From Streptomyces sp. JJ38 (GTDB lineage: Bacteria; Actinomycetota; Actinomycetes; Streptomycetales; Streptomycetaceae): a DNA stretch of 64,000 nt. Of the stretch, positions 1 to 64,000 are shown one piece after another. The notes under the pieces are model-generated. The model saw nothing but the letters and a program-made list of their open reading frames with translations, ran no database searches and was not told the origin of the DNA. The position numbers were made by a program, and so were the translations under genes. Positions within the stretch are counted from its first letter, which is position 1; each line of letters begins with the position of its first letter. The stretch covers positions 62,001 through 126,000 of the forward strand of contig NZ_JABLSI010000002.1 in assembly GCF_019303475.1 (NCBI RefSeq). Direction: 5' to 3'.

Positions 1-113
1 TCCTCGATGAGCACGGCCGCCCGCCGCAGGAGGCCGAGCGGCCCCTCGCCCAGCTCCGGATCGCCCGTGACCAGGCTTCCGATGTCACGGATGAGGGTGG
101 TCGAGGCAGCCAT
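1..113 (-). CDS. hutI: Imidazolonepropionase, N-terminal fragment (cut by window edge)
   Basis: Only the first 37 codons are present, beginning MAASTTLIRDIGSLVTGDPE, which matches the start of actinobacterial imidazolonepropionases (HutI). The enzyme opens the imidazolone ring to give N-formimino-glutamate, the third step of histidine breakdown. The ATG is preceded by AAGGAG at good spacing. It lies downstream of hutU, the M20 hydrolase and hutF in the same direction, and those neighbours support the call more than the short fragment does. The gap to hutF is about 110 bp, so it may be the last gene of the hut transcript or have its own promoter. Confidence 0.8.
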   Translation of the reverse strand, partial: MAASTTLIRDIGSLVTGDPELGEGPLGLLRRAAVLIE

Positions 114-227
114 GGGGCTCCTTCACGGTGCGTCGGGTGGCGTGGGGTTCGCGGTTCTGCGGTGGGTGCGGGCGGGGCCCCGGTGCGGCGTGTGACCGGG
201 GGTGGCGGGGCGCGGGTGTGTGGCGGG

Positions 228-1562
228 TCAGCCGGTGAGCGCGCAGACGGCCTCGGCCAGCGCGGCGGCCGTGTCGGTCACCCTCGTGTGGGCGCCGTCG
301 CGGACGATGTGCCGCCCGCCGACGACGGTGTGCCGGACGTCCGCGCCGCTCGCCGCGTACACGGCGGTCTCGGCGGCCAGCCGGGGCGGGGGCCCGGCCG
401 TGCGGACGCTGTCGAGGGCGACGGTGGTGAAGTCGGCCAGCCGGCCCACCGCGATGCGCCCGGCGTCGGGCCAGCCGAGCGCGTCGTGCCCGGCCTCGGT
501 GGCGGCGTGCAGCAGCCCGGCCGCCGTCCAGTGCCCGCGGGTGCGGGTGCGCAGCCGCTCGTCCAGCTCCATCGCCCGGGCCTCCTCGAAGAGGTCGACG
601 ACGGCGTGGCTGTCGCTGCCCAGGGACAGCGGGCTGCCGGCCCGCTGGAGGGCGACAGCGGGCCCGATGCCGTCGGCCAGGTCCCGTTCGGTCGTGGGGC
701 ACATGCACACGCCGGTGGCCGAGCCGCCGAGCGCGGTGATGTCGGCGTCGGTGAGGTGGGTGGCGTGGACGGCGACCGTGCGGGGCCCGAGCACGCCGTG
801 GTCGGCGAGCAGCTCGGTGGGGGTGCGCCCGTGCGCGGTCTGGCACGCGTCGTTCTCGGCCGGCTGCTCGGACAGGTGGACGTGCAGCGGCAGATGCCGG
901 TCCGCCGCCCACAGGGCGACGGTCTCCAGCTCCTCCGCGGGCACCGCCCGCACGGAGTGGACGGCCGCGCCCAGGCGGGTGTTGCCGTCGGCCCTCAGTT
1001 CGCCCGCCCGCGCGGCCCAGCCCTCGGCGGTCCCGTCGGAGAACCGGCGCTGCGGCGGCGTGGGCGGCTGTCCGAAGCCGGCGGACAGGTAGCAGGTGTC
1101 GAGCAGGGTGATGCGGACGCCCGCGTCCGCCGCGGCGGCGGTCAGGGCGTGGCCCATGGCGTTCGGGTCGGCGTAGGGGGTGCCGCCGGGCGCGTGGTGC
1201 AGGTAGTGGAACTCTCCGACGCAGGTGATCCCGGCCAGCGCCATCTCCGCGTACGCCGCGCGGGCGAGCGCGTAGTAGGTGTCGGGGGTGAGGCGTTCGG
1301 CGACGCGGTACATCTGCTCGCGCCAGGTCCAGAAGTCGCCGCCGCCGGCCTGGACGAAGCCGCGCAGGGCCCGGTGGAAGGCGTGGCTGTGGGCGTTGGC
1401 CAGGCCCGGCAGGGTGAGGCCGCGGAGCACCTCGGCGCCGGGCGGCGGGGCGGGCACGTCGTGGCGGACGGCGCTGATGTGGCCGTCCGCCACGTCCACG
1501 GCCACGCCCGAGGCCACCCGGCCGTCCAGCCAGACGTGTTCGGTCCAGTAGGTCACCGGCAC
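228..1562 (-). CDS. hutF: Formimidoylglutamate deiminase
   Basis: A 444-residue amidohydrolase-superfamily protein. The metal motif HSH is at residues 58-60 (GLANAHSHAF), followed by HVHLSEQPAEN and LGSDSHA, as in HutF. HutF deiminates N-formimino-L-glutamate to N-formyl-L-glutamate and ammonia, which marks the five-step histidine route rather than the HutG formiminoglutamase route. The start overlaps the end of the upstream M20 hydrolase gene by 10 bases, so translation is probably coupled. Length and motifs are complete. A guanine- or chlorohydrolase-type deaminase is the alternative reading, but the position between hutU and hutI favours HutF. Confidence 0.9.
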   Translation of the reverse strand: MPVTYWTEHVWLDGRVASGVAVDVADGHISAVRHDVPAPPPGAEVLRGLTLPGLANAHSHAFHRALRGFVQAGGGDFWTWREQMYRVAERLTPDTYYALARAAYAEMALAGITCVGEFHYLHHAPGGTPYADPNAMGHALTAAAADAGVRITLLDTCYLSAGFGQPPTPPQRRFSDGTAEGWAARAGELRADGNTRLGAAVHSVRAVPAEELETVALWAADRHLPLHVHLSEQPAENDACQTAHGRTPTELLADHGVLGPRTVAVHATHLTDADITALGGSATGVCMCPTTERDLADGIGPAVALQRAGSPLSLGSDSHAVVDLFEEARAMELDERLRTRTRGHWTAAGLLHAATEAGHDALGWPDAGRIAVGRLADFTTVALDSVRTAGPPPRLAAETAVYAASGADVRHTVVGGRHIVRDGAHTRVTDTAAALAEAVCALTG

Positions 1563-2755
1563 GCGAGGTCCTCCAGTACGTCGGCGAGCGCGTCGACCCC
1601 GGCGTGGCAGTCGTCCTCGGTGGCCTGCTCGGCCGGGGAGTGCGAGACGCCGGTGGGGTTGCGCACGAACAGCATGGCGGTGGGGACGGTGTCGGCCAGG
1701 ATTCCGGCGTCGTGTCCCGCCCCGGTGGGCAGCACGGGCACGCCGTCGAGCCGCGCGGCGATGCGGTCGCGCAGGTCGTGCGCGAACTCCACCACGGGGG
1801 TGAAGGACTCGCGGGTGACGCCCACCCGGACGCCGTCGCCGCGGCCGTGCTCGACCGCCGCCCGCTCGATGGCGGTGACGACGGCGTCGAGCGTCGCCTC
1901 GTCGGCGGCCCGCGAGTCCAGCCAGCCGCGGACGCGGGAGGCGATGGCGTTGACGCCGTTCGGGTCCACCGCGACCTTGCCGAACGTGGCGAGCGCCCCG
2001 GCCGCCTCCGCCTCCGCGCGGGCGGCGAGGACGGTGCGGGCGTAGGTGAGCATCGGGTCGCGGCGGTCGGCGATGCGGGTGGTGCCCGCGTGGTTGGCCT
2101 CGCCGTGGAAGTCGAACCGCCAGCGCCCGTGCGGCCAGATGGCGGAGGCGACGCCGACGGGGTGCGGGGTGTCGGCCAGTGCCCGGCCCTGCTCGACGTG
2201 CAGCTCGACGAAGGCCCCGACGCGGGCCAGCCGCTCGGGGTCCGGCCCGAGGGCCTCGGGGTCCTGCCCGGCGCGTTCCATGGCGCGGGCGAGGGTGACG
2301 CCGTCGGCGTCCCGCAGCTCGCGGGCCGTCTCGGGGCCGAGCTTGCCGCTGCTGAGCCGGGAGCCGGTGCAGGCCACGCCGAACCGGGCGCCCTCCTCGT
2401 CGCCGAAGTTCACCACGGCGAGGGGACGGTCGAACTCCCGTCCCCGGGCGCGCAGCTCATCCAGGGCGGCGAACGCGGAGACGACGCCGAGCGGCCCGTC
2501 GAAAGCGCCACCGTCGGGCACCGAGTCCAGGTGGGAGCCGGTGACGACGGCGTCCCCGGCGGCCGGGTCGCCCAGCCAGGCCCACTGGTTGCCGTTGCGG
2601 TCCGTCTCGCAGGCCAGCCCGCGCGCCGTCGCCTGGTCGTGGAACCAGGCGCGGCAGTCGGTGTCGGCCGGGGTCCAGGCATAGCGGCGGTAGCCGCCGG
2701 TCTCGGCGCTGCGGCCGATGCCCGCGAGATCCCGCCACATCTCCAGGAAGGTCAC
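1553..2755 (-). CDS. M20-family amidohydrolase (allantoate amidohydrolase / N-carbamoyl-amino-acid hydrolase type) in the hut operon
   Basis: A 400-residue binuclear metallohydrolase. [18 protein letters not shown] carries the first metal histidine and aspartate, and [11 protein letters not shown] carries the catalytic glutamate pair. A GTG start overlaps the hutU stop (GTGA), so it is translationally coupled. Databases usually name this family allantoate amidohydrolase, but no purine-degradation gene is nearby. The operon makes N-formylglutamate through HutF and lacks a recognisable hutG deformylase. I infer that this enzyme may release formate and glutamate. What is seen is the fold and the context; the substrate is inference. 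Confidence 0.85.
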
Positions 2756-4467
2756 GCCCGCTCGCCCTCGCCCTCGGAGCTCTCGGAGCCCTTGGAGCCC
2801 TCGCGCATGGGGACGCGGACGGCGCGCTCGGCGGCGACCTCGTCCGCCCGCTCGTACCCGGCGTCCACGTGCCGGATGACGCCCATGCCCGGGTCGTTGG
2901 TGAGGACGCGCCGGATCTTCTCCCCGGCCAGCGGGGTGCCGTCGGCCACCGTGACCTGTCCGGCGTGGATCGAGCGGCCCATGCCGACGCCGCCGCCGTG
3001 GTGGATGGAGACCCAGGAGGCCCCGGAGGCGACGTTGACCATGGCGTTGAGCAGCGGCCAGTCGGCGATGGCGTCGGAGCCGTCGAGCATGGACTCCGTC
3101 TCCCGGTAGGGGGAGGCGACCGAGCCGCAGTCCAGGTGGTCGCGGCCGATGGCGACGGGTGCGGACAGCTCGCCGCTCGCCACCATGTCGTTGAACCGCT
3201 CGCCCGCGCGGTCGCGTTCGCCGTAACCGAGCCAGCAGATGCGGGCGGGCAGGCCCTGGAAGTGCACCCGCTCCCCGGCCATCCTGATCCAGCGGGCCAG
3301 CGACTCGTTCTCCGGGAAGAGGTCGAGGATGGCGCGGTCGGTGGCGTGGATGTCCTTCGGGTCACCGCTGAGGGCGGCCCAGCGGAACGGGCCCTTGCCC
3401 TCGCAGAACAGCGGGCGAATGTAGGCGGGGACGAAGCCGGGGAACGCGAAGGCGCGTCCGTACCCGGCCAGCTGGGCCTCGCCGCGGATGGAGTTGCCGT
3501 AGTCGAAGACCTCGGCGCCCGCGTCCTTGAAGCCGACCATCGCCTCGACGTGCCGAGCCATCGACTCCCGGGCCCGCGCGGTGAAGTCCGCGGGCTTCTC
3601 GGCGGCGTAGGACGCCATGTCCGCGAAGTCGACGCCGAGGGGGAGGTAGGCCAGCGGGTCGTGGGCGCTGGTCTGGTCGGTGACGATGTCGATGGGGGCG
3701 CCCATGGCCAGCAGCCGGGGCACGAGGTCGGCGGCGTTGCCGAGGACGCCGATCGACAGCGGCTTGCGCTGGTCGCGGGCGGCGGTGGCCAGCTCCAGGG
3801 CGTGGTCGAGCGAGTCGGCCCGCACGTCGAGGTAGCGGTGCTCGATGCGGCGGTCGATGGCGCGCGGGTCGCAGTCGACGCACAGGGCGACGCCGTCGTT
3901 CATGGTGACGGCGAGCGGCTGGGCGCCGCCCATGCCGCCGAGCCCGGCGGTGAGCGTGATCGTCCCGGCGAGCGTGCCGCCGAAGCGCTTGGCGGCGACG
4001 GCGGCGAAGGTCTCGTAGGTGCCCTGGAGGATGCCCTGGGTGCCGATGTAGATCCAGGAGCCGGCGGTCATCTGGCCGTACATCGTGAGGCCGAGCTGCT
4101 CCAGGCGGCGGAACTCCTCCCAGTTGGCCCAGTCCCCGACGAGGTTGGAGTTGGCGAGGAGGACGCGCGGAGCCCACTCGTGCGTCGTCATGACGCCGAC
4201 GGGGCGGCCGGACTGGACGAGCATCGTCTCGTCGGCCTTGAGCGTGCGCAGGGTGCGGACCATGGCGTCGAAGGAGCGCCAGTCCCGCGCCGCCTTGCCG
4301 GTGCCGCCGTAGACGACGAGCTGGTCGGGGTGCTCCGCGACCTCGGGGTCGAGGTTGTTCTGGAGCATCCGCAGGGCGGCCTCCTGCTGCCAGCCGAGCG
4401 TGGTGAGCTCGCTCCCCCGGGGTGCGCGCACCGTGCGCGGTCCACTCTGCCCTGCCTGTGCTGCCAT
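2752..4467 (-). CDS. hutU: Urocanate hydratase
   Basis: Converts urocanate to imidazolonepropionate using tightly bound NAD. The protein starts [18 protein letters not shown] and is 571 residues, slightly longer than the usual 550-560 because of an N-terminal tail. [30 protein letters not shown] and the C-terminal [17 protein letters not shown] are diagnostic. The ATG was chosen because GGAGG lies about 9 bases upstream; the open frame continues 20 codons further, into what looks like leader. It is the first gene of the leftward hut operon, and its stop overlaps the next start. hutH (histidine ammonia-lyase) is not in the window. Confidence 0.95.
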
Positions 4468-4525
4468 GAGCCCCTGCCTCCCGGACGCCGGTGTGTGCCG
4501 CCTGAACGGATCGAAGTATTCACAC

Positions 4526-4553
4526 ACTCTACGAACTGAATAGAACTAGTCAA
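4526..4553 (-). promoter_or_regulatory. Probable hut operon promoter with 10-bp direct repeat
   Basis: On the minus strand, TTGACT (4553-4548) and TAGAGT (4531-4526) are separated by 16 bp, a good vegetative promoter for hutU. The spacer contains the pentamer AGTTC twice with starts 10 bp apart (one helical turn), which could be a regulator site. The expected transcription start is near 4519, leaving a leader of about 50 nt. Confidence 0.6.
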
Positions 4554-4677
4554 CACCGCCGACGCCCCGACACGGCGCACCGGGCTCCCCGTACGACGAC
4601 GCCGCCCCGGCCGGATCGCGGTGCGACCGGCCGGGGCGGCGGAGGAACGGTGACGGGGCCCGCTCAGCGGGCGGGGC

Positions 4678-5832
4678 TCACAGGGAGGCGATGACGCGGT
4701 CGGCCAGGACGTAGACCGTCTCGTCCTCGCAGCCGAAGGTCAGGGCGTAGCCGCCGGAGACGCCGGAACCGCCGAGCAGCACGGGCGGCTTCCCGGCGCG
4801 CAGGGCGTCGGCCAGCCGCTCCGCCGTCTCCCGGTGCCCCGGTGACAGACAGACGGTGGTGCCGTCGGCGAACACGTAGACGTCCAGCGTGCCCAGGGGG
4901 CCGGGGCGCACGTCGGCCAGCTCCGTGCCCGCCTCGGCCACGGCGGCCAGCCGGGCCAGCGTGCGCTCGGGGTCGCTCTCCGGCGAACCGGCCTGCGCCG
5001 GGACCACCGGCTCACCCGACAGGGTGTGGTGCGGGTTGGAGGGGTGACGGCGGCGGGCGGCGGCCCGCCCGGCCGCCTCGGCGTCCGCCCGCGCGGACTC
5101 CGCCGGGTCGACGTCGACGTGCACGGCCTCGACGTGCGCCGCCTCGGCGGTGGGCTCGACGCGCGCCTCGACGTCCACGGGCTCGGCGTCGTACTCCACG
5201 CCGGAAAACGCCATGCCGTGCTGCTCGTGCTCGGCGTGCCGGTCGTGCTCGGCGCCGGCGAACTCGGTGTCGTGCTCGACGTCGACGCGCTCGGGGGCCG
5301 ATCCCCCGGGGCCGGCGGGGCCGTTGTCGCTCCCGGGCTCCTCGGCGCTCCCCGGGCGGGCGGCGGGGGCCCGGTCGCCCGAGTCGCGGTCGGGCTGGCG
5401 CGGCACCACGGGCTGGCCGGCCGATGTCGCCACCTCGTCGAGGAGGGCGTCCAGCAGCGCCGCGTCCATGGCGCCCACGATGTGGTCGGAGTGGCCGTCG
5501 TAGGGCCCGGCCGCGAGCCCGGAGGCCAGGCCGGGGGGCGGCCCGCCACCCAGCCCCTCCGCGTCCCGTGCCTCCTGGGCGGCCCAGAAGGCACGCGCCT
5601 CGGCGAGCTCGCGCTCGCGTTCGGCCGCGAGCGCGTCCGCGACCGCGGCCCGGACCTCCTCACCGACGGGCTCCGTGCGGGCGGCGGGCACGGCACGGCG
5701 TGCCCGCGTCGCGAGGTCACGGCGGAGTCCGGCCACCTCGCGGCGCAGCCCGCGCACGGCGTGCAGGGCGGCCCCGCCGAGGGCCGCGACGACCACGGCG
5801 GCCAGCAGCAGGATGAGGGATATGGCGATCAC
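4678..5832 (-). CDS. Membrane-anchored acidic protein of unknown function
   Basis: A 384-residue protein beginning with a hydrophobic anchor (VIAISLILLLAAVVVAALGG), then a basic, coiled-coil-like stretch (LRREVAGLRRDLATRARR). A long, acidic, low-complexity middle rich in Glu, Asp, His and Ala follows. A compact C-terminal domain (about residues 300-384, GTLDVYVFADGTTVCLSPGHRE... YALTFGCEDETVYVLADRVI) follows. The GTG start has GGGAG 8 bases upstream; an in-frame ATG 66 bases further out has no ribosome site. I do not recognise the C-terminal domain. It is transcribed in the same direction as the thiolase behind it but is separated from it by a strong hairpin. Confidence 0.75.
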   Translation of the reverse strand: MIAISLILLLAAVVVAALGGAALHAVRGLRREVAGLRRDLATRARRAVPAARTEPVGEEVRAAVADALAAERERELAEARAFWAAQEARDAEGLGGGPPPGLASGLAAGPYDGHSDHIVGAMDAALLDALLDEVATSAGQPVVPRQPDRDSGDRAPAARPGSAEEPGSDNGPAGPGGSAPERVDVEHDTEFAGAEHDRHAEHEQHGMAFSGVEYDAEPVDVEARVEPTAEAAHVEAVHVDVDPAESARADAEAAGRAAARRRHPSNPHHTLSGEPVVPAQAGSPESDPERTLARLAAVAEAGTELADVRPGPLGTLDVYVFADGTTVCLSPGHRETAERLADALRAGKPPVLLGGSGVSGGYALTFGCEDETVYVLADRVIASL

Positions 5833-5977
5833 TGGACGTTCTCCCGACTCGGCTTCAGCCCCGATTCCTACCCCACCTTTACCGCGCCCCGGGCTCAAGC
5901 ACAGCGGAAAACGTCACAAAACGTGCATGCACCCCCGAACGAACCTCTGGCCAAAGCCTTACTGAGCTGCGAAAAGA

Positions 5978-6016
5978 GTACGCCCCTGGGAGGTAGATCA
6001 CATCCCAGGGGCGTAC
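5978..6016. terminator. Perfect 14-bp inverted repeat downstream of the thiolase gene
   Basis: GTACGCCCCTGGGA and its exact complement flank an 11-base loop. It sits 51 bases past the thiolase stop and 146 bases before the next start, as expected for an intrinsic GC-rich terminator without a U tract. Confidence 0.8.
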
Positions 6017-6066
6017 CACCCTCCGGGGTCACCCGGCCCCGCGGCCGGACGACCCACGGGGCCGGA

Positions 6067-7287
6067 TCAGCTCAGGCGCTCCAGGACCATGGCCATGCCC
6101 TGGCCGCCGCCCACGCACATCGTCTCCAGCGCGAACTGCTTGTCGTGCCACTGGAGGGAGTTGATCAGCGTCGTCGTGATGCGGGCGCCCGTCATGCCGA
6201 AGGGGTGGCCGACCGCGATCGCACCGCCGTTGACGTTCAGCCGGTCCAGGTCGATGCCCAGGTCCCGGTAGGAGGGGATGACCTGCGCGGCGAAGGCCTC
6301 GTTGATCTCCACCAGGTCCATGTCACCGATGGTCATCCCGGCCCGGGCCAGCGCCTGCCTGCTCGCCTCGACCGGGCCGTAGCCCATGATCTCCGGCGAC
6401 AGTCCGGACACCCCGGTGGAGACGACGCGGGCCAGCGGCGTGATCCCCAGCTCGCGGGCCTTCGTGTCGGACATGACGACCAGGGCCGCGGCGCCGTCGT
6501 TCAGCGGGCAGCAGTTGCCCGCCGTCACCAGACCGTCGGGGCGGAAGACCGGCTTCAGCCCCTCGACGCCCTCCAGCGTGACGCCCGCGCGGGGGCCGTC
6601 GTCCTTGCTGACCACGGTGCCGTCCGGCGTCGTCACCGGCGTGATCTCGCGCTCCCAGAAGCCGTCCGCGATGGCCTTCTCGGCCAGGTTCTGCGAGCGG
6701 ACGCCGAACTCGTCCATGTCCCGCCGGGTGACGCCCTTCACCCGGGCCAGGTTCTCGGCGGTCTGCCCCATGGCGATGTAGACGTCGGGGAGCTCGCCGG
6801 ACTCACGCGGGTCCGTCCAGCCCTCGCCGCCCTGCTCGGCGCGGGCCGCCGTACGGGCCTCGGCGTCGGCGAAGACCGGGTTGTGGGTGTCCGGCAGCCC
6901 GTCCGAGCTGCCCTTCACGCTGCGGGAGACCGCCTCGACGCCCGCCGAGATGAAGACGTCGCCCTCGCCCGCCTTGATCGCGTGCATCGCCATCCGCGTC
7001 GTCTGCAGGGACGACGAGCAGTAGCGGGTGATGGTGCAGCCGGGCAGGTGGTCCATGCCGAGCTGTACGGCCACCACGCGGCCGAGGTTGTGGCCCTGCT
7101 CACCACCGGGGAGGCCGCAGCCCAGCATCAGGTCGTCGATGTCCCGCGGGTCGAGCTGCGGAACCTTGGCCAGCGCGGCGCGCACGATCTCCGTGGTGAG
7201 GTCGTCGGGGCGCACGTCCTTGAGAGAGCCCTTGAAGGCGCGCCCGATCGGCGAGCGGGCGGCGGAAACGATCACTGCTTCGGGCAT
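6067..7287 (-). CDS. Acetyl-CoA C-acyltransferase (thiolase)
   Basis: A 406-residue thiolase. The acyl-accepting cysteine is C90 in [14 protein letters not shown] ([11 protein letters not shown] type), [10 protein letters not shown] with the catalytic histidine, and the C-terminal [13 protein letters not shown] with the second cysteine are all present, so the enzyme should be active. Thiolases either condense two acetyl-CoA or cleave 3-ketoacyl-CoA in beta-oxidation; with no beta-oxidation partners nearby the direction cannot be decided. It is divergent from the Bax-inhibitor-1 gene and ends at a strong hairpin. Confidence 0.93.
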
Positions 7288-7613
7288 GACGACTCCAGGA
7301 AGACGGACGGGCCGGAACTCCTCGCGAAGCTACCCGTGCGTAGCGCCGAGGTCACGGTTCCCGTCGTGTGAAACGGCTCGCAACAGCGGCCCGACCGGCG
7401 CGACCGGCCTCGGCACGGACCGCGGCCGGCAGGCTTCGGACCACCGCGCGGACCCCCGAAGGACCCGTGCACGGGAACGCCTGTACGAAGGGTGTCACGT
7501 AAAGGGAACAATTTCCTCTCTTCCCCGCGTTGGAGCAGTGGACTACCGTGCGGCCTTTGCTCAACCATTACCCTGATCGAAGACGCCGTGCCGTGCGGCC
7601 ATGGAGGAGTGAG
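7288..7613. other. 326-bp divergent intergenic region (thiolase / BI-1)
   Basis: No gene seen. The segment around 7495-7520 is the least GC-rich part and holds the small dyad GGAA-CAAT-TTCC (7505-7516). It probably contains the promoters for both flanking genes, but I could not assign clear -35/-10 pairs. Confidence 0.4.
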
Positions 7614-8444
7614 ATGAGGAGCAGCAACCCGGTCTTCTCGCGACGGGGGTTCAGTCGGGACGGATCCGCCGGCTTCCAGGCCGGCCAGCCGCAGGCCGGG
7701 AACCCCTACGCTGCCCAGGCGGGGAACCCGTACGCCCAGGCGCAGCCGGGCCTGGGCCACGCGCCCGCGCCCGCCGCCCCGCGCACCGACCGCATGACGA
7801 TGGACGACGTGGTCTCGCGCACCGCGATGACCCTCGGAACCGTCGTCCTGACCGCCACCGCCGCCTGGATCCTGAACGTCGGCCTGGGCATCGCCATCGT
7901 CGCGCTGCTCGTCGCCTTCGGCCTGGGCATGTGGCAGTCCTTCAAGGCCAAGGCCTCCCCGCCGCTCATCATCGCCTACGCCGTCTTCGAGGGCGTGTTC
8001 CTGGGCGCGATGAGCAACTACATCAACACCTACGCCCCCGGGGCCGCCATGCAGGCGGTCATCGGCACCATGGCGGTGTTCGGCGCGGTGCTGTTCCTGT
8101 ACAAGTCGCGGATCATCCGGGTCAACGCCCGGTTCGCCCGCTTCGCCATCGCCGCCGGTATCGGCTACGGCATCCTCTGCCTGGTCAACCTCGGCTTCGC
8201 GCTCTTCGGCGCGGGTGACGGCTGGGGTTTCCGCACCGGCACCATCGGCATCCTCATGGGCATCGCCGGTGTCGTCATCGCCTCGCTGTTCCTCGCCCTG
8301 GACTTCAAGCAGGTCGAGGACGGCATCGCGTACGGCGCCCCGCGCGAGGAGGCCTGGCTGGCCGCCTTCGGCCTGACGATGACCCTGGCCTGGATCTACT
8401 TCGAGTTCCTGCGCCTGGCCTGGATCCTCAACAGCAGCGACTGA
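7614..8444 (+). CDS. Bax inhibitor-1 / YccA family membrane protein
   Basis: A 276-residue integral membrane protein. The first 70 residues are a hydrophilic Gly/Pro/Gln-rich tail with the imperfect repeat AGNPYAAQAGNPYAQAQ. The rest has about seven hydrophobic segments ending FGLTMTLAWIYFEFLRLAWILN, the signature end of the TMBIM/BI-1 family. In bacteria these proteins act as pH-sensitive calcium leak channels or protease modulators. The ATG has GGAGG 6-10 bases upstream; a longer frame is open upstream but lacks a site. It is a single-gene unit followed by a perfect terminator. Confidence 0.9.
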   Translation: MRSSNPVFSRRGFSRDGSAGFQAGQPQAGNPYAAQAGNPYAQAQPGLGHAPAPAAPRTDRMTMDDVVSRTAMTLGTVVLTATAAWILNVGLGIAIVALLVAFGLGMWQSFKAKASPPLIIAYAVFEGVFLGAMSNYINTYAPGAAMQAVIGTMAVFGAVLFLYKSRIIRVNARFARFAIAAGIGYGILCLVNLGFALFGAGDGWGFRTGTIGILMGIAGVVIASLFLALDFKQVEDGIAYGAPREEAWLAAFGLTMTLAWIYFEFLRLAWILNSSD

Positions 8445-8474
8445 CGCGGCTGACGCGGCTCCACCGCCGCGACG

Positions 8475-8507
8475 AACGGCCCGCGAGGCGATGCCTCGCG
8501 GGCCGTT
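8475..8507. terminator. Perfect 15-bp hairpin, convergent terminator
   Basis: AACGGCCCGCGAGGC pairs exactly with the downstream arm around a 3-base loop (GAT), 31 bases past the BI-1 stop. It serves the plus-strand gene and may also stop the convergent minus-strand gene. Confidence 0.88.
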
Positions 8508-8628
8508 CCGCGTCTGCTCAGGGCGCCCTTCCCGGACTCCGCCCACCGGTATCCGCGCCGCGTCGGTCAGTGCCGCGTATCGGGCAGAACCGCACGTCGT
8601 CACCCGCGTGTCGGCCCCGCGTGTCGGT

Positions 8629-8862
8629 TCAGTGCTTGCGTGCGGCCCGGCCGCGACGGCGGTCGTGCTCGTGGATGATGGCCTTCGCGTGGCCGTAGGC
8701 GAGGTTGTGCTCCCCGCGCAGCCAGCTGACCTTTTCCTCGAAGCGGAAGAACGACGGACCGTCGTCGACGGTCCGCATCCAGTCCCCCACTTCACGTCCC
8801 GTGCACTCGGGGATGCGGGCGAGCAGGTTCTGATGGGTCTCGTCGGAGAAGAGTTGGGACAT
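8629..8862 (-). CDS. DUF4287-type small protein
   Basis: A 77-residue protein (MSQLFSDETHQNLLARIPEC...) with the pattern of small actinobacterial DUF4287 proteins: a Trp-rich middle (VGDWMRTVDDGPSFFRF) and an AYGHAKAIIHEHDRRR tail. The function is unknown. GGAGG sits 8 bases before the ATG. It converges on the BI-1 gene and diverges from the next small gene, so it is a monocistron. Confidence 0.8.
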   Translation of the reverse strand: MSQLFSDETHQNLLARIPECTGREVGDWMRTVDDGPSFFRFEEKVSWLRGEHNLAYGHAKAIIHEHDRRRGRAARKH

Positions 8863-8979
8863 CGGCGCCTCCGGACGCGTTCGCTGAGTCCTTCCCGACA
8901 CCGTGCCCGAGGAGCGGGGCGTTGGCAACAGGCCCTCCGGGTACCGAAGGCTTCCACCGGGGGCGCTTAGGCTTGCGGT

Positions 8980-9330
8980 GTGCTCGATGTGACGCCCCTG
9001 ATGACCGCCGTCGACGCGCTCGCCGACCGGCTGCGCGCCCTGCCGCAGAGTGCGCTGCGGCGCGGCGCCGCCGCCGAGGCGCTGGCGCTGGCCCGCGATC
9101 TCGCGGCACGGGCCCAGCGCGTCGAGGAGCCGGGGCACGCTCCCCGGGAGCTGCCGGACGCGGGCCTGTTCGCCGTCGGGGACCAGGTGGCGGTGGCCGG
9201 GCACGACCTGGCCCAGGCCCTGTCGACCGAGGTGGCGCGGGCGGGCGGCACGCCCTCGGAAGCGGTCGGCCGGGAGCTCGCCGAGGCGCTGGAGCGGGTG
9301 GCGGCCACGACCCGCGCCGCCCTGCGCTGA
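8980..9330 (+). CDS. Small helical protein of unknown function
   Basis: A 116-residue, alanine-rich, helix-predicted protein with a GTG start. No ribosome site is visible; TAGGCT lies 6 bases upstream of the start and could be a -10 box of a leaderless message. The composition (many Ala, Arg, Glu, Leu) resembles conserved Streptomyces proteins of unknown function, but I recognise no domain. Codon use is normal for a real gene. Confidence 0.6.
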   Translation: MLDVTPLMTAVDALADRLRALPQSALRRGAAAEALALARDLAARAQRVEEPGHAPRELPDAGLFAVGDQVAVAGHDLAQALSTEVARAGGTPSEAVGRELAEALERVAATTRAALR

Positions 9331-9351
9331 GCCGCTGCGGCGCTCGCGGGG

Positions 9352-9434
9352 CTCAGGCGATCGCAAGCCTTGCGGACTCACGGACTTGCGGGCTCAGGCG
9401 CTCGCGGGCTGCGGGACTCAGGCGCTCGCGGGCT
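9352..9434. repeat. Degenerate 18-bp repeats in a convergent gap
   Basis: The unit CTCAGGCGCTCGCGGGCT occurs exactly at 9393-9410 and 9417-9434, with a diverged copy at 9352-9370. The copies fill the space between two convergent genes, and the last one touches the stop codon of the RpiR gene. Confidence 0.7.
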
Positions 9435-10273
9435 CAGGGCAGGAAGAGGCCGCGTTCGGCCGCCCGGGCGTCGAACTCCTCCAGCCGTGCCTGGGCATCG
9501 GGGAGTTCGTCGCACATGGCCTCCAGCAGCACGCGGCCGAGGAGCATCGGCGCGCAGGCCGTGTCGAAGACCAGCCCGGTGCCGACGGCGGCCGGCAGCA
9601 GGATGTCCTCGGGGTGCGCGACGGGCGCGAAGGCGCTGTCGGCGACGGTGACGATGCGCAGCCCGGCCGCCCGGGCCTGCTCGACGGCGCCCTGGACCTC
9701 GCGCGGGTGCCGGGGCAGGGCGAAGCACATCAGGGCGGTGGCCCCGGCCCGCCCGGCGGCGTCGATGCGGTCGGCGAGCATGGTGCCGCCCTCGTCCAGC
9801 AGCCGCACGTCCGGGTGCACCTTCGCGGCGAAGTAGGCGAACCCGCGGGCCTGCGCGGAGGCGGCGCGCAGCCCGAGCACCGGCAGCGGCCGCGAGCCGG
9901 CCAGGACCCGCGCGGCTTCGACGACGGGGGCGGGGTCGGCGAGCTGGGCGGCCAGCAGCCGCAGGTTGTCGATCTCCTCGCGCACGGCCTGCTGGTAGGC
10001 GTTGGCGGTGTGCTCGCCCCCGCCGCCCGGGGCTCCGGCGCCGGGGGTCTCCCGCAGGTGGCGGCGCAGCGCGGGGTAGCCGTCGAAGCCGAGCGCCACC
10101 GCGAACCGGGTCACCGAGGGCTGGCTCACCCCGGCCAGTTCGGCCAGCTCCACGCTGGAGAGGAAGGGCGCGTCGTCGGCCCGCCTCACCATGCACTGCG
10201 CGATGCGCCGCTGCGTCGGGGTCAGCCGGTGCCCCTCGAACAGCTTGTGCAACCGTGCCGCCGCGCCGGACAT
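9434..10273 (-). CDS. MurR/RpiR-family transcriptional regulator
   Basis: A 279-residue regulator. The N-terminal helix-turn-helix is at about residues 35-75 (LSSVELAELAGVSQPSVTRFAVALGF), followed by a SIS sugar-phosphate-binding domain from about 125 to 255. Family members sense phosphosugars and repress or activate sugar-metabolism genes. I took the ATG that gives MSGAAARLHKLFEGHRL, the usual spacing before the helix-turn-helix. Two further in-frame ATGs lie 30 and 60 bases upstream, so the start is uncertain. No obvious target operon adjoins it, apart from the divergent small membrane-protein gene. Confidence 0.88.
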   Translation of the reverse strand: MSGAAARLHKLFEGHRLTPTQRRIAQCMVRRADDAPFLSSVELAELAGVSQPSVTRFAVALGFDGYPALRRHLRETPGAGAPGGGGEHTANAYQQAVREEIDNLRLLAAQLADPAPVVEAARVLAGSRPLPVLGLRAASAQARGFAYFAAKVHPDVRLLDEGGTMLADRIDAAGRAGATALMCFALPRHPREVQGAVEQARAAGLRIVTVADSAFAPVAHPEDILLPAAVGTGLVFDTACAPMLLGRVLLEAMCDELPDAQARLEEFDARAAERGLFLP

Positions 10274-10410
10274 GGCCTCCACCCGCCCTCCCTGTGCTTT
10301 CATCCCTCGCCATTCCTGTATGACTCTATGCAAAGGGTGGGCGGACCGGTGCGGCGACCGGGGGGTTAGCCCCCGTGCCTTCCCCGCCGCCGCGGCCTAC
10401 CGTCACCGGT

Positions 10411-10827
10411 ATGAGTGCGGTGGACCCCGAAATGAAGCGGGAACTGGACGCGACCCTGCAGACGCGCAAGGAGCTGGGTTCCGAGTACGACGACGCGCTC
10501 GTCGACTCGTTCCTGGAGAAGGTCGACGTCCGGCTGAACGAGATCGTGGACACCCGGGTGCGGCGGCGCCTGGCCGAGCAGCGCATGTCGGCCGTGCGGG
10601 AGGCGTCCTCCGGGCGTCGCGGGCTGGACGGCCCGTCCGGCCCCGGCGCCGTCTTCGCCCTGGCCGTGATCTCCCTGGTGCTCGGCATCCCGCTCTCCGC
10701 GGTGGCCGGTCACCAGGCGGGGCTGGCCGGGATCCTCGTCGCCTGGGCCGGGATCGTCGGCGTCAACGCCTTCCACTCGGCCGGACGGCTGCCCTGGGGC
10801 CAGCGCCGCGCCGCGGACGAGGGCTGA
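10411..10827 (+). CDS. Small membrane protein with two transmembrane segments
   Basis: A 138-residue protein. The charged N-terminal half (DPEMKRELDATLQTRKELGSE, ... VDVRLNEIVDTRVRRRL) is probably an amphipathic cytoplasmic helix. Two hydrophobic segments follow (FALAVISLVLGIPLSAVAG and GLAGILVAWAGIVGVNAFHS). The family is conserved in Streptomyces, with unknown function. TACCGT lies 7 bases before the ATG and no ribosome site is seen, so the transcript may be leaderless. Confidence 0.75.
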   Translation: MSAVDPEMKRELDATLQTRKELGSEYDDALVDSFLEKVDVRLNEIVDTRVRRRLAEQRMSAVREASSGRRGLDGPSGPGAVFALAVISLVLGIPLSAVAGHQAGLAGILVAWAGIVGVNAFHSAGRLPWGQRRAADEG

Positions 10828-10842
10828 GGCGGGAGAGAAGAC

Positions 10843-10897
10843 GGGGGACCGTCGAACCCCCGGTGTGACACCGGGGTCGGGACGACGACGGTCCCCC
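10843..10897. terminator. Nested double hairpin between convergent genes
   Basis: Outer arms GGGGGACCGTCG (10843-10854) and exact complement (10886-10897) enclose an inner hairpin CCCCGGTGT/ACACCGGGG (10858-10876). The structure can form on either strand and lies between the small membrane-protein gene and cbs. Confidence 0.8.
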
Positions 10898-11087
10898 GGG
10901 GCGCGTGAGACGTGCCCAGGCGGCGCATCCTCCGGGAGCCGCTCCGGAGTGCCGCAACGCATCGGCGCCGTTGCCGACACCGATCATGATGCCGGGCCGC
11001 CGTTAACGGACCGTTGCGCGGCCGTGACTCCTGGGCCACCGGCCGCGCACCGCGTTTCCACCGTGTTCCACGGCCCGTCGAGAGCCC

Positions 11088-12470
11088 CTACCTGGCCAGG
11101 AACGCCAGGAGGTCCTGGCGGCTGACGACACCCGTCGGCTTCCCGTCGAAGAGCACGATGGCCGCGTCCGCGTGCTCCAGCACGGCCATCAGGTCGTTCA
11201 CCGGCTCGCCCGAGCCGACCTGCGGCAGCGGGTCGCTCATGTGCTTCTCCAGCGGGTCTCCGAGGGAGGCGCGCTGGGTGAAGAGCGCGTCCAGCAGTTC
11301 CCGCTCGACGACGGAGCCGACGACCTCGGCCGCCATCACGTCCGGGTGGCCCGCGCCGGGCTTGACGATCGGCATCTGGGAGACGCCGTACTCGCGCAGC
11401 ACGTCGATCGCCTCGCCGACCGTCTCCTCCGGGTGCATGTGGACGAGCGAGGGCATCGCGCCGCCCTCCTTGTGGTTCAGCACGTCCGCGACCCGGGCCG
11501 CCGTCGGCTCGCCCTCGGCGAGGAAGCCGTAGTCGGCCATCCAGTCGTCGTTGAAGATCTTCGACAGGTAGCCGCGTCCGCTGTCCGGCAGCAGGACGAC
11601 GACGACGTCCTCGGGCGTGAGCCGCTCGGCGACGCGCAGCGCGGCGACCACGGCCATCCCGCAGGAGCCGCCCACCAGCAGGCCCTCCTCCTTGGCCAGG
11701 CGGCGGGTCATCTGGAAGGAGTCCTTGTCGGACACGGCGATGATCTCGTCCGTGACCTCACGGTCGTAGGCGGAGGGCCAGAAGTCCTCGCCGACGCCCT
11801 CCACCAGGTAGGGGCGGCCGGAGCCGCCGGAGTAGACGGAGCCCTCCGGGTCGGCGCCGACGATCCTCACCCGCCCGTCGGAGACCTCCTTGAGGTAGCG
11901 CCCGGTACCGGAGATCGTGCCGCCGGTGCCGATGCCCGCCACGAAGTGGGTGATGCGGCCGTCCGTCTGCTCCCACAGCTCGGGACCGGTCGTCTCGTAG
12001 TGGGACCGGGGGTTGTTCGGATTGCTGTACTGGTCCGGCTTCCAGGCCCCGGGGGTCTCCCGCACCAGCCGGTCGGACACGTTGTAATAGGAGTCGGGGT
12101 GTTCCGGCGCGACCGCGGTCGGGCAGACGACGACCTCGGCGCCGTAGGCCCGCAGCACGTTGATCTTGTCCGTCGACACCTTGTCCGGGCAGACGAAGAT
12201 GCAGCGGTAGCCCTTCTGCTGGGCGACGATCGCCAGCCCCACGCCCGTGTTGCCCGACGTGGGCTCGACGATCACGCCGCCGGGCTTCAGCTCGCCGGAG
12301 CGCTCGGCCGCCTCGATCATGCGGACCGCGATGCGGTCCTTCACCGAACCGCCCGGGTTGAAGTACTCCACCTTCGCCAGGACGGTGGCCCCGGAGGCGG
12401 ACGTGACGTTGTTCAGCTTGATCAGCGGGGTGTTGCCGACCAGCTCGATCATCGACTCGTGATACTGCAA
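11088..12470 (-). CDS. cbs: Cystathionine beta-synthase
   Basis: A 460-residue type II PLP enzyme condensing serine and homocysteine to cystathionine (reverse transsulfuration). The PLP lysine is K44 in NPGGSVKDRIA. The phosphate loop is EPTSGNTGVGLA, and two CBS domains fill about residues 335-460. The start is taken as TTG with GGAG 7 bases upstream, giving MQYHESMIELVGNTPL; this restores the first helix seen in family members. The next ATG (MIELVGN) would truncate it and has no good site. It is divergent from the SGNH hydrolase gene. Confidence 0.93.
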   Translation of the reverse strand: MQYHESMIELVGNTPLIKLNNVTSASGATVLAKVEYFNPGGSVKDRIAVRMIEAAERSGELKPGGVIVEPTSGNTGVGLAIVAQQKGYRCIFVCPDKVSTDKINVLRAYGAEVVVCPTAVAPEHPDSYYNVSDRLVRETPGAWKPDQYSNPNNPRSHYETTGPELWEQTDGRITHFVAGIGTGGTISGTGRYLKEVSDGRVRIVGADPEGSVYSGGSGRPYLVEGVGEDFWPSAYDREVTDEIIAVSDKDSFQMTRRLAKEEGLLVGGSCGMAVVAALRVAERLTPEDVVVVLLPDSGRGYLSKIFNDDWMADYGFLAEGEPTAARVADVLNHKEGGAMPSLVHMHPEETVGEAIDVLREYGVSQMPIVKPGAGHPDVMAAEVVGSVVERELLDALFTQRASLGDPLEKHMSDPLPQVGSGEPVNDLMAVLEHADAAIVLFDGKPTGVVSRQDLLAFLAR

Positions 12471-12651
12471 TGTGGTCTCCGCATCGGAAGGAGCGACCGC
12501 GATCGCGGTCCCGTGACAGCAGCCTATTCCGCGTACCCGCCTTACGGGGCGTTGCAGCGGGGACCAGGGCGGGCAACAACCGGATAGGCGCGCGAACGGG
12601 AGACGGGGCGGGCCGCCGGCGGAACGGCGCGACGGGAAGGGCGGGCAGGGG

Positions 12652-13680
12652 ATGTCCAGGGCGAGGGTGGCACGGCGCATCGCGGCCGCCGCCGCGTACG
12701 GCGGGAGCGGGATCGGACTGCTGGGCGGCGCGGCGGTCGGCGTGCTGGTGGCCGAGGTACAGCTCACCAGACGGAAGGTCGGCGGCCCCCCGGAGCTGCC
12801 GCCCCAGGCCGACGGCCGGTACGGCGCCGCCTTCGGACAGCGCGGCGTCCCCGCCCTGCGCCTGGCGTTCCTGGGCGACTCCACCGCCGCCGGGCAGGGC
12901 GTCTACCGCGCCCGTCAGACCCCCGGCGCCCTCGTCGCCTCCGGCCTCGGCGCCGTCGCTGAGCGCCCGGTACGGCTGCGGAACGTCGCCCTCCCCGGCG
13001 CCTGCTCGGACGACCTCGACCGCCAGGTCAGCCTGCTGCTGGCCGACCCCGACCGCGTACCCGACGTGTGCGTGATCATGATCGGGGCCAACGACGTCAC
13101 CGAACGGATGCCGCTCGGCCGCTCGGTGCGGTACCTCTCGGACGCCGTGACGCGGCTGTGCTCGGCGGGCTGCGAGGTCGTCGTCGGCACCTGCCCGGAC
13201 CTGGGCTCGGTGGAGCCCATGGGCCAGCCGCTGCGCTGGCTGGCCCGGCGGCTGAGCCGGCAGCTCGCCGCCGCGCAGACCATCGCCGTCGTCGCCCGCG
13301 GCGGCCGCACCGTGTCCCTGGGCGACCTCCTCGGCCCGGAGTTCGCCGCCAATCCGCGCGAGCTCTTCGGGCCCGACCGCTACCACCCCTCCGCCGAGGG
13401 CTACGCCACGGCCGCCATGGCCGTCCTGCCCACCGTGTGCGGGGCGCTCGGGCTGTGGCCCGAGGCCGAGGAGCGGCCGGACGCCGCCCGCCGCGAGGCC
13501 CTGCTGCCCGTGGCCCACGCCGCGGCGCGGGCCGCCTCCGAGGGCGGCACCGAGGTCAGCGCCGCCCGGGGCCCCTGGGCCCTCCTGCGCCACCGCAGGC
13601 GCCGCCGCCTCCCCGCCGAGGACCCGGCCCCGGCCCCCGAGACCGCCGACGCGGACGCCGAGGCCCGGCCCCCGAACTGA
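12652..13680 (+). CDS. Secreted or anchored SGNH/GDSL hydrolase
   Basis: A 342-residue protein. The N-terminus (residues 1-36) is basic then hydrophobic, a signal anchor. The hydrolase domain has block I LAFLGDSTAAG with nucleophile S77, block III IMIGANDV and block V PDRYHPSAEGY with the catalytic Asp/His pair, so it should be an active esterase or lipase. The C-terminal 70 residues are disordered and charged. The substrate is unknown; related proteins deacylate lipids or cell-wall sugars. Confidence 0.9.
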   Translation: MSRARVARRIAAAAAYGGSGIGLLGGAAVGVLVAEVQLTRRKVGGPPELPPQADGRYGAAFGQRGVPALRLAFLGDSTAAGQGVYRARQTPGALVASGLGAVAERPVRLRNVALPGACSDDLDRQVSLLLADPDRVPDVCVIMIGANDVTERMPLGRSVRYLSDAVTRLCSAGCEVVVGTCPDLGSVEPMGQPLRWLARRLSRQLAAAQTIAVVARGGRTVSLGDLLGPEFAANPRELFGPDRYHPSAEGYATAAMAVLPTVCGALGLWPEAEERPDAARREALLPVAHAAARAASEGGTEVSAARGPWALLRHRRRRRLPAEDPAPAPETADADAEARPPN

Positions 13681-13766
13681 CCCGGCGTCACCTTCGTCTG
13701 CCCGCACAGAGATCCGTGGCCAAAACCCGACGCACGGTGTCACTGGGTGCCCCTACTCTGTAACCC

Positions 13767-13949
13767 ATGACCTTCTCCTCCCCGTCTCCCGACCCGGCGC
13801 GTGCCGCCCCGGCCGACGACGTGAACGCCGCCATCCGGCGCCTGATGGAGCAGCCCGCCGACGCCCGTCGGGCCGAGGAGTACAGCCGCCTGCTCACCCT
13901 GTGGGCCCGCGCCGCGTCCGACACCTCCGCCTGGACGACCGCCGCCTGA
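13767..13949 (+). CDS. Conserved small acidic protein
   Basis: A 60-residue protein with a helix-rich core (DDVNAAIRRLMEQPADARRA, EEYSRLLTLWARA). No known domain. TACTCT ends 7 bases upstream of the ATG and there is no ribosome site, suggesting a leaderless message. The short length keeps confidence moderate. Confidence 0.6.
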   Translation: MTFSSPSPDPARAAPADDVNAAIRRLMEQPADARRAEEYSRLLTLWARAASDTSAWTTAA

Positions 13950-14306
13950 GCCGGACGGTTCACAGCACGGCGATGCCCAGGAGCCACACCGCGGCAACGG
14001 CCACCCCTCCTTGACCGGGTCGATGAGCCCGGTGACCACGACGAGGAGGGTGCCGCCCCCCGGCCCCGCCCCCGGGCCCGCCCCCGGCGAGCGCCGCGCC
14101 GGGCGGCGGCGGGCCTGGACCTCAGGGCGTCGGCATGACCGGGCGGCCCGTCTCGTCGGCCGTGAGGGGCCAGCCCGAGTCGTGGGGCACATTGGGCTCG
14201 GCACCCGGGACGCAGTCGGGTGCGGTGCCGGGGGTGGGCCAAAGGGGGGGGACGCGCGCGGGCGGGGTGCTGGAAGCGACCCGTCCGGCGCTGGGGAGCG
14301 CCGGTG
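13950..14306. other. Gene-free stretch between the small protein and bldA
   Basis: No intact gene is supported. On the minus strand, 13970-14040 can encode a short hydrophobic peptide end (VAVAAVWLLGIAVL then stop) in a frame not joined to any good start, possibly the tail of a decayed membrane protein. The rest is C/G-homopolymer-rich and low complexity. Confidence 0.4.
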
Positions 14307-14389
14307 TGCCCGGAGCCGGACTCGAACCGGCACGGCCCACGAGGCCAACGAGGTTTAAGCTCGTCGTGTCTACATTCCACCATCCGGGC
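14307..14389 (-). tRNA. bldA: tRNA-Leu with UAA anticodon (bldA)
   Basis: Read on the minus strand, the acceptor arms GCCCGGA and TCCGGGC pair over 7 bp and the discriminator is A. The anticodon stem is ACGAG/CTCGT with loop CTTAAAC, so the anticodon is UAA. A long class II variable arm (GGCC/GGCC hairpin) and the T arm GCCGG-TTCGAGT-CCGGC are intact. CCA is not encoded. In Streptomyces the only tRNA reading TTA codons efficiently is bldA, and its loss blocks aerial growth and many antibiotic pathways. The sequence closely resembles the bldA sequence I remember from S. coelicolor. Confidence 0.96.
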
Positions 14390-14813
14390 ACCGACTTCCG
14401 GGCCTGCCAGGCGGCGGGGACCCGCTCCGAGGGTGCGCAACGAGAGTAACCGGATCCGTGCTTCCAACGTCGCGTTCGGTGAACGATGTTGTCTTATTTT
14501 ATTGCCGTCTGACGCACCGTCAGACGTTGACCGGCACGATCAGGCTCCCCGGGCGGCATATGCCAGTGGATCAGGAATGTCGCAAAGTCGTCGGGTGGGC
14601 GCCGGGAGGGCACGGCCCGGGCCCGTACGGGGCCTGCCCAGGGGGCGCCGGAGACGGGTCGGGGTCGGGGTCATCCGAAGGTAGGACGGGGCCACCGGGG
14701 CGGGTACACCGGAAGGCGGCCCCAAGACGGGCGGCAGGGCTGATCCCCGGGGCCGGGCGCGGGCCCACGATGGAGTGGTACCCCTCCGCCTGACCGAACA
14801 GGAGCCCGTTCCC
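14390..14813. other. bldA upstream region with AT-rich patch
   Basis: A 424-bp gap between bldA and the ABC transporter. It contains an unusually AT-rich patch (14489-14505), a palindrome (14506-14526) and probable promoters for bldA. No protein gene is supported here. Confidence 0.5.
14443..14526 (-). promoter_or_regulatory. Candidate bldA promoters and operator-like palindrome
   Basis: Minus strand: TCTGAC (14524-14519), a 17-bp spacer, then TAAAAT (14501-14496) form a plausible promoter. Its -35 lies inside the palindrome CGTCTGACG-N3-CGTCAGACG (14506-14526). A second possible -10, TACTCT, is at 14448-14443, about 54 bases before the mature tRNA end. Which of the two is used cannot be settled from sequence. 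Confidence 0.45.
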
Positions 14814-15602
14814 GTGACCACCAGCACCACCCAGCCAGGCGCGCCCGCCACCGTCCGTACCGGGGCGGCGGCCGCCAGCGCCGCCGACCTGTCCAAGGTC
14901 TACGGCACGGGCGAGACGAAGGTGATCGCCCTGGACCGGGTCTCCGTGGAGTTCCGCCGCGGGGAGTTCACCGCGATCATGGGCCCGTCCGGGTCCGGCA
15001 AGTCGACGCTCATGCACTGCATGGCCGGGCTCGACTCCGTCTCCAGCGGCTCCGCGCGCATCGGCGACGCCGAGCTGACGACGCTCAAGGAGAAGAAGCT
15101 GACCCGGCTGCGCCGGGACAAGATCGGCTTCATCTTCCAGGCGTTCAACCTCCTGCCCACCCTGAACGCGCTGGAGAACATCACGCTGCCCCTGGACATA
15201 GCGGGCCGCAAGGTGGACCGGGCCTGGCTGGACCAGGTCGTGGAGACGGTGGGCCTGAGCGGGCGGCTGAAGCACCGGCCCAGCCAGCTCTCCGGCGGGC
15301 AGCAGCAGCGGGTGGCCGTGGCCCGCGCCCTCGCCTCCCGTCCCGAGATCATCTTCGGTGACGAGCCCACCGGCAACCTGGACTCCCGCTCGGGCGCCGA
15401 GGTGCTCGGTTTCCTGCGGAACTCGGTGCGCGAGCTGGGCCAGACGGTCGTGATCGTCACCCACGACGCGGTGGCCGCCTCCTACGCGGACCGCGTGATC
15501 TTCCTCGCCGACGGCCGGATCGTGGACGACATGGCCGAGCCCACCGCCGACAGGGTGCTGGAGCGGATGAAGGGCTTCGACGCCAAGGGGCGCACGACCT
15601 GA
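14814..15602 (+). CDS. ABC transporter ATP-binding protein (MacB/LolD type)
   Basis: A 262-residue ATPase. Walker A is GPSGSGKST, the Q loop is IFQAFNLLP, the signature LSGGQQQR and Walker B IIFGDEPTGNLD are followed by the H-loop VTHD. The GTG start has AGGAG 8-9 bases upstream. The paired permease follows 63 bases later. Such modules are mechanotransmitters or exporters of lipoproteins, peptides or antibiotics. No substrate is indicated by context. Confidence 0.93.
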   Translation: MTTSTTQPGAPATVRTGAAAASAADLSKVYGTGETKVIALDRVSVEFRRGEFTAIMGPSGSGKSTLMHCMAGLDSVSSGSARIGDAELTTLKEKKLTRLRRDKIGFIFQAFNLLPTLNALENITLPLDIAGRKVDRAWLDQVVETVGLSGRLKHRPSQLSGGQQQRVAVARALASRPEIIFGDEPTGNLDSRSGAEVLGFLRNSVRELGQTVVIVTHDAVAASYADRVIFLADGRIVDDMAEPTADRVLERMKGFDAKGRTT

Positions 15603-15665
15603 GCCCGCCCCTCGCCGTCGCGCCCATACCCTCCCGCCCCCCTGAACCTCCCGTAGGACTCCACC

Positions 15666-18197
15666 ATGTTCCGTACCGCTGTGCGCAACGTGCTCGCGCA
15701 CAAGGCCCGGTTGCTGATGACCGTGCTCGCCGTCCTGCTCGGCGTGGCGTTCGTCGCCGGCACCCTGGTGTTCACCTCGACCGTCTCGACCGCGTTCCAG
15801 AAGAGCTCCGAGAAGGGCTTCGAACACGTCGACGTGGCCCTCCGGCCCGACGCCGACGCGTCCACCACCCCCGGTGACGCCCCGGCGCTGCGCCAGGAGC
15901 TGCTGGACGAGGCCGCCGGGCTGCCCGGGGTCGCGCGGGCCACCGGCACCGTGTCCGGGTTCGCCGCCCTGGCGGACCGGGACGGCGACCTCGTCGGCCA
16001 GGGCTGGTCCTCACGCGGCACCAACTACTCCCCAGGGGCCGACGGTTCGGACGACCGCTACCCGATGCGGAGTGGACGCGCGCCGCAGCGGCCCGGTGAG
16101 ATCGCACTGGACGCGAAGACCGCCGAGCGCACCGGCTACGAGGTCGGTGACACCGTGCGGATGTCCGTGGACGGACCCGTGCGCACCGAGACGGTCACCG
16201 GCGTCTTCACCACGGACGACGGCAACGTGGCCGCCGGCGGCACGCTCGTCCTCTTCGACACCGCCACGGCCCAGCGCCTCTACGGGGAGCCGGGCCAGTA
16301 CGACGAGATCACACTGACAGCGGCCGACGGCACCTCGCAGGCGGAGCTGAAGCGGACCGTGGAGGACATCCTCCCGGACACCGCCGAGGCCATCACGGGG
16401 GCCAGGCTCGCCGACGACCAGTCGCGGATGATCGAGTCGGAGATGAGCGGCATGCAGACCAGCATGCTCGTCTTCGCGGGCATCGCCCTCTTCGTGGGCG
16501 TCTTCATCATCGCCAACACCTTCACCATGCTCGTCGCCCAGCGCACCAAGGAGCTGGCGCTGCTGCGGGCCGTGGGGGCGAGCAGGCGGCAGGTGACGCG
16601 GTCGGTGCTGATCGAGGCCACCGTCGTCGGTCTGGTCGCCGGGGTCGCGGGCCTGGCCGCCGGGGTCGGCATCGGGGCCGGGCTGCGTTCGCTCATGGGC
16701 TCCCTCGGCGTCACCGTCCCGGACGGCCCCCTCCAGGTGGGCACGGGCGCGATCGTCACCTCGCTGCTCGTCGGCGTCGTGGTCACCGTGCTGGCGGCGT
16801 GGCTGCCCGCCCGCCGGGCCGCCAAGATCCCGCCGGTCGCCGCGATGAACAGCGTCCACGCGACGGCCACGGGCCGCGGGCTCCTCGTCCGCAACACGAT
16901 CGGTTCGCTGCTGGCCGCCGGCGGTGCGGCGCTGGTGCTGGCCGGCACCGGCATGGACGCGGACGCGGCCAAGGGCCCGATGGGGCTCGGCGCCGCCCTC
17001 CTGGTGATCGGCGTCTTCGTCCTGACGCCGCTGCTGTCCCGGCCGCTGATCGCCGCCGCGTCCCCGCTGCTGCGCGTCTTCGGGATCTCCGGGAAGCTGG
17101 CCCGGCTGAACGCCGTCCGCAACCCGCGCCGCACGGCCGCCACCGCCTCCGCGCTGATGATCGGGCTGACCCTGATCACCGGGATGACGGTGCTGGCCGG
17201 GGGCGCCCAGAAGGGCATCGAGAAGATGGCCACGGACGCGCTGAAGGCCGACTACGCCGTCTCCATGGCGAGCTTCAACCCGCTGGCCCCCGAGGTGGCG
17301 AAGTCGCTGGCCGACGACGAGCGGGTGACGGCGGTCAGCCCGCTGCGCAGCTCGCCGGCCGAGATCGACGGGTCCACCGAGTACCTGACCGGCGTCAACG
17401 GACGGGACCTCGGCGAGCTGCTGTCGCTGGACTTCGCCTCCGGCTCCCTGGAGGGCCTCAGCGGCGACGCGGCCATCGTCGACGCCGACACGGCCGAGGC
17501 GTACGGCTGGACGCGGGGCTCCACCATCCCACTGACCTACGAGGACGGAGAGCGCGGGGAGCTGAGCATCACCGGCGTCTACGAGGGCAACGAGATGCTC
17601 AGCGGCATCATGCTCGACACCGCCACCCTGGACCCGCACATGGAGCGGGTGACGGACCTGCAGGTGCTGGTCAAGACCGAGGGCGGGGCGAGCGAGGCCA
17701 CGCAGAACGCGCTGGAGCGGGCGCTGGGCGACAACCCGGCCATCCTGGTGCAGGACGAGGGCGACATCTCCGAGGAGATCGCCTCCATGTTCACCCTCAT
17801 GCTCAACATGCTCTACGGGCTGCTGGCCATGGCGGTCGTCGTCGCGGTGCTCGGCGTCGTCAACACCCTGGCGATGTCCGTCTTCGAACGGTCGCCGGAG
17901 ATCGGCATGCTGCGCGCGGTGGGCCTGGACCGCCGCTCGGTGAAGTCGATGGTCCGGCTGGAGTCCGTCGTCATCTCCCTCTTCGGCGGGGTGATGGGCC
18001 TCAGCCTCGGGGTCTTCTTCGGCTGGGCGGCCGGGGAGATCGTCGGCGGCGTCCTGCCGACGTACGAACTGGTCCTGCCCTGGGGCCGGATGGGCCTCTT
18101 CCTCCTCCTGGCGGCCCTGGTCGGCGTGCTGGCCGCCATGTGGCCCGCCCGGCGGGCCTCCCGCCTCAACATGCTCGCTGCCATCAAGGCCGAGTGA
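15666..18197 (+). CDS. FtsX/MacB-type ABC transporter permease
   Basis: An 843-residue permease built as a tandem duplication. Each half has an N-terminal transmembrane helix (FRTAVRNVLAHKARLL start; second near LARLNAVRNPRRTAATAS) and an extracellular MacB-PCD-like domain. Each ends in an FtsX domain with three helices (about 270-395 and 720-840). Repeated motifs RTKELALLRAVGASRRQ and SPEIGMLRAVGLDRRSV show the duplication. It forms a complex with the preceding ATPase, likely as export or mechanical coupling across the membrane. A strong terminator follows. Confidence 0.93.
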   Translation: MFRTAVRNVLAHKARLLMTVLAVLLGVAFVAGTLVFTSTVSTAFQKSSEKGFEHVDVALRPDADASTTPGDAPALRQELLDEAAGLPGVARATGTVSGFAALADRDGDLVGQGWSSRGTNYSPGADGSDDRYPMRSGRAPQRPGEIALDAKTAERTGYEVGDTVRMSVDGPVRTETVTGVFTTDDGNVAAGGTLVLFDTATAQRLYGEPGQYDEITLTAADGTSQAELKRTVEDILPDTAEAITGARLADDQSRMIESEMSGMQTSMLVFAGIALFVGVFIIANTFTMLVAQRTKELALLRAVGASRRQVTRSVLIEATVVGLVAGVAGLAAGVGIGAGLRSLMGSLGVTVPDGPLQVGTGAIVTSLLVGVVVTVLAAWLPARRAAKIPPVAAMNSVHATATGRGLLVRNTIGSLLAAGGAALVLAGTGMDADAAKGPMGLGAALLVIGVFVLTPLLSRPLIAAASPLLRVFGISGKLARLNAVRNPRRTAATASALMIGLTLITGMTVLAGGAQKGIEKMATDALKADYAVSMASFNPLAPEVAKSLADDERVTAVSPLRSSPAEIDGSTEYLTGVNGRDLGELLSLDFASGSLEGLSGDAAIVDADTAEAYGWTRGSTIPLTYEDGERGELSITGVYEGNEMLSGIMLDTATLDPHMERVTDLQVLVKTEGGASEATQNALERALGDNPAILVQDEGDISEEIASMFTLMLNMLYGLLAMAVVVAVLGVVNTLAMSVFERSPEIGMLRAVGLDRRSVKSMVRLESVVISLFGGVMGLSLGVFFGWAAGEIVGGVLPTYELVLPWGRMGLFLLLAALVGVLAAMWPARRASRLNMLAAIKAE

Positions 18198-18221
18198 GGG
18201 CAGGCCGGGCGGAGCGGTGAG

Positions 18222-18263
18222 GGCGGGCGGGGCCCGGTGCTGGCGCACCGGGCCCCGCCCGCC
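18222..18263. terminator. Perfect 19-bp GC hairpin after the ABC operon
   Basis: Two 19-base complementary arms (GGCGGGCGGGGCCCGGTGC and complement) surround the 4-base loop TGGC, 24 bases past the permease stop. Confidence 0.88.
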
Positions 18264-18386
18264 GTCGCGAGCCCGTCACGGGCCGGCCGCGGCGCGGGTG
18301 CGGCGGGAACCGCTGGGGAGCGAAAGGGGATGGTGCCGTCGCACGCTTCACCGAAGCAATGCAAGCGCGTTCTGAGGAGGAACCCG

Positions 18387-18887
18387 GTGCCTGCTCTGCT
18401 CCACTCCCCCAACGCCAGGCCGAACGCGCGCACCGCTTCCGGCACATCGCGGGGGAACCCGTCCGGCTGGTCCCGGCTGCTGGGTCTGGCCGCCTGCCGG
18501 GGCACCCGCTTCCGGTTCCAGCCCGCCGCCTCCGAGGGCGTCGCCCGGTGCGTCGTCCTGCGGGTCAAGCGCGGCAAGCGGACGCTGCGGCACGTGCTGG
18601 CCGTCGTCCCAGAGGGCGGCGCCCTCGACCTCGTCGCGGTGGCCCGGCTCTACGGCGCCGGATCGGCGAGCTTCGTCACTCCGGAGACGGCCGCCTCCGT
18701 CACTGGCTTCAGCGGGCCTCTGGCGCCGTACTCGGCCGATCCGGCGGTGGAGTTGATCGTGGATCAGCGCCTGGGCGGGCTGCCGGAGATGGTCTTCAAC
18801 GACATCCGGCCCGACGTGTCGATCGCCTTCGACACGGGCGACCTCCTCGCCCTCGCCCGCCCGCGGCTCGGCGCCATCACCGCCTGA
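18387..18887 (+). CDS. YbaK/EbsC-type aminoacyl-tRNA deacylase-like protein
   Basis: A 166-residue protein with the YbaK/ProX fold pattern: RCVVLRVKRGKRTLRHVLAV, a central GAGSASFVTPETAASVTGF and the Gly-rich end GGLPEMVFNDIRPDVSIAFD. Family members hydrolyse mischarged Ala-, Cys- or Ser-tRNA. The GTG start was chosen because GAGGAGG lies 7 bases upstream; the frame is open earlier but runs into the terminator hairpin. The conserved lysine normally used by YbaK proteins is not certain here (KRGKR region), so activity is not assured. Confidence 0.75.
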   Translation: MPALLHSPNARPNARTASGTSRGNPSGWSRLLGLAACRGTRFRFQPAASEGVARCVVLRVKRGKRTLRHVLAVVPEGGALDLVAVARLYGAGSASFVTPETAASVTGFSGPLAPYSADPAVELIVDQRLGGLPEMVFNDIRPDVSIAFDTGDLLALARPRLGAITA

Positions 18888-19109
18888 CCCCGGCCCTCTT
18901 CGTCTCCCGCTCTGCCGCTCTGCCGCTCTGCGGGGCGGGTCAACGGCGCCCGCGGCTCCGCATATGCCGGAAGAAACGGCCGAGGAAAACGCCGGTCGGC
19001 CCGTTGTACCGCGACGCAAGGAAAGGTGAATCGGCGGCTCCACACACTGGGAATGCGGCGGTAAGCTGGCAGTGACCGAGGGGGAACGACTCGGGAAGCC
19101 ATGGTGCGA

Positions 19110-19146
19110 CTCTCGTTGTGTCGAAAGAATCCACGACAGTCGAGAG
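19110..19146 (+). promoter_or_regulatory. 5' leader hairpin of the small peptide gene
   Basis: CTCTCG/CGAGAG (6 bp) and the inner TGTCG/CGACA (5 bp) form a stem whose 3' arm ends against the G-rich ribosome site of the following gene. It could occlude ribosome entry. Possible regulation, not shown. Confidence 0.4.
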
Positions 19147-19157
19147 GGGGCAAGGGA

Positions 19158-19322
19158 ATGCGCATCAAGCTGAGCAACCTGGTCGGAATCCTCGCCGCAG
19201 CCGCGTTCTCATTGGGGGTTGCCATCACCGGGCCGAACGTCGCGGACACTGCGCCGGGTGTCGCCATCAGCGAGCAGGGCGGTGGAACCTTGGGCACGTT
19301 CGACGACAAGGGCACACCCTGA
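19158..19322 (+). CDS. Small secreted peptide precursor next to the large SARP
   Basis: A 54-residue precursor. It has a basic start (MRIKLSN), a hydrophobic core (LVGILAAAAFSLGVAI), and a short exported part of about 25-30 residues ending VAISEQGGGTLGTFDDKGTP. GAGAGGGGGCAAGG provides the ribosome site. It converges on the SARP/NB-ARC/TPR gene and the two share one terminator hairpin. I recognise no family. The pairing resembles Gram-positive peptide-receptor modules, where a TPR regulator senses the product of a neighbouring exported peptide gene, but that role is inference. A chance frame is the alternative. Confidence 0.65.
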   Translation: MRIKLSNLVGILAAAAFSLGVAITGPNVADTAPGVAISEQGGGTLGTFDDKGTP

Positions 19323-19347
19323 CCGTCACCCGCTGACCGCAGCCACC

Positions 19348-19394
19348 GCGTCGGCTCTTCTGCGGAGGATCTCCCTCCTCAGAAGAGCCGACGC
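19348..19394. terminator. Shared convergent terminator overlapping the SARP stop codon
   Basis: GCGTCGGCTCTTCTG (19348-19362) pairs perfectly with 19380-19394. The second arm contains the last codons and part of the stop of the SARP gene. The inner GGAGG/CCTCC extends the stem. It serves both the peptide gene and the regulator gene. Confidence 0.85.
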
Positions 19395-22300
19395 GCGTTT
19401 TCCGGCACGCCCATCTGCTCGAACAGCGCATCGGCCCGGCACCGATAATCGTGCGCCGCGTCCTCGTCTCCAACGCTATTGCTCGCATCGGCCAATCCGT
19501 CAAGAGCCTGCGCCATCTCATAACGGAATTTGATACTCATGGCCACGTCATAAGCGCGGCGCCCGCTGGCCAGTGCCAACTTCGGTTCGCCCAACGCCTG
19601 ATAGACGCGGCCGGCGATGCTCTCCACCGTCGCGCGGCGGATCGTCACGTCCTTCATCGCGGGAATGTGCAGCGCCTGCTCGATGTACTCCCGCGCCTCC
19701 CGGTGGTGCCCGAGCATGATGTGGGCCCCGGCGTGCTGTGCCAGGATCAGCGCCGTCGTGGCGGGGCCGTCCAGCTCCTCGCACAGCCGCCTGGCCGCGC
19801 CGAGCTCCCTCAGGGCCTCCGCCGGACGGCGCAGCCCGAGCAGGGCGAAGGCGAGGCTGGAGCGCGCGACGATCGTGTGGCCCAGGTCCCCGATGTCCTG
19901 CCACAGCTCAATGGCCCGCTCCGCGGCGTCGGCGGCCTCCTCGAACTTGCCCAGCCGGGCGGTGACGGAGCTGAGCACGTTGAGCGTCCCGGCCTGTTCC
20001 CGCGTCGTGCCGAGCCTGCGCTCCATGAGGCTGGCGCCCTCCAGGCAGCCGAGCGCCTGATGGAACTCGCCCAGGCTGTTGTAGATCTGGCCGAGGCGCC
20101 CCATGCACCCCGCCTCGCTCTCCTCGTCGCCGAGCGAGCGGGCCAGTTCCAGGGCCTCCTCCAGGCAGACGATGCCCTTCTGGAAGGCCCCCACCATCCA
20201 GTGCTCCACGGCGAGGATGGTGAGCACGAGGCGCAGCATGTCCGGGTCACCCAGGCGGCGGGCGGCGGCGACGGCCAGCCCGCACACCCGGCGGGCGTCC
20301 TGCGGGTAGTTGCGGATCGCCGAGTGGAAGGACAGCGTCCGCGGCAGGTAGGCGGCGTGCCGGTCCATGCCGTGGCGGTAGGCCAGCTCGACGGCGGCGA
20401 TCAGGTTGTCCCGATGCGCGTCGAGCCAGTCCAGCGCGGAGGCGCGGTCGGCGAAGGGCGGCGGCTCGGGGGCCCGCGTCGGCAACAGCTCGGCGTGCCG
20501 GGAGCGTTCGGGGAACAGGGCGTCGCAGGCGCGCTCGGCGTGCACCACGTAGTGGTCGAGCAGCCGCCGTACGGCCTTCTCCTCCCGTGCGGCGGTCGTC
20601 GCGCTGCGCAGCCCGAGCGCGAAACTGCGCACCAGGTCGTGGAAGCTGTAGTAGCCGGGCTCGGGTTCCTCGATCAGATGCGCGTCGAGCAGCACCTCCA
20701 GCGCGTCCTCGGCCTCCAGGGCGTCACGGCCGAGCAGCGCGGCGCCCTCGTCCGCCGTGATGGTCTGCCCCGGGTGCAGACCGAGCATCAGGAAGTCCGC
20801 CCGCTGGGCCTCGGTCATCGCCTGGTAGGACATCCGCAGGGCGACGGCGACGCTGCGGCCCGCGGAGTTGAGCTCGCTGAGCCTGCGCGTCTCGTCCCTC
20901 ATGCGGTCGGCCAGCCGCTGGATCGTCCAGTGGGAGCGGTTGCGCAGCCGGGCGGCGGCGATGCGGACGGCCAGCGGGAGGCGTCCGCAGAGCCGGATGA
21001 GCTCGGCCGCGGCCTGTGGCTCCCGTTCCACGCGTTCGGCGCCGAGGGTGCGGCGCAGCAGGTCCAGCCCGTCGACGTCGGAGAGCGTGCCGAGGGAGAG
21101 CCAGTCGGCGCCGTCCAGGTCGACGAGGCGGGGACGGCTGGTGACGAGCGTGAGACAGCCGGAGGAGGCGGGGATCAGCGGCCGGACGTGGTCGGCGTCG
21201 GCGGCGTTGTCCAGCACGACGAGCAGCCGCAGCTGCTTGGTGATGGACCGCCACAGCGCGGTGCGGCCCGCGGGGGCGGTGGGCATCTCCTCGCTCTGCA
21301 CCCCGGCCGCCGCGAGCAGGGCCTCCTGGGCCATGGACGCGCTCAGGGGCTCCTGGCCCGGGGTGTAGCCGCGCAGGTCCACGAAGAGCTGGCCGTCGGG
21401 ATAGCCCTCGGCCAGCCGGTGCGCGGCCCGGATGGCCAGCGCCGTCTTGCCGCTGCCGCCCATGCCGTCGATGGCGATGATCCGCGCGCACTCGCCGGGG
21501 GACCGGCGGACGGCGGCGGTGATCCAACGCAGCTCGTCGGCCCGGCCGGAGAAGTCCCGCAGGTCGTAGGGAAGGGCGCTGGGCGCGGTGGTGGACACGG
21601 GCGACCGCTGCACGGGCGACGGCGTGCCCCCGGAGCCCGGTTCCGTGGACGGGGCTTCGCCGCCCGCCGGGTCCGAGCCGGCGGGCCCGGGCGGGCCGGT
21701 GCCGGGGCCACCGGTGCCGGAAGGGCCGGGGCCCGGGTGCGGCTCGGGTGCTGTGGGCGGCTCGGGCGCCGGGGCCGATAACGACGCCGTGGCCTCGCCG
21801 GACGCGGCGTCCGCCGTGGGCGGTGCGGCACCGGGCGCCGGGCCGGGCTCGACGCCCCCGGAGCCGGGCGGGGACGGCTCACCCGCACAGGACGCAGGGA
21901 CCGCGGAGGCCGTGGGAGGCCCGGAGGCCGCGGGGGCCCCGGAGGCCGCGGGGGCGTCGGCACCCGCGGCAGCCCCCGCGACAGCCGAAGCACCCGACAC
22001 CCCGGGGGCGCCGGGCCCGGCGTCAACGGACCCGGGGCCAAACGGGGCGGGAGCCGGGGCGGCGGAGGCGGCGGAGGCCGTGACGGCCTGGGCCGAGGAG
22101 GTGTCCGGTGCCTCAAGGGCCGGGCTGTGGCGCAGGATGCTCGCGTGGAGGCGGCTCAGTTCCACGCTGGGGTCGATGCCCAGCTCGTCCGAGAGCAGGG
22201 TGCGGACCCGGCTGTACTCCTCCAGGGCCTCCGCCTGCCGCCCCGTGCGGTAGAGCGCGAGCATGAGCTGGCCGCGCAGCGTCTCGCGCAGCGGGTACTG

Positions 22301-22885
22301 GTTGACCAGAGCGCGCAACTCCCCGATGACGGCGGGCGCCTGACCGGCCGCGAGCTGGAGGTCGAAAAGTTGTTCGCAGGCGCCGAGGCGCTGTTCCTCC
22401 AGCGCGGCCGAGGCCGAGTCGATCACGGGGCCGCCGAAGCCGGCCATCACGGGGCCGCGCCAGAGCTCCAGCGCCGACTGGAGCGCGGTGACGGCACCGG
22501 CGCGGTCTCCGTCGACGACGGCCTGCCGGGCCCGGCTCACCCCCGCACGGTACTGGGCGAGGTCGAGTTGCTCCTCGGCGATGACGGCGCGGTAGCCGGG
22601 GCCGTCGGTCTGGATCAGTTCGGCACCGTCGGGAATGCGCTGGCGCAGTTCGGCGACGGCCTTGCGGATCTGGTGGAAAGCGCTGCTGGGTGGCGAGCTG
22701 TCCCAGGCGGCCTCGACGAGCCGGGCGACCGGCACCACCCGGCCGGCCTCCAACAGCAGCATGACCAGAGTGCGTTCGCGCAGCGCGCCGCCGAGGCGCA
22801 GTGGCGCTCCGCCATACCAGCCTTCGAGCGTGCCGAGAATACGGAAACCGGGTCCATTCGTCGCCCGTGCAGCACCCAGCATCAT
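19379..22885 (-). CDS. AfsR-like SARP regulator with NB-ARC and TPR domains; contains a TTA codon
   Basis: A 1168-residue regulator. In order: winged-helix DNA-binding domain (about 14-95), BTAD domain (about 105-255, LDLAQYRAGVSRARQ to LGIDPSVELSRLHASIL), a 180-residue Pro/Ala/Gly linker, an NB-ARC ATPase (P-loop GMGGSGKTALAIR near 470, VVLDNAADADHV, TSR) and a C-terminal TPR array (about 830-1160). This is the AfsR layout of pathway-level activators. One leucine in the linker (codon at 21781-21779, residue 369) is TTA, the only in-frame TTA I found in the window, so translation should require bldA. It is divergent from the IS701-like gene. Confidence 0.93.
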   Translation of the reverse strand: MMLGAARATNGPGFRILGTLEGWYGGAPLRLGGALRERTLVMLLLEAGRVVPVARLVEAAWDSSPPSSAFHQIRKAVAELRQRIPDGAELIQTDGPGYRAVIAEEQLDLAQYRAGVSRARQAVVDGDRAGAVTALQSALELWRGPVMAGFGGPVIDSASAALEEQRLGACEQLFDLQLAAGQAPAVIGELRALVNQYPLRETLRGQLMLALYRTGRQAEALEEYSRVRTLLSDELGIDPSVELSRLHASILRHSPALEAPDTSSAQAVTASAASAAPAPAPFGPGSVDAGPGAPGVSGASAVAGAAAGADAPAASGAPAASGPPTASAVPASCAGEPSPPGSGGVEPGPAPGAAPPTADAASGEATASLSAPAPEPPTAPEPHPGPGPSGTGGPGTGPPGPAGSDPAGGEAPSTEPGSGGTPSPVQRSPVSTTAPSALPYDLRDFSGRADELRWITAAVRRSPGECARIIAIDGMGGSGKTALAIRAAHRLAEGYPDGQLFVDLRGYTPGQEPLSASMAQEALLAAAGVQSEEMPTAPAGRTALWRSITKQLRLLVVLDNAADADHVRPLIPASSGCLTLVTSRPRLVDLDGADWLSLGTLSDVDGLDLLRRTLGAERVEREPQAAAELIRLCGRLPLAVRIAAARLRNRSHWTIQRLADRMRDETRRLSELNSAGRSVAVALRMSYQAMTEAQRADFLMLGLHPGQTITADEGAALLGRDALEAEDALEVLLDAHLIEEPEPGYYSFHDLVRSFALGLRSATTAAREEKAVRRLLDHYVVHAERACDALFPERSRHAELLPTRAPEPPPFADRASALDWLDAHRDNLIAAVELAYRHGMDRHAAYLPRTLSFHSAIRNYPQDARRVCGLAVAAARRLGDPDMLRLVLTILAVEHWMVGAFQKGIVCLEEALELARSLGDEESEAGCMGRLGQIYNSLGEFHQALGCLEGASLMERRLGTTREQAGTLNVLSSVTARLGKFEEAADAAERAIELWQDIGDLGHTIVARSSLAFALLGLRRPAEALRELGAARRLCEELDGPATTALILAQHAGAHIMLGHHREAREYIEQALHIPAMKDVTIRRATVESIAGRVYQALGEPKLALASGRRAYDVAMSIKFRYEMAQALDGLADASNSVGDEDAAHDYRCRADALFEQMGVPENARRLF

Positions 22886-22979
22886 GAGCTAGCCAGCCCC
22901 CCGTCGCTGTACACCGCCCTGCCTGAGTATCAGCGTTCGATTCTAAGCGCGCGGTCAAGGGCTCAGCAATGAACGGACA

Positions 22980-23039
22980 ACGGTGAGCAACCGTGCGATC
23001 ACGGGACTTTGAAAGGTGAACGGTAACCGATCGGAACCG
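22980..23039. promoter_or_regulatory. Operator-like dyads between the SARP and IS701-like genes
   Basis: The 242-bp divergent gap holds ACGGT-GAGCA-ACCGT (22980-22994) and the interrupted palindrome CGGTAACCGATCGGAACCG (23021-23039), built on CCGATCGG. Both lie where promoters of the two genes should be. The binding protein is unknown; autoregulation by the SARP is one option. Confidence 0.4.
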
Positions 23040-23127
23040 GGGCGGTAAGGACGCAGGACGGGACGGAGCAACCCTCCAGGCAACCGTGGATGCACTGCAT
23101 CCGGCAGGACGTCGGTTAGGGGGAACG

Positions 23128-24285
23128 ATGGCTACAGGCCATGACCTGGTAGGGAATCTCTGTGAGGGGCTCTTCACCTCGCTGCTGCGCCGGGACCAGC
23201 GGCTGAAGGCGGAGAGCTACGTGCGGGCCCTGCTCGCGGCCCAGGGCCGCAAGACGCTGCGGAACATCGCCGAGCAGATGGGTGGTGAGGCGGCGCAGCA
23301 GAGCGTCCACCACTTCATCAGCTCCTCCTCCTGGGACTGGTCGGCCGTGCGCCGCTCCCTCGCCCAGCGCGTCGACGCGGTGCTGGCCCCGCGCGCCTGG
23401 GTGGTGCGCCCCCTCGTCATCCCCAAGGCCGGACCGCACACCGTGGGCGTGGACCAGCAGTTCGTGCCGCACCTGGGGCACACGGTCAACGCCCAACAGG
23501 CGTTCGGGGCCTGGCTCGCCTCCGAACGGGCGGCGGTGCCGTGCAACTGGCGTCTGGTGCTGCCCGCCAGCTGGCTGGAGGACCCGCTGCGGCGGCACCG
23601 CGCGTGCATCCCGGAGACGAGTCGCGCGGCGGGACTCGAGGAGTGTGCGAGCGACGCGGTGCGGCAGCTCGAGAGCACCCGGGCCGGGCGACGCCCCGTG
23701 GTCGTGGACGCCGAGGGGCTCGACGTGCGCCGCTGCGTCCGCCACTTCGGCGAACGCCGCTCGCCGCTGCTGGTGCGGATCGGCCCGCACACCCCGGTCC
23801 GGGTGGACAACACCCGGCTGCACGCCTACAGCGACAAGCCGGTGACGGCCGGGCAACTCGTCGCGACGATGAAGCAGTTCCGCCGCCAGGCCGCGAGCCC
23901 GGGCGGATACGGAGGGCACGGCGCGGACGTCGGCGTGGCGGCCGCCATCCCGGTGCTGCCGGGGGAGTTCGACGGGCCGGGCCCCCGGACCCCGATGCTG
24001 CTGCTCGCCGACTGGCCGAGCGCCCCGCACGGCGACGCCCGGATGTGGCTGGCACGGGGCGCGGGCACGCCGGTCCCTGGGCTGCTGCGGCTGGCCCGGC
24101 TCGCGGACACCGCCGAGCGGGACTGCGCCGCCGTCTCCGAACGCATCGGGATCCGGGACTTCGCCGGGCGCTCGTTCCAGGGCTGGCACCGCCACATCAC
24201 CCTCGCCTCGGTGGCCCATCTGGCGGCTGTCCTGACCACGGCGGAACGGCACGCTCCGGCCCCCGCCCTCTCCCGGGTCGCCTGA
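23128..24285 (+). CDS. IS701-family transposase homologue, probably catalytically inactive
   Basis: A 385-residue DDE_5/IS701-like protein: the N-terminal block RKTLRNIAEQMGG...SVHHFISSSSWDW is typical, as are NWRLVLPASWLEDPLRR and the second-Asp block RPVVVDAEGL. Where active family members carry the first catalytic Asp in a DDTG-like motif before PKxG, this protein reads PLVIPKAGPHTVGV, with no acidic residue. No terminal inverted repeats or target duplications were found around it. Similar solitary, intact homologues recur in polyketide clusters, so I read it as a domesticated protein, perhaps regulatory, not a mobile element. Confidence 0.8.
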   Translation: MATGHDLVGNLCEGLFTSLLRRDQRLKAESYVRALLAAQGRKTLRNIAEQMGGEAAQQSVHHFISSSSWDWSAVRRSLAQRVDAVLAPRAWVVRPLVIPKAGPHTVGVDQQFVPHLGHTVNAQQAFGAWLASERAAVPCNWRLVLPASWLEDPLRRHRACIPETSRAAGLEECASDAVRQLESTRAGRRPVVVDAEGLDVRRCVRHFGERRSPLLVRIGPHTPVRVDNTRLHAYSDKPVTAGQLVATMKQFRRQAASPGGYGGHGADVGVAAAIPVLPGEFDGPGPRTPMLLLADWPSAPHGDARMWLARGAGTPVPGLLRLARLADTAERDCAAVSERIGIRDFAGRSFQGWHRHITLASVAHLAAVLTTAERHAPAPALSRVA

Positions 24286-24303
24286 CGCCCGGCCGCCTGA
24301 CGC

Positions 24304-24333
24304 CCGCCGCCCCGGGCGCGCCCGGGGCGGCGG
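24304..24333. terminator. GC hairpin after the IS701-like gene
   Basis: CCGCCGCCCCGGGC and its exact complement flank 2 bases, 18 bases beyond the stop. It could end or attenuate transcription before the acyl-CoA dehydrogenase gene. Confidence 0.65.
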
Positions 24334-24387
24334 CCCTTCAAGCACTGTGCGAGCCGCGTTCCAGACGCCCTGAGGACAGTGAGGCCC

Positions 24388-26235
24388 ATGATGCGACTCC
24401 CGCCCACCGAAGACCGGGTGGCCGAGCTGGAGCGGCTGCTCGGAGACCCGCGAGAGACGACCCTCCCGCTCTCCGACGCGGCGGTGCTGGCGGCGGACCG
24501 ACGCGGCGAACTGCCGCTGGGCGGCGAGCCGACGCTGGCCTCCTTCGGCCTGCACGAGGAGTTCGTCCCAGCTGACCTCGGCGGCCGGCTCACCGGTCTG
24601 GACACCGTGGCCCGCCTGCTGCGCGCCGTCTACCGGCGGGACAGCGCGCTCGGCGGCGGCTACGGCACCGCCACCCTGCTGCCCGCCCTGTCCGTGTGGC
24701 ACTACGGCGACGCCGCTCAGCGCCGGGCCGCGGCCACCGTCGTGCTGGACGGCGGCCGACTCGTCGCCGCGCCCCGCGAGGCCCCGGCCGCGGCCCGGGC
24801 GGGCATCGGGCTCCGCGCCACCGTGGACGCGGGCGGACTGTCCCTGTCCGGGCACAGCGCGCCCCTCCTCAACGCACCCCGTGCCGACGCCTTCGTCGTC
24901 CTGGCCGAGCACGGGGACGGGCACGGCCACGGAGGCGGGCACGGGCCCGAGGGGAGGTCCGGGGCGGGACCGGGAGCGGGCGGTGGCGACACCGCGATGC
25001 TGCTCCCCCGCCAGGAGCTGCCGGCCTCCGCCGTGCGCGAGCTGCCGTCCCGGGAGCTGGCCGGTCTGCGGCGGCTGCCCGTGGGCGAACTGCGCTTCGA
25101 CGGCTGGCCGGTGCGCGCGGGCCGGGTGCTGGGGACCTGCGGGCACGGCTCCGCCGCGCTCGTGCGGGCGCATCAGATGGCCCGTCCCCTGGTGCCGGCC
25201 ATGGCGATCGGCTGTGCCGACACGGCCCTGCGCTCCGTGCTGTCCGTCGTCCTGGCCGGAGGAGACAACGGCCACTCCTTCGGTACCCGTTACTCGCAGG
25301 AGGTCATCGCCTCCGCCTTCGCGGACCTGCTGATCGCCGACTGTCTGTCCCTGGCCACCCTCCGGGCCCTGCACCTGCTGCCCGCACTCTCCAGCCTCTG
25401 GTCGGCCGCCAGCACCTACCTCGGGCACCGGCTGCTCCAGCAGAGCACCGGCGACCTGCTGCCCGTCCTCGCGCACGCCCGGCACGACGGCGTCGGCTAC
25501 GGGACGTTCCGCAAGCATCTGATCGACCTCTCCGAACTGCCGCCGGGCCGGACCGGCGCGGTGGCGGCACTCTCCTCCCTGGTGCCCCAACTCGCCACCC
25601 TGGCCCGGCGGTCCTGGAAGCGTTCTCCGCACACGGCGCCAAAGGAGCTGTTCGCGCTGCACGACCCGCTGCCGCCGCTGGACGCCTCCCGGCTCAAGGT
25701 GGCGGCGGCCGACGACCCGTTGGCCTCGCTGCTCGCCGACGTCGACGGGCTCCTGGACGGCGGCCCCGCGCTCGGCTCCACCCACGGCGGGGTGGTGCGC
25801 GAGCGGGCCCGCGCCCTCGCCGGGCAGCTCGGCGTCCTGGCCGGGGAGTGCCGGGAGCTGCCCGAGCGGGACCCGGCGGTGCTGGCCAATCCGCGCGGCT
25901 ACGCGCTGGCCGAGCGCTACACGCTCCTCACGGCGGGCGCCGCCTGTCTGGGCCTGTGGCGCTACGGCGTCCGGCGGTCCGGCTGCGGCTTCCTGTCGGA
26001 GCCCGCCTGGCTGGCCGCGGCGCTCGGCCGGATCTGTCTGCGGCTCGGCCTGCCGGGTTCGGAGGCCCGCCGGGAGGACACCGACGCCCTCGTGGCCCAC
26101 GTGGTGACGCGGTACCACCAGGGCCGCTCCCTGGACCTGTACGGAACGGTGCTGGGCGGGGCCGCGGGCGACGGGCCGCCAGCCTCGGCGGCCGCCCCCG
26201 TCCCGTCGACATGGCAGGCGGTCGCACGGAGTTAG
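24388..26235 (+). CDS. Acyl-CoA dehydrogenase/oxidase-like protein
   Basis: About 615 residues, longer than standard acyl-CoA dehydrogenases (about 390) and closer to acyl-CoA oxidases. The N-terminal half has HEEFVPADLGGRL and ALGGGYGTATLLPALSVWHYG, and the middle has a helical domain (HQMARPLVPAMAIGCADTALRS). A His/Gly-rich insert (GDGHGHGGGHGPEG) interrupts the beta domain. I could not place the usual catalytic Glu, so the reaction is open. Similar proteins sit next to IS701-like and phosphopantetheinyl transferase genes in aromatic polyketide clusters. Start uncertain between two adjacent ATGs. Confidence 0.75.
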   Translation: MMRLPPTEDRVAELERLLGDPRETTLPLSDAAVLAADRRGELPLGGEPTLASFGLHEEFVPADLGGRLTGLDTVARLLRAVYRRDSALGGGYGTATLLPALSVWHYGDAAQRRAAATVVLDGGRLVAAPREAPAAARAGIGLRATVDAGGLSLSGHSAPLLNAPRADAFVVLAEHGDGHGHGGGHGPEGRSGAGPGAGGGDTAMLLPRQELPASAVRELPSRELAGLRRLPVGELRFDGWPVRAGRVLGTCGHGSAALVRAHQMARPLVPAMAIGCADTALRSVLSVVLAGGDNGHSFGTRYSQEVIASAFADLLIADCLSLATLRALHLLPALSSLWSAASTYLGHRLLQQSTGDLLPVLAHARHDGVGYGTFRKHLIDLSELPPGRTGAVAALSSLVPQLATLARRSWKRSPHTAPKELFALHDPLPPLDASRLKVAAADDPLASLLADVDGLLDGGPALGSTHGGVVRERARALAGQLGVLAGECRELPERDPAVLANPRGYALAERYTLLTAGAACLGLWRYGVRRSGCGFLSEPAWLAAALGRICLRLGLPGSEARREDTDALVAHVVTRYHQGRSLDLYGTVLGGAAGDGPPASAAAPVPSTWQAVARS

Positions 26236-26292
26236 CGCCTCCCGGCCGGGCCGGACCGGGGAGGCGGAGACAACCAGGCGAAGGAGACGGTC

Positions 26293-27183
26293 ATGGCGGT
26301 AGGCAGCGGACTGGTGGGCCCGCCCCCGGTTCGGGTGAGCGGCGAGGACGGCCCGTGGGACGGGCTCGACACCGCCCTGCACAGCGGCGCCGGCGGGTAC
26401 GTCACGGCGTACGGGTTCCTCGCAGACTGGGAACCGGGGCGGCTGTCCGAGGGTGAGCTGACCCGGCTGCTGGGCAGCGAGGCCGGGCGCTACGAGCAGC
26501 TCGGCAGCCTCGAGGCGCGGCGGCGGTTCGCGGCCTCGCGGGTGCTGCTCAAGCGGGTGGCGGCGACGGTGCTGGACGCCCACCCCGGCCAGCTCGAGCT
26601 GGCCCGCAATCCCAACGGGCGCCCCTACATCCGGGGGTGCGGGCAACTGGAGATGTCCCTCAGCCACACCGGCGAGGTGATGGTCGTCGGGCTCAGCCGC
26701 CGGGGCGCGATCGGCGTCGACGTCGAACCCGCGAGCCGCTCGGTGTACGGGCGGGGGCTGGAGGACGACGTGTGCACCCAGCACGAGCGGGACGCCCTGG
26801 AGTGGCTCCCGGAGGAGGACCGCAACGCGGCGGTCATCCGGCTGTGGACGCTCAAGGAGGCCTACAGCAAGGCCCTCGGGCACGGGCTGCGGCTGCCGTT
26901 CCACTCCTTCGGCTTCACCACTCCGCTCACCCCGACCGCGGTGCCCAGGCTGCTGCGCGTGGACGGCTCGCCCGCGCCCGACACGGGCTGGCAGTTCGAG
27001 ACGCACCCGCTGCCCGAGGGCTTCACGGTGAGCGTCGCGGTGGAGCCGGGCCCGGCCGGGGACCGTCCCCGGGCGCACGCCGCCGCGCTGCTCGACGGCC
27101 GCGTCACTTCAGCCGTTCTCGGCTGCTATCTCAAGGACGACGCGAAGCGCGGCGCCGAAGCTGGGGGAGGCGCGGGCCGCTGA
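26293..27183 (+). CDS. Sfp-type 4'-phosphopantetheinyl transferase
   Basis: A 296-residue enzyme that transfers phosphopantetheine from CoA to carrier-protein serines. The magnesium motif is IGVDVEPASR and the second motif is LWTLKEAYSKALGHG (W-x-x-KE-x-x-x-K). The upstream RNPNGRPYI and MSLSHTGEVMVVGLS are typical of the Sfp/Gsp class, which serves secondary metabolism. AAGGAG is 6 bases before the ATG. It lies 57 bases after the dehydrogenase-like gene and before the carboxylase genes, so a shared transcript is likely. No carrier protein is encoded in this window. Confidence 0.92.
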   Translation: MAVGSGLVGPPPVRVSGEDGPWDGLDTALHSGAGGYVTAYGFLADWEPGRLSEGELTRLLGSEAGRYEQLGSLEARRRFAASRVLLKRVAATVLDAHPGQLELARNPNGRPYIRGCGQLEMSLSHTGEVMVVGLSRRGAIGVDVEPASRSVYGRGLEDDVCTQHERDALEWLPEEDRNAAVIRLWTLKEAYSKALGHGLRLPFHSFGFTTPLTPTAVPRLLRVDGSPAPDTGWQFETHPLPEGFTVSVAVEPGPAGDRPRAHAAALLDGRVTSAVLGCYLKDDAKRGAEAGGGAGR

Positions 27184-27300
27184 CCCGCCGGCCCGCGCCG
27201 AACCGACCGAATCCACCGAAGCGTCAGGCGGCCGGCGAGCCGCCGGCCATGTCCGTCCCGGCACCGCACCGGCGCGGGGACGGGCAGGAAAGGGGCACGC

Positions 27301-28917
27301 GTGAGCGTCGCACAGGACACCCCGCTGCGGAACACCGCCGAGCCCGAGCAGAGCACGCCGCCTCCGAACGGAACCCGGGCCCGTGCCGCTGAGCTGGCGG
27401 AGCTGCGGGAGCGCGTCGAGGCGGGGCCGGGTGAGAAGGCCACGGCCGCCCAGCGGGCCAAGGGGAAACTCACCGCGCGGGAGCGGATGGAACTCCTCTT
27501 CGACCCGGGGACGTTCGTCGAGACGGAGAGTCTGCGACGGCACCGGGCGACCGGTTTCGGGCTGGAGGCCAAGCGGCCGCACACCGACGGCGTCCTCACC
27601 GGCTGGGGGAAGGTGAACGGGCGGACGGTGTTCGCCTACGCGCACGACTTCCGCATCTTCGGCGGCGCGCTCGGCGAGGCGCACGCGCAGAAGATCCACA
27701 AGGTGATGGACCTGGCCGAGAAGGCCGGGGCGCCCATCGTCGGGCTCTGCGACGGTGCCGGGGCCCGCATCCAGGAGGGCGTGACGGCGCTCGCCGGATA
27801 CGGCGGCATCTTCCAGCGCAACGTGCGCAACTCCGGGGTGATTCCGCAGATCAGCGTCATCATGGGGCCGTGCGCCGGCGGCGCCGCGTACTCCCCCGCC
27901 CTCACCGACTTCGTGTTCATGGTCAAGGGCACGGCGCAGATGTTCATCACCGGCCCCGACGTCGTCCAGGCGGTGACGGGCGAGCGCATCACCCACGAGG
28001 AGCTGGGCGGCGCCGACGTGCACGCGACCACGTCCGGCGTCGCGGGCTTCACGTACGACGACGAGCGGTGCTGTCTGAAGGACGTCCGGCACCTGTTGGC
28101 CTACCTGCCCTCCAACAACCGCGAGCTGCCGCCCGTCGAACCCGCCGGCGATCCGGCCGACCGGCGCACGGACGCGCTGCTCGACCTCGTCCCCGCGGAC
28201 CCGAACCGCTCCTACGACGTCTCCCAGGTGCTCGCCGAGATCGTGGACCACGGCGAGTGGTTCGAGGTGCACGAGCGCTGGGCGCCCAACGTGGTGTGCG
28301 CGCTGGCCCGGATGGACGGCCACGTCGTCGGCATCGTCGCCAACCAGCCCTCGCGGCTGGCCGGCGTCCTGGACATCGAGTCCGCGGAGAAGGCCGCGCG
28401 CTTCGTCCAGATGTGCGACGCCTTCAACATCCCGCTCGTCACGCTGGTGGACGTGCCCGGCTTCCTGCCGGGCGTCGGCCAGGAGCACGGCGGCGTCATC
28501 CGGCACGGGGCGAAGCTGCTGTACGCGTACTGCAACGCGACGGTTCCGCGCGTCCAGCTCATCATGCGCAAGGCCTACGGGGGCGCGTACATCGTGATGG
28601 ACTCGCGTTCCATCGGCACCGACGTCTCCCTGGCCTGGCCGATCAACGAGATCGCCGTCATGGGGGCGGAGGCGGCGGCGAACGTCGTCTTCCGACGGGA
28701 GATCGCCGCCGCGCCGGACCCGGACGCGGCCCGGAACGAACGCATCGCGGAGTACCGCCGGGAGCTGATGCACCCCTACTACGCGGCGGAACGCGGCCTC
28801 GTCGACGACGTGATCGACCCCGGCGAGACACGGACCGCCCTCGTCAAGGCGCTGGCCATGCTGCGCGACAAGCACGCGCCACTGCCCAGCCGCAAGCACG
28901 GAAACCAGCCGCAGTAG
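27301..28917 (+). CDS. Acyl-CoA carboxylase carboxyltransferase (beta) subunit
   Basis: A 538-residue subunit of the AccD/PccB family that moves CO2 from biotin to acetyl- or propionyl-CoA. GPCAGGAAYSPALTDF and the C-terminal GAYIVMDSRSIGTDVSLAWP are diagnostic. At the specificity position (residue 431, in GGAYIVM) it has Ile. In S. coelicolor PccB this position is Asp (propionyl-CoA only), while AccB has Ile (also takes acetyl-CoA). This suggests malonyl-CoA supply. The GTG start has an AAAGGGG site. The biotin-carrying alpha subunit is not in the window. Confidence 0.93.
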   Translation: MSVAQDTPLRNTAEPEQSTPPPNGTRARAAELAELRERVEAGPGEKATAAQRAKGKLTARERMELLFDPGTFVETESLRRHRATGFGLEAKRPHTDGVLTGWGKVNGRTVFAYAHDFRIFGGALGEAHAQKIHKVMDLAEKAGAPIVGLCDGAGARIQEGVTALAGYGGIFQRNVRNSGVIPQISVIMGPCAGGAAYSPALTDFVFMVKGTAQMFITGPDVVQAVTGERITHEELGGADVHATTSGVAGFTYDDERCCLKDVRHLLAYLPSNNRELPPVEPAGDPADRRTDALLDLVPADPNRSYDVSQVLAEIVDHGEWFEVHERWAPNVVCALARMDGHVVGIVANQPSRLAGVLDIESAEKAARFVQMCDAFNIPLVTLVDVPGFLPGVGQEHGGVIRHGAKLLYAYCNATVPRVQLIMRKAYGGAYIVMDSRSIGTDVSLAWPINEIAVMGAEAAANVVFRREIAAAPDPDAARNERIAEYRRELMHPYYAAERGLVDDVIDPGETRTALVKALAMLRDKHAPLPSRKHGNQPQ

Positions 28918-28963
28918 GCCGCCCGGCCGCACGGCCGGGCCGCCGTCCCCACCGGGAGGACCC

Positions 28964-29365
28964 ATGGCACAGGTGACACAGGCGACGCCCCAGACCGACA
29001 CGCCGCGGCCGGTGCCGCGCGCGGACGTCCGGCCCGGGCCGCCGTCCGCGGCCGCGCGGCCGACCCCACGGCGGTCCACGCATCCGCCGTCCGCGCCGGA
29101 GCACGCCGCCCCCGAGCCGTCCGCGGTTCCGCCGTCCCGGGTGCTCGGCGCGGCGTCCTGGCGCATCACCCGCGGCTCCCCCACCGCCGAGGAGCTGGCC
29201 GCGCTGGCCGTCGTGCTCAGCGCCCGGCTGCGGGCGCGGGCGGCCGAGGAGGAGGCCGAGGCCACGCGCAACACCGTGTACTGGGGGACGATGAGCCGCC
29301 CCGACCATCCGGCGGCCCGGTCGTGGGTGCACCAGCCGTTGCCCGGCTGGCGCAGCGCGGCCTGA
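28964..29365 (+). CDS. Acyl-CoA carboxylase epsilon subunit
   Basis: A 133-residue protein. The first 60 residues are a disordered Pro/Ala tail; the C-terminal half (WRITRGSPTAEELAALAVVL ... PLPGWRSAA) is the actinobacterial AccE/PccE signature. Epsilon subunits stabilise and activate the beta-alpha complex. GGAGG precedes the ATG by 5 bases. It follows the beta subunit by 46 bases in the same operon. Confidence 0.9.
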   Translation: MAQVTQATPQTDTPRPVPRADVRPGPPSAAARPTPRRSTHPPSAPEHAAPEPSAVPPSRVLGAASWRITRGSPTAEELAALAVVLSARLRARAAEEEAEATRNTVYWGTMSRPDHPAARSWVHQPLPGWRSAA

Positions 29366-29579
29366 CTCCGTCCGCGCGGCCGGAGCGGCGGTCCGCACCG
29401 CCCGAACGGCCCCTGTCCGTCATGGCGTCGACGCACGCGGACCGATCCGGTTTGGCCCGATGTGACACTCTCGGCCATCCACGATGGGGAATTGCCCGCA
29501 CCCCGCCTACCGTTTCGGAAGGCACCCTCGGAGAAGAACGCGGTATCGCATTCTTCACTCGTGAAGAGGAGCATGTGCA

Positions 29580-30410
29580 GTGCGATTCAATCTCATCGGC
29601 CCGTTCGAAATCGTCAGTGACGACGGCAGGACGCATCTGCCCAGTACCCCCAAGGTCTGCCAGACGCTCGCCCTGCTGCTGACCCGGCCCAACGAAATCG
29701 TGACCTCGGACTGCCTCATTCAGGAACTCTGGGGCGAACGGCCGCCCCGCAGCGCCATAACGACGCTTCAGACGTACATCTACCACGCCCGGCGCATGTT
29801 CGAGAGTGAGCAACTCATTCCCTCCGAACGGGCCCTGCTGGTGACCCACGCTCCGGGATATCTGATCGCGGTGGAGGACGACGAGGTCGACATCCGGATC
29901 TTCGAACGGCTGGTCGCCCGCGCCCACACCGAGCTGAGCCAGGGGCAGCCGGCCGCCGCGGCCGGGCACCTCAACCGCGCCCTGTCCCTGTGGCGGGGGC
30001 CCGCGCTGTCGAACATTCCCGCCGGCGACATGTTGGGCGGTCACATCGTCCACCTGGAGGAGGTGCGCATCCGGGCCCTGGAGCTGCGGATCGAGGCCGA
30101 CAACCAGCTCGGGCGGCAGCGCGAGTCGATCCCGACGCTGCGCAAGCTGGTCAACGACTACCCGCTGAACGAGTGGTTCCACGGGCAGCTCATCGCGGCG
30201 CTCGGCGCGGCGGGGCGGCGCGCCGAGGCGCTGCAGGCCTACCAGAACCTGCGCCGCATCCTCCACGACGAGCTGGGGCTCGAGCCCAGCCCCGAGCTGC
30301 AGCGCCTGCAGCTCCAGGTCCTCAACCCCGCTCCGTCGGACAGCGCTTCGTCGACGCCGGTGGGCGTCGCCCAGCCGCGGGACCAGCTGCGCATCCCCAC
30401 GTTCGCCTGA
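29580..30410 (+). CDS. SARP-family pathway activator (small, ActII-ORF4 type)
   Basis: A 276-residue regulator. The winged-helix OmpR-type DNA-binding domain is at about residues 1-95 (STPKVCQTLALLLTRPNEIV, GERPPRSAITTLQTYIYHARR). The BTAD domain is about 100-250 (RALSLWRGPALSNIP, DELGLEPSPELQRLQ). This is the size of RedD/ActII-ORF4 activators, which bind direct heptamer repeats at cluster promoters. The GTG start has GAGGAG 8-9 bases upstream. No TTA codon. Two candidate target sites lie downstream (30561 and 32529). A perfect terminator hairpin follows. Confidence 0.94.
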   Translation: MRFNLIGPFEIVSDDGRTHLPSTPKVCQTLALLLTRPNEIVTSDCLIQELWGERPPRSAITTLQTYIYHARRMFESEQLIPSERALLVTHAPGYLIAVEDDEVDIRIFERLVARAHTELSQGQPAAAAGHLNRALSLWRGPALSNIPAGDMLGGHIVHLEEVRIRALELRIEADNQLGRQRESIPTLRKLVNDYPLNEWFHGQLIAALGAAGRRAEALQAYQNLRRILHDELGLEPSPELQRLQLQVLNPAPSDSASSTPVGVAQPRDQLRIPTFA

Positions 30411-30429
30411 CCCCACGGGCTGCCCGACG

Positions 30430-30469
30430 CGTCACCGCCCCGCTGAACAGGCCCAGCGGGGCGGTGACG
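30430..30469. terminator. 15-bp hairpin after the small SARP
   Basis: CGTCACCGCCCCGCT and its exact complement flank a 10-base loop, 19 bases past the stop. Confidence 0.85.
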
Positions 30470-30550
30470 TGTCCGGCTCCACCGGCGGCCCGCCAGAAAC
30501 GCCACCGCGACGCCACCGCCAAGCCCTGCGAGGCGCCGCGCCGGACGGAT

Positions 30551-30585
30551 CCACCGGGGTTCGAGTCGTACTCGAACCCCGGTGG
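30551..30585. promoter_or_regulatory. SARP box within a perfect palindrome before the DsbA-like gene
   Basis: TCGAGTC (30561-30567) and TCGAACC (30572-30578) are heptamers with a 4-base spacer, i.e. an 11-bp period as in classical SARP sites. A weak -10 (GACCAT, 30587) lies 8 bases beyond, the distance described for SARP promoters. The pair sits inside a 15-bp-armed inverted repeat (loop TCGTA). Confidence 0.6.
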
Positions 30586-30622
30586 AGACCATGCCGACGG
30601 ACTTCCGAGGAGAGGCGAACCG

Positions 30623-31315
30623 ATGGACCAGAGCAGAGTCGTCTACGACGAGGTGGACCTCTGGTTCGACCCCCTGTGCAGCCGTACGTGGATCACGTAC
30701 CGCTGGCTGCGGGAGGTGGAGCGGGTGCGCCCGGTGCGGGTGCGGCCGCACTGCGCCGGAGTCGCCGTGATGCGTGCCGACGCCCTTCCCGGCGGCGCCC
30801 CGGAGGGCCCCGACCCGGCCCGCGGACCGGCCCGGGTGCTGGCCGCCGCCGGGGTGGAACGCGGTCGCTGCACGCTCGCCCCGCTCTACGAGGCGATGGC
30901 GCGGCGGCTGCACACCGAGGGCGGCGGGCTGGCGGGCTGGTGCGAGCGGTGGGACGGCACCGACCCGGGGCCGACGGTGGACGATCCGATCCGGGCGGCG
31001 CTCATGGAGGTCGGCCTCTGCCCCTCGCTGGCCCGCGAGATGGCGGTGAGCACGTGGGACGACGTCCTGCGCGCGGAGCACCGCAGGATACCCGGCGCCG
31101 GGGAGGGCCCCGGCGCGGCCGCGGTGACGGACGTGCCCGTGCTCTCCGTCAACGGCCACGTGGGCCGGTACGGCCCGGTGCTGAGCGCGATTCCGGCCGA
31201 CGAGCGCGCCGGGCGGGTGTGGGACGGGTTCCGGGCCATCGCGAGCGAGGAGCTGATCGTCGAGGTGCGCCAGGTGACGTGGGGAGGGGAGCCCGCGCCG
31301 GACGCCGGGCCGTGA
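30623..31315 (+). CDS. DsbA-like protein, mycothiol-dependent nitroreductase (Rv2466c-type) family, altered active site
   Basis: A 230-residue thioredoxin-fold protein close to the Rv2466c type: DEVDLWFDPLCSRTWITYRW at the N-terminus and the cis-Pro loop TDVPVLSVNGHVGRYGPVLS. Rv2466c has C19-P-W-C22 at its active site; here residues 19-22 are C-S-R-T, so the resolving cysteine and the Pro-Trp are lost. A monothiol role, or a glutathione-transferase-like isomerase role, is more likely than disulfide exchange. GGAGAGG precedes the ATG. It appears to be the first target of the small SARP. Confidence 0.82.
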   Translation: MDQSRVVYDEVDLWFDPLCSRTWITYRWLREVERVRPVRVRPHCAGVAVMRADALPGGAPEGPDPARGPARVLAAAGVERGRCTLAPLYEAMARRLHTEGGGLAGWCERWDGTDPGPTVDDPIRAALMEVGLCPSLAREMAVSTWDDVLRAEHRRIPGAGEGPGAAAVTDVPVLSVNGHVGRYGPVLSAIPADERAGRVWDGFRAIASEELIVEVRQVTWGGEPAPDAGP

Positions 31316-31339
31316 CGCCGCGGCCCGGCCCCGGCTGCG

Positions 31340-31381
31340 CCCCGGCCCCGCCGGGACTCCGTCGTCCCGGCGGGGCCGGGG
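31340..31381. terminator. 17-bp hairpin, convergent terminator A
   Basis: CCCCGGCCCCGCCGGGA and its exact complement around an 8-base loop, 24 bases past the DsbA-like stop. Confidence 0.85.
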
Positions 31382-31386
31382 GAATG

Positions 31387-31418
31387 GGCGACGAGCCCGG
31401 GGCCCCGGGCTCGTCGCC
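31387..31418. terminator. 32-bp perfect palindrome, convergent terminator B
   Basis: GGCGACGAGCCCGGGG followed directly by its complement, ending 2 bases before the aromatase/cyclase stop codon. It stops minus-strand transcription. Confidence 0.85.
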
Positions 31419-31420
31419 GC

Positions 31421-32362
31421 TCACACGCGGGCCCGCTCCGCGTGGTCCTTGGCGAACTCCAGCGTGGTCCGGCTGGTGGCGCCCAGCACGGACCGCACGA
31501 AGTCCCCGGCCTCCCGGATCCCCGCCTCGGGGCCGAGCACCCCGGGGATCTGGCGCGGGTTGAGCACCACCGTGTGGTGGACGGTGGCGGTCGTGATCCC
31601 GGTGATGTCCTCGTCGAACTCCCAGCGGCCGGTGTGCAGCCGCAGCAGGGCCGGCAGCGTGGTCTGCTTGAACGCGACGAGCCGGTGCGGGAAGCGGACC
31701 CGCAGCGACTCGGTGGTCTGCGAGGAGCCGTCCCCGGTGAGGGTTTCCAGGCGCAGCCGCTGAAGCCCAAAGTCCGCCTCGCGCACGTCCACGTCGACGA
31801 TGTGCGGCAGCCGGTCCCGCCAGTGCCGGGCCTCGGCGACGAAGTCGTAGACGTCTGAGACGGGGGCGTCGATCCGTACCGACTCCCGGAAGACGAGCGT
31901 CAGTTCCGGGGACCCGAGGACGAGTTCGAGGTTGGCGCGCAGGGCGTCGAGCTCCACGGGGCTGCCGTGGTCGACGGCGCTGTCGATGCGGGCGAGCAGC
32001 TCGGCGTCGTCGTCCTTCGCACGGTAGGTGAGCAGGAGCCGCACCCGGCACCGCCCCTCGCCGAGCGGCTCGACGATCCAGGTACCGCCCATGGCCGCGA
32101 CCGGCGGGACGGGAACCTCCTGCCGGAACGTGATGCGTCCGGCCGCGGGCTGCAGGGTGCGCCGGGACGTCCAGTGGCGGACCTCGCCGTCCACGCTGGC
32201 CCAGACCCGGACGCGCTCCTGGTTCCCCGTCAGGTCCCGCTGGTCGACGTGGACGGCCGGAGGGAAGATCAGCGGCCAGTTCGCGACGTCGGCGATCACC
32301 CGGTACACGTCCGACGCCGACGCGTCGACCACTGTGTCGTGCTCGACCTCACGCACGGTCAT
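31421..32362 (-). CDS. Didomain polyketide aromatase/cyclase (SRPBCC)
   Basis: A 313-residue protein made of two START/SRPBCC domains. Domain 1 is about residues 1-150 (VREVEHDTVVDASASDVYRV, WPLIFPPAVH); domain 2 is about 165-310 (FRESVRIDAPVSDVYDFVAE, WRDRLPHIV). Length and layout match ActVII/OxyK-type aromatase/cyclases, which close and aromatise the first ring of type II polyketides. AAGGAG precedes the ATG. It is divergent from the cupin/asparagine-synthetase operon and convergent with the DsbA-like gene. No ketosynthase is present nearby, so its substrate is unclear. Confidence 0.9.
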   Translation of the reverse strand: MTVREVEHDTVVDASASDVYRVIADVANWPLIFPPAVHVDQRDLTGNQERVRVWASVDGEVRHWTSRRTLQPAAGRITFRQEVPVPPVAAMGGTWIVEPLGEGRCRVRLLLTYRAKDDDAELLARIDSAVDHGSPVELDALRANLELVLGSPELTLVFRESVRIDAPVSDVYDFVAEARHWRDRLPHIVDVDVREADFGLQRLRLETLTGDGSSQTTESLRVRFPHRLVAFKQTTLPALLRLHTGRWEFDEDITGITTATVHHTVVLNPRQIPGVLGPEAGIREAGDFVRSVLGATSRTTLEFAKDHAERARV

Positions 32363-32679
32363 CAGGCTGCTCCTTGAAGCGGAGGAACGGTCGCGCGGCG
32401 AGCCGACCGCCGGGCCGGGGCACCCACGCCGAAAGCTCACAGACCGGCCTGGAACACGGCTCGAAAGGATCTCGCGGCCCGGCGGACGCCGAGTCCGGGC
32501 CACGCGGCGTGCCCACGCGAGCACGCTTCGAATGCGGGTCGAGCACGCCCGGCCACGCTCGGCGCGAGCAGTACGCGGCGGACGACGCGCCGGCGGAAGC
32601 GGACGGCCCCCTGTCGGCCCGCCCGCCTTCCACCGCCGGTCGAGCGGTTCGCGCAACCCTGCGGCACATGGAGGATCAG
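32363..32679. other. 317-bp divergent control region of the island
   Basis: No credible gene. It separates the aromatase/cyclase from the coupled operon on the plus strand and contains the SARP-type repeat at 32529-32546. TCGAA-like motifs also occur nearby (for example around 32459). Confidence 0.55.
32529..32546 (+). promoter_or_regulatory. SARP box between aromatase and cupin operons
   Basis: TCGAATG-CGGG-TCGAGCA: two heptamers with starts 11 bp apart, matching the classic SARP direct repeat. A weak -10-like CACGCT lies 8 bases downstream on the plus strand, which would give a leader of about 110 nt to the first micro-ORF. Confidence 0.6.
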
Positions 32680-32760
32680 ATGGTCATCACACGCACACCG
32701 CGGACGCGCCGTGAACCCGGCACGTCCGACGCGCCGGTCGCCGCGGGGTGGCACGGGTGA
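32680..32760 (+). CDS. Micro-ORF leading the coupled operon
   Basis: A 26-residue frame (MVITRTPRTRREPGTSDAPV...) with an excellent site, GGAGG 5 bases upstream. Its stop overlaps the next start (GTGA). It may be a leader peptide or the remnant of a longer gene. No domain; coding status rests on the ribosome site and the overlap. Confidence 0.45.
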   Translation: MVITRTPRTRREPGTSDAPVAAGWHG

Positions 32761-32864
32761 CCGCCGCCGCGATCTCCGACCCCGACGGCACCCTGGCCGA
32801 CACCCCGCCCGTCAGCAACCGGCTGCTCGTCGCCCTCCTCGTCACCGAGGAGGCCGCGGCATGA
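32757..32864 (+). pseudogene. 35-codon remnant with a HAD-phosphatase motif I
   Basis: Reads MTAAAISDPDGTLADTPPVS then about 15 more residues. DPDGTLADT matches HAD motif I (DxDGTLxDT) at the expected distance from the start, but the rest of the roughly 200-residue HAD fold is absent. It overlaps the preceding frame (GTGA) and the following cupin gene (ATGA). I read it as the surviving 5' end of a deleted HAD gene, still used for translational coupling. Confidence 0.55.
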
Positions 32865-33655
32865 GGGGCCTTGCCACCCGCGGGGCCGTGCTGCCCGCGC
32901 GGGAGCTGGAGTACGTCACGCGGAACGGCTGCCTGGTGGCCGAGGCCGTCGGACCGCGCCTGGGTGCCCGGATCGTGCGGCTCGACGTCGTCCGCGTCCC
33001 GGCGAACGGGCGCTGGAGGCCGGGCGGTTCGGCGGAGGAGGAGAACGTCGTCGTGGTGTTCGAGGGCGCCGGATCGGCCCGCGCCGGACGGGCCGAGCGG
33101 CTCGTCCGGCGCGCGGACACCGTCTACGCCCCCACCGGCGAACCGTACGGCCTCACGGCCGGGCAGGCCGGGCTGACCGCGTACGTGTGGCGCACCGTGC
33201 TGCGCCCCGGCCGCGCCCCCGGCCCCTCCCCGCGCCGCTTCTCGACGCTGTGGAACGGGGAGACGCAGCTCAGGGGCTTCACCGGCGTCGGCGCGGGGCC
33301 GGAGGCCTCACAGCGCACCGCGACGATGAACTTCCTCTTCTGGCCCGGCACCGGCTCCCCCCAGCTCTGTCTGCACTGCGGGGTCATGAACCCCGGCGAG
33401 TACTTCAACGTCCACGTGCACCCGGAGAGCGAGGAGGCGTTCATCGCGTTCGAGGGCGAGGGGCAGCTCCACCTGGACGGCCGGTGGTACGACGCCCGGC
33501 CCGGCGACGTGCTCTACGCGCCCCCGGGCGTGCCCCACGGCACCCGGCATCCCGTCGAGGACCCCGGCACGCCCCGGTTCGCCACCTGCGGCGGCCCGAC
33601 CCCGTTCGATCCGGTCCTCTACGAGCGAGCCGGTGTATCGACCAAGGTTCGGTGA
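32861..33655 (+). CDS. Two-domain cupin protein
   Basis: A 264-residue bicupin. The C-terminal cupin has metal motif 1 NVHVHPESEEAFIAFEGEG (HxH and Glu) and motif 2 PGDVLYAPPGVPHGTRH (His), so it should bind a divalent metal. The N-terminal cupin lacks clear ligands. Cupins in aromatic polyketide clusters act as cyclases, oxygenases or decarboxylases, and here the reaction is unknown. GAGGAGG lies inside the preceding frame 7 bases upstream. The asparagine synthetase starts 8 bases after its stop. Confidence 0.82.
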   Translation: MRGLATRGAVLPARELEYVTRNGCLVAEAVGPRLGARIVRLDVVRVPANGRWRPGGSAEEENVVVVFEGAGSARAGRAERLVRRADTVYAPTGEPYGLTAGQAGLTAYVWRTVLRPGRAPGPSPRRFSTLWNGETQLRGFTGVGAGPEASQRTATMNFLFWPGTGSPQLCLHCGVMNPGEYFNVHVHPESEEAFIAFEGEGQLHLDGRWYDARPGDVLYAPPGVPHGTRHPVEDPGTPRFATCGGPTPFDPVLYERAGVSTKVR

Positions 33656-33663
33656 TCTCTTCG

Positions 33664-35508
33664 ATGTGCAGGATTCTCGGTCACTTCGACGCCCACTGCA
33701 CGCGGGACGACCTGCGCGCGGTGGCCGAGGCCCAGCGCCACGGCGGCCCGGACGGACAGGCCCTGCGGTCCGGGGCCGGCTGGGCGCTCGGCAGCAACCG
33801 CCTGGCCGTCATGGACCCGGACGGCGGCGCCCAGCCCTACACGCTGACGACGGCCCCGGGAGAGATCGTCGCCGTCTTCAACGGGGAGCTGTACAACCAC
33901 CGGGAGCTGCGGGAGAGGCTCGGCGCGCGGGGCCACGTCTTCACCGACGCCTGTGACGGCTCCGTCATCCCGGCCCTGTTCGCCGAGTTCGGACCGCGCT
34001 TCACCGAACTCCTCGACGGCATGTACGCGATCGCGCTGGTCGATCTGCGCGCCGAGCCCACGCTGTGGCTGTTCACCGACGAGGTCGGCATGAAACCGCT
34101 GTACCACCACTGGGACCCGGCGCGACGGCGGCTGCACTTCGCCTCCGAACTGCCCGCCCTGCTCACCTTCCCAGACGTGCCCGCAGCGCCGGTGCCCACC
34201 GGGCTCGACACCTACCTGGCCACCAAGACGCCCTTCGGCGAGCAGACCATGTTCGAGGGCGTCCGCGTCCTGCCCCCGGCCGCGACGGTCAGGGTCACCC
34301 GCTCGGGCGGGCTGACCCTCGTGCGGCGCCCGCCCGCCCCGGCCACCGAACCCCCGCACGGCACCGAACGGGAGGCCGCCGGCCGGGTGCGCGAGCTGCT
34401 GCGCACCCAGGTACACCGGCTCACCGAGGCGGACGTCCCCGTCGCCGCCATCACCAGCGGCGGGCTGGACTCCGGCCTGGTCACCGCGCTGGCGGCGGAG
34501 GCCGTGCCGGCGCTGCACACGTTCACCATCGCCTACACCGGCGACTGGCCCGCCGACGAACGGGCGTTCGCCCGCGCCGTCGCCGACCGGGCCGGGACCC
34601 GGCACCACCAGGTCGAGATCGACCCGGCGACGTTCCCCGCGCTGTCGGACACCGTCGTCCGCCACCTCGGCCAGCCCAACGCCGACCCCATCACCCTGAG
34701 CACGCACGCCCTGTTCGCCGCCGTGCGCCGCGCCGGGTTCCCCGTCGCGCTCACCGGCGACGCGGCCGACGAACTGTTCGGCGGCTACGACCGGCTCCAC
34801 CGCGCCGTCCACGCCCCCGCCGGAACGGACTGGGTGCCCGGCTACGTGGAGGCGCTGGCCGCCGTTCCCGCCCCCCTGCGCGGCCGCCTCTACAGCTCCG
34901 ACTACCGCGCCTTCATGGCCGACCACGGCTCGGTGAGCGAGGACATCACCGCCCGGCTGCGCCGGGACGGGAGCAGCCACCCCGACCGGCTGGCCGCACT
35001 CACCGCGTTCGAGGTCGGCGAGCGGCTGCCCGCCTACCACCTGCGCCGCGTCGACCATCTGAGCATGTCCTCCTCCGTGGAGGTCCGCCTGCCGTTCTGC
35101 CAGCCGGACGTCGTCCGCCACGCCCGCTCCCTGCCGTCCCGGCTCAAGCTCTCCGGCGGGCGGCGCAAGCGGGTGCTGTACGCGGCGGCCGGGGGCCTGC
35201 TGCCCGAGTCCGTCCTCACCCGGCCCAAGCAGCCGTTCACGCTGCCCGTGACGGCAATGCTCCGGCCGGGACAGCCGCTCATGGAGCACGCCCGCGAGCT
35301 GCTCGCCCCCGAACGGCTGCGCCGCCACGGGCTGCTCGACCCGCGGCAGGTCGAGGCGCTGTTCCGGGCGCAGTCCGCGGCACCGAGCGACCGGGCGGCC
35401 GCGGCGATCTGGGCGCTGACGGTGCACGAGCTGTGGCGGGAGCGGTTCTTCCCGGCCACGGCGCGGCGACGCGTGCTGGACCACAGAGTGCCGGAGGTGG
35501 CGGTGTGA
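33664..35508 (+). CDS. Glutamine-dependent asparagine synthetase-family amidotransferase
   Basis: 614 residues. The N-terminal class II glutaminase has the nucleophile C2 (MCRILGHF) and VFNGELYNHRELR. The C-terminal ATP-pyrophosphatase domain has the PP-loop SGGLDS (265-270), LTGDAADELFGGY and SSSVEVRLPF, so both half-reactions look intact. Family members make asparagine or, in secondary metabolism, amidate other carboxylates (OxyD in oxytetracycline; FdmV and XanA types). Its place in a tightly coupled operon points to a dedicated role, probably supplying a carboxamide. Start is ATG directly before the required Cys. Confidence 0.92.
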   Translation: MCRILGHFDAHCTRDDLRAVAEAQRHGGPDGQALRSGAGWALGSNRLAVMDPDGGAQPYTLTTAPGEIVAVFNGELYNHRELRERLGARGHVFTDACDGSVIPALFAEFGPRFTELLDGMYAIALVDLRAEPTLWLFTDEVGMKPLYHHWDPARRRLHFASELPALLTFPDVPAAPVPTGLDTYLATKTPFGEQTMFEGVRVLPPAATVRVTRSGGLTLVRRPPAPATEPPHGTEREAAGRVRELLRTQVHRLTEADVPVAAITSGGLDSGLVTALAAEAVPALHTFTIAYTGDWPADERAFARAVADRAGTRHHQVEIDPATFPALSDTVVRHLGQPNADPITLSTHALFAAVRRAGFPVALTGDAADELFGGYDRLHRAVHAPAGTDWVPGYVEALAAVPAPLRGRLYSSDYRAFMADHGSVSEDITARLRRDGSSHPDRLAALTAFEVGERLPAYHLRRVDHLSMSSSVEVRLPFCQPDVVRHARSLPSRLKLSGGRRKRVLYAAAGGLLPESVLTRPKQPFTLPVTAMLRPGQPLMEHARELLAPERLRRHGLLDPRQVEALFRAQSAAPSDRAAAAIWALTVHELWRERFFPATARRRVLDHRVPEVAV

Positions 35509-36554
35509 TCGGATACATCGCGCGGGCCATGGGGGCGCCGACCCCCACGCTCGTGCTGGACCAGCGGCAACTGCCCAAGGACGACGCACGGCTGCGCCCG
35601 GTCCTCAGCACGATCCGGGAGTGGCTGGAGGAGAACGGGCGCGGCGACATCCTCAAGTTCGCCCTCGTCGAACCCTCCGGACACCCCATGTTCGACCTGG
35701 ACTACCGGTTCGTGCAGGGCCTGCCCACCGGCGTCGACCGGTTCGACTTCCACGGCAACTGCGGGCACTCCATCCTCGCCGCCGTCGTCGCGGCAGACGG
35801 CCAGGCGTGGCTGCCCCGGCTCGCGCCCGGCGGCCGGGTGCGGGTGCGCGTCGTCAACACCGGTGACCAGGTGGTGTGCGAGGTGGACGAGGCGCGGCGG
35901 CGCAGCGGCAGCTTCACGGTGCACTTCCTCCAGGACGCCGCCGCCCGCCTGGACGACCTCCTGCTGACCGGCAGCCCGGTGGACCAACTGCTCACGTCCA
36001 CCGGTGTGCAGGCGGCCTCGCTGGTCTCCATCGGCAACCCGTACGTCTTCGTCGACGCCTCCGCCCTCGGCCTGCACAGCGCCCGGGAACTCTTCGAGGC
36101 GGGCGAGGAGACCTTCTCCCTGATGCTGGACATCCGCGCCGCCGCGGCCGAGCTGCTCCAGTGGCCCACCGACGGCATCTTCCCCAAGATCGCCGCCGTC
36201 GGCTGCTACGCCCCGGGACGGCTGGCCGTGCGGGCCATCTCCGTGCCCAAGTGGCACCCCAGCATCGCCCTTACCGGCACCACCTGCCTGGCCGGAGCCG
36301 CCAGCATCCCCGGCACCGTCCCCGAGCGGCTGGCCCGGCAGGCCGGGCTCCCCCGCGGCGTCATCGAGATCGACACACCGGGCGGCTCCACGGCCGCCAC
36401 CGCCTCCGTCGCCGGGCGCGGGGACGGCGTCGACCTGCTGCACTGGGTCAGCGTCAGCCGCAAGCTCGCCCAGCTCGACGAGCCCGCCTGCATCGCTTCC
36501 CTGAAGAACTACGACTACAAGGAGGAGCCGGCATGGCAGCCGCTGACGGTCTGA
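35505..36554 (+). CDS. PrpF-like isomerase/racemase (diaminopimelate-epimerase fold)
   Basis: A 349-residue protein. The GTG start overlaps the preceding stop (GTGA) after a GGAGG site. RAMGAPTPTLVLDQRQLPKD and DFHGNCGHSILAAV (Cys86) fit the PrpF group, which isomerises the double bond of aconitate-like acids through paired cysteines. A second cysteine (C261 in LTGTTCLAGAAS) may be the partner. PrpF enzymes act on 2-methylaconitate or 4-oxalomesaconate, so an unsaturated polycarboxylate is a reasonable guess at the substrate. No propionate-catabolism genes are near. Confidence 0.8.
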   Translation: MIGYIARAMGAPTPTLVLDQRQLPKDDARLRPVLSTIREWLEENGRGDILKFALVEPSGHPMFDLDYRFVQGLPTGVDRFDFHGNCGHSILAAVVAADGQAWLPRLAPGGRVRVRVVNTGDQVVCEVDEARRRSGSFTVHFLQDAAARLDDLLLTGSPVDQLLTSTGVQAASLVSIGNPYVFVDASALGLHSARELFEAGEETFSLMLDIRAAAAELLQWPTDGIFPKIAAVGCYAPGRLAVRAISVPKWHPSIALTGTTCLAGAASIPGTVPERLARQAGLPRGVIEIDTPGGSTAATASVAGRGDGVDLLHWVSVSRKLAQLDEPACIASLKNYDYKEEPAWQPLTV

Positions 36555-37738
36555 CCCGCCCGGGCGCCTCGGCCGCAGCGTCCGCCGTGGCGCCCGTCCG
36601 GGAGCAGCTGGCCGCCCGGTACGCGGAGTTCCTGGCCACCCTGCGGCACCTCGCGCCCGCGGCCGACGCGGCGGGCGCGCCGCCCGAGGGCACCCTCACC
36701 GCCCTGCGTGGCTCCGGCCTGCTCGGAGCCGCCGTTCCCGCCGCCCACGGCGGCGCGGGCGGGGACGCCGTGCTGACCAACCGGCTCGTCGAACTCGTGG
36801 CCACCGCCGACCCCTCGGTGGCCATCATCCTGTTCCAGCACTACGCCGTCAGCGCCCGCATCGCCGAGTGGGGCACCCCCGAGCAGCGGGCCCGCTGGCT
36901 GCCCCGGCTGGCCGACGGCTCCTGGCTCGCCGCCTCCGCCTGGAGCGAGTCCGGGGCTGGCGCGGACAAGCGGCACCTGGCCACCCGGGCCGTCCGCGCC
37001 GACGGCGGCTGGGTCCTGGACGGGGCCAAGACCTTCACCACCGGCGCCGGGATCGCCCAGCTCTACCTGGTGCTGGCCCAGTCCGCGCCGTCCGCCGAAG
37101 CCGCCCCGTCCGCCGAGCCCGCCGGGTCCGAGCGCGACGGATCCGGCTACGGCGGCGACGGGCAGACGTTCTACCTCGTCGAGGCGGACAACCCCGGACT
37201 CACCGCCGACACCGGCATGGACCTCGTCGGCATGCGCGCCTCGGCCACGGGCTTCGTCGAGCTGACGTCCTGCCGCGTCCCCGACTCGGCGGTGCTCGGC
37301 CCCGCCGGAGACGCGGTACGCGTCATCGCCGGGGTCCGGGAGTCCGGCGCCACCCTCGGGGCCGTCGCCGTCGGCATCGCCGAGGCGGCCTACCGGCTCG
37401 CCCTCGCGCACGCCGTACGGCGCGGACTCAAGGGCCAACAGGCCCTCCGTCACCGGCTGGTGGACCTGTCGGCCAAGGTGGCCGCCGCCCGCGCCCTGGT
37501 GGACAGCTCCGGCCGCCGCGACACGGCCGACCCGGGGGTCACCACGCTGCACAGCAAGCTCCTCGCCTCGCAGTGCTGCGAGGAGGTCACCGCGGAGGCG
37601 CAGCGCCTGCTGGGCGGCGCCGGCTACCTCCGCGAGCACCCGCTGAACCAACTGGCCCGGGACGCCCGCGCGGTGGGCCTCATGGGCCCGACCAACGACC
37701 TGTGCCGGGAGCTGGTGAGCACACCGTGGACCCACTGA
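36533..37738 (+). CDS. Acyl-CoA dehydrogenase-fold flavoprotein lacking the catalytic Glu
   Basis: A 401-residue protein with clear family blocks: AVPAAHGGAGGDAVL, ASAWSESGAGADKRHLATRA, LDGAKTFTTGAG and AQRLLGGAGYLREHPL. At the C-terminus, where dehydrogenases read YEGTNE (Glu is the base), it reads MGPTND, placing Gly at residue 385. It overlaps the PrpF-like gene by 22 bases, with GGAGGA 6 bases before the ATG. Homologues without the Glu are often N- or C-hydroxylases or other flavin oxygenases, so a redox step other than alpha-beta dehydrogenation is likely. An Ala/Glu/Ser-rich insert (about 183-205) is unusual. Confidence 0.85.
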   Translation: MAAADGLTRPGASAAASAVAPVREQLAARYAEFLATLRHLAPAADAAGAPPEGTLTALRGSGLLGAAVPAAHGGAGGDAVLTNRLVELVATADPSVAIILFQHYAVSARIAEWGTPEQRARWLPRLADGSWLAASAWSESGAGADKRHLATRAVRADGGWVLDGAKTFTTGAGIAQLYLVLAQSAPSAEAAPSAEPAGSERDGSGYGGDGQTFYLVEADNPGLTADTGMDLVGMRASATGFVELTSCRVPDSAVLGPAGDAVRVIAGVRESGATLGAVAVGIAEAAYRLALAHAVRRGLKGQQALRHRLVDLSAKVAAARALVDSSGRRDTADPGVTTLHSKLLASQCCEEVTAEAQRLLGGAGYLREHPLNQLARDARAVGLMGPTNDLCRELVSTPWTH

Positions 37739-37791
37739 ACGGCAGGACCCTCCCGGCTCCCTCCCGGGGAGCGCCCCCGACCCGGCCGACC

Positions 37792-37827
37792 CGACCGGCC
37801 CGACCGGCCCGACCGGACCGACCGGCC
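37792..37827. repeat. Four 9-bp tandem repeats
   Basis: Units CGACCGGCC, CGACCGGCC, CGACCGGAC, CGACCGGCC in the 241-bp gap between the flavoprotein and amidohydrolase genes. The wider gap is low-complexity CCGAC/CCGGC sequence with no gene. Confidence 0.8.
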
Positions 37828-37979
37828 CCGGCCACCCGACCCACCGACAGGACTCGCCCGAACCGCAGGACTCGACCGAGCCGCCCGTCCGGCCCGACCC
37901 GCCGGAGGGACGGCGCACGGCACACACCCAGTCAGCACGCGGCGCCCGCCCGGGGCGCCGTCCACGACAGGAGTCTCAG

Positions 37980-39449
37980 GTGAGCACCAACCACGATCTC
38001 GTCATCACCGGCGCGCGGGTGGTCACGCCCGACGGGGTGCACGACGGCGGCGTGGCGGTATCCGGAGAGCGGGTCGCCGCCATCTTCGCCGACGGCGCCG
38101 CCCCGCCCGCGGACCGCGTCATCGACGCCGCCGGACGCTACCTCCTGCCCGGACTCATCGACTCGCACGTCCACTTCCGCACCCCGGGCCTCACCCACAA
38201 GGAGGACTGGCCACACGGCAGCCGGGCGGCGGCCGCCGGCGGGGTGACCACCGTCATCGACATGCCCAACACCGAGCCCCCGCTCGTCGAACCCGAGCTG
38301 GCGGCGGAGAAGGCGGCGCTCGTCGCGGGGAACTCGCTGGTCGACTACCGCTTCCACATGGGCGTCACCGCGGACAGCGTCGAGAGCCTGCACCGGCTCC
38401 GGCCCCGGCAGGCCACGACGGTGAAGGTCTTCATGACCGGCCACCACACCGCCCCCCACATCATCCGCGACCCGGTCGTCCTCGACCGCATCTTCGCCGT
38501 CGCCGCCGAACGCGGCATCCGGCTCGTGCTGCACGCCGAGGACGACAGCGTCTTCGCCCTGCTGGACGAGTACCAGGACCCGCCGGCCGGGTACGACGCC
38601 TACGAGTCGGCGCACCCGCGCAGCGGCGGTATCGTCGCGGTCTCCCGGGTCATCGAGCTCGTCCGCAAGTACGGCACGGCGACGCACATCCTGCACGTCT
38701 CGTCCTCCGAAGAGTCGGACCTGCTCAAGGCGGCGGGCCGGGTCGGCCTGCCGATCACCTACGAGGTCACCCCGCACCACCTGTCCTTCTCCGCGCCCGA
38801 CACCCAGCGGCTCGGCGCCCGTATCCGGCTGCGCCCGGCCATCCGCTGCCTCAAGGACCAGGGGCGCCTGTGGGAGGCCGTGATGGACGGCGGCGTGGCC
38901 ACCATCGGCAGCGACCACGCGCCGCACACCAAGGAGGAGAAGGTCCTGGCCGTGGCCGACGCCCCGCCCGGACTGCCCGGCACCCAGGAGATGCTGATCG
39001 CCGTCCACACCGGCATGCGCCGCCGCTACCCGGACCTGGAGCAGGACGAGGTCATGACGCGCATCGCCCGGCTGTGCGCCGAGCGGCCCGCCGAGCTGTT
39101 CGGCCTCACCGCCCGCAAGGGCCGCATCGCCATCGGCCTCGACGCGGACCTCACCCTCTTCGACCCGGACGCGACGTGGATCATGTCCGCCGAGCACGCG
39201 GAGGCGAAGGTGGGCTGGTCCGCGTACGAGGGCTGGACGTTCACCGGGCGCACCGAACTGACCGTGCGGCGCGGTGAGGTCATCTTCGACGGCCGGCAGG
39301 AGAAGCCGCGTTTCGGCACTCCGACGGGCGTCTGGCTCGACGCGGAACCCTCCGTGCTCTCGGACTCCGCCCCCGCCCCCTCCCCCGACACCCCCCTCTC
39401 GCCCCTCCCGGCGGAGCCCCACCCGGCGCGCTTGGGAGGTCTGCGCTGA
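37980..39449 (+). CDS. Dihydroorotase/allantoinase-type cyclic amidohydrolase
   Basis: A 489-residue amidohydrolase with the full metal set: HVHF (DSHVHFRTPG), the carbamylated Lys in ATTVKVFMTGHH, LVLHAED, ILHVSS and GSDHAPHTKEEK. The family opens or closes cyclic amides (dihydroorotate, hydantoins, allantoin, dihydropyrimidines). GGAG precedes the GTG start. The last 45 residues are a Pro/Ser tail with no counterpart in the family. In this setting it might close a ring between an amide (from the asparagine synthetase) and a carboxylate; simple allantoinase or hydantoinase function is the alternative. Confidence 0.87.
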   Translation: MSTNHDLVITGARVVTPDGVHDGGVAVSGERVAAIFADGAAPPADRVIDAAGRYLLPGLIDSHVHFRTPGLTHKEDWPHGSRAAAAGGVTTVIDMPNTEPPLVEPELAAEKAALVAGNSLVDYRFHMGVTADSVESLHRLRPRQATTVKVFMTGHHTAPHIIRDPVVLDRIFAVAAERGIRLVLHAEDDSVFALLDEYQDPPAGYDAYESAHPRSGGIVAVSRVIELVRKYGTATHILHVSSSEESDLLKAAGRVGLPITYEVTPHHLSFSAPDTQRLGARIRLRPAIRCLKDQGRLWEAVMDGGVATIGSDHAPHTKEEKVLAVADAPPGLPGTQEMLIAVHTGMRRRYPDLEQDEVMTRIARLCAERPAELFGLTARKGRIAIGLDADLTLFDPDATWIMSAEHAEAKVGWSAYEGWTFTGRTELTVRRGEVIFDGRQEKPRFGTPTGVWLDAEPSVLSDSAPAPSPDTPLSPLPAEPHPARLGGLR

Positions 39450-39585
39450 GTGCGGGGCTGGCCAGCGCAGCGCCGCACCCCGGCCCCGGGCGCCGACGCG
39501 CCCGGGGCCCCGCGGGCCCACGGCGTACCCGGGAAGCCCCGAAGCCGTGCGGCGTGACGACCGCAACCGAACCCCTGGAGCACCC

Positions 39586-40245
39586 ATGCCCGCCGACACC
39601 GCACGCCGCGTCGTCGTCTACTCCGACATCGGCTGCCCCTGGGCCTCGCTCGCCCTGCACAACCTCCGCCGGGCCGCCCGCGCCCAGAACGTCGAACTCG
39701 CCGTCGAGCACCGGGCGTTCCCCCTGGAGCTGTTCAACTCCCGGCCCACACCCAAGCGCATCCTCGACCCCGAGATCGCCGTCGTCGCCGAGGTGGAGCC
39801 GGAGCTCGGCTGGCGGCCCTGGCAGCGGCCCGAGTCCGAGTACGCCGTGACCACGCTGCTGGCCATGGAAGCCGTCCAGGCGGCCCAGCACCTCGACGGC
39901 CTCGCCGCCGGCGACCAGCTCGACGCGGCGCTGCGGCACGCCTTCTACGCCGAGTCCCGCTGCGTCAGCGTGCACCCGGAGGTGATCGACGTCGCGACGG
40001 CCTGCCCGCTCGTCGACGCCGAGCGCCTCGACCACGCGCTGCGGCGCGGCACGCACCGGGCCGAGCTGTTCGGCCAGTGGGAGGAGGCCAAGGGCCCCTC
40101 GGTGCAGGGCAGCCCGCACTTCTTCCTCCCCGACGGCTCGGACGTCCACAACCCCGGCATCACCTTCACCTGGGCGAAGGGCACCCCCGCCCCCGTCGTC
40201 ACCGACTACGACCCCACCGTGTTCGAGCGCATCACGAAGCGGTGA
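39586..40245 (+). CDS. FrnE-like DsbA-family oxidoreductase
   Basis: A 219-residue thioredoxin-fold protein of the FrnE/2-hydroxychromene-2-carboxylate isomerase group. The active site is SDIGCPWASLALHNL with a single Cys (C17-P-W-A). The cis-Pro loop is QGSPHFFLPDG. The group takes its name from the frenolicin polyketide cluster, and members act in redox or isomerisation steps. TGGAG precedes the ATG. It is the last plus-strand gene of the island, followed by a strong terminator facing ndh. Confidence 0.87.
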   Translation: MPADTARRVVVYSDIGCPWASLALHNLRRAARAQNVELAVEHRAFPLELFNSRPTPKRILDPEIAVVAEVEPELGWRPWQRPESEYAVTTLLAMEAVQAAQHLDGLAAGDQLDAALRHAFYAESRCVSVHPEVIDVATACPLVDAERLDHALRRGTHRAELFGQWEEAKGPSVQGSPHFFLPDGSDVHNPGITFTWAKGTPAPVVTDYDPTVFERITKR

Positions 40246-40265
40246 GCCGTCCGCGCGGGCACGCG

Positions 40266-40304
40266 AAGGGGCCGCCCTCCCCACGGATGGAGGGCGGCCC
40301 CTTT
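40266..40304. terminator. 15-bp hairpin with short T tail, right end of the island
   Basis: AAGGGGCCGCCCTCC and exact complement around an 8-base loop, ending in TTT. Lies between the convergent FrnE-like and ndh genes. Confidence 0.88.
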
Positions 40305-40329
40305 CGGCGTACCGGCTTCGGCGTACCGG

Positions 40330-41712
40330 CTACTTGGCGCCGGCCTTGGAGCGCTTCTCGGCCGAGGTCTCGGTCGGCACCGGGCGCGCGGCCTCGTAGA
40401 ACTCCTCGCGCGGGTTCTCCATCGCCCCGAGGGAGACGACCTCGCGCTTGAGGAACATGCCGAGCGTCCAGTCGGCGAAGACGCGGATCTTGCGGTTCCA
40501 GGTCGGAACGGCCAGACCGTGGTACGTGCGGTGCATGTACCAGGCCAGGCGGCCGCGCAGCTTGATCTTGGCCTTGCCCATGACGATCATCGCGACGCCC
40601 TTGTGCAGGCCGAGGCCGGCCACCGCACCCTTGTTGGCGTGCTTGTAGTCGGCCTGCGGGAAGCCGCGCATGCCCGAGATGACGTTGTCACCGAGCACCT
40701 TGGCCTGGCGCAGCGCGTGCTGGGCGTTCGGCGGGCACCAGGCGTTCTCGTTGCCCGCCTCGCGCGCGGCGAGGTCGGGGATCTGCGCGTTGTCGCCCGC
40801 GGCCCAGATGTAGTCGCTCCCGGCCACCTGGAGCGTCGGCTGCGTGTCCACGTGACCGCGCGGGCCGAGCGGCAGGCCGTAGCGGGACAGCACCGGGTTC
40901 GGCTTGACGCCCGCGGTCCACACGATCGTGTTGGACTCGGCCTCCAGACCGTTGCTGAGCTTGACCAGGCCGTCCACGCAGGACTCCATGGACGTCTTCA
41001 GGTACACCTCGACGCCGCGCTTCTGGAGGTGCTCCTGGCCCCACTTGCCCAGCTCCGGGCCGACCTCGGGGAGGATCTTGTCGGCCACGTCGACGAGGAC
41101 GAACCGCATGTCCTCGCGCTTGATGCTGGGGTAGTACTTGGCGGCGTCCCGCGCCAGGTCCTCGACCTCGCCGACCGTCTCGGCACCGGCGAAGCCACCA
41201 CCGACGAAGACGAAGGTCAGCGCCTTGCGGCGGACGTCCTCGTCCGTCGTGGAGTCGGCCTTGTCGAGCTGCTCCAGAACGTGGTTGCGCAGGCCGATGG
41301 CCTCCTCGACACCCTTCATGCCGATGCCCTGCTCGGCCAGGCCGGGGATCGGGAAGGTGCGGGAGACGGCGCCGAGCGCGACGACGAGGTAGTCGAAGGG
41401 AAGCTCGTACGCCTCGCCGACCAGCGGGGTCACGGTGGCGACCTTGCGGTCCTGGTCGATGCTGCTCACGCGGCCGGTGAGGACCTCGGCCTTGGGCAGG
41501 ACACGACGCAGCGGGACGACGACGTGACGAGGGGAGATGGAGCCGGCGGCGGCTTCGGGGAGGAAGGGCTGGTACGTCATGTAGGAGCGCGGGTCGACGA
41601 CGGTGACCGTCGCCTCGCCGTACCGCATCTTCTTCAGTATGCGGCGCGCTGCGTACAGACCGACGTACCCACCACCTACGACGAGGATTCGAGGACGCTC
41701 CGTGGTGCTCAT
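40330..41712 (-). CDS. ndh: Type II NADH dehydrogenase (NDH-2)
   Basis: A 460-residue, single-subunit, non-proton-pumping NADH:menaquinone reductase bound to the inner face of the membrane. The FAD motif VVGGGYVGLYAARR is at residues 11-24, YMTYQPFLPEAAAGSI follows, and the NADH motif is FVFVGGGFAGAETVGEV. The C-terminal part (HRTYHGLAVPTWNRKIRVFADW) is the membrane-binding end. The ATG giving MSTTERPRILVVGGG was chosen over an upstream in-frame ATG because FAD-binding proteins begin close to the glycine motif. A Rex operator lies about 320 bp upstream. Confidence 0.94.
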   Translation of the reverse strand: MSTTERPRILVVGGGYVGLYAARRILKKMRYGEATVTVVDPRSYMTYQPFLPEAAAGSISPRHVVVPLRRVLPKAEVLTGRVSSIDQDRKVATVTPLVGEAYELPFDYLVVALGAVSRTFPIPGLAEQGIGMKGVEEAIGLRNHVLEQLDKADSTTDEDVRRKALTFVFVGGGFAGAETVGEVEDLARDAAKYYPSIKREDMRFVLVDVADKILPEVGPELGKWGQEHLQKRGVEVYLKTSMESCVDGLVKLSNGLEAESNTIVWTAGVKPNPVLSRYGLPLGPRGHVDTQPTLQVAGSDYIWAAGDNAQIPDLAAREAGNENAWCPPNAQHALRQAKVLGDNVISGMRGFPQADYKHANKGAVAGLGLHKGVAMIVMGKAKIKLRGRLAWYMHRTYHGLAVPTWNRKIRVFADWTLGMFLKREVVSLGAMENPREEFYEAARPVPTETSAEKRSKAGAK

Positions 41713-42028
41713 GCCATCGAGTATCCAGCACCCGATGGGACGGCGCTCGTGAGCCCCTTCACAAGGTTTCCCCACTCCTCTGCTACACTCCGCCGCCCCG
41801 TGATGGGAACCACATCCAGCACGGGAACTCGCCCCAGCTCACCGGGCCCTCCCACAAGGCTGTGAGCTGCGAGGTTTCGGCCGCACTCGGTGAACCCGAC
41901 AGGAGCCGCAGGTTCCGCGCCCGCCTCGACGTCACCTCTGAAACGCAACCGAAACCCACCTCTCACCTCCGGAACGGATCTTCAGACCACCCAGAAGCAA
42001 CGAATCGAGCCCCCCAGGGCACTTTTCC

Positions 42029-42046
42029 TTGTGAAGAACTTCACGA
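42029..42046. promoter_or_regulatory. Rex operator (redox-sensing NADH/NAD repressor site) for ndh
   Basis: TTGTGAAGAACTTCACGA matches the Rex consensus TTGTGAA-N4-TTCACAA at 13 of 14 defined bases. Rex of S. coelicolor controls respiratory genes, and my recollection is that these include ndh. When NADH is low Rex binds and represses. The distance to the ndh start implies a long leader. Confidence 0.82.
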
Positions 42047-42110
42047 ACTTTCTTGCCGAAGCCCGGGCCGGCCCCCTCGCCCCGGCGCTCAGGGGCCAGC
42101 CGCCAGCGCA

Positions 42111-42168
42111 CGTCACGCTCCACGCTGAGCGTGACGGAGCCACCGCCGTCGAAGGCGGCGGTGGCTCC
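42111..42168. terminator. Two adjacent hairpins in the ppx-ndh gap
   Basis: CGTCACGCTC/GAGCGTGACG (42111-42136, 10 bp, loop 6) is followed immediately by a 13-bp stem GGAGCCACCGCCG/complement (42136-42168, loop 7). They are probably backup terminators upstream of the ndh promoter. Confidence 0.6.
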
Positions 42169-42318
42169 CACTCGTTGCAGGCGCCGCTGGTGTACCCCCG
42201 CGACGCCGGAGTGCCGTCGCGCATAACGGCACGGTACGGCCCGCCGCCATGCCTTCCGGATCGCCACGAGGGGCGGCGTCATGGCAGGTACCGGCGGCGC
42301 CCTGTTCCGGAACCTCTA

Positions 42319-42356
42319 GCGCCCCCGGCGCGGAACTGGTCCCGCGCCGGGGGCGC
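42319..42356. terminator. 15-bp hairpin terminating the ppx transcript
   Basis: GCGCCCCCGGCGCGG and exact complement around an 8-base loop, 18 bases beyond the ppx stop. Confidence 0.87.
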
Positions 42357-42373
42357 CGTCGTGTCTTCGCGGC

Positions 42374-43327
42374 TCAGACGGTGTCGTCGGGCACCAGGGA
42401 CCAGCAGATGCCGTCGAGGATGTCGTGTTCCGAGACGACGACCTCGGTGGCGCCGGAGCGCTCCATGACGGCCTGGAGGATGACGGCACCGGCGGTGATG
42501 ACGTCGACGCGGCCGGGGTGCATGACGGGGATCGCCTCGCGCTCGGCGTGGGTGGAGTGGACGAGGCGGTCGGTGACCTCGCGGACCTGGTCGAGCGAGA
42601 CCCGGGCGTGGTGGATGGCGGCCGGGTCGTACTCGGGGAGGCCGAGGACGATGCCGGCGACCGTGGTGACGGAGCCGGCGAGGCCCACCAGGGTGCGGGC
42701 CGAGGCGAGGGGGACGCTTTCCTCGGCGAGGGTGAGGGCGGTGTCGACGTCGGCCCTTATGGCGGCGATCTGCTCGGCCGTGGGCGGGTCGGTGACGACG
42801 CCGTCCCGGACGAGGTGGCGCTCGGTCATGCGGACGCAGCCGATGTCCACGCTGCGGGCGGCGCTCACCTCGCCGGTGCCGATGACGAGTTCGGTGGAGC
42901 CGCCGCCGATGTCGGTGACGAGGTACGGGGTGTCGAGGCCGGAGGCGGTGAGCTCCCTCGTCGCGCCGGTGAAGGAGAAGGCGGCCTCCTGGTCACCGGT
43001 GACGACCTCGGGCTCGACGCCGAGGATGTCCACCACACCGCGCACGAACTCGTCCCGGTTCTCCGCGTCGCGGGAGGCGGAGGTGGCGACGAAGCGGACC
43101 CGGGAGGCGTCGAGGGAGCGGATGACGTCGGCGTACTCACGGCAGGCGGCGAAGGTGCGTTCCAAGGCCTCGGGGGCAAGGCGCCCGGTGCGGTCCACGC
43201 CCTGGCCGAGCCGGACGATCCGCATGCGGCGGTCCAGTTCCTTGAAGGCGCCGGTGGCCGGATCGAGGTCGGCGACGAGCAGGCGGATGGAGTTGGTGCC
43301 GCAGTCCACGGCGGCCACGCGGGTCAT
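42374..43327 (-). CDS. ppx: Exopolyphosphatase / guanosine pentaphosphatase (Ppx/GppA)
   Basis: A 317-residue phosphatase of the ASKHA fold. It has the phosphate-1 motif VAAVDCGTNSIRLLVAD, FVATSASRDAENRDEF, phosphate-2 TDIGGGSTELVIG and the adenosine-type motif GLAGSVTTVAGI. It hydrolyses polyphosphate and/or pppGpp to ppGpp. The single-domain length fits the short actinobacterial form. The ATG overlaps the DUF501 stop (ATGA), so the two are coupled. Order eno-divIC-DUF501-ppx is the usual actinobacterial arrangement. Confidence 0.93.
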   Translation of the reverse strand: MTRVAAVDCGTNSIRLLVADLDPATGAFKELDRRMRIVRLGQGVDRTGRLAPEALERTFAACREYADVIRSLDASRVRFVATSASRDAENRDEFVRGVVDILGVEPEVVTGDQEAAFSFTGATRELTASGLDTPYLVTDIGGGSTELVIGTGEVSAARSVDIGCVRMTERHLVRDGVVTDPPTAEQIAAIRADVDTALTLAEESVPLASARTLVGLAGSVTTVAGIVLGLPEYDPAAIHHARVSLDQVREVTDRLVHSTHAEREAIPVMHPGRVDVITAGAVILQAVMERSGATEVVVSEHDILDGICWSLVPDDTV

Positions 43328-43881
43328 CGGTCGGTCTCCTCGGCGTCGGCGGCCCGGGTTCCGGTCTCGTCGGTGGTGACGCAGGGGCCCTTGCGCCACC
43401 ACTCGGGGAGCAGCGCGATGGCCTCGTCGCCCAGGGGGTTGACGCCGGGTCCGGCGACGAGCGAGTGGGCGACGAGGACGTGCAGGCACTTGACGCGGTC
43501 GGGCATGCCGCCCGCGCTGGGGAAGCCCGCGAGGACCTCGATGGCGTCGCGCCGGGCGATGTAGTCCTCGTGCGCCGCACGGTACGCGGCGGCCAGCTCG
43601 GGGTCGGTGGCGAGCCGTTCCGTCATCTCCTTCATGACGCCCTCCGCCTCCAGGGTGCCGATGGCGGAGGCGGCCCGCGGGCAGGTCAGGTAGTACGTCG
43701 TGGGGAACGGAGTGCCGTCCTCCAGCCGTGGGGCCGTCTCGACGACGTCGGGCTGTCCGCACGGGCAGCGGTGGGCGATGGCCCGCAGACCGCGCGGCGG
43801 TCGGCCGAGCTGCGCCTTGAAGGCGGCGACGTCCGCGTCGGTGGGCGGCGTGGGGTCGGTCGGGGGCGGCGGAGTGTCCAT
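43324..43881 (-). CDS. DUF501 family protein
   Basis: A 185-residue protein. A proline-rich start is followed by the family core: FKAQLGRPPRGLRAIAHRCPCGQPDVVETAPRL begins it, TTYYLTCPRAASAIGTLEAEG lies in the middle, and GGMPDRVKCLHVLVAHSLVAG GVNPLGDEA ends it. Conserved cysteines (RCPCG, LTCP) suggest a metal site. The function is unknown; in actinobacteria it is consistently next to divIC and ppx. It is coupled to ppx by an ATGA overlap. Confidence 0.92.
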   Translation of the reverse strand: MDTPPPPTDPTPPTDADVAAFKAQLGRPPRGLRAIAHRCPCGQPDVVETAPRLEDGTPFPTTYYLTCPRAASAIGTLEAEGVMKEMTERLATDPELAAAYRAAHEDYIARRDAIEVLAGFPSAGGMPDRVKCLHVLVAHSLVAGPGVNPLGDEAIALLPEWWRKGPCVTTDETGTRAADAEETDR

Positions 43882-43930
43882 GCGGGCGGTGGGTCTCTCG
43901 GGTCGGGATAGCAGGGGAAGGCGGGGCGGC

Positions 43931-44413
43931 TCAGCCCGCGTCCGCGCGGTCGAGGCCGTCGAAGAAGTTGGTGTACCAGGCGCGGTCGGCGGCGGCTTCC
44001 TCGCCGCGGCGGCGTGGCTCCTCTGTCTCGTCGCGGACGATGTAGCCGCGCTCGCCGACGCGGACGTAGTGCAGGTGTTCGCGGGCGAGCTGCTCGACGT
44101 AGGCCGGGTCCTGGAGGCGGGCCTTGAGCTCGCGCAGTTCGGCGACGCGCTCCTCCGTCTTCTTGAGCTTGCGGCGCTCCTCGGCGATGTCGGAGCGCTG
44201 GGAGACGTAGGTGCGCGTCGGGTAGGCGAGGGCGACGACGAGAGAGCACAGGACGAGCGCGAGGAGGGCGGCGCGCCCGGTGAGGCGGCTGCGGCGCGGC
44301 CCTGTGCGGAGCCGTCGGCTCTGCGCGCGGTAGACGCGCTCGGCGGCCTGTTCGCCCAGCGCCCTGAGCCGGGTCGCGGTGGAGAACCGGTCCCGTTCCG
44401 GGGCACCTCCCAA
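43931..44413 (-). CDS. divIC: Septum formation initiator (FtsB/DivIC family)
   Basis: A 160-residue bitopic membrane protein with a basic cytoplasmic N-terminus (about 1-47), one transmembrane helix (LLALVLCSLVVALAYPTRTYV) and a coiled coil (RSDIAEERRKLKKTEERVAELRELKARL split by the family YVEQLAREHLHYV motif). It works with FtsL/FtsQ in division septum assembly. The TTG start is supported by GGGAGGT 6-7 bases upstream. It lies between eno and DUF501, as in other actinobacteria. Confidence 0.92.
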   Translation of the reverse strand: MGGAPERDRFSTATRLRALGEQAAERVYRAQSRRLRTGPRRSRLTGRAALLALVLCSLVVALAYPTRTYVSQRSDIAEERRKLKKTEERVAELRELKARLQDPAYVEQLAREHLHYVRVGERGYIVRDETEEPRRRGEEAAADRAWYTNFFDGLDRADAG

Positions 44414-44561
44414 GGTTCTACCTCCCTGTTCCCTGTGCTCGCCGTGCCAGCGCTGCGGTCACGGTCCGCCGCCGGGCTCGTCCACCCGAACGGTCACGTC
44501 CCGGCCCACGGTACGCGGGACCGTGGGCCGGGACGCGGCGGCGTCCGGCGTCAGCCGACAA

Positions 44562-46934
<2,373 letters not shown>

Positions 46935-46941
46935 TCACCGT

Positions 46942-47080
46942 ACGCCTGCGAGGTGAGCTGTCGGGTTCGGACGCGTGAGTCGCCCGGTCCGGCGCGGCGT
47001 TTCCGCGCCGGGCTTCACCCCGAGCCGCCTGGGGCGGCACTCGCCTGGTTCCCCCGCTCCTGCCTGCGGTTCGCGGACGC
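46942..47080 (-). promoter_or_regulatory. c-di-AMP (ydaO-yuaA type) riboswitch controlling rpfA
   Basis: On the minus strand the conserved core is clear: GCGGGGGAACCAGGCGAG, then GGCTCGGGGTGAAGCCC, a GCGCGG hairpin, and the 3' signature CCGAACCCGACAGCTCACCT. The outer helix pairs GCGTCCGCG with CGCAGGCGT (one mismatch). It ends about 20 bases before the rpfA ATG. Published work on the S. coelicolor rpfA riboswitch reports that c-di-AMP lowers expression. Confidence 0.92.
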
Positions 47081-47151
47081 GACGATGTTCCCGCCGACCG
47101 TCGGCAGGATTCGGCGTGACGGTCGGCGACCCCACGGGAGTGGGCGATGCG

Positions 47152-47181
47152 AACGTAGACCTACCGCAATAATCCGATCAA
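47152..47181 (-). promoter_or_regulatory. Probable rpfA promoter
   Basis: TTGATC (47181-47176) and TACGTT (47157-47152) with an 18-bp spacer on the minus strand. The predicted start near 47145 would place the whole riboswitch in the leader. Confidence 0.55.
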
Positions 47182-47288
47182 ACACCCCTGAAACGGACAC
47201 AAGGGGATGACTTGACGCCTCGTCATATCAATTCCGCAGGTCCCGGCACGTTTCACCGGGGCCCGCAACCCGGACACGCCCACGCGAG

Positions 47289-47308
47289 AATGTGACGATC
47301 GTCACATT
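47289..47308. promoter_or_regulatory. Perfect 20-bp Crp-type palindrome
   Basis: AATGTGACGATCGTCACATT is a perfect palindrome containing TGTGA-N6-TCACA, the cAMP-receptor-protein site. It lies about 150 bp upstream of the predicted rpfA start and 42 bp beyond the rpfB stop. Crp control of rpfA is described in S. coelicolor. Confidence 0.78.
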
Positions 47309-47349
47309 GCACCCGAACGGGTGAGCCACGCGGTGCCCGGACCCGCCAA

Positions 47350-48420
47350 CTAGTCCTGGATGGAGGGAAGTTGAAGCTCCTGTCCGGGCAGGATCAGGTC
47401 CGGATCGGCGCCGACGACGGACGCGTTGGCCGCGTACAACGCGGGCCAGCCGCCGTCCACACCCTGCTCCGCGGCGATCCCGGACAGCGAGTCCCCCGCG
47501 GCGACGAGGTACTCGACGGCCGGCTCCGCCGGAGCCGCGTGCCGCCCGGAACCGCGCTCGGAGCGGTCCGCCGCCTCCCGGCCGGACTCCCTCGGGTCAC
47601 GGTCGCCGCGGTGACGCCCGGTGCCCTCCGTGCCGCCGTCGGAGTCCTCGTCGGGGGCGGAGGAGTCCACGTCGGGGGCGGACGGGCCGCCCGGGGTGGA
47701 GGAGTCCACGTCGGGGGCGGAGGAGTCGCCCGGCGCATCGCCCGGCACCCCGGTCGGCGTCTCGGTCGGCGTCTGACCCGGCGTCTGACCCGGCTGCCCG
47801 GTCGCCCCGTCGGAGGGCCCGTCGGACTCGGCGTCGGACCGCTCGCCGGGGCCCGGATTCCGCGCCCCCGGGGCCGCGTCCGTGCCCGCGTCGGGGGCCG
47901 GCGTCCCGGTGGCGTCGGGCGCGTCCGTCCCCGGCGCGCCCGGCTTCGGCGTGCCCTCGGCCGGGTGCTCGGCGTCACCCCTGCCATCCGGCCCGCCGGG
48001 GGCCGGGGGCGGCTGGGGTGCGGGCGTCTCCGTCACGCCGTTGACCGCGGCCGCCAGGCCGCTCGTCACGGCGCACGAGGGCCAGGCGTCCGGGCCCTCC
48101 GCCGCGAGGATGGCCTCGGCGACGGCGATCTGCTGCCCGCGGCTGGCGAGGTCCGGGCGGTCGGCGTGCACGGTGCCGCCGTACTGCTCCCAGGTTCGCT
48201 GGGTGAGTTGGAAGCCGCCGTAGTAGCCGCTGCCCTCGTTCGCGCTCCACGCGCCGCCGCTCTCGCACTCGGCGACGCGGTCCCACACGGCCCCGTCGGC
48301 GGCCTGGGCGCCGGAGGCCGCGAAGAGCGGCAGGGCCATCCCCGCGCCGGTCACCCCCGCGGCGACGACGACGGCAGGGGCCTGACGAGGGCGACGATGC
48401 CGCCCGCTCCCGGAACGCAT
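47350..48420 (-). CDS. rpfB: Second secreted Rpf-type protein with LysM domain
   Basis: 356 residues: signal peptide with ASGAQA-A cleavage near residue 40, a transglycosylase-like Rpf domain (about 41-115, WDRVAECESGGAW, GYYGGFQLTQRTW), and a 170-residue disordered acidic linker. A C-terminal LysM (EYLVAAGDSLSGIAAEQGVD... LILPGQELQL) follows. It is the tandem partner of rpfA; the symbol follows the S. coelicolor order as I remember it. The linker includes near-identical 24-bp DNA repeats. It probably cleaves peptidoglycan during germination and growth. Confidence 0.92.
   Translation of the reverse strand: MRSGSGRHRRPRQAPAVVVAAGVTGAGMALPLFAASGAQAADGAVWDRVAECESGGAWSANEGSGYYGGFQLTQRTWEQYGGTVHADRPDLASRGQQIAVAEAILAAEGPDAWPSCAVTSGLAAAVNGVTETPAPQPPPAPGGPDGRGDAEHPAEGTPKPGAPGTDAPDATGTPAPDAGTDAAPGARNPGPGERSDAESDGPSDGATGQPGQTPGQTPTETPTGVPGDAPGDSSAPDVDSSTPGGPSAPDVDSSAPDEDSDGGTEGTGRHRGDRDPRESGREAADRSERGSGRHAAPAEPAVEYLVAAGDSLSGIAAEQGVDGGWPALYAANASVVGADPDLILPGQELQLPSIQD
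47642..47721. repeat. 24-bp direct repeats inside the rpfB linker
   Basis: The unit GGAGGAGTCCACGTCGGGGG plus CGGA occurs at 47659-47682 and 47698-47721, with a diverged copy at about 47642. It encodes SAPDVDSS-type repeats. Confidence 0.8.
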
Positions 48421-48534
48421 GCGGTGACCTCTCCTGAGACGACGAGCGGTCCCGCGACGGGGTCCGCTGACGGCGGAAACCTAACGTCGAACACCCGTCC
48501 ATCACAACCCAGTGTCGCAAGGATCACGCGATGG

Positions 48535-49803
48535 TCACGGGCTGTCGCCGACTGACTTCCCGTCAGGCGTGAACTCGACGGGCAGGCTGCGCAGACCGCG
48601 CATGATGAGCCCGCCGCGCCACCGCAGTTCCTCCGGTTCGGCGGCAAGTCGCAGGTCGGGGAGCCGACTCAGCAGCGTGGCCAGTGCCGTCTGCCCCTCC
48701 AGCCGGGCCAGCGGAGCGCCCAGACAGTAGTGGATGCCGTGCCCGTACCCCAGATGCTGGTTGTCGCGGCGGGCGAGGTCGAGCACGTCCGGGTGCGGGA
48801 ACCTCGCCGGGTCCCGGTCGGCCGCCGCGAGCACCACCAGCACGGGGTCACCCGTCTCGACGCGCTGCCCGCCCAGCGTCAGCGGCTCGGTCGCGAACCG
48901 CCAGGTCGCCAGCTCCACCGGGCCGTCGTAGCGCAGCAGTTCCTCGACGCCGGTCTCCAACAACGCCGTGTCCCCTTCGGCCAGCGCGCCCTGGAGCCTA
49001 CGGCGCTGCTCCGGGTGGCGCAGGAGTGCGTACGTGCCGTTGCCGATGAGGTTGACCGTCGTCTCGAAGCCCGCGAACAGGAGGATGAAGGCCATCGCGG
49101 CGGCTTCGTTCTCGGTGAGGTGCTCGCCGTGGTCGCTCGCGCGGATGAGCCCGGAGATGAGGTCGTCCCCGAGGTCGTCGCGCTTGCGGTGGATCAGCTC
49201 GGCCAGATAGCCGCGCATCTTCTTCACCGCGCGCCCCACGCCGCCGCGCGGTCCCCCGCCGTGGCGGAGCATCATGCCCGCCCAGTCCCGGAAGTCGTCC
49301 TGGTCCTCTGCCGGGACGCCGAGCAGGTCGCAGATGGCGTAGATCGGCAACGGGAAGGCGAACTCGTGGATGAGGTCGGCGCTGCCGCGGGCCGCGAAGC
49401 CGTCGATGAGGCCGTCCGTCAGCTCCTGCACGCGCGGGGCGAACGCGGCCACGCGCCGCGGGGTGAAGGCGCGCGACACGAGACGGCGCAGCCGGGTGTG
49501 GTCCGGCGGGTCGATGTTGAGAAGGTGCGTCATCAGGTTGGCGCTGCGCTCACCGGGGATGCCGACCTTCCCCCGGCCGTGCGCCCGCTCGCTGTGCGCA
49601 CCCGGGTTCTTGCTGAGCCGCTGGTCGGCGAGGGCCTGGCGGGCGTCGTCGTACCGGGTGACCAGCCACGCCGAGACCCCGCTGGGCAGCTCCGCGCGGT
49701 GCACGGGCGCGTGCTCCCGCAGCCAGGCGTAGGCCGGGTACGGGTCGGCGGCGAACTCCCAGGTGAAGAGGTCGGGCATCGGGGGGCGGTCGTTCACGTT
49801 CAC
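48535..49803 (-). CDS. Cytochrome P450 (CYP107-like)
   Basis: A 422-residue P450. The I-helix oxygen-activation motif is FAGFETT (the usual His is Phe), the K-helix ExxR is EELLRYD, and the heme loop is HLGYGHGIHYCLGAPLAR with the ligand Cys. Its neighbour order (eno, rpfA, rpfB, P450) matches where I recall CYP107U1 of S. coelicolor, reported to affect sporulation. The start is taken at GTG giving MNVNDRPPMPDLF; no strong ribosome site is present, and ATG 24 bases later is possible. No ferredoxin gene nearby. Confidence 0.92.
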   Translation of the reverse strand: MNVNDRPPMPDLFTWEFAADPYPAYAWLREHAPVHRAELPSGVSAWLVTRYDDARQALADQRLSKNPGAHSERAHGRGKVGIPGERSANLMTHLLNIDPPDHTRLRRLVSRAFTPRRVAAFAPRVQELTDGLIDGFAARGSADLIHEFAFPLPIYAICDLLGVPAEDQDDFRDWAGMMLRHGGGPRGGVGRAVKKMRGYLAELIHRKRDDLGDDLISGLIRASDHGEHLTENEAAAMAFILLFAGFETTVNLIGNGTYALLRHPEQRRRLQGALAEGDTALLETGVEELLRYDGPVELATWRFATEPLTLGGQRVETGDPVLVVLAAADRDPARFPHPDVLDLARRDNQHLGYGHGIHYCLGAPLARLEGQTALATLLSRLPDLRLAAEPEELRWRGGLIMRGLRSLPVEFTPDGKSVGDSP

Positions 49804-49974
49804 CAGGCGAAACCTACCCGCGGGCCCACAGCCCCCGCCCGCCCCCTCCACGGGGCCGCCGTGCGGGCCGGACGGGTTTCCTTATGCTGAGCCTGAGGAA
49901 GCCGGGGCTCCGGGTTCGCCGTCCCGCCGGGCGTCGGGCCACGCGGCCGTACGGGGCCGGGGTGCGCACTGGGC

Positions 49975-52941
49975 GTGACGGGCACGGGCGCGCGGGCGGA
50001 GTCATACGGTCCGAACCGACGAGGGCAGGACGAACCGGTGGGTTTTGGCAGGTGGGAAGAGCGGGCGCGTGCCACGCTCGCCGCCGCCGCGGCCGGACGT
50101 CCGGCGCTCGTCCTCGTCGAAGGCGAGGCCGGGAGCGGAAAGAGCAGCCTCGTGCGCCGGCTGGCCGGTCCGGGGCGCTCCGCCCGGGGCGTGCGGCAGA
50201 TCCGCTTCTCCTCGTTCGAGACCGTGGTCCAGCCGGTCGGCCAGGGCGCGCCGGGTGCCTCCGCCGAACAGCCCCCGCCGGCCCCTGTCGGTGCGGCTCC
50301 CCCTGTCGGTGCCCCGCCCGCCACCAGGGAGACGCCCGCCGCCGGAGAGCCGCGCACCGCCGGGGACCCACCCGGCCGGGTGTACCCCCTCGGCTCGTTC
50401 GGCTTCGCTGAGCTGTCCGCGCTGACGCGCCGCCAGACCGGTGAGTCGCTGCTGCTCGTCGCCGAGGACGTCCACCGGGCGGACCCGCTGGCCCAGGAGG
50501 CGCTGCGCCGCCTCCTCACGCACCCGCCGGGGCCGCTGTGCACGGTGCTGACCTTCCGCCCCGAGGAGCTGGCGGTCCCGGGCGTGGTCCTGGGCGAGCG
50601 GGTGGACTACCCGGCCGACATGGTCATCACCCGCGTCCGGCTGGAACCGCTGGACGAGGACGAGGTCGCCGAACTGGCCCGGCAGGCCCTGGGCCGCCCG
50701 TGCTCCGAGGCGCTGGCCGAGCAGCTGCACCGGCGGTCGGGAGGCGTCCCGCAGGTCGTCCTCGACCTGCTCGCCGAGGCGGGCGCCGAGGCCGGACCCG
50801 ACGGCCCCGGCGGCCGGGACGTGGAGCAGGCCGGGCCGCCCGCCCGGCTCACCGAGCTGGTCCTCGGCCGCGCCGCGGAGCTGGGCGAGGCCGAGCGCCT
50901 GGTGCTGGCCGCCGCGGCCGTTCTGGAGGAGGGCGCCGGCGTCGAGGAGCTGGCCACGATCGCCGTCCTGTCCGAGGCCACCGTCCGCGACGCCCTGACC
51001 ACGCTGCTGCGGGTCCGCTTCGTCCGGCAGCTCGACGCCGACCGCTACGGCTTCCGCGTCCCCCTCGCCGCCGACGCCGTCAGCGCCTCCGTGCCCGGCC
51101 CGCTGCGGCAGCTGCTGCACCGGCGGGCGGCCGAGGTGCTGCCGCGCCGGCAGCCGGTGCCGCTGGCCCAGCTGGCCCGGCACCAGCTCGCCAGCGGACA
51201 GATGTCCGCCTGGGTGGACAGCGTCACCCGGGCAGCCGAGGAGGCCGCGGAGGCCGGAGCCCACCAGTGGGCCCTGGACCTCCTCCAGGAGGCGCTGGCT
51301 CAGCCCGCGCTGCCGGAGCCCGACCGCGGCAGGCTCGCCCTCCTCCTCGGCCGCAGCGCCGACCGCGCCCTCAGCACCCACGAGACCGCCCGGCTCCTGC
51401 GCCACGTGGTCGAGGACCTGGCCATGCCCACGGCGGCCCGCGGGGAGATCCGGCTCGAACTCGGCCTGCTCCTCCTCAACCAGCTCGACCGCACCGGCGA
51501 GGCGCGGGAGCAGCTGGCCACGGCCGCCGAGGAGCTGGACGACGCCCCCGCACTCGCGGTGCGTGCCATGGCCGCGCTCGGCGCGCCCATGATCGCCGAC
51601 GTCCCGATCGCCGAGAGCCACGGCTGGATGGCCCGCGCGGAGGCCGCGGCCATCCGCGACGGCGGCCTGGCGACGCGGACCGCCGTGGCCGCCAACCGGA
51701 TCGGTCTCCTCATGGCCGTCGGGGACGCCGAAGCCTGGCGCGAGCTGGAGCGGCTCCCCCGGGACAGCGGCGACCCCAAGGTCCTGCACCACTGCGCCCG
51801 CGCCCTGTGCAACGCCGCCCACGGCGCGCTCTGGCTCGGCGAGCACGCCAAGGTGCCCGGGCTGATGAACGAGGCCCTCCAGCTCGCGGTGAAGAGCGCG
51901 ACGCCCTACGTCGACCAGCTCGCCAGGGCCAACACCGTCCACGCCGACTGGCTCGGCGGAGCCTGGGAAGGGCTCCCCGAACGCGTCCGCGCGGTGGTGC
52001 AGGACGCCGGAAGGATGCCGATGCAGCCCGGCGAGGTGGAACTCGTCGCCGCCATGATCGCCCTGGCCAGGGGTGAGTGGAGCCGCCTCGACACCTGGCT
52101 GGACAACATGGCCGCCCACGGCGCGAACGAGCTGTCCTCCCTCCTGCTCGCCATGGCGGGCGCCGCCCGCATCCGTCTGGCCCTGGCCCGCGACGACGTC
52201 CCCGAAGCGGCCAGGGAGGCCGCCGAGGTTTGGGGTCACCTGCGCACCAAGGGCGTGTGGGCCTGGGCGGCGGCACCCGCGCCCTGGGCGGTGGAGGCCA
52301 CCGCCCGCTCCGGCCGGCCGGACGTGGCCCGGCAGATGGTCGCCCAGATGGCGGAGGGGCTGGAGGGCCTCAGCGCACCCTGGGCCCAGGCGTCCGTGAC
52401 GTGGAGCCGGGGCGTCCTCGCCGAGGCCGAGGGCGAGCCTGGCGAGGCGGTCGGGCACTACCGCGGGGCCGCCGAGCAGTTCGAGCGGCTACCCCACCCC
52501 TACGAGGCCGCCCTGACCGCCGAGGCCGCCGGCCGTGTCGCGCTCGCCGCGCGAGCCTCCTCCGAGCGCCGCCCAGGCGAGGCGACGGGGGCGGCGGACG
52601 GCTCCGGGCGGGCCCGCGCCCTGGCCGACCTGCACGGGGCCCAGGACGGCTTCGAGCGGCTCCGCGCCACGTGGGACCTCGCCCGCGTGCGCACCCTGCT
52701 GCGCGAGCACCAGGGCGCCACGCCCCACACCCCGGGACGCCGGGCCTACGGCGACCGGCTCTCACCCCGGGAGCACGAGGTCGCCCGGCTCGCCGCCACC
52801 GGCCTCACCAACCGCGAGATCGCCGCGACCCTGCACCTCTCCCCCCGCACCGTCGAGCAGCACGTCGCCCGCGCCATGCGCAAGCTCGGCGCCCGCTCAC
52901 GCGGCGAGCTCTCCCGCGCCACGGCCCCGGACCGCGACTGA
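49975..52941 (+). CDS. LAL-type (large LuxR-family) ATP-binding regulator
   Basis: A 988-residue regulator: Walker A GEAGSGKSS near residue 48, Walker B-like LLLVAEDVHRAD, a long helical TPR-like middle (about 400-880), and a C-terminal LuxR helix-turn-helix (about 925-980, LSPREHEVARLAATGLTNRE, HLSPRTVEQHVARAMRKLG). LAL proteins activate pathway or sugar genes after ligand and ATP binding. A Pro/Ala-rich insert (about 95-125) lies after the P-loop. It is divergent from the P450 gene, which is a candidate target. GTG start. Confidence 0.9.
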   Translation: MTGTGARAESYGPNRRGQDEPVGFGRWEERARATLAAAAAGRPALVLVEGEAGSGKSSLVRRLAGPGRSARGVRQIRFSSFETVVQPVGQGAPGASAEQPPPAPVGAAPPVGAPPATRETPAAGEPRTAGDPPGRVYPLGSFGFAELSALTRRQTGESLLLVAEDVHRADPLAQEALRRLLTHPPGPLCTVLTFRPEELAVPGVVLGERVDYPADMVITRVRLEPLDEDEVAELARQALGRPCSEALAEQLHRRSGGVPQVVLDLLAEAGAEAGPDGPGGRDVEQAGPPARLTELVLGRAAELGEAERLVLAAAAVLEEGAGVEELATIAVLSEATVRDALTTLLRVRFVRQLDADRYGFRVPLAADAVSASVPGPLRQLLHRRAAEVLPRRQPVPLAQLARHQLASGQMSAWVDSVTRAAEEAAEAGAHQWALDLLQEALAQPALPEPDRGRLALLLGRSADRALSTHETARLLRHVVEDLAMPTAARGEIRLELGLLLLNQLDRTGEAREQLATAAEELDDAPALAVRAMAALGAPMIADVPIAESHGWMARAEAAAIRDGGLATRTAVAANRIGLLMAVGDAEAWRELERLPRDSGDPKVLHHCARALCNAAHGALWLGEHAKVPGLMNEALQLAVKSATPYVDQLARANTVHADWLGGAWEGLPERVRAVVQDAGRMPMQPGEVELVAAMIALARGEWSRLDTWLDNMAAHGANELSSLLLAMAGAARIRLALARDDVPEAAREAAEVWGHLRTKGVWAWAAAPAPWAVEATARSGRPDVARQMVAQMAEGLEGLSAPWAQASVTWSRGVLAEAEGEPGEAVGHYRGAAEQFERLPHPYEAALTAEAAGRVALAARASSERRPGEATGAADGSGRARALADLHGAQDGFERLRATWDLARVRTLLREHQGATPHTPGRRAYGDRLSPREHEVARLAATGLTNREIAATLHLSPRTVEQHVARAMRKLGARSRGELSRATAPDRD

Positions 52942-53010
52942 CCGCCCCGGCGTCACCCGGGCCGCTCGACGCCGGGCCGCGTGGCTCGGGCCAGGTCTCC
53001 TACCGGCGCG

Positions 53011-53397
53011 TCACTTCGGGACGTCGCCGCCGCGGCTGCCGAAGTCCCAGCGGCGCCGCCCGTCCGTCTTCCCCCGGTGCGTGCCCCAGTTCCCGATCTC
53101 GTACGGGTACCGGCGCCTGCCGTCGTGCGGCATCTCGTCCGGCTCGCGCAGCTCCCGCTCGTGCCCGGTACTCCCCGTCACCTCGGCACCGTGCCCGGTG
53201 GTGTCCCGGTGCCCCGGGTGCTGGAGCGGCGGCTGGGAGCGGCCGACGCTCCGGCGGATCTTGTGGACGCCCACCGTCACCGTGAGGACCAGCAGGACGG
53301 TGATGACGATGCCGATAAGCAGCGGGCCGAGACCGACCAGATGGTCTTCCGCCGCCAGCCCGGCGTCGGCCAGGCGTGTCGCAAGGCTCTCGTTCAT
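53011..53397 (-). CDS. DUF6479-type small membrane protein
   Basis: A 128-residue protein. One transmembrane helix (LGPLLIGIVITVLLVLTVTVGV) follows a short outside segment. The basic C-terminal tail ends in the family block RRYPYEIGNWGTHRG. I recognise this pattern as the Streptomyces DUF6479 family of unknown function. ATG MNESLATRLADAG was chosen because the upstream in-frame ATG adds an unlikely tail. Confidence 0.8.
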   Translation of the reverse strand: MNESLATRLADAGLAAEDHLVGLGPLLIGIVITVLLVLTVTVGVHKIRRSVGRSQPPLQHPGHRDTTGHGAEVTGSTGHERELREPDEMPHDGRRRYPYEIGNWGTHRGKTDGRRRWDFGSRGGDVPK

Positions 53398-53454
53398 GGC
53401 CGCCGAGTACCCCGGGGGCCGCACCTTACGCAGCCCCGCCGAGCCGGGCCCGCC

Positions 53455-54552
53455 TCAGCTCGACGACGCGTCCGTCCCCGTCGCCGCCTCCGCCGCCCCC
53501 GTCGCCGTCTCCGCCGCCCCCGTCGCCCCAGGAGCAGCCGCCGACCGCCGCTCCTCCGCGAGGATCGCGTCCCGGTACGCGCGGGCCGCCGCCCGCAGCG
53601 CCGTCTCCGGGTCGACGCCCTCCGCCTCGGCCCGCACGGCCAGGCCCAGCAGCTCGTAGCCGACGCCCACGCCCGCCGTGCGGACGTCGAGCCCCGCCGT
53701 ACGGGCCCGGCCCGCCAGCTTCGCGGCCAGCGCCAGCGCCGGCTGTCCCAGCGGCACGCCCTCCGTCACCGACGTCCGGCGCTTCTCCACGGCCTTCGTC
53801 CGCCGCCAGTGCTCCTTGACGTCCTCCGCCGTCTCCGCCGTCTCCTCGCCGAACACGTGGGGGTGCCGGTGGACCAGCTTCGCCACGATCCCGGCCGCCA
53901 CGTCGTCGATGGAGAACGGCTCGTCCGGGTCGTCCTGCGCGATCCGTGCGTGGAAGACCACCTGGAGCAGGACGTCGCCCAGTTCCTCGCGCAGCTCCTC
54001 CCGGTCACCCGCCTCGATGGCCTCGACGAGTTCGTACGCCTCCTCGATGCCGTACTTGACCAGGTCCTCGTGGGTGCGCGGGCCCGTCCAGGGGCACACC
54101 TCCCGGATCTGGTCCATGACCTCGACCAGGTCCAGCAGCCGGGCGCCGGGCAGGTCGTAGGAGCCCGGCAGCAGCTCCAGGTCCGGCATGGGCTCCCGGC
54201 CGCCGCCCGCGAGGCGGGCCAGGCCGTCGGTCAGCCGGGGCTCGCCCTCCGCACCGGCCACCACGACGACCGTCCGGCCGCCCGCGCACTGCGTCACCAG
54301 CTCCCGGGCCGTCGGCTCGGCCTCCTCCACCGCGACCCCGGCCTCGCGCAGGTACGGCAGCTGCGGGTGCTCGGCGTCGGAGCACACCACCCGGTCGGCG
54401 CTGCGCAGCGCCTGCCAGGCGGGCCAGGACAGCAGCCCGGGCGCCACCCGGTGACTGGTGGTGAGCAGCACGACGCGCCCGGTGTCCCGGTTCTCGCAGC
54501 CGGTCGTCTCGGGGGTCTCTTCGGGGGTTATGGCCTCTTCTCGGGACGTCAC
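53455..54552 (-). CDS. mazG: Nucleoside triphosphate pyrophosphohydrolase
   Basis: A 365-residue house-cleaning enzyme hydrolysing NTPs to NMPs. The MazG domain spans about 140-300 with the metal motif EEAYELVEAIEAGDREELREELGDV and FHARIAQDD. The N-terminal 130 residues form a separate domain (HRVAPGLLSWPAWQALRSAD) seen in actinobacterial MazG. The C-terminus is a low-complexity Ala/Thr/Glu tail encoded by 21-bp repeats. The GTG start has TACATT 7 bases upstream and no ribosome site, suggesting a leaderless message. Confidence 0.93.
   Translation of the reverse strand: MTSREEAITPEETPETTGCENRDTGRVVLLTTSHRVAPGLLSWPAWQALRSADRVVCSDAEHPQLPYLREAGVAVEEAEPTARELVTQCAGGRTVVVVAGAEGEPRLTDGLARLAGGGREPMPDLELLPGSYDLPGARLLDLVEVMDQIREVCPWTGPRTHEDLVKYGIEEAYELVEAIEAGDREELREELGDVLLQVVFHARIAQDDPDEPFSIDDVAAGIVAKLVHRHPHVFGEETAETAEDVKEHWRRTKAVEKRRTSVTEGVPLGQPALALAAKLAGRARTAGLDVRTAGVGVGYELLGLAVRAEAEGVDPETALRAAARAYRDAILAEERRSAAAPGATGAAETATGAAEAATGTDASSS
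53477..53527. repeat. 21-bp tandem repeat in the mazG 3' end
   Basis: Units at 53477-53497 and 53498-53518 differ at one base, followed by a partial third copy. They encode ATGAAE repeats in the dispensable tail. Confidence 0.85.
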
Positions 54553-54574
54553 CCGTCGAATGTAACGCGCCCGG

Positions 54575-55216
54575 TCAGGCCGGTTCCTGCGGCGTCCGGG
54601 CGGGCTGGATCCACGGCTCCGTCCCGCCGGTGAGCGACACCAGGTCGACGTCCCACTCCCCGTAGCGGGGGTTGACGTCGATGTCGAGGGACCGCGCCGC
54701 CTCGACGAACTCCTTGTTCATCGCGTCGTCGGCGTTCGGCGTCTGCGGGCCGACGCCGATAGCCTTGGCGACCCCGTCGATCAGCAGCTGCATGCGCAGG
54801 GCGTCGTCGATGTGCTCCGGCGCGATCGACTGCTGGATCATGAACGCCTCCAGCCCCTTCGGGCCGCCGCGCAGCTTCTGCTGCGCCGCCCGGTGCTCCT
54901 GCACGTCCCGCCGCGTGATCTCCACCCCGTGGCGGCGCGCCGACTCCTCGACGACGCGCTCCCACAGCATGTAGTTCAGCGTGTAGCGCGGCAGCGGACC
55001 CGTCTGCTGGATGAGCTGCCCGCCGTTCGGGTCGGCGCGCTGGGCCTCCCGCACGGCCTCCGCCCGCGCCTGGACCGAGGACACCTCGATCCGGTCCCCG
55101 TCCACGACGGCCGCCGCACCCGGATGCGTCTCTCCGCCGCAGCCCGTCAGCAGCGGTACCCCGCCCAGCAGCAGCGCTGCGGCGGAGAGGGGAAGCGCGG
55201 ACCTACGGCGATGCAT
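54575..55216 (-). CDS. SurA N-terminal-domain lipoprotein
   Basis: A 213-residue secreted lipoprotein. The lipobox LTGC puts the lipidated Cys at 26. The rest is a helical SurA_N-like chaperone domain (GDRIEVSSVQARAEAVREAQR, LNYMLWERVVEESARRHGVE) without the peptidyl-prolyl isomerase domain. It probably helps fold exported proteins at the outer membrane face. AGGAGG precedes the ATG. It lies 22 bp upstream of mazG, in the same direction. Confidence 0.88.
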   Translation of the reverse strand: MHRRRSALPLSAAALLLGGVPLLTGCGGETHPGAAAVVDGDRIEVSSVQARAEAVREAQRADPNGGQLIQQTGPLPRYTLNYMLWERVVEESARRHGVEITRRDVQEHRAAQQKLRGGPKGLEAFMIQQSIAPEHIDDALRMQLLIDGVAKAIGVGPQTPNADDAMNKEFVEAARSLDIDVNPRYGEWDVDLVSLTGGTEPWIQPARTPQEPA

Positions 55217-55350
55217 GGGGGCCTCCTGGCTGGGCCGGAAACGACGGCGTTTCGTCCTGCCTGGTGATCGTAAGGAGTCAACCCCCCGATCCACCACCGT
55301 TTCGCCACGCCCGTCTCGTCGGCCCCGCCAGAAAGGCTCCCGCCCGCGCG

Positions 55351-55566
55351 TCACGCCTTGCGCAGGGCCTCCCAGTACTCCTCGAAGGACAGCTTCCCGT
55401 CCCCGTTGACGTCCTTCGCCGCGATGACCGCCTCCGCCACCGGACCGGTGACGAACGGGTCGCCCATCTCCGCCATGGCCCGCTTGAACTCCTCGGCGGT
55501 CACCAGACCGTCCTGGTCCGCGTCGAACCGGTCGAACGAAGCCCGCGCATCCTCCATGCTCGCCAC
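55351..55566 (-). CDS. EF-hand calcium-binding protein
   Basis: A 71-residue protein with two canonical EF-hands: loop 1 DADQDGLVTAEE (residues 15-26) and loop 2 DVNGDGKLSFEE (52-63), all ligand positions acidic or Asn as required. It resembles the small Streptomyces calmodulin-like proteins (CabC/CalD group), which influence spore germination and aerial growth. The GTG start has AAGGGGG 7 bases upstream; an ATG 9 bases later is possible. Confidence 0.9.
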   Translation of the reverse strand: MASMEDARASFDRFDADQDGLVTAEEFKRAMAEMGDPFVTGPVAEAVIAAKDVNGDGKLSFEEYWEALRKA

Positions 55567-55714
55567 GCCCGCACCCCCTTCACCTCGAAGCCTGTCCCGC
55601 GCCCCCAGCGGACGCGCTCTCTACAGTAACGACGTTGCCGGGACGTGTGGTTGCACATGGGGCGACCCCTGGCCGGTCTGGCAACGAGGTTTCCCTCCGT
55701 CACGTCGCGGTGGT

Positions 55715-56341
55715 TCAGCTTCCCCGTGCCACGCGGGGGCGTTCGCCGCCGGCCTGGTCCGCCGGGACGCCGCCGCCTGCGGCGAGCAGCCGCTTGCGGT
55801 GGCCGTGCCGGCGGAGGGCGGTGACGAGGACGATGACCACGCAGACGCCGATCCCGAGGGCGGGCAGGGAGGCGGCCAGGAGCAGCCAGCCCGCGAACGC
55901 GACCAGACCAGCGGAGTCCCCGACGGCGTACCGGGACAGCGCTTCGGACGAGCAGACGACCGCGAAGTCACCCGTGCGCGACACCTCGACGGCGTAGGCC
56001 GGCGTCCAGGTCTCGTCACGGGTGAGGAAGACGTCCGGCCCCGGATCGGTGAGGCGGGGGCGCCCCGGCCCGGTGATGTCGCACTCCGGACCGGGCGACC
56101 GGCCCGGGTACTTGACCCAGATCACCCTCTCGCTCTCCGGCCCGAGCCGCAGGGTGATCGTGTCGCCGTTGGCGAACTGCTCGCCGGTGTCCACCGCTTC
56201 GGCCGCCCTGCCGAGCCGGTAGACACCGAGGGCCACGCCCAACACGGTCAGCACGACGGCGATCGCGGCCGCCGTGGCGTACCAGTGACGGCCGGGACGG
56301 ATCTCGCCCGCCGGTATCCGCGGCGGTGGGTCAGGCTGCAC
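55715..56341 (-). CDS. Membrane protein with two transmembrane segments
   Basis: A 208-residue protein. TM1 (YATAAAIAVVLTVLGVALGVY) is followed by an extracellular domain of about 100 residues with two cysteines (ECDITG, VVCSSE). TM2 (LVAFAGWLLLAASLPALGIG VCVVIVLV) and a short basic tail follow. No known family. The GTG start has GGGTGAGG upstream. Confidence 0.75.
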   Translation of the reverse strand: MQPDPPPRIPAGEIRPGRHWYATAAAIAVVLTVLGVALGVYRLGRAAEAVDTGEQFANGDTITLRLGPESERVIWVKYPGRSPGPECDITGPGRPRLTDPGPDVFLTRDETWTPAYAVEVSRTGDFAVVCSSEALSRYAVGDSAGLVAFAGWLLLAASLPALGIGVCVVIVLVTALRRHGHRKRLLAAGGGVPADQAGGERPRVARGS

Positions 56342-56491
56342 CGCCTCACCCTAGAACGCCCGCAACCCCCGGCCGACGGCGGGTCGGCACGCCAGCGCCG
56401 TGTCCCGGGCGCTCCTCGACAGTCGCGGCACAGCCCTGACGTCGCACTCCTCGGCGCGGAGGCGCCCGTCTCCGCGTCGTAGGGTGCCGTC

Positions 56492-56962
56492 ATGACCAGC
56501 ACACTCCGCCTGGAGAAGATCACCGCGGCCAACCTCGACACCGCGACCGAGCTCCGCGTGCGCCCGGACCAGGAACACCTGGTCGAACCCGTAGCGAAGT
56601 CCCTGGCCGAGGCGTACGTCCACCCCGACATAGCCTGGCCCCGCCTCATCCTCGACGGAGACCGCCCCGTCGGCTTCCTCATGGGCTTCTTCGACGTCGA
56701 CTGGAAGGACGACGGCACCCGCACCGACCTCCGCTCCGGCCTCTGGCGCCTCAACATCGCCGCCGGGGAGCAGGGTCGGGGCTACGGCCGCTTCGCCGTC
56801 GAGGCCGTGGCCGAGGAGATCCGGCGCCGCGGCGGCGACCGGCTCACCGTCACCTGGCACCCGGGCGAGGACGGCCCCGAGAAGTTCTATCTCCGCCTCG
56901 GCTTCCGCCTCACCGGCGAAACGAGCGGCGGCCAGACCGTCGGCGAGCTGGACCTGGCCTGA
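56492..56962 (+). CDS. GNAT-family N-acetyltransferase
   Basis: A 156-residue protein. Motif A (IAAGEQGRGYGRFAVEAVAEE) binds acetyl-CoA, and EKFYLRLGFRLTGE is the usual C-terminal block. PVGFLMGFFDVDW and WRLNIAA resemble spermidine/diamine acetyltransferases, but the acceptor is not certain. TAGGGT lies 6 bases before the ATG with no ribosome site, so the mRNA is probably leaderless. Confidence 0.88.
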   Translation: MTSTLRLEKITAANLDTATELRVRPDQEHLVEPVAKSLAEAYVHPDIAWPRLILDGDRPVGFLMGFFDVDWKDDGTRTDLRSGLWRLNIAAGEQGRGYGRFAVEAVAEEIRRRGGDRLTVTWHPGEDGPEKFYLRLGFRLTGETSGGQTVGELDLA

Positions 56963-57000
56963 CCCCGCTCCCCGTCCCCGCCCGGCCCAGGGCCGTCGCC

Positions 57001-57031
57001 TTGACGTGAAGTCATGTTGAACTTCTAGCGT
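57001..57031 (+). promoter_or_regulatory. MerR-type promoter with 19-bp spacer
   Basis: TTGACG and TAGCGT are separated by 19 bp, the hallmark of MerR-family activated promoters. The spacer contains the dyad GAAGT-N8-ACTTC. It drives the following NmrA-type gene. No MerR gene is in the neighbourhood. Confidence 0.7.
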
Positions 57032-57056
57032 CATCGGCGACGAAGGGAGTTCGACG

Positions 57057-57887
57057 ATGACGACACTGGTCACGGGGGCCACGGGGAACACCGGTCGGCA
57101 CGTGGTGGCGGAGCTGGTCCGCAGGGGAGAGCGAGTCCGGGCCCTGACGCGGAACCCGGCCGCCGCCACGCAACACCTTCCCCCTGAGGTGGAACTCGCG
57201 GCGGGCACGCACACGGCGCCGGAGACGCTGGACGCGGCCCTCGACGGGGTCGGTCGCCTGCACATCACGCTGACAGCCGGACTCGCCGACGTCGGCCCCG
57301 AGCTCGTCCGGAGGGCGGTCGACGCGGGCGTGCGGCGCATCACCGTCCTGTGGGGCGGCTACGTGGGCCCGGTCGAGCAGGCCGTGGAGCAGTCGGGCGT
57401 GGAGTGGACCCGCCTGGAGGCGCAGGAGTTCATGTCCAACACGCTGACCTGGGCCGAGTCCGTGCGCAGCGAGGGCGTCGTGCGCGAGCCCTACGATCAG
57501 CCCAGCGCGGTCGTCCACGAGGCCGACATCGGGGCGGTGGCGGCGACGGCGCTGCTGGAGGACGGCCACGCGGGCCAGATCTACAACCTCACCGGCCCCC
57601 AACCGCTCACCCCACGCGAGCGGGTCGCCATCCTGTCCCGCGCCGTCGGCCGCGACATCGCCTTCGTCCCCATCACCCACGAACGGGCCGTCGACAGGCT
57701 GATGGCCACCGGGGCGTCCCGGGAGGAGGCCGAGTACGTCATCGGCTGGTACGCGAAACCCGACGAGAGCGCCACCACCGCCGACGCCACAGTCGAACGC
57801 GTGACGGGCCGTCCGGCACGCGCCTTCGAGGCATGGGTGGCCGAGAACGCGCACCGCTTCCGGGCCCAGCGCGTCACGGCCGACTAA
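57057..57887 (+). CDS. NmrA-like NAD(P)-binding protein
   Basis: A 276-residue atypical short-chain dehydrogenase. The nucleotide motif is LVTGATGNTGRHVV (residues 4-17), and R32 (ALTRNP) favours NADP. It lacks the Tyr-x-x-x-Lys catalytic pair, as in NmrA/QOR2-type proteins, which sense or reduce quinone-like compounds. A GGGAG site precedes the ATG. The MerR-type promoter suggests induction by redox or electrophile stress. The final helix (GRPARAFEAWVAENAHRF) is the common end of this subgroup. Confidence 0.88.
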   Translation: MTTLVTGATGNTGRHVVAELVRRGERVRALTRNPAAATQHLPPEVELAAGTHTAPETLDAALDGVGRLHITLTAGLADVGPELVRRAVDAGVRRITVLWGGYVGPVEQAVEQSGVEWTRLEAQEFMSNTLTWAESVRSEGVVREPYDQPSAVVHEADIGAVAATALLEDGHAGQIYNLTGPQPLTPRERVAILSRAVGRDIAFVPITHERAVDRLMATGASREEAEYVIGWYAKPDESATTADATVERVTGRPARAFEAWVAENAHRFRAQRVTAD

Positions 57888-58273
57888 CCCCACGCCTTCG
57901 CCCCGGCCGAGGGGGTGGGAGGGACGCCCCCGCTCCCGACCCCTCGGTGTCCGCCGGTCACCACCGACGCCAAGCCTGACGCGCCGCGGTTCCACCGGCG
58001 GCGCGGCATGCGGATCACCGGTGTCGCACCGGTACCTGTCGCCCCGCCTGGTGGGGTCACCCGCCTCGACACGGCCGGGCAGGGCCGGGCGGCGCGTGGC
58101 ACGCCCTGCCCACGGGCGTCCGTGTTCGCCGGGATGACGACGGAACAAAACCAGCCCGCATGCGGCGTTCACCCCAGTGTCACCCGGGCGGCCCATGGCG
58201 TTCCATGGGGAGAGCTCATGGTCGGAGAGCCTCGTTCCACTCACCGGCACCTAGCGAGGACCAGCACACCACC
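57888..58273. other. 386-bp gap before the acyltransferase
   Basis: No supported gene. It carries several GC-rich inverted segments (for example near 57980-58010), but none is as clean as the terminators elsewhere in the window. Frames across it lack a ribosome site and have atypical composition. Confidence 0.4.
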
Positions 58274-59383
58274 ATGGCACGCAGATCCCTCTCCTCCGGC
58301 ACCGGCGATGCCGTCGGCGCGACGGAGACAGCTCGCATCCGTCCTCCCGCGACCGAACCGAGAGCCGCTGGGCACCGCTTCGACGTCGACGTGCTGCGGC
58401 TGCTGGCCTCTTGCACGGTGATGCTCGGGCACGTCTCGGCCACGTTCATCCACGTCGTCGACGGCGAGAGGGGGAACGGGTCGGGTGCCTACTGGACCGG
58501 CCACGTCTTCGAAGCCGTCAACGCCTTCGCGGTACCGGTCTTCTTCGCCATCGCGGGCTGGGGTGTGCTGGTGGGCGCGGTGCCGCGGGACGAACGCCGA
58601 ATGTGGACGCGCATCATCCGCACCGGCGTTCCGTTGTTCGTCTGGACCGGGATCTACCTCGTGTGGGCCTGGCTGCGGGACCGCAACGAGAAACCCGTGA
58701 CCGAGCTGGCGGTGGACGGGCTGTTCGCATCCGTCCAGCCCGCCTACCACCTGTGGTTCCTCTACGCGTACCTGCCGATTGTCGCGGTGCTGGCCTTCGC
58801 CGTCCTGGTCAAGGACGGCCAGCGACCGTGGGGACTGGGCCTGGCGCTCCTCGCGATCGCGACGGGGCCCACCGCCCTGTCCACCGTGTCCGAGGTCACC
58901 GGCTGGGCCGTGCCGCGCATGGGCTGGGGCTTCGGCACCTACTCGATCGTGTACGCGATCGGTGGCGCCCTGCTGCTGGGGCTTCCGGCCTCGGCCCTGC
59001 GCGGTCGGCGTCGGATCTTCGCCGCCCTGTTGCCCGTGGCCATGGCCGGGGTCCTCTGGTACCACACACAGGTCCACTACGTGATCCCCAACGCCCACCT
59101 CCTCGTCGGCACGATGACCGTCTGCGTGCTGCTCCTCGTCAGCCGGACGAACGTGCCCGAGCGACTACGCCCCGCGCTGCGGCGGGGGGCCAACGCCGCC
59201 ATGGGCGCCTACATGGTCCACGTCCTCTTCGTCGAGGAGCTGGTACGGCCACTCGTCTCCGCCGACATGAGCATCCCCACGGCCACCCTCACCGTCCTCG
59301 GCATGCTCACCGTCGTGATCGCCCTCTCCTACGGCTCCAGCCTCCTGTGGGGACGCCTCGGCCTCCGGCGTCTCCTCGGCTGA
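58274..59383 (+). CDS. Acyltransferase-3 family membrane protein
   Basis: A 369-residue, about 10-helix membrane protein. The family start is HRFDVDVLRLLASCTVMLGHV with the key His, followed by FAVPVFFAIAGWGVLVGAV. The end NAAMGAYMVHVLFVEELV is also typical. These enzymes O-acylate exported sugars, glycans or antibiotics. The ATG MARRSLSSG was chosen; the longer frame upstream lacks a site. It is convergent with the surface-glycan genes, so acylation of that glycan is possible. Confidence 0.87.
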   Translation: MARRSLSSGTGDAVGATETARIRPPATEPRAAGHRFDVDVLRLLASCTVMLGHVSATFIHVVDGERGNGSGAYWTGHVFEAVNAFAVPVFFAIAGWGVLVGAVPRDERRMWTRIIRTGVPLFVWTGIYLVWAWLRDRNEKPVTELAVDGLFASVQPAYHLWFLYAYLPIVAVLAFAVLVKDGQRPWGLGLALLAIATGPTALSTVSEVTGWAVPRMGWGFGTYSIVYAIGGALLLGLPASALRGRRRIFAALLPVAMAGVLWYHTQVHYVIPNAHLLVGTMTVCVLLLVSRTNVPERLRPALRRGANAAMGAYMVHVLFVEELVRPLVSADMSIPTATLTVLGMLTVVIALSYGSSLLWGRLGLRRLLG

Positions 59384-59391
59384 GGAAGAAG

Positions 59392-59445
59392 CACGCGGAG
59401 GAAGGGGGCTGGACCACGTGCGGTCCAGCCCCCTTCCTCCGCGTG
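59392..59445. terminator. Perfect 24-bp hairpin, convergent terminator
   Basis: Two 24-base complementary arms (beginning CACGCGGAGGAAGG) around a 6-base loop ACGTGC, between the acyltransferase stop and the glycosyltransferase stop. The longest perfect stem seen in the window. Confidence 0.92.
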
Positions 59446-59450
59446 ACGCG

Positions 59451-61778
59451 CTATGCCGGCGGCTCCCCGAACGTCTTGCGCAGCTCGGCCATGTTGTCCT
59501 GGGTGACCTTCCACAGGAGGTCCTGGCGCCCGTGCACGTCGGCGACGACGGCGGCGTGGTCGTCGAGGATGCCGAGGGCGCGCTCGGTGAGCAGGGTGCC
59601 GAGGTCGCGCTCGTGGACGGAGACGCCCCACTCGGGGCGCTCGATGTCGGCGAGGAAGTACGCCATCTTCGGGTGTGAGATGAGGCTGATGATCGGCGTG
59701 CCGCAGCCGAACGGAATCATGCCGGCGTGGCCGCGCATGCCGATCACGAGCCTGGTGCGGGCGTACTCGGCGCGGATCGCGTCGCAGTCCCAGTCGTACA
59801 TCGGGACGACGGGCAGCGAGATGCCGTGCTCGCGGCGCAGGTCGAAGGCTATGCGCTCGTCCTCCAGCGCGTGGGCGACGCAGCGCACCTCGGCGTGCTC
59901 GCCCAGGGCCCGGACGGCCCTCGCCATCTCGCCGAGGAAGTGGCCGTAGTCGTGGCCGAAGCGGAGTCCGGCGCGGTCGTAGGCACAGTTGAGCAGGATG
60001 GTGTCGGCCCGGTCGGCCGGGTCCTGCCAGCCGGGGACGAGCTGCCGGGTGACGGTCGTCGGGCAGGGCTGGTAGAGCACCCGGTCTCGCAGCTCGGCCG
60101 GGAGCAGGTCGCGCACCTTCCGCACGGAGCCGCTGTTGCGCAGCCCGAAGAAGGCCGACTTCTCCACCAGCAGGCGCAGGCTCTCGGTGAAGCGGTCCCT
60201 GCGGTAGGACTGGCCGTCGAAGGCGTTGTAGCCGACGGCGAAGACGGCCAGCGGTACGGTGATCCGCTCCAGGTTGCGGTCGGGGACGTTCCACTGCCAG
60301 GCGCTGTTGCCGTTGGGCGCGGTGTCGGGGATGAACAGCCCGCCGCCACCGACGACCAGGCCGCGGCTCGCGTTGACGCGGTCGAGGGCGGCCTCGTCGA
60401 AGAGCCGGTGGGCGTGCTGGGAGTGCCAGCGGGCGGGGCCGGTGTCGCTGTCGAAGCAGAGCCGGACGGACTCCGGGAGCAGCTTGTCGCCCGCGTTGCC
60501 CTGCCGGTCCATGTAGAAGGCGACGTGCGAGAGCAGGCCCGAGGGCTCGGCGGCGGGCTCGTCGGCGCCCGTGTCGGGGCGGGTGCGCTCGTGCAGGATG
60601 CGGCACATGCGGCTGATCGGTTCCACGGCGAGGCCCGCGGCGGCGTGCCGGTGTGCGGCGGCGTCGTCGTTCAGGGTCCAGGCGAGCTGGGCGAGCCGGC
60701 CGTACGACCGGGCGGCGTTCTTGGGCTCGGCGGTGGCCAGCAGCAGGTGCGCCTCGGCCTCCTCGTACCGGGAGAGCGCCATGAGGGCGGTGCCGAGCAC
60801 CTCGTGCGGCCAGGCGGCACGGGCCGGGAGGGCGAGCCCTCCCAGGATGTCCACCGCCTCCTGGTAGCGCCCGGTGGCGATGCACGCCGACGCGACCTGT
60901 CGGGCGGCGGCGACGTCGCCGGTGCGCTCGACGTGCTGACGGCCGAAGTGCAGGAGGAGGTCTGGGTGCTTGGCCCCGGGCTGGGACATGTAGGCGGCGG
61001 CCAGCGCGCTCTCGCTCATGGTGTGGCGCTGCCAGGCCTCCTCGGCGAGCGTGTACCCCTCCTCTCCGCCGTTCCAGGGCTTGTGGCGGCCGGTGAAGTG
61101 GAGGACGGCGACGTCGTCGGGTACCGGCCTGTCGCCCGAGAGCCTGCGCTTGACGAAGTTGAAGCGGGGGTCGAGCCGGACGAAGTCCCCGTCCAGAACG
61201 GCGTTGAGGATGCCCTGGTCGTGCTTGTCCAGCTCGTACTTCCCCGAGCGGCCGGCCTCGTCGAGCCGGGCGCAGAACGCGTCGGTGAGGTACTCGCGCT
61301 GGATGACGAGCAGTCCGCTGTTGAGCTTGTGCTGGCCGTGGAAGAACTGGGGAACGGCGGCGAGGCCGTGGCGCAGTGTCAGCAGTTCGCCGATGTCGCC
61401 GAGGACGACCATGTCGGTGTCCAGGGTGATGACCGTGTCGTAGTCGCGGATCCGGAAGACGTCCAGGATGAAGTACGCCTTGCGGATCAGGTAGTTCTCC
61501 GGATCCCCCTTGACGAAGTCCTCGTAGCGCGTGTCGTCGACGCGGCGCAGCACGATGCGCGGGTGGAGGCGGCGGATCGCCGCGACGGACGCGGGTCGCA
61601 GGTCGTCGTAGAGGACGACGAAGTCCTCGCACACGCCCGGGTTCGACAGGGCCAGGCTGCGCAGCAGGGCGAGAAAGCCGGGCAGGTAGTTCTCGTCGAC
61701 GTACGACGCGAACGCCACGCGGCGCTTGCCGGTCAGATCGGGGGCTGCGGCGCCGGCCGCCGGGGTTGGCGCGGTCAT
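59451..61778 (-). CDS. GT8 glycosyltransferase - TPR - polysaccharide pyruvyl transferase fusion
   Basis: A 775-residue protein. Residues 20-270 are a GT8-type transferase (YVDENYLPGFLALLRSL, metal DxD in ITLDTDMVVLGD, HQKxNSGLLV-like HGQHKLNSGLLV, HFTGRHKPWN). Residues 285-420 are TPR-like helices. Residues 435-760 are a polysaccharide pyruvyl transferase domain (RQGNAGDKLLPESV, VVGGGGLFIPD, GMRGHAGMIPFGCGTPIISL). The two catalytic ends suggest sugar transfer plus ketal pyruvylation, or recognition, in surface glycan assembly. The ATG overlaps the upstream stop (ATGA). Confidence 0.88.
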   Translation of the reverse strand: MTAPTPAAGAAAPDLTGKRRVAFASYVDENYLPGFLALLRSLALSNPGVCEDFVVLYDDLRPASVAAIRRLHPRIVLRRVDDTRYEDFVKGDPENYLIRKAYFILDVFRIRDYDTVITLDTDMVVLGDIGELLTLRHGLAAVPQFFHGQHKLNSGLLVIQREYLTDAFCARLDEAGRSGKYELDKHDQGILNAVLDGDFVRLDPRFNFVKRRLSGDRPVPDDVAVLHFTGRHKPWNGGEEGYTLAEEAWQRHTMSESALAAAYMSQPGAKHPDLLLHFGRQHVERTGDVAAARQVASACIATGRYQEAVDILGGLALPARAAWPHEVLGTALMALSRYEEAEAHLLLATAEPKNAARSYGRLAQLAWTLNDDAAAHRHAAAGLAVEPISRMCRILHERTRPDTGADEPAAEPSGLLSHVAFYMDRQGNAGDKLLPESVRLCFDSDTGPARWHSQHAHRLFDEAALDRVNASRGLVVGGGGLFIPDTAPNGNSAWQWNVPDRNLERITVPLAVFAVGYNAFDGQSYRRDRFTESLRLLVEKSAFFGLRNSGSVRKVRDLLPAELRDRVLYQPCPTTVTRQLVPGWQDPADRADTILLNCAYDRAGLRFGHDYGHFLGEMARAVRALGEHAEVRCVAHALEDERIAFDLRREHGISLPVVPMYDWDCDAIRAEYARTRLVIGMRGHAGMIPFGCGTPIISLISHPKMAYFLADIERPEWGVSVHERDLGTLLTERALGILDDHAAVVADVHGRQDLLWKVTQDNMAELRKTFGEPPA

Positions 61779-63244
61779 CGGAGCGAAATCCTCTTCTCGG
61801 TACGGCTGGTGGCCCGGTCCATGACCCACGCCTTCTCGCTCAGGTACTCGTGAACGGAGGTGATGGGCAGCTTCATCGCACCCGGGAGCCGATAGGCGCC
61901 GGAGTCGTAGAAGTCGAATCCGATCAGGTCGATCGTCGGATTGACGTCGAGGAAGTCGAGCAGCCACAGCATGTTGAAGCCGCTGGTGGGGATGGAGGGC
62001 CACTCCTCCTCGGAGACTCTCCCGAGGTTGCGCAGGGGCCAGCGCAGCGAAGCGTCGTTGAGGTAACGCTGCGCTCCGGGCACCAGGCGCTGGCGGATGG
62101 ACTGCTTCCACTGCTCTTCCAGGCCGCCGAAGACGAGGCGGGTCTGCACCTTCTCGCCCCAGTTGAATCCGTGCTTGTGGATCGTGGCGTGGATGTCGGT
62201 GCGCGAGCCGGTGGCGGGCGCGTCGATGCGGAAGGAGTTGAAACGGACGACGAGGTCGTAGGAGTCGATCTCCTCGCCCATGGAGCTCGACCCGACGCGC
62301 TGGGAGTTGGCCACGAGGCAGATGCTCTTGCCCGCGATGAGGTTTCGGAAGTCCCCGACGGTGATGATCGACGCTCCGCCGTCCCAGTCCGCGACCGGCC
62401 CTCGGGAGCGCAGGCGCGCGTGGTCCGCGTACGCGCGGAGAACGGCGCCGCTGCCGACCACGCCGTCGGGGCGACGCGTGGTGTAGCGGTCCATGAAGCC
62501 CGCGAGCGCCTCGCCCATGTCGGTGCTCGACGCGCCCTGCTCGTGCATCGTGCTCAGGGCGGCCACCAAACGGGGGGCGGCCTGCGGCCACTCCCCCCGC
62601 TCGTCCAGGGCAAGACCCTCGGCCCACAGCTCCGCCGGTTCCCCGCCGACGAACCCGGAAGCCTTCGGGAACTCCTCCCGCAGCAGGCCCAGGAGCTCTG
62701 CCAGTCGGGTGGCACTCTGCCGCAGCCCCGTCACCCGCGCCGCGATGCCCAGGTCGTCGTCACGGCAGAGCGCGACGTAACGCTCGTGCGCCTCGGCCGC
62801 ACCCGCGTCCTCACCCTGCTCCTCCAGCACGCGGGCGCGCAGCCGCCATCCCGCACGCGAGTTGGGCCGCTCGGTCAGCACGGCGTCGGTGATGGACAGT
62901 GCGAGCTCCAGCTCCGCGACGGACCAGCAGTACAGCGCCTTGTTGCCGGCCTCCAGCAATGCGTCGAGGAGCTCAGGACACTCCTTGGCCCAGCCCGAGC
63001 CACGCCCAGCACGGCTCGCCGACCCGGCTGCCGAGCGGGCATGGACGACCAGGAGCTGCCGTAGCGCCTCTCCCAGTTCGGCACGCTTACGGTCGCGGTT
63101 GTACACGAGCTTCCCGCTGTGTGCCGCACACGCGTCGATGCTCTGGTCGAGAGTCGTCGGGCGGATGGGGACCTCGGTGTTCGGTGCCGGAGCGGATCGC
63201 CGGTCCAGGCGGCGCTCCAACCATCCGGTACGGACCCGTTTCAT
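61775..63244 (-). CDS. GT29 sialyltransferase-like protein with helical N-terminal domain
   Basis: A 489-residue protein. The first 270 residues are helical, probably TPR-like. The C-terminal domain shows sialyl motif L (SICLVANSQRVGSSSMGEEI, then DSYDLVVRFNSF and GSRTDIH) and sialyl motif S (IPTSGFNMLWLLDFLDV, IDLIGFDFYDSG), followed by a conserved His (SVHEYLSEKAW). GT29 is mainly a eukaryotic family and uncommon in bacteria. It likely adds Kdn or another nonulosonic acid to a wall or capsule polymer. Coupled to the next gene. Confidence 0.85.
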   Translation of the reverse strand: MKRVRTGWLERRLDRRSAPAPNTEVPIRPTTLDQSIDACAAHSGKLVYNRDRKRAELGEALRQLLVVHARSAAGSASRAGRGSGWAKECPELLDALLEAGNKALYCWSVAELELALSITDAVLTERPNSRAGWRLRARVLEEQGEDAGAAEAHERYVALCRDDDLGIAARVTGLRQSATRLAELLGLLREEFPKASGFVGGEPAELWAEGLALDERGEWPQAAPRLVAALSTMHEQGASSTDMGEALAGFMDRYTTRRPDGVVGSGAVLRAYADHARLRSRGPVADWDGGASIITVGDFRNLIAGKSICLVANSQRVGSSSMGEEIDSYDLVVRFNSFRIDAPATGSRTDIHATIHKHGFNWGEKVQTRLVFGGLEEQWKQSIRQRLVPGAQRYLNDASLRWPLRNLGRVSEEEWPSIPTSGFNMLWLLDFLDVNPTIDLIGFDFYDSGAYRLPGAMKLPITSVHEYLSEKAWVMDRATSRTEKRISLR

Positions 63245-63393
63245 GATGCTCCAAGCCTCAAGTACGCCCCGCTGACCGGGCGTTACGGAAGCACCGTACG
63301 GAGGTCGGGTGTACCGGTGATGAACGACGACCGTCTCGACGACGAACGGCGCGGCCGATTCACCCGGTGTTCAGCGCACCGTCGCGACGTTGC

Positions 63394-64000
63394 CTAACGA
63401 TGTCCTCCACGGCGCCGGGAGGCCGCTCGCCTGACACGCCGGGCCACCCGCAGCGCCGCACCGCCGCCCGGGAAGCGTCCGCCCGCGGGGGCGAGACTGC
63501 CGGGAAGCTCCAGGCTGGTCAGCCGCCGCCGCTTGAAGTAACGCTGGGTTCGGGACCCGAAGTGCTCGTCCAACCATGCGAACGCCTCCGCCCGCAGCCC
63601 GGGGTACTGCCGCGGCTGCATGCAGTATCCGACGGTCCGGACCAGGGGGCCGACGTCCCCGGGCGCCTCGGCCGCGTTCGACGTCTCAAGGTCGGGCAGG
63701 AGTGCGTCGACGATGGTGAGCGGCACCCGGTTGCTGTTCTGGTAGGGCTTGAGCCGGTCGAGCAGGAGATCCGTGCCCACGCGCGCCGCGGGGACGCCGT
63801 AATACGTGGCCGCGGTGAACAGCGCCGTCGAGAAGCAGCCCACGACGAGGCGGGGCCGGCAGCGGCCGAAGACGGCCTCGGCCAGCAGCGGCGTCGTGGG
63901 GACGAGCAGCTCGACCCCGCAGTCGGCGGCGGCCTTCTCCAAGGCCCGCGAGTAGCGGCTCGGCGCGGTGGGGTGCGGCTTGAACAGCACCCTCTCGTGC
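63394..64000 (-). CDS. Polysialyltransferase-like protein (cut by window edge)
   Basis: The C-terminal 201 residues are present, in frame to the window end (HERVLFKPHPTAPSRYSRAL...). The HP motif (KPHP) and PLLAEAVFGRCRPRLVVGCFSTAL, with a Ser-Thr motif, are typical of the alpha-2,8-polysialyltransferase group. In Streptomyces such proteins accompany teichulosonic acid (Kdn polymer) synthesis. Same direction as the GT29-like gene, 149 bp upstream of it. The C-terminal tail is basic. The N-terminus and start lie outside the window. Confidence 0.85.
   Translation of the reverse strand, partial: HERVLFKPHPTAPSRYSRALEKAAADCGVELLVPTTPLLAEAVFGRCRPRLVVGCFSTALFTAATYYGVPAARVGTDLLLDRLKPYQNSNRVPLTIVDALLPDLETSNAAEAPGDVGPLVRTVGYCMQPRQYPGLRAEAFAWLDEHFGSRTQRYFKRRRLTSLELPGSLAPAGGRFPGGGAALRVARRVRRAASRRRGGHR

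Follow-up and report, generated by a model that had tools for sequence, protein, structure and literature searches.

A short peptide gene convergent with a large SARP regulator in Streptomyces: a candidate peptide signal–receptor module

Does a 54-residue open reading frame (ORF) that converges on a large SARP gene in Streptomyces sp. JJ38 encode a signal sensed by that same regulator? The pair lies in a 64,000-nucleotide stretch of contig NZ_JABLSI010000002.1 (the window; position 1 is its first letter). We give a probability of about 0.65 to the reading that the two genes form a peptide signal–receptor module, in which an autoinducing, exported and processed peptide is sensed by the TPR domain of the SARP. 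The anatomy of the pair, its conservation, the coding selection, the promoter geometry, the co-variation between core and TPR domain and the predicted TPR fold are shown by sequence analysis and modeling; the other steps of this reading are inferred.

Anatomy and recurrence of the convergent pair

The peptide ORF (19158–19322, + strand) encodes MRIKLSNLVGILAAAAFSLGVAITGPNVADTAPGVAISEQGGGTLGTFDDKGTP and was identified as the proposed pro-signal from its translation, its relatives and profile matches. Residues 1–24 (19158–19229, +) pass from a basic start into a hydrophobic run and were called signal-like on hydrophobicity and charge only. The precursor has a single core copy, DDKGTP, at its C-terminal end (codons 19302–19319, +), which on comparison with relatives is the counterpart of their DDKGPT, SDEGPN, DDHGPS and similar motifs. 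The opposing gene (19379–22885, −) encodes the proposed receptor, a regulator of 1168 residues in which a domain search found BTAD (residues 107–251; 22133–22567, −; 1.9e-43), NB-ARC (residues 467–688; 20822–21487, −; 5.7e-11) and TPR_12 (1.7e-19), together with a Trans_reg_C match of 23.2 bits that fell under its cut-off of 26.2. The regulator meets the definition of a large SARP (OmpR-type DNA-binding, BTAD, NB-ARC and TPR domains). Its TPR domain as modelled (residues 835–1168; 19382–20383, −) is the proposed peptide-binding site, for which there are no binding data. The translation, the gene coordinates and the domain matches thus confirmed what the earlier note had described, a 54-residue precursor with a signal-like N-terminus converging on a 1168-residue SARP with NB-ARC and TPR domains. 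The best PDB sequence matches of the regulator were AfsR chains. Orthology to AfsR was rejected, as the regulator scored 524.9 bits against a cut-off of 1430 for the NCBIfam equivalog NF053617.

A strong hairpin between the two genes (about 19345–19398) includes the SARP stop codon in its 3′ arm; folding of 19310–19410 gave −54.5 kcal/mol (z −6.0), and the nearest relative, L014 (S. chumphonensis), has a similar hairpin across its SARP stop codon. The hairpin itself stands as previously proposed, but its use as a single terminator by both genes remains an inference, since termination of both transcripts has not been shown. A shared terminator is not a defining feature of such pairs: of the 37 loci compared, only some had a stop-to-stop interval with strong structure, and a consensus terminator scan of 18900–23200 found no terminator-like site. 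An Rfam search of 18000–24000 yielded no family at gathering score.

Gating by bldA, also proposed before, is only suggested. The regulator gene of the window has one TTA codon (codon 369; 21779–21781, −), in the linker that joins BTAD to NB-ARC, and TTA codons occur in 22 of 51 near-relative SARP genes, but their positions vary and none was present in 37 peptide genes. Because each SARP start was placed mechanically as far upstream as a start codon allowed, some of these 22 may precede the true start. The IS701-family gene has a TTA at codon 11 of its mechanical ORF, which was not counted because it lies upstream of the likely start, ATG 23128, with a good RBS.

The convergent arrangement recurs widely. 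In the search that started from the SARPs, 50 near SARPs (42–73% identical) could be evaluated, and a profile match converged on 40 of these at E ≤ 0.01 and on 43 at E ≤ 0.1, whereas the corresponding counts for more distant SARPs were 0/28 and 1/28. Among the other near SARPs, two had convergent peptides recognized by eye, one had a peptide on its other side, and four had none (L012, L021, L046 and L049); no peptide was found at three of eight plasmid SARPs (L133, L134 and L139). The profile was trained on 36 of the near loci, whose peptides were first chosen by start codon, RBS, charge and hydrophobicity; a fragment (L063) was left out of all counts, and L033, which lacks downstream DNA, was left out of the 50. 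When whole clades were left out of the profile, 19 of 20 were still matched at E ≤ 0.04 for one million sequences. A profile was needed because a single-sequence peptide search reached E ≤ 0.01 in 7 of 199 genomes, and six of these matches were weak (about 20–24 bits).

Starting from the peptides, a convergent SARP was present within a flank of about 1.5 kb at 27 of 29 loci; one exception is consistent with a contig break, and at the other the SARP is about 32 kb away. Nine of 10 further weak profile matches, picked by hand, also had a convergent SARP. Of 79 weak-match places, those examined were the window, the 29 with loci and these 10 of the other 49, leaving out 39. A second genome draw gave a convergent SARP at 16/16 new loci; nine places without a locus in one search and loci L166–L171 were left out of examination. 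Three matches outside the order in a phylum-wide draw (4/296 genomes matched, window included) were rejected, as they had longer frames and no flanking SARP. Together, these results answer a check that the earlier note had raised, whether the peptide frame persists beside orthologous regulators, and indicate that it does.

Coding selection and the peptide promoter

The ORF is short and the DNA high in GC, as would suit a frame that is open merely by chance across a conserved terminator or promoter. This reading is contradicted by the selection and conservation results, and we regard it as scarcely tenable. In close pairs, the core had changed at 5 of 294 residues, as compared with 163 of 652 in the rest of the sequence past the N-terminus, while silent changes were similar (49/289 and 95/489, respectively); the core thus showed 1.7% protein change at 17% silent change. 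The dN/dS ratio was 0.6 or less in 18 of 21 pairs, only 0.6 for the window and L014, and 0.83–1.13 in the remaining three. Recurrence of the frame at many loci, purifying selection on it and a conserved promoter place the peptide ORF above chance.

SARP promoters follow a rule of heptamer direct repeats at 11 or 22 bp, the last lying 8 bp before the −10 element, according to the available part of PMC10936776. Upstream of the peptide gene are five in-phase heptamers at 11-bp spacing, GGGAATG, GGTAAGC, AGTGACC, GGGAACG and GGGAAGC (19049–19099, +), the last two of which form the core pair of the SARP-type box. The −10 element GACTCT (19108–19113, +) begins exactly 8 bp past the last heptamer, 44 nt upstream of the ATG. 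SARP-type 11-bp repeats were found in 37/37 peptide promoters examined, with spacing peaks at 11 and 22, and xAxxxT stood exactly 8 bp after the last heptamer in all 37 and in 0/37 at each of the 12 other offsets from 3 to 15. By this geometry, the peptide genes qualify as SARP-controlled. The register rule was fixed after the sequences had been seen, and four loci were anchored by hand. Out of sample, 37 of 42 rows reached a box score of at least 11/14, as compared with 6.1% of random stretches, but these "new" rows include L119 and L132, which are not peptides, one row in duplicate (L117/L122) and close relatives of loci used for training.

A SARP-type promoter would also fit a cascade of the AfsR–AfsS kind, in which the SARP activates the adjacent small-protein gene and the product is a downstream effector that never binds the SARP. 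AfsS contains repeats. AfsR does activate an adjacent small gene, afsS, as stated in the accessible parts of PMC10972967 and PMC10936776. We nevertheless consider a cascade of this kind unlikely, since the peptide has a signal-like N-terminus with a basic start and a short conserved core inside a fast-changing frame, the regulator falls under the NCBIfam AfsR cut-off, and the core varies in step with the TPR domain but not with the DNA-binding domain, as described below.

The core peptide and the TPR domain

Precursors carry from 1 to 14 core copies (e.g., DDKGPT, SDEGPN and DDHGPS), predicted to be six to nine residues long, and the copy number varies between close relatives. In L014, whose SARP is 73% identical to that of the window, the 52-residue counterpart peptide ends in EDKGNP. 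The window copy may be atypical, because its core is transposed (G-T-P where relatives have G-P-T) and its SARP departs from the other members at conserved TPR residues.

Core divergence tracked the TPR domain; for the DNA-binding, NB-ARC and arm domains no such relation was seen. In a partial Mantel test on 24 related sequences, core distance correlated with TPR distance given the DNA-binding domain, NB-ARC and arm (r 0.40, p 0.001), whereas the peptide N-terminus did not in the same test (r −0.16, p 0.88). The p-values are optimistic because the sequences are related and the core was set by hand. Physical linkage is a less likely cause of this co-variation because the N-terminus and the arm lack a matching signal; the arm had no positive partial correlation with the core. 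Given TPR, correlations of the N-terminus with NB-ARC (0.33) and with arm (0.41) did appear, and these are unexplained. From these sequence comparisons, the short core appears to co-evolve with the TPR domain of the regulator.

Within the TPR domain, R962, R1083, N/S1089, R1093, R1121 and E1123 are conserved across the group, and a core peptide might dock near them. The TPR domain modelled alone had a pLDDT of 95.2. VIA aligned this model with seven pheromone-bound Rap entries (Z 28.7–26.5), NprR (23.7) and AimR (22.9), and placed APPBP2 (31.0) and MalT (30.2) above Rap. With the longer model, the top Foldseek matches were a STAND–TPR protein (6mfv) and LGN, and no RRNPP receptor was among the best 50 matches listed.

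Co-variation and promoter evidence would fit equally well if the peptide stayed in the cell or membrane and kept the SARP off, as an inhibitor or anchor in negative feedback, without export of a cut product; the N-terminus could serve as a membrane anchor, and the sign of the effect is unknown. We think this improbable, since 1 to 14 tandem cores, differing among close relatives, better fit the release of many identical units than a one-to-one inhibitor, and the basic N-terminus predicts, by inference, that the C-terminus lies outside. Some RiPP precursors also have multi-copy cores, and several loci adjoin biosynthetic genes, so the precursor might instead yield a secreted bioactive or structural peptide, such as a RiPP, that is merely SARP-regulated. 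We hold this to be more doubtful still: Pfam and NCBIfam look-ups gave no fitting family for the 27 members tested, only weak scattered matches; no modifying enzyme was common to the plasmid neighborhoods whose gene tables were read, although flanks were not compared systematically; and co-variation with the TPR domain would not be expected. The Phr pro-peptide family TIGR04429 matched 1 of the 27 (E 0.073), and the window peptide had no match at E ≤ 1.

Proposed signal loop and known systems

The reading of the pair as peptide and SARP receptor is thus supported by core conservation, multi-copy precursors, core–TPR co-variation, the SARP-type promoter and a TPR model that aligns closely with Rap bound to pheromone, as well as with other TPR proteins, while secretion, cleavage, import, binding, the activating sign, signaling and control of the neighboring cluster are inferred, with no experiment behind them. 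In the proposed loop, the SARP would activate the peptide promoter via the 11-bp-spaced heptamers, and the precursor would be exported through its signal-like N-terminus. Cleavage would free a short core, in this case probably DDKGTP itself or a C-terminal piece a little longer, which would be re-imported, probably via an oligopeptide permease (the genome has about seven OppA-type loci), and bind the TPR domain. Binding is envisaged to lift the inhibition of the SARP domain by NB-ARC and TPR. With density or mycelial mass, the SARP would then turn on its peptide gene (autoinduction) along with adjacent pathway genes. The available part of PMC10936776 reports that NOD and TPR inhibit the SARP domain of AfsR and that ATP binding relieves this inhibition in vitro, with no named ligand; the word ligand is absent from its main text.

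The pair resembles the RRNPP systems of Firmicutes (Rap–Phr, NprR–NprX, AimR–arbitrium and others) in placing the gene of a small putative pro-peptide with a secretion-type N-terminus next to that of a proposed intracellular TPR receptor. The TPR model of this receptor is a good match for Rap, NprR and AimR, although APPBP2 and MalT rank above them. It satisfies their requirement for a short pro-peptide beside the receptor gene (the N-terminus judged by simple rules), but differs in its phylum, its convergent genes, its up to 14 core units per precursor and the SARP box on the peptide gene. Multiple identical units in one exported precursor are also found in yeast alpha-factor, which, unlike the present case, is eukaryotic and acts on a membrane receptor. 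With 1168 residues and SARP and NB-ARC domains, the regulator falls outside the 250–500 residues set for RRNPP receptors in the RRNPP_detector definition (PMC10075063, consulted in part).

In AfsR–AfsS of Streptomyces coelicolor, a SARP–NOD–TPR regulator likewise has beside it a small gene whose promoter contains SARP-type direct repeats (PMC10936776, in its available portion), whereas our regulator scores too low in NCBIfam to count as an AfsR equivalog and its small gene is convergent, with a signal-like start and a conserved core. RslR3 and PolY are large SARPs that also lie beside biosynthetic clusters; as far as the accessible text of PMC7917814 goes, RslR3 turns on rslR2, which encodes another SARP, and a signal has been proposed to trigger its action, but no cognate peptide is described for either. 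The BldK oligopeptide permease of S. coelicolor provides a precedent for peptide uptake as a Streptomyces signal (PMC11303876, seen in part), but is only a lead, as no data link its signal to these peptides. Actinomycetota quorum-sensing signals are typically small molecules made by enzymes (PMC10075063, same limits), and the available parts of PMC10972967, PMC10936776 and PMC7917814 name no peptide signal for large SARPs. A literature search found no description of such a peptide/SARP pair among the matches listed; subscription papers and preprints were outside its scope.

We lean slightly toward a broader proposal, that the Streptomycetaceae possess a peptide pheromone family of their own that is sensed inside the cell. 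Each pheromone would be made from a single- or multi-copy precursor and activate a dedicated SARP–STAND–TPR receptor, which in turn would drive transcription of the peptide gene in a closed positive loop that switches on biosynthetic clusters, with core and TPR co-diversified into private dialects (DDKGPT, DDHGPS, SDEGPN, DNQNPT, SDVGPH and DDKGTP). If true, this would provide a concrete candidate class for Streptomyces peptide signaling, and silent clusters could be woken directly, the natural switch of a cluster-situated SARP being a short peptide that can be synthesized. Because the predicted cores have only six to nine residues, the hypothesis is testable at once. A candidate SARP target within the window is a tRNA_edit-domain gene, which is preceded by a second predicted SARP-type promoter with three in-phase heptamers and the −10 element CACGCT (18305–18347, +).

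The convergent peptide–SARP pair and its conservation

The earlier note had proposed that a 54-residue precursor converges on a 1168-residue SARP, and this was borne out: the ORF lies at 19158–19322 (+) and the regulator at 19379–22885 (−). Domain matches confirmed the BTAD, NB-ARC and TPR domains of the regulator, and the hairpin said to overlap its stop codon is a strong one that lies between both genes and covers that codon. The regulator is a large SARP that scored far under the AfsR equivalog cut-off, and its codon 369 is TTA. This codon is located in a long Pro/Ala/Gly-rich linker (21566–22123, −) joining BTAD and NB-ARC; the segment preceding NB-ARC is ~120 residues longer than in Streptomyces chumphonensis (L014), the closest relative. 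Since genes for a phosphopantetheinyl transferase, an acyl-CoA carboxylase subunit, a polyketide-cyclase protein, a small SARP (29580–30410) and an IS701-family protein (23086–24285) are found near the regulator, the neighbourhood is likely a biosynthetic-cluster setting. A 618-aa ORF at 24379–26235 (+) showed a GC bias of the coding type but matched neither Pfam at 1e-5 nor NCBIfam at 1e-10.

The pairing was to be abandoned, according to the earlier note, if the peptide frame were not conserved next to related regulators; we found that it is. A SARP-queried scan of genome contigs retained 80 of 89 related loci. Beyond the SARP stop, most near relatives carried a convergent ORF with a start codon, an RBS and a hydrophobic N-terminus, and 36 such ORFs plus the window peptide were used to build a profile. 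The near group comprised 51 SARPs (42–73% identity), 50 of them evaluable because L033 lacked downstream DNA. Using the same rule for both groups (profile match, opposite strand, ≤1.2 kb), 40/50 near SARPs were matched at E ≤ 0.01 and 43/50 at E ≤ 0.1, of which 4 and 7, respectively, were not among the 36 training loci. In contrast, 0/28 far SARPs were matched at E ≤ 0.01 and 1/28 at E ≤ 0.1 (L079, E 0.037, ~0.7 kb off). The peptides of L045 and L027 were recognised by eye; the distance was 0.7 kb in L018 and 1.0 kb in L027, and in L019 the peptide lies on the 5′ side of the SARP. No peptide was found at the near SARPs L012, L021, L046 and L049, the last being the sole Saccharothrix member of a group drawn chiefly from Streptomyces, with some Kitasatospora and Streptacidiphilus. 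When whole clades were left out one at a time, 19 of 20 were recovered at E ≤ 0.04 (for a million sequences) and L016 failed (E 1.8); the window peptide gave E 0.014 on the same scale with L014 excluded from the profile.

The association was also seen starting from the peptide. A 27-peptide profile run over 392 Streptomyces genomes gave matches at E ≤ 0.001 in 79 places in 75 genomes, and a convergent SARP was present within the ~1.5-kb flank at 27 of the 29 best loci (window excluded). L094, which has no SARP in its flank, is consistent with a contig break because its peptide lies 224 bases from the contig start and the SARP of the same genome stops ~100 bases short of another contig's end. 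In L117, the one SARP of this type in the genome (E ≤ 1e-10) is ~32 kb distant; in its duplicate row, L122, the peptide (6430–6687, −) has a good SARP box (12/14) and adjoins an XRE-type HTH/ATPase gene, with a condensation-domain gene nearby. Ten further weak places were inspected, nine with a convergent SARP and one without. Another sample, of 293 genomes from the order, yielded 29 with matches at E ≤ 1e-4, and a SARP was present at all 16 new loci retrieved. These sets overlap, a training-identical peptide occurring in 9 of the 29 loci and 7 of the 16. The prevalence obtained from these genome searches is a lower bound, because scoring was limited to 17 to 24 candidates in each genome, usually from a pool of 100 to 300. 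The window genome has one clear copy, and no credible match beyond it was obtained in 296 genomes across the phylum. Among eight plasmid records with a SARP, the profile matched four at E ≤ 0.01, and a fifth peptide (L140) was recognised by eye; four of these five peptides are annotated as hypothetical proteins.

The precursor and its promoter

In the usual precursor, an M(G/R)xK or similar start leads into a hydrophobic run, which a spacer separates from a core such as DDKGPT, DDRGPT, DDQGPT, ENQGPT, DNQNPT, DSKGPT, DDHGPS, SDEGPN or SDVGPH, among others, often followed by VI. The window and L014 peptides end in DDKGTP and EDKGNP, respectively. One to six core copies were present in the counted set, the number varying among close relatives; the highest found was in L045 (about 7180–7875, −), with 14 DEGPN-type units, 12 of them exact by eye count. 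In 15 close pairs, not all independent and with the core defined by pattern on the first member, amino acids differed at 5/294 core, 42/359 N-terminal and 163/652 other positions, whereas codons at unchanged residues differed at 49/289, 24/317 and 95/489, respectively. The core is thus held at the protein level. Of 21 pairs, 18 had a dN/dS of ≤0.6; the other three fell between 0.83 and 1.13.

Heptamers 5′ of the peptide start resemble GGTATCG-N4-GGGAACG-N4-GGGAACG. A heptamer pair scoring ≥12/14 was present at 11-bp spacing in 31/37 loci and at 22 bp in 22/37, as against 0 to 7 loci at other spacings between 7 and 24; base-shuffled sequences had such a pair in 0.5% of cases. An xAxxxT motif lay exactly 8 bp past the last in-phase heptamer in 37/37 loci and in 0/37 at other offsets (3 to 15), although this register rule was set post hoc, four alike loci were hand-anchored and many loci are related. 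This geometry is that given for SARP promoters in PMC10936776, in which repeats are spaced by 11 or 22 bp and a distance of 8 bp separates one of them from the −10 element. In 42 further rows, 37 had a pair at ≥11 and 29 at ≥12; random stretches taken from those loci reached these scores in 6.1% and 2.8% of cases. The peptide box, itself part of the matrix, was the top score of the 64-kb window. The runner-up (18305–18347, +), with three in-phase heptamers and a score expected 0.2 times per 64 kb in base-shuffled windows, lies 5′ of a tRNA_edit-domain gene that probably begins at GTG 18388. Weak SARP-like repeats with an xAxxxT at 23044–23075 (+), preceding the IS701-family gene that diverges from the SARP, scored 9/14, the chance level for the window.

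The TPR domain and its co-variation with the core

Models of residues 442–1168 and 835–1168 had mean pLDDT values of 90.6 and 95.2. In VIA comparisons, the 835–1168 model matched APPBP2 with its RxxGP degron (Z 31.0, rmsd 2.9, 322 aligned), MalT domain III (30.2, 3.4, 325), phage Rap with pheromone (28.7, 3.8, 315), Rap with competence and sporulation factor (28.1, 3.6, 313) and RapF with inhibitory peptide (28.0, 3.6, 312), and also LGN and NprR (Z 23.7 each) and AimR (22.9). Foldseek placed the STAND-TPR protein 6mfv and LGN at the top for the longer model. Sharing a fold with any of these proteins is no proof of function.

Among the positions from residue 760 onward, 34 (including R962, R1083, N1089, R1093, H1108, R1121 and E1123) were ≥85% conserved in 52 near SARPs and found in <30% of 28 far ones, a count that far-group gaps inflate toward the C-terminus. 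The window and L014, the pair with the transposed G-x-P core, are alone in having N1089 and H1108 altered, and N890 is altered in these two, L030 and L051; the core and TPR changes of the window and L014 represent one lineage. Across 24 non-redundant pairs, core distance correlated with TPR distance once the DNA-binding, NB-ARC and arm domains were controlled for (r 0.397, p 0.001). Given TPR, the core did not correlate with NB-ARC (0.016), DNA-binding (−0.067) or arm (−0.307). For the core, an earlier run with 25 pairs produced the same pattern. The peptide N-terminus was not positively linked to TPR when the other three domains were accounted for (r −0.159), and given TPR it correlated with NB-ARC (0.333) and arm (0.407). 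Shared ancestry makes these p-values optimistic.

A proposed signal–receptor loop and a possible second peptide class

Together, the conservation, precursor, promoter, receptor and co-variation data lead us to favour a signal–receptor loop. The SARP would activate transcription of the peptide gene, and the product would leave the cell and have its core freed, export and cleavage being inferred. The core would then return via an oligopeptide importer, also by inference; the window genome carries about seven OppA-type loci, and peptide-signal uptake by BldK in S. coelicolor, as described in PMC11303876, provides only a lead. Binding of the core to TPR, of which both the occurrence and the sign are inferred, may lift an inhibition like that exerted by NOD and TPR in AfsR, where ATP binding lifts it in vitro (PMC10936776). 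It remains open whether the peptide is rather an effector with an AfsS-like role or an inhibitor retained inside the cell.

The favoured loop would operate like RRNPP systems, but we do not class the pair among them because the receptor length criterion (PMC10075063) is unmet and the Phr family model does not match. Our limited literature search, with papers partly covered, found no published description of such a peptide–SARP pair; RslR3, another large SARP, has been proposed to work upon signal-induced activation (PMC7917814).

A different convergent, exported-looking peptide ending in NTQWD or NTVWE was observed beside the more distant SARPs of L050 (about 7462–7665, −), L078 and L079, and possibly represents a second class. 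By matches only, with the loci uninspected, it occurred in 6/245 genomes of the order at E ≤ 1e-4, two of them strong.
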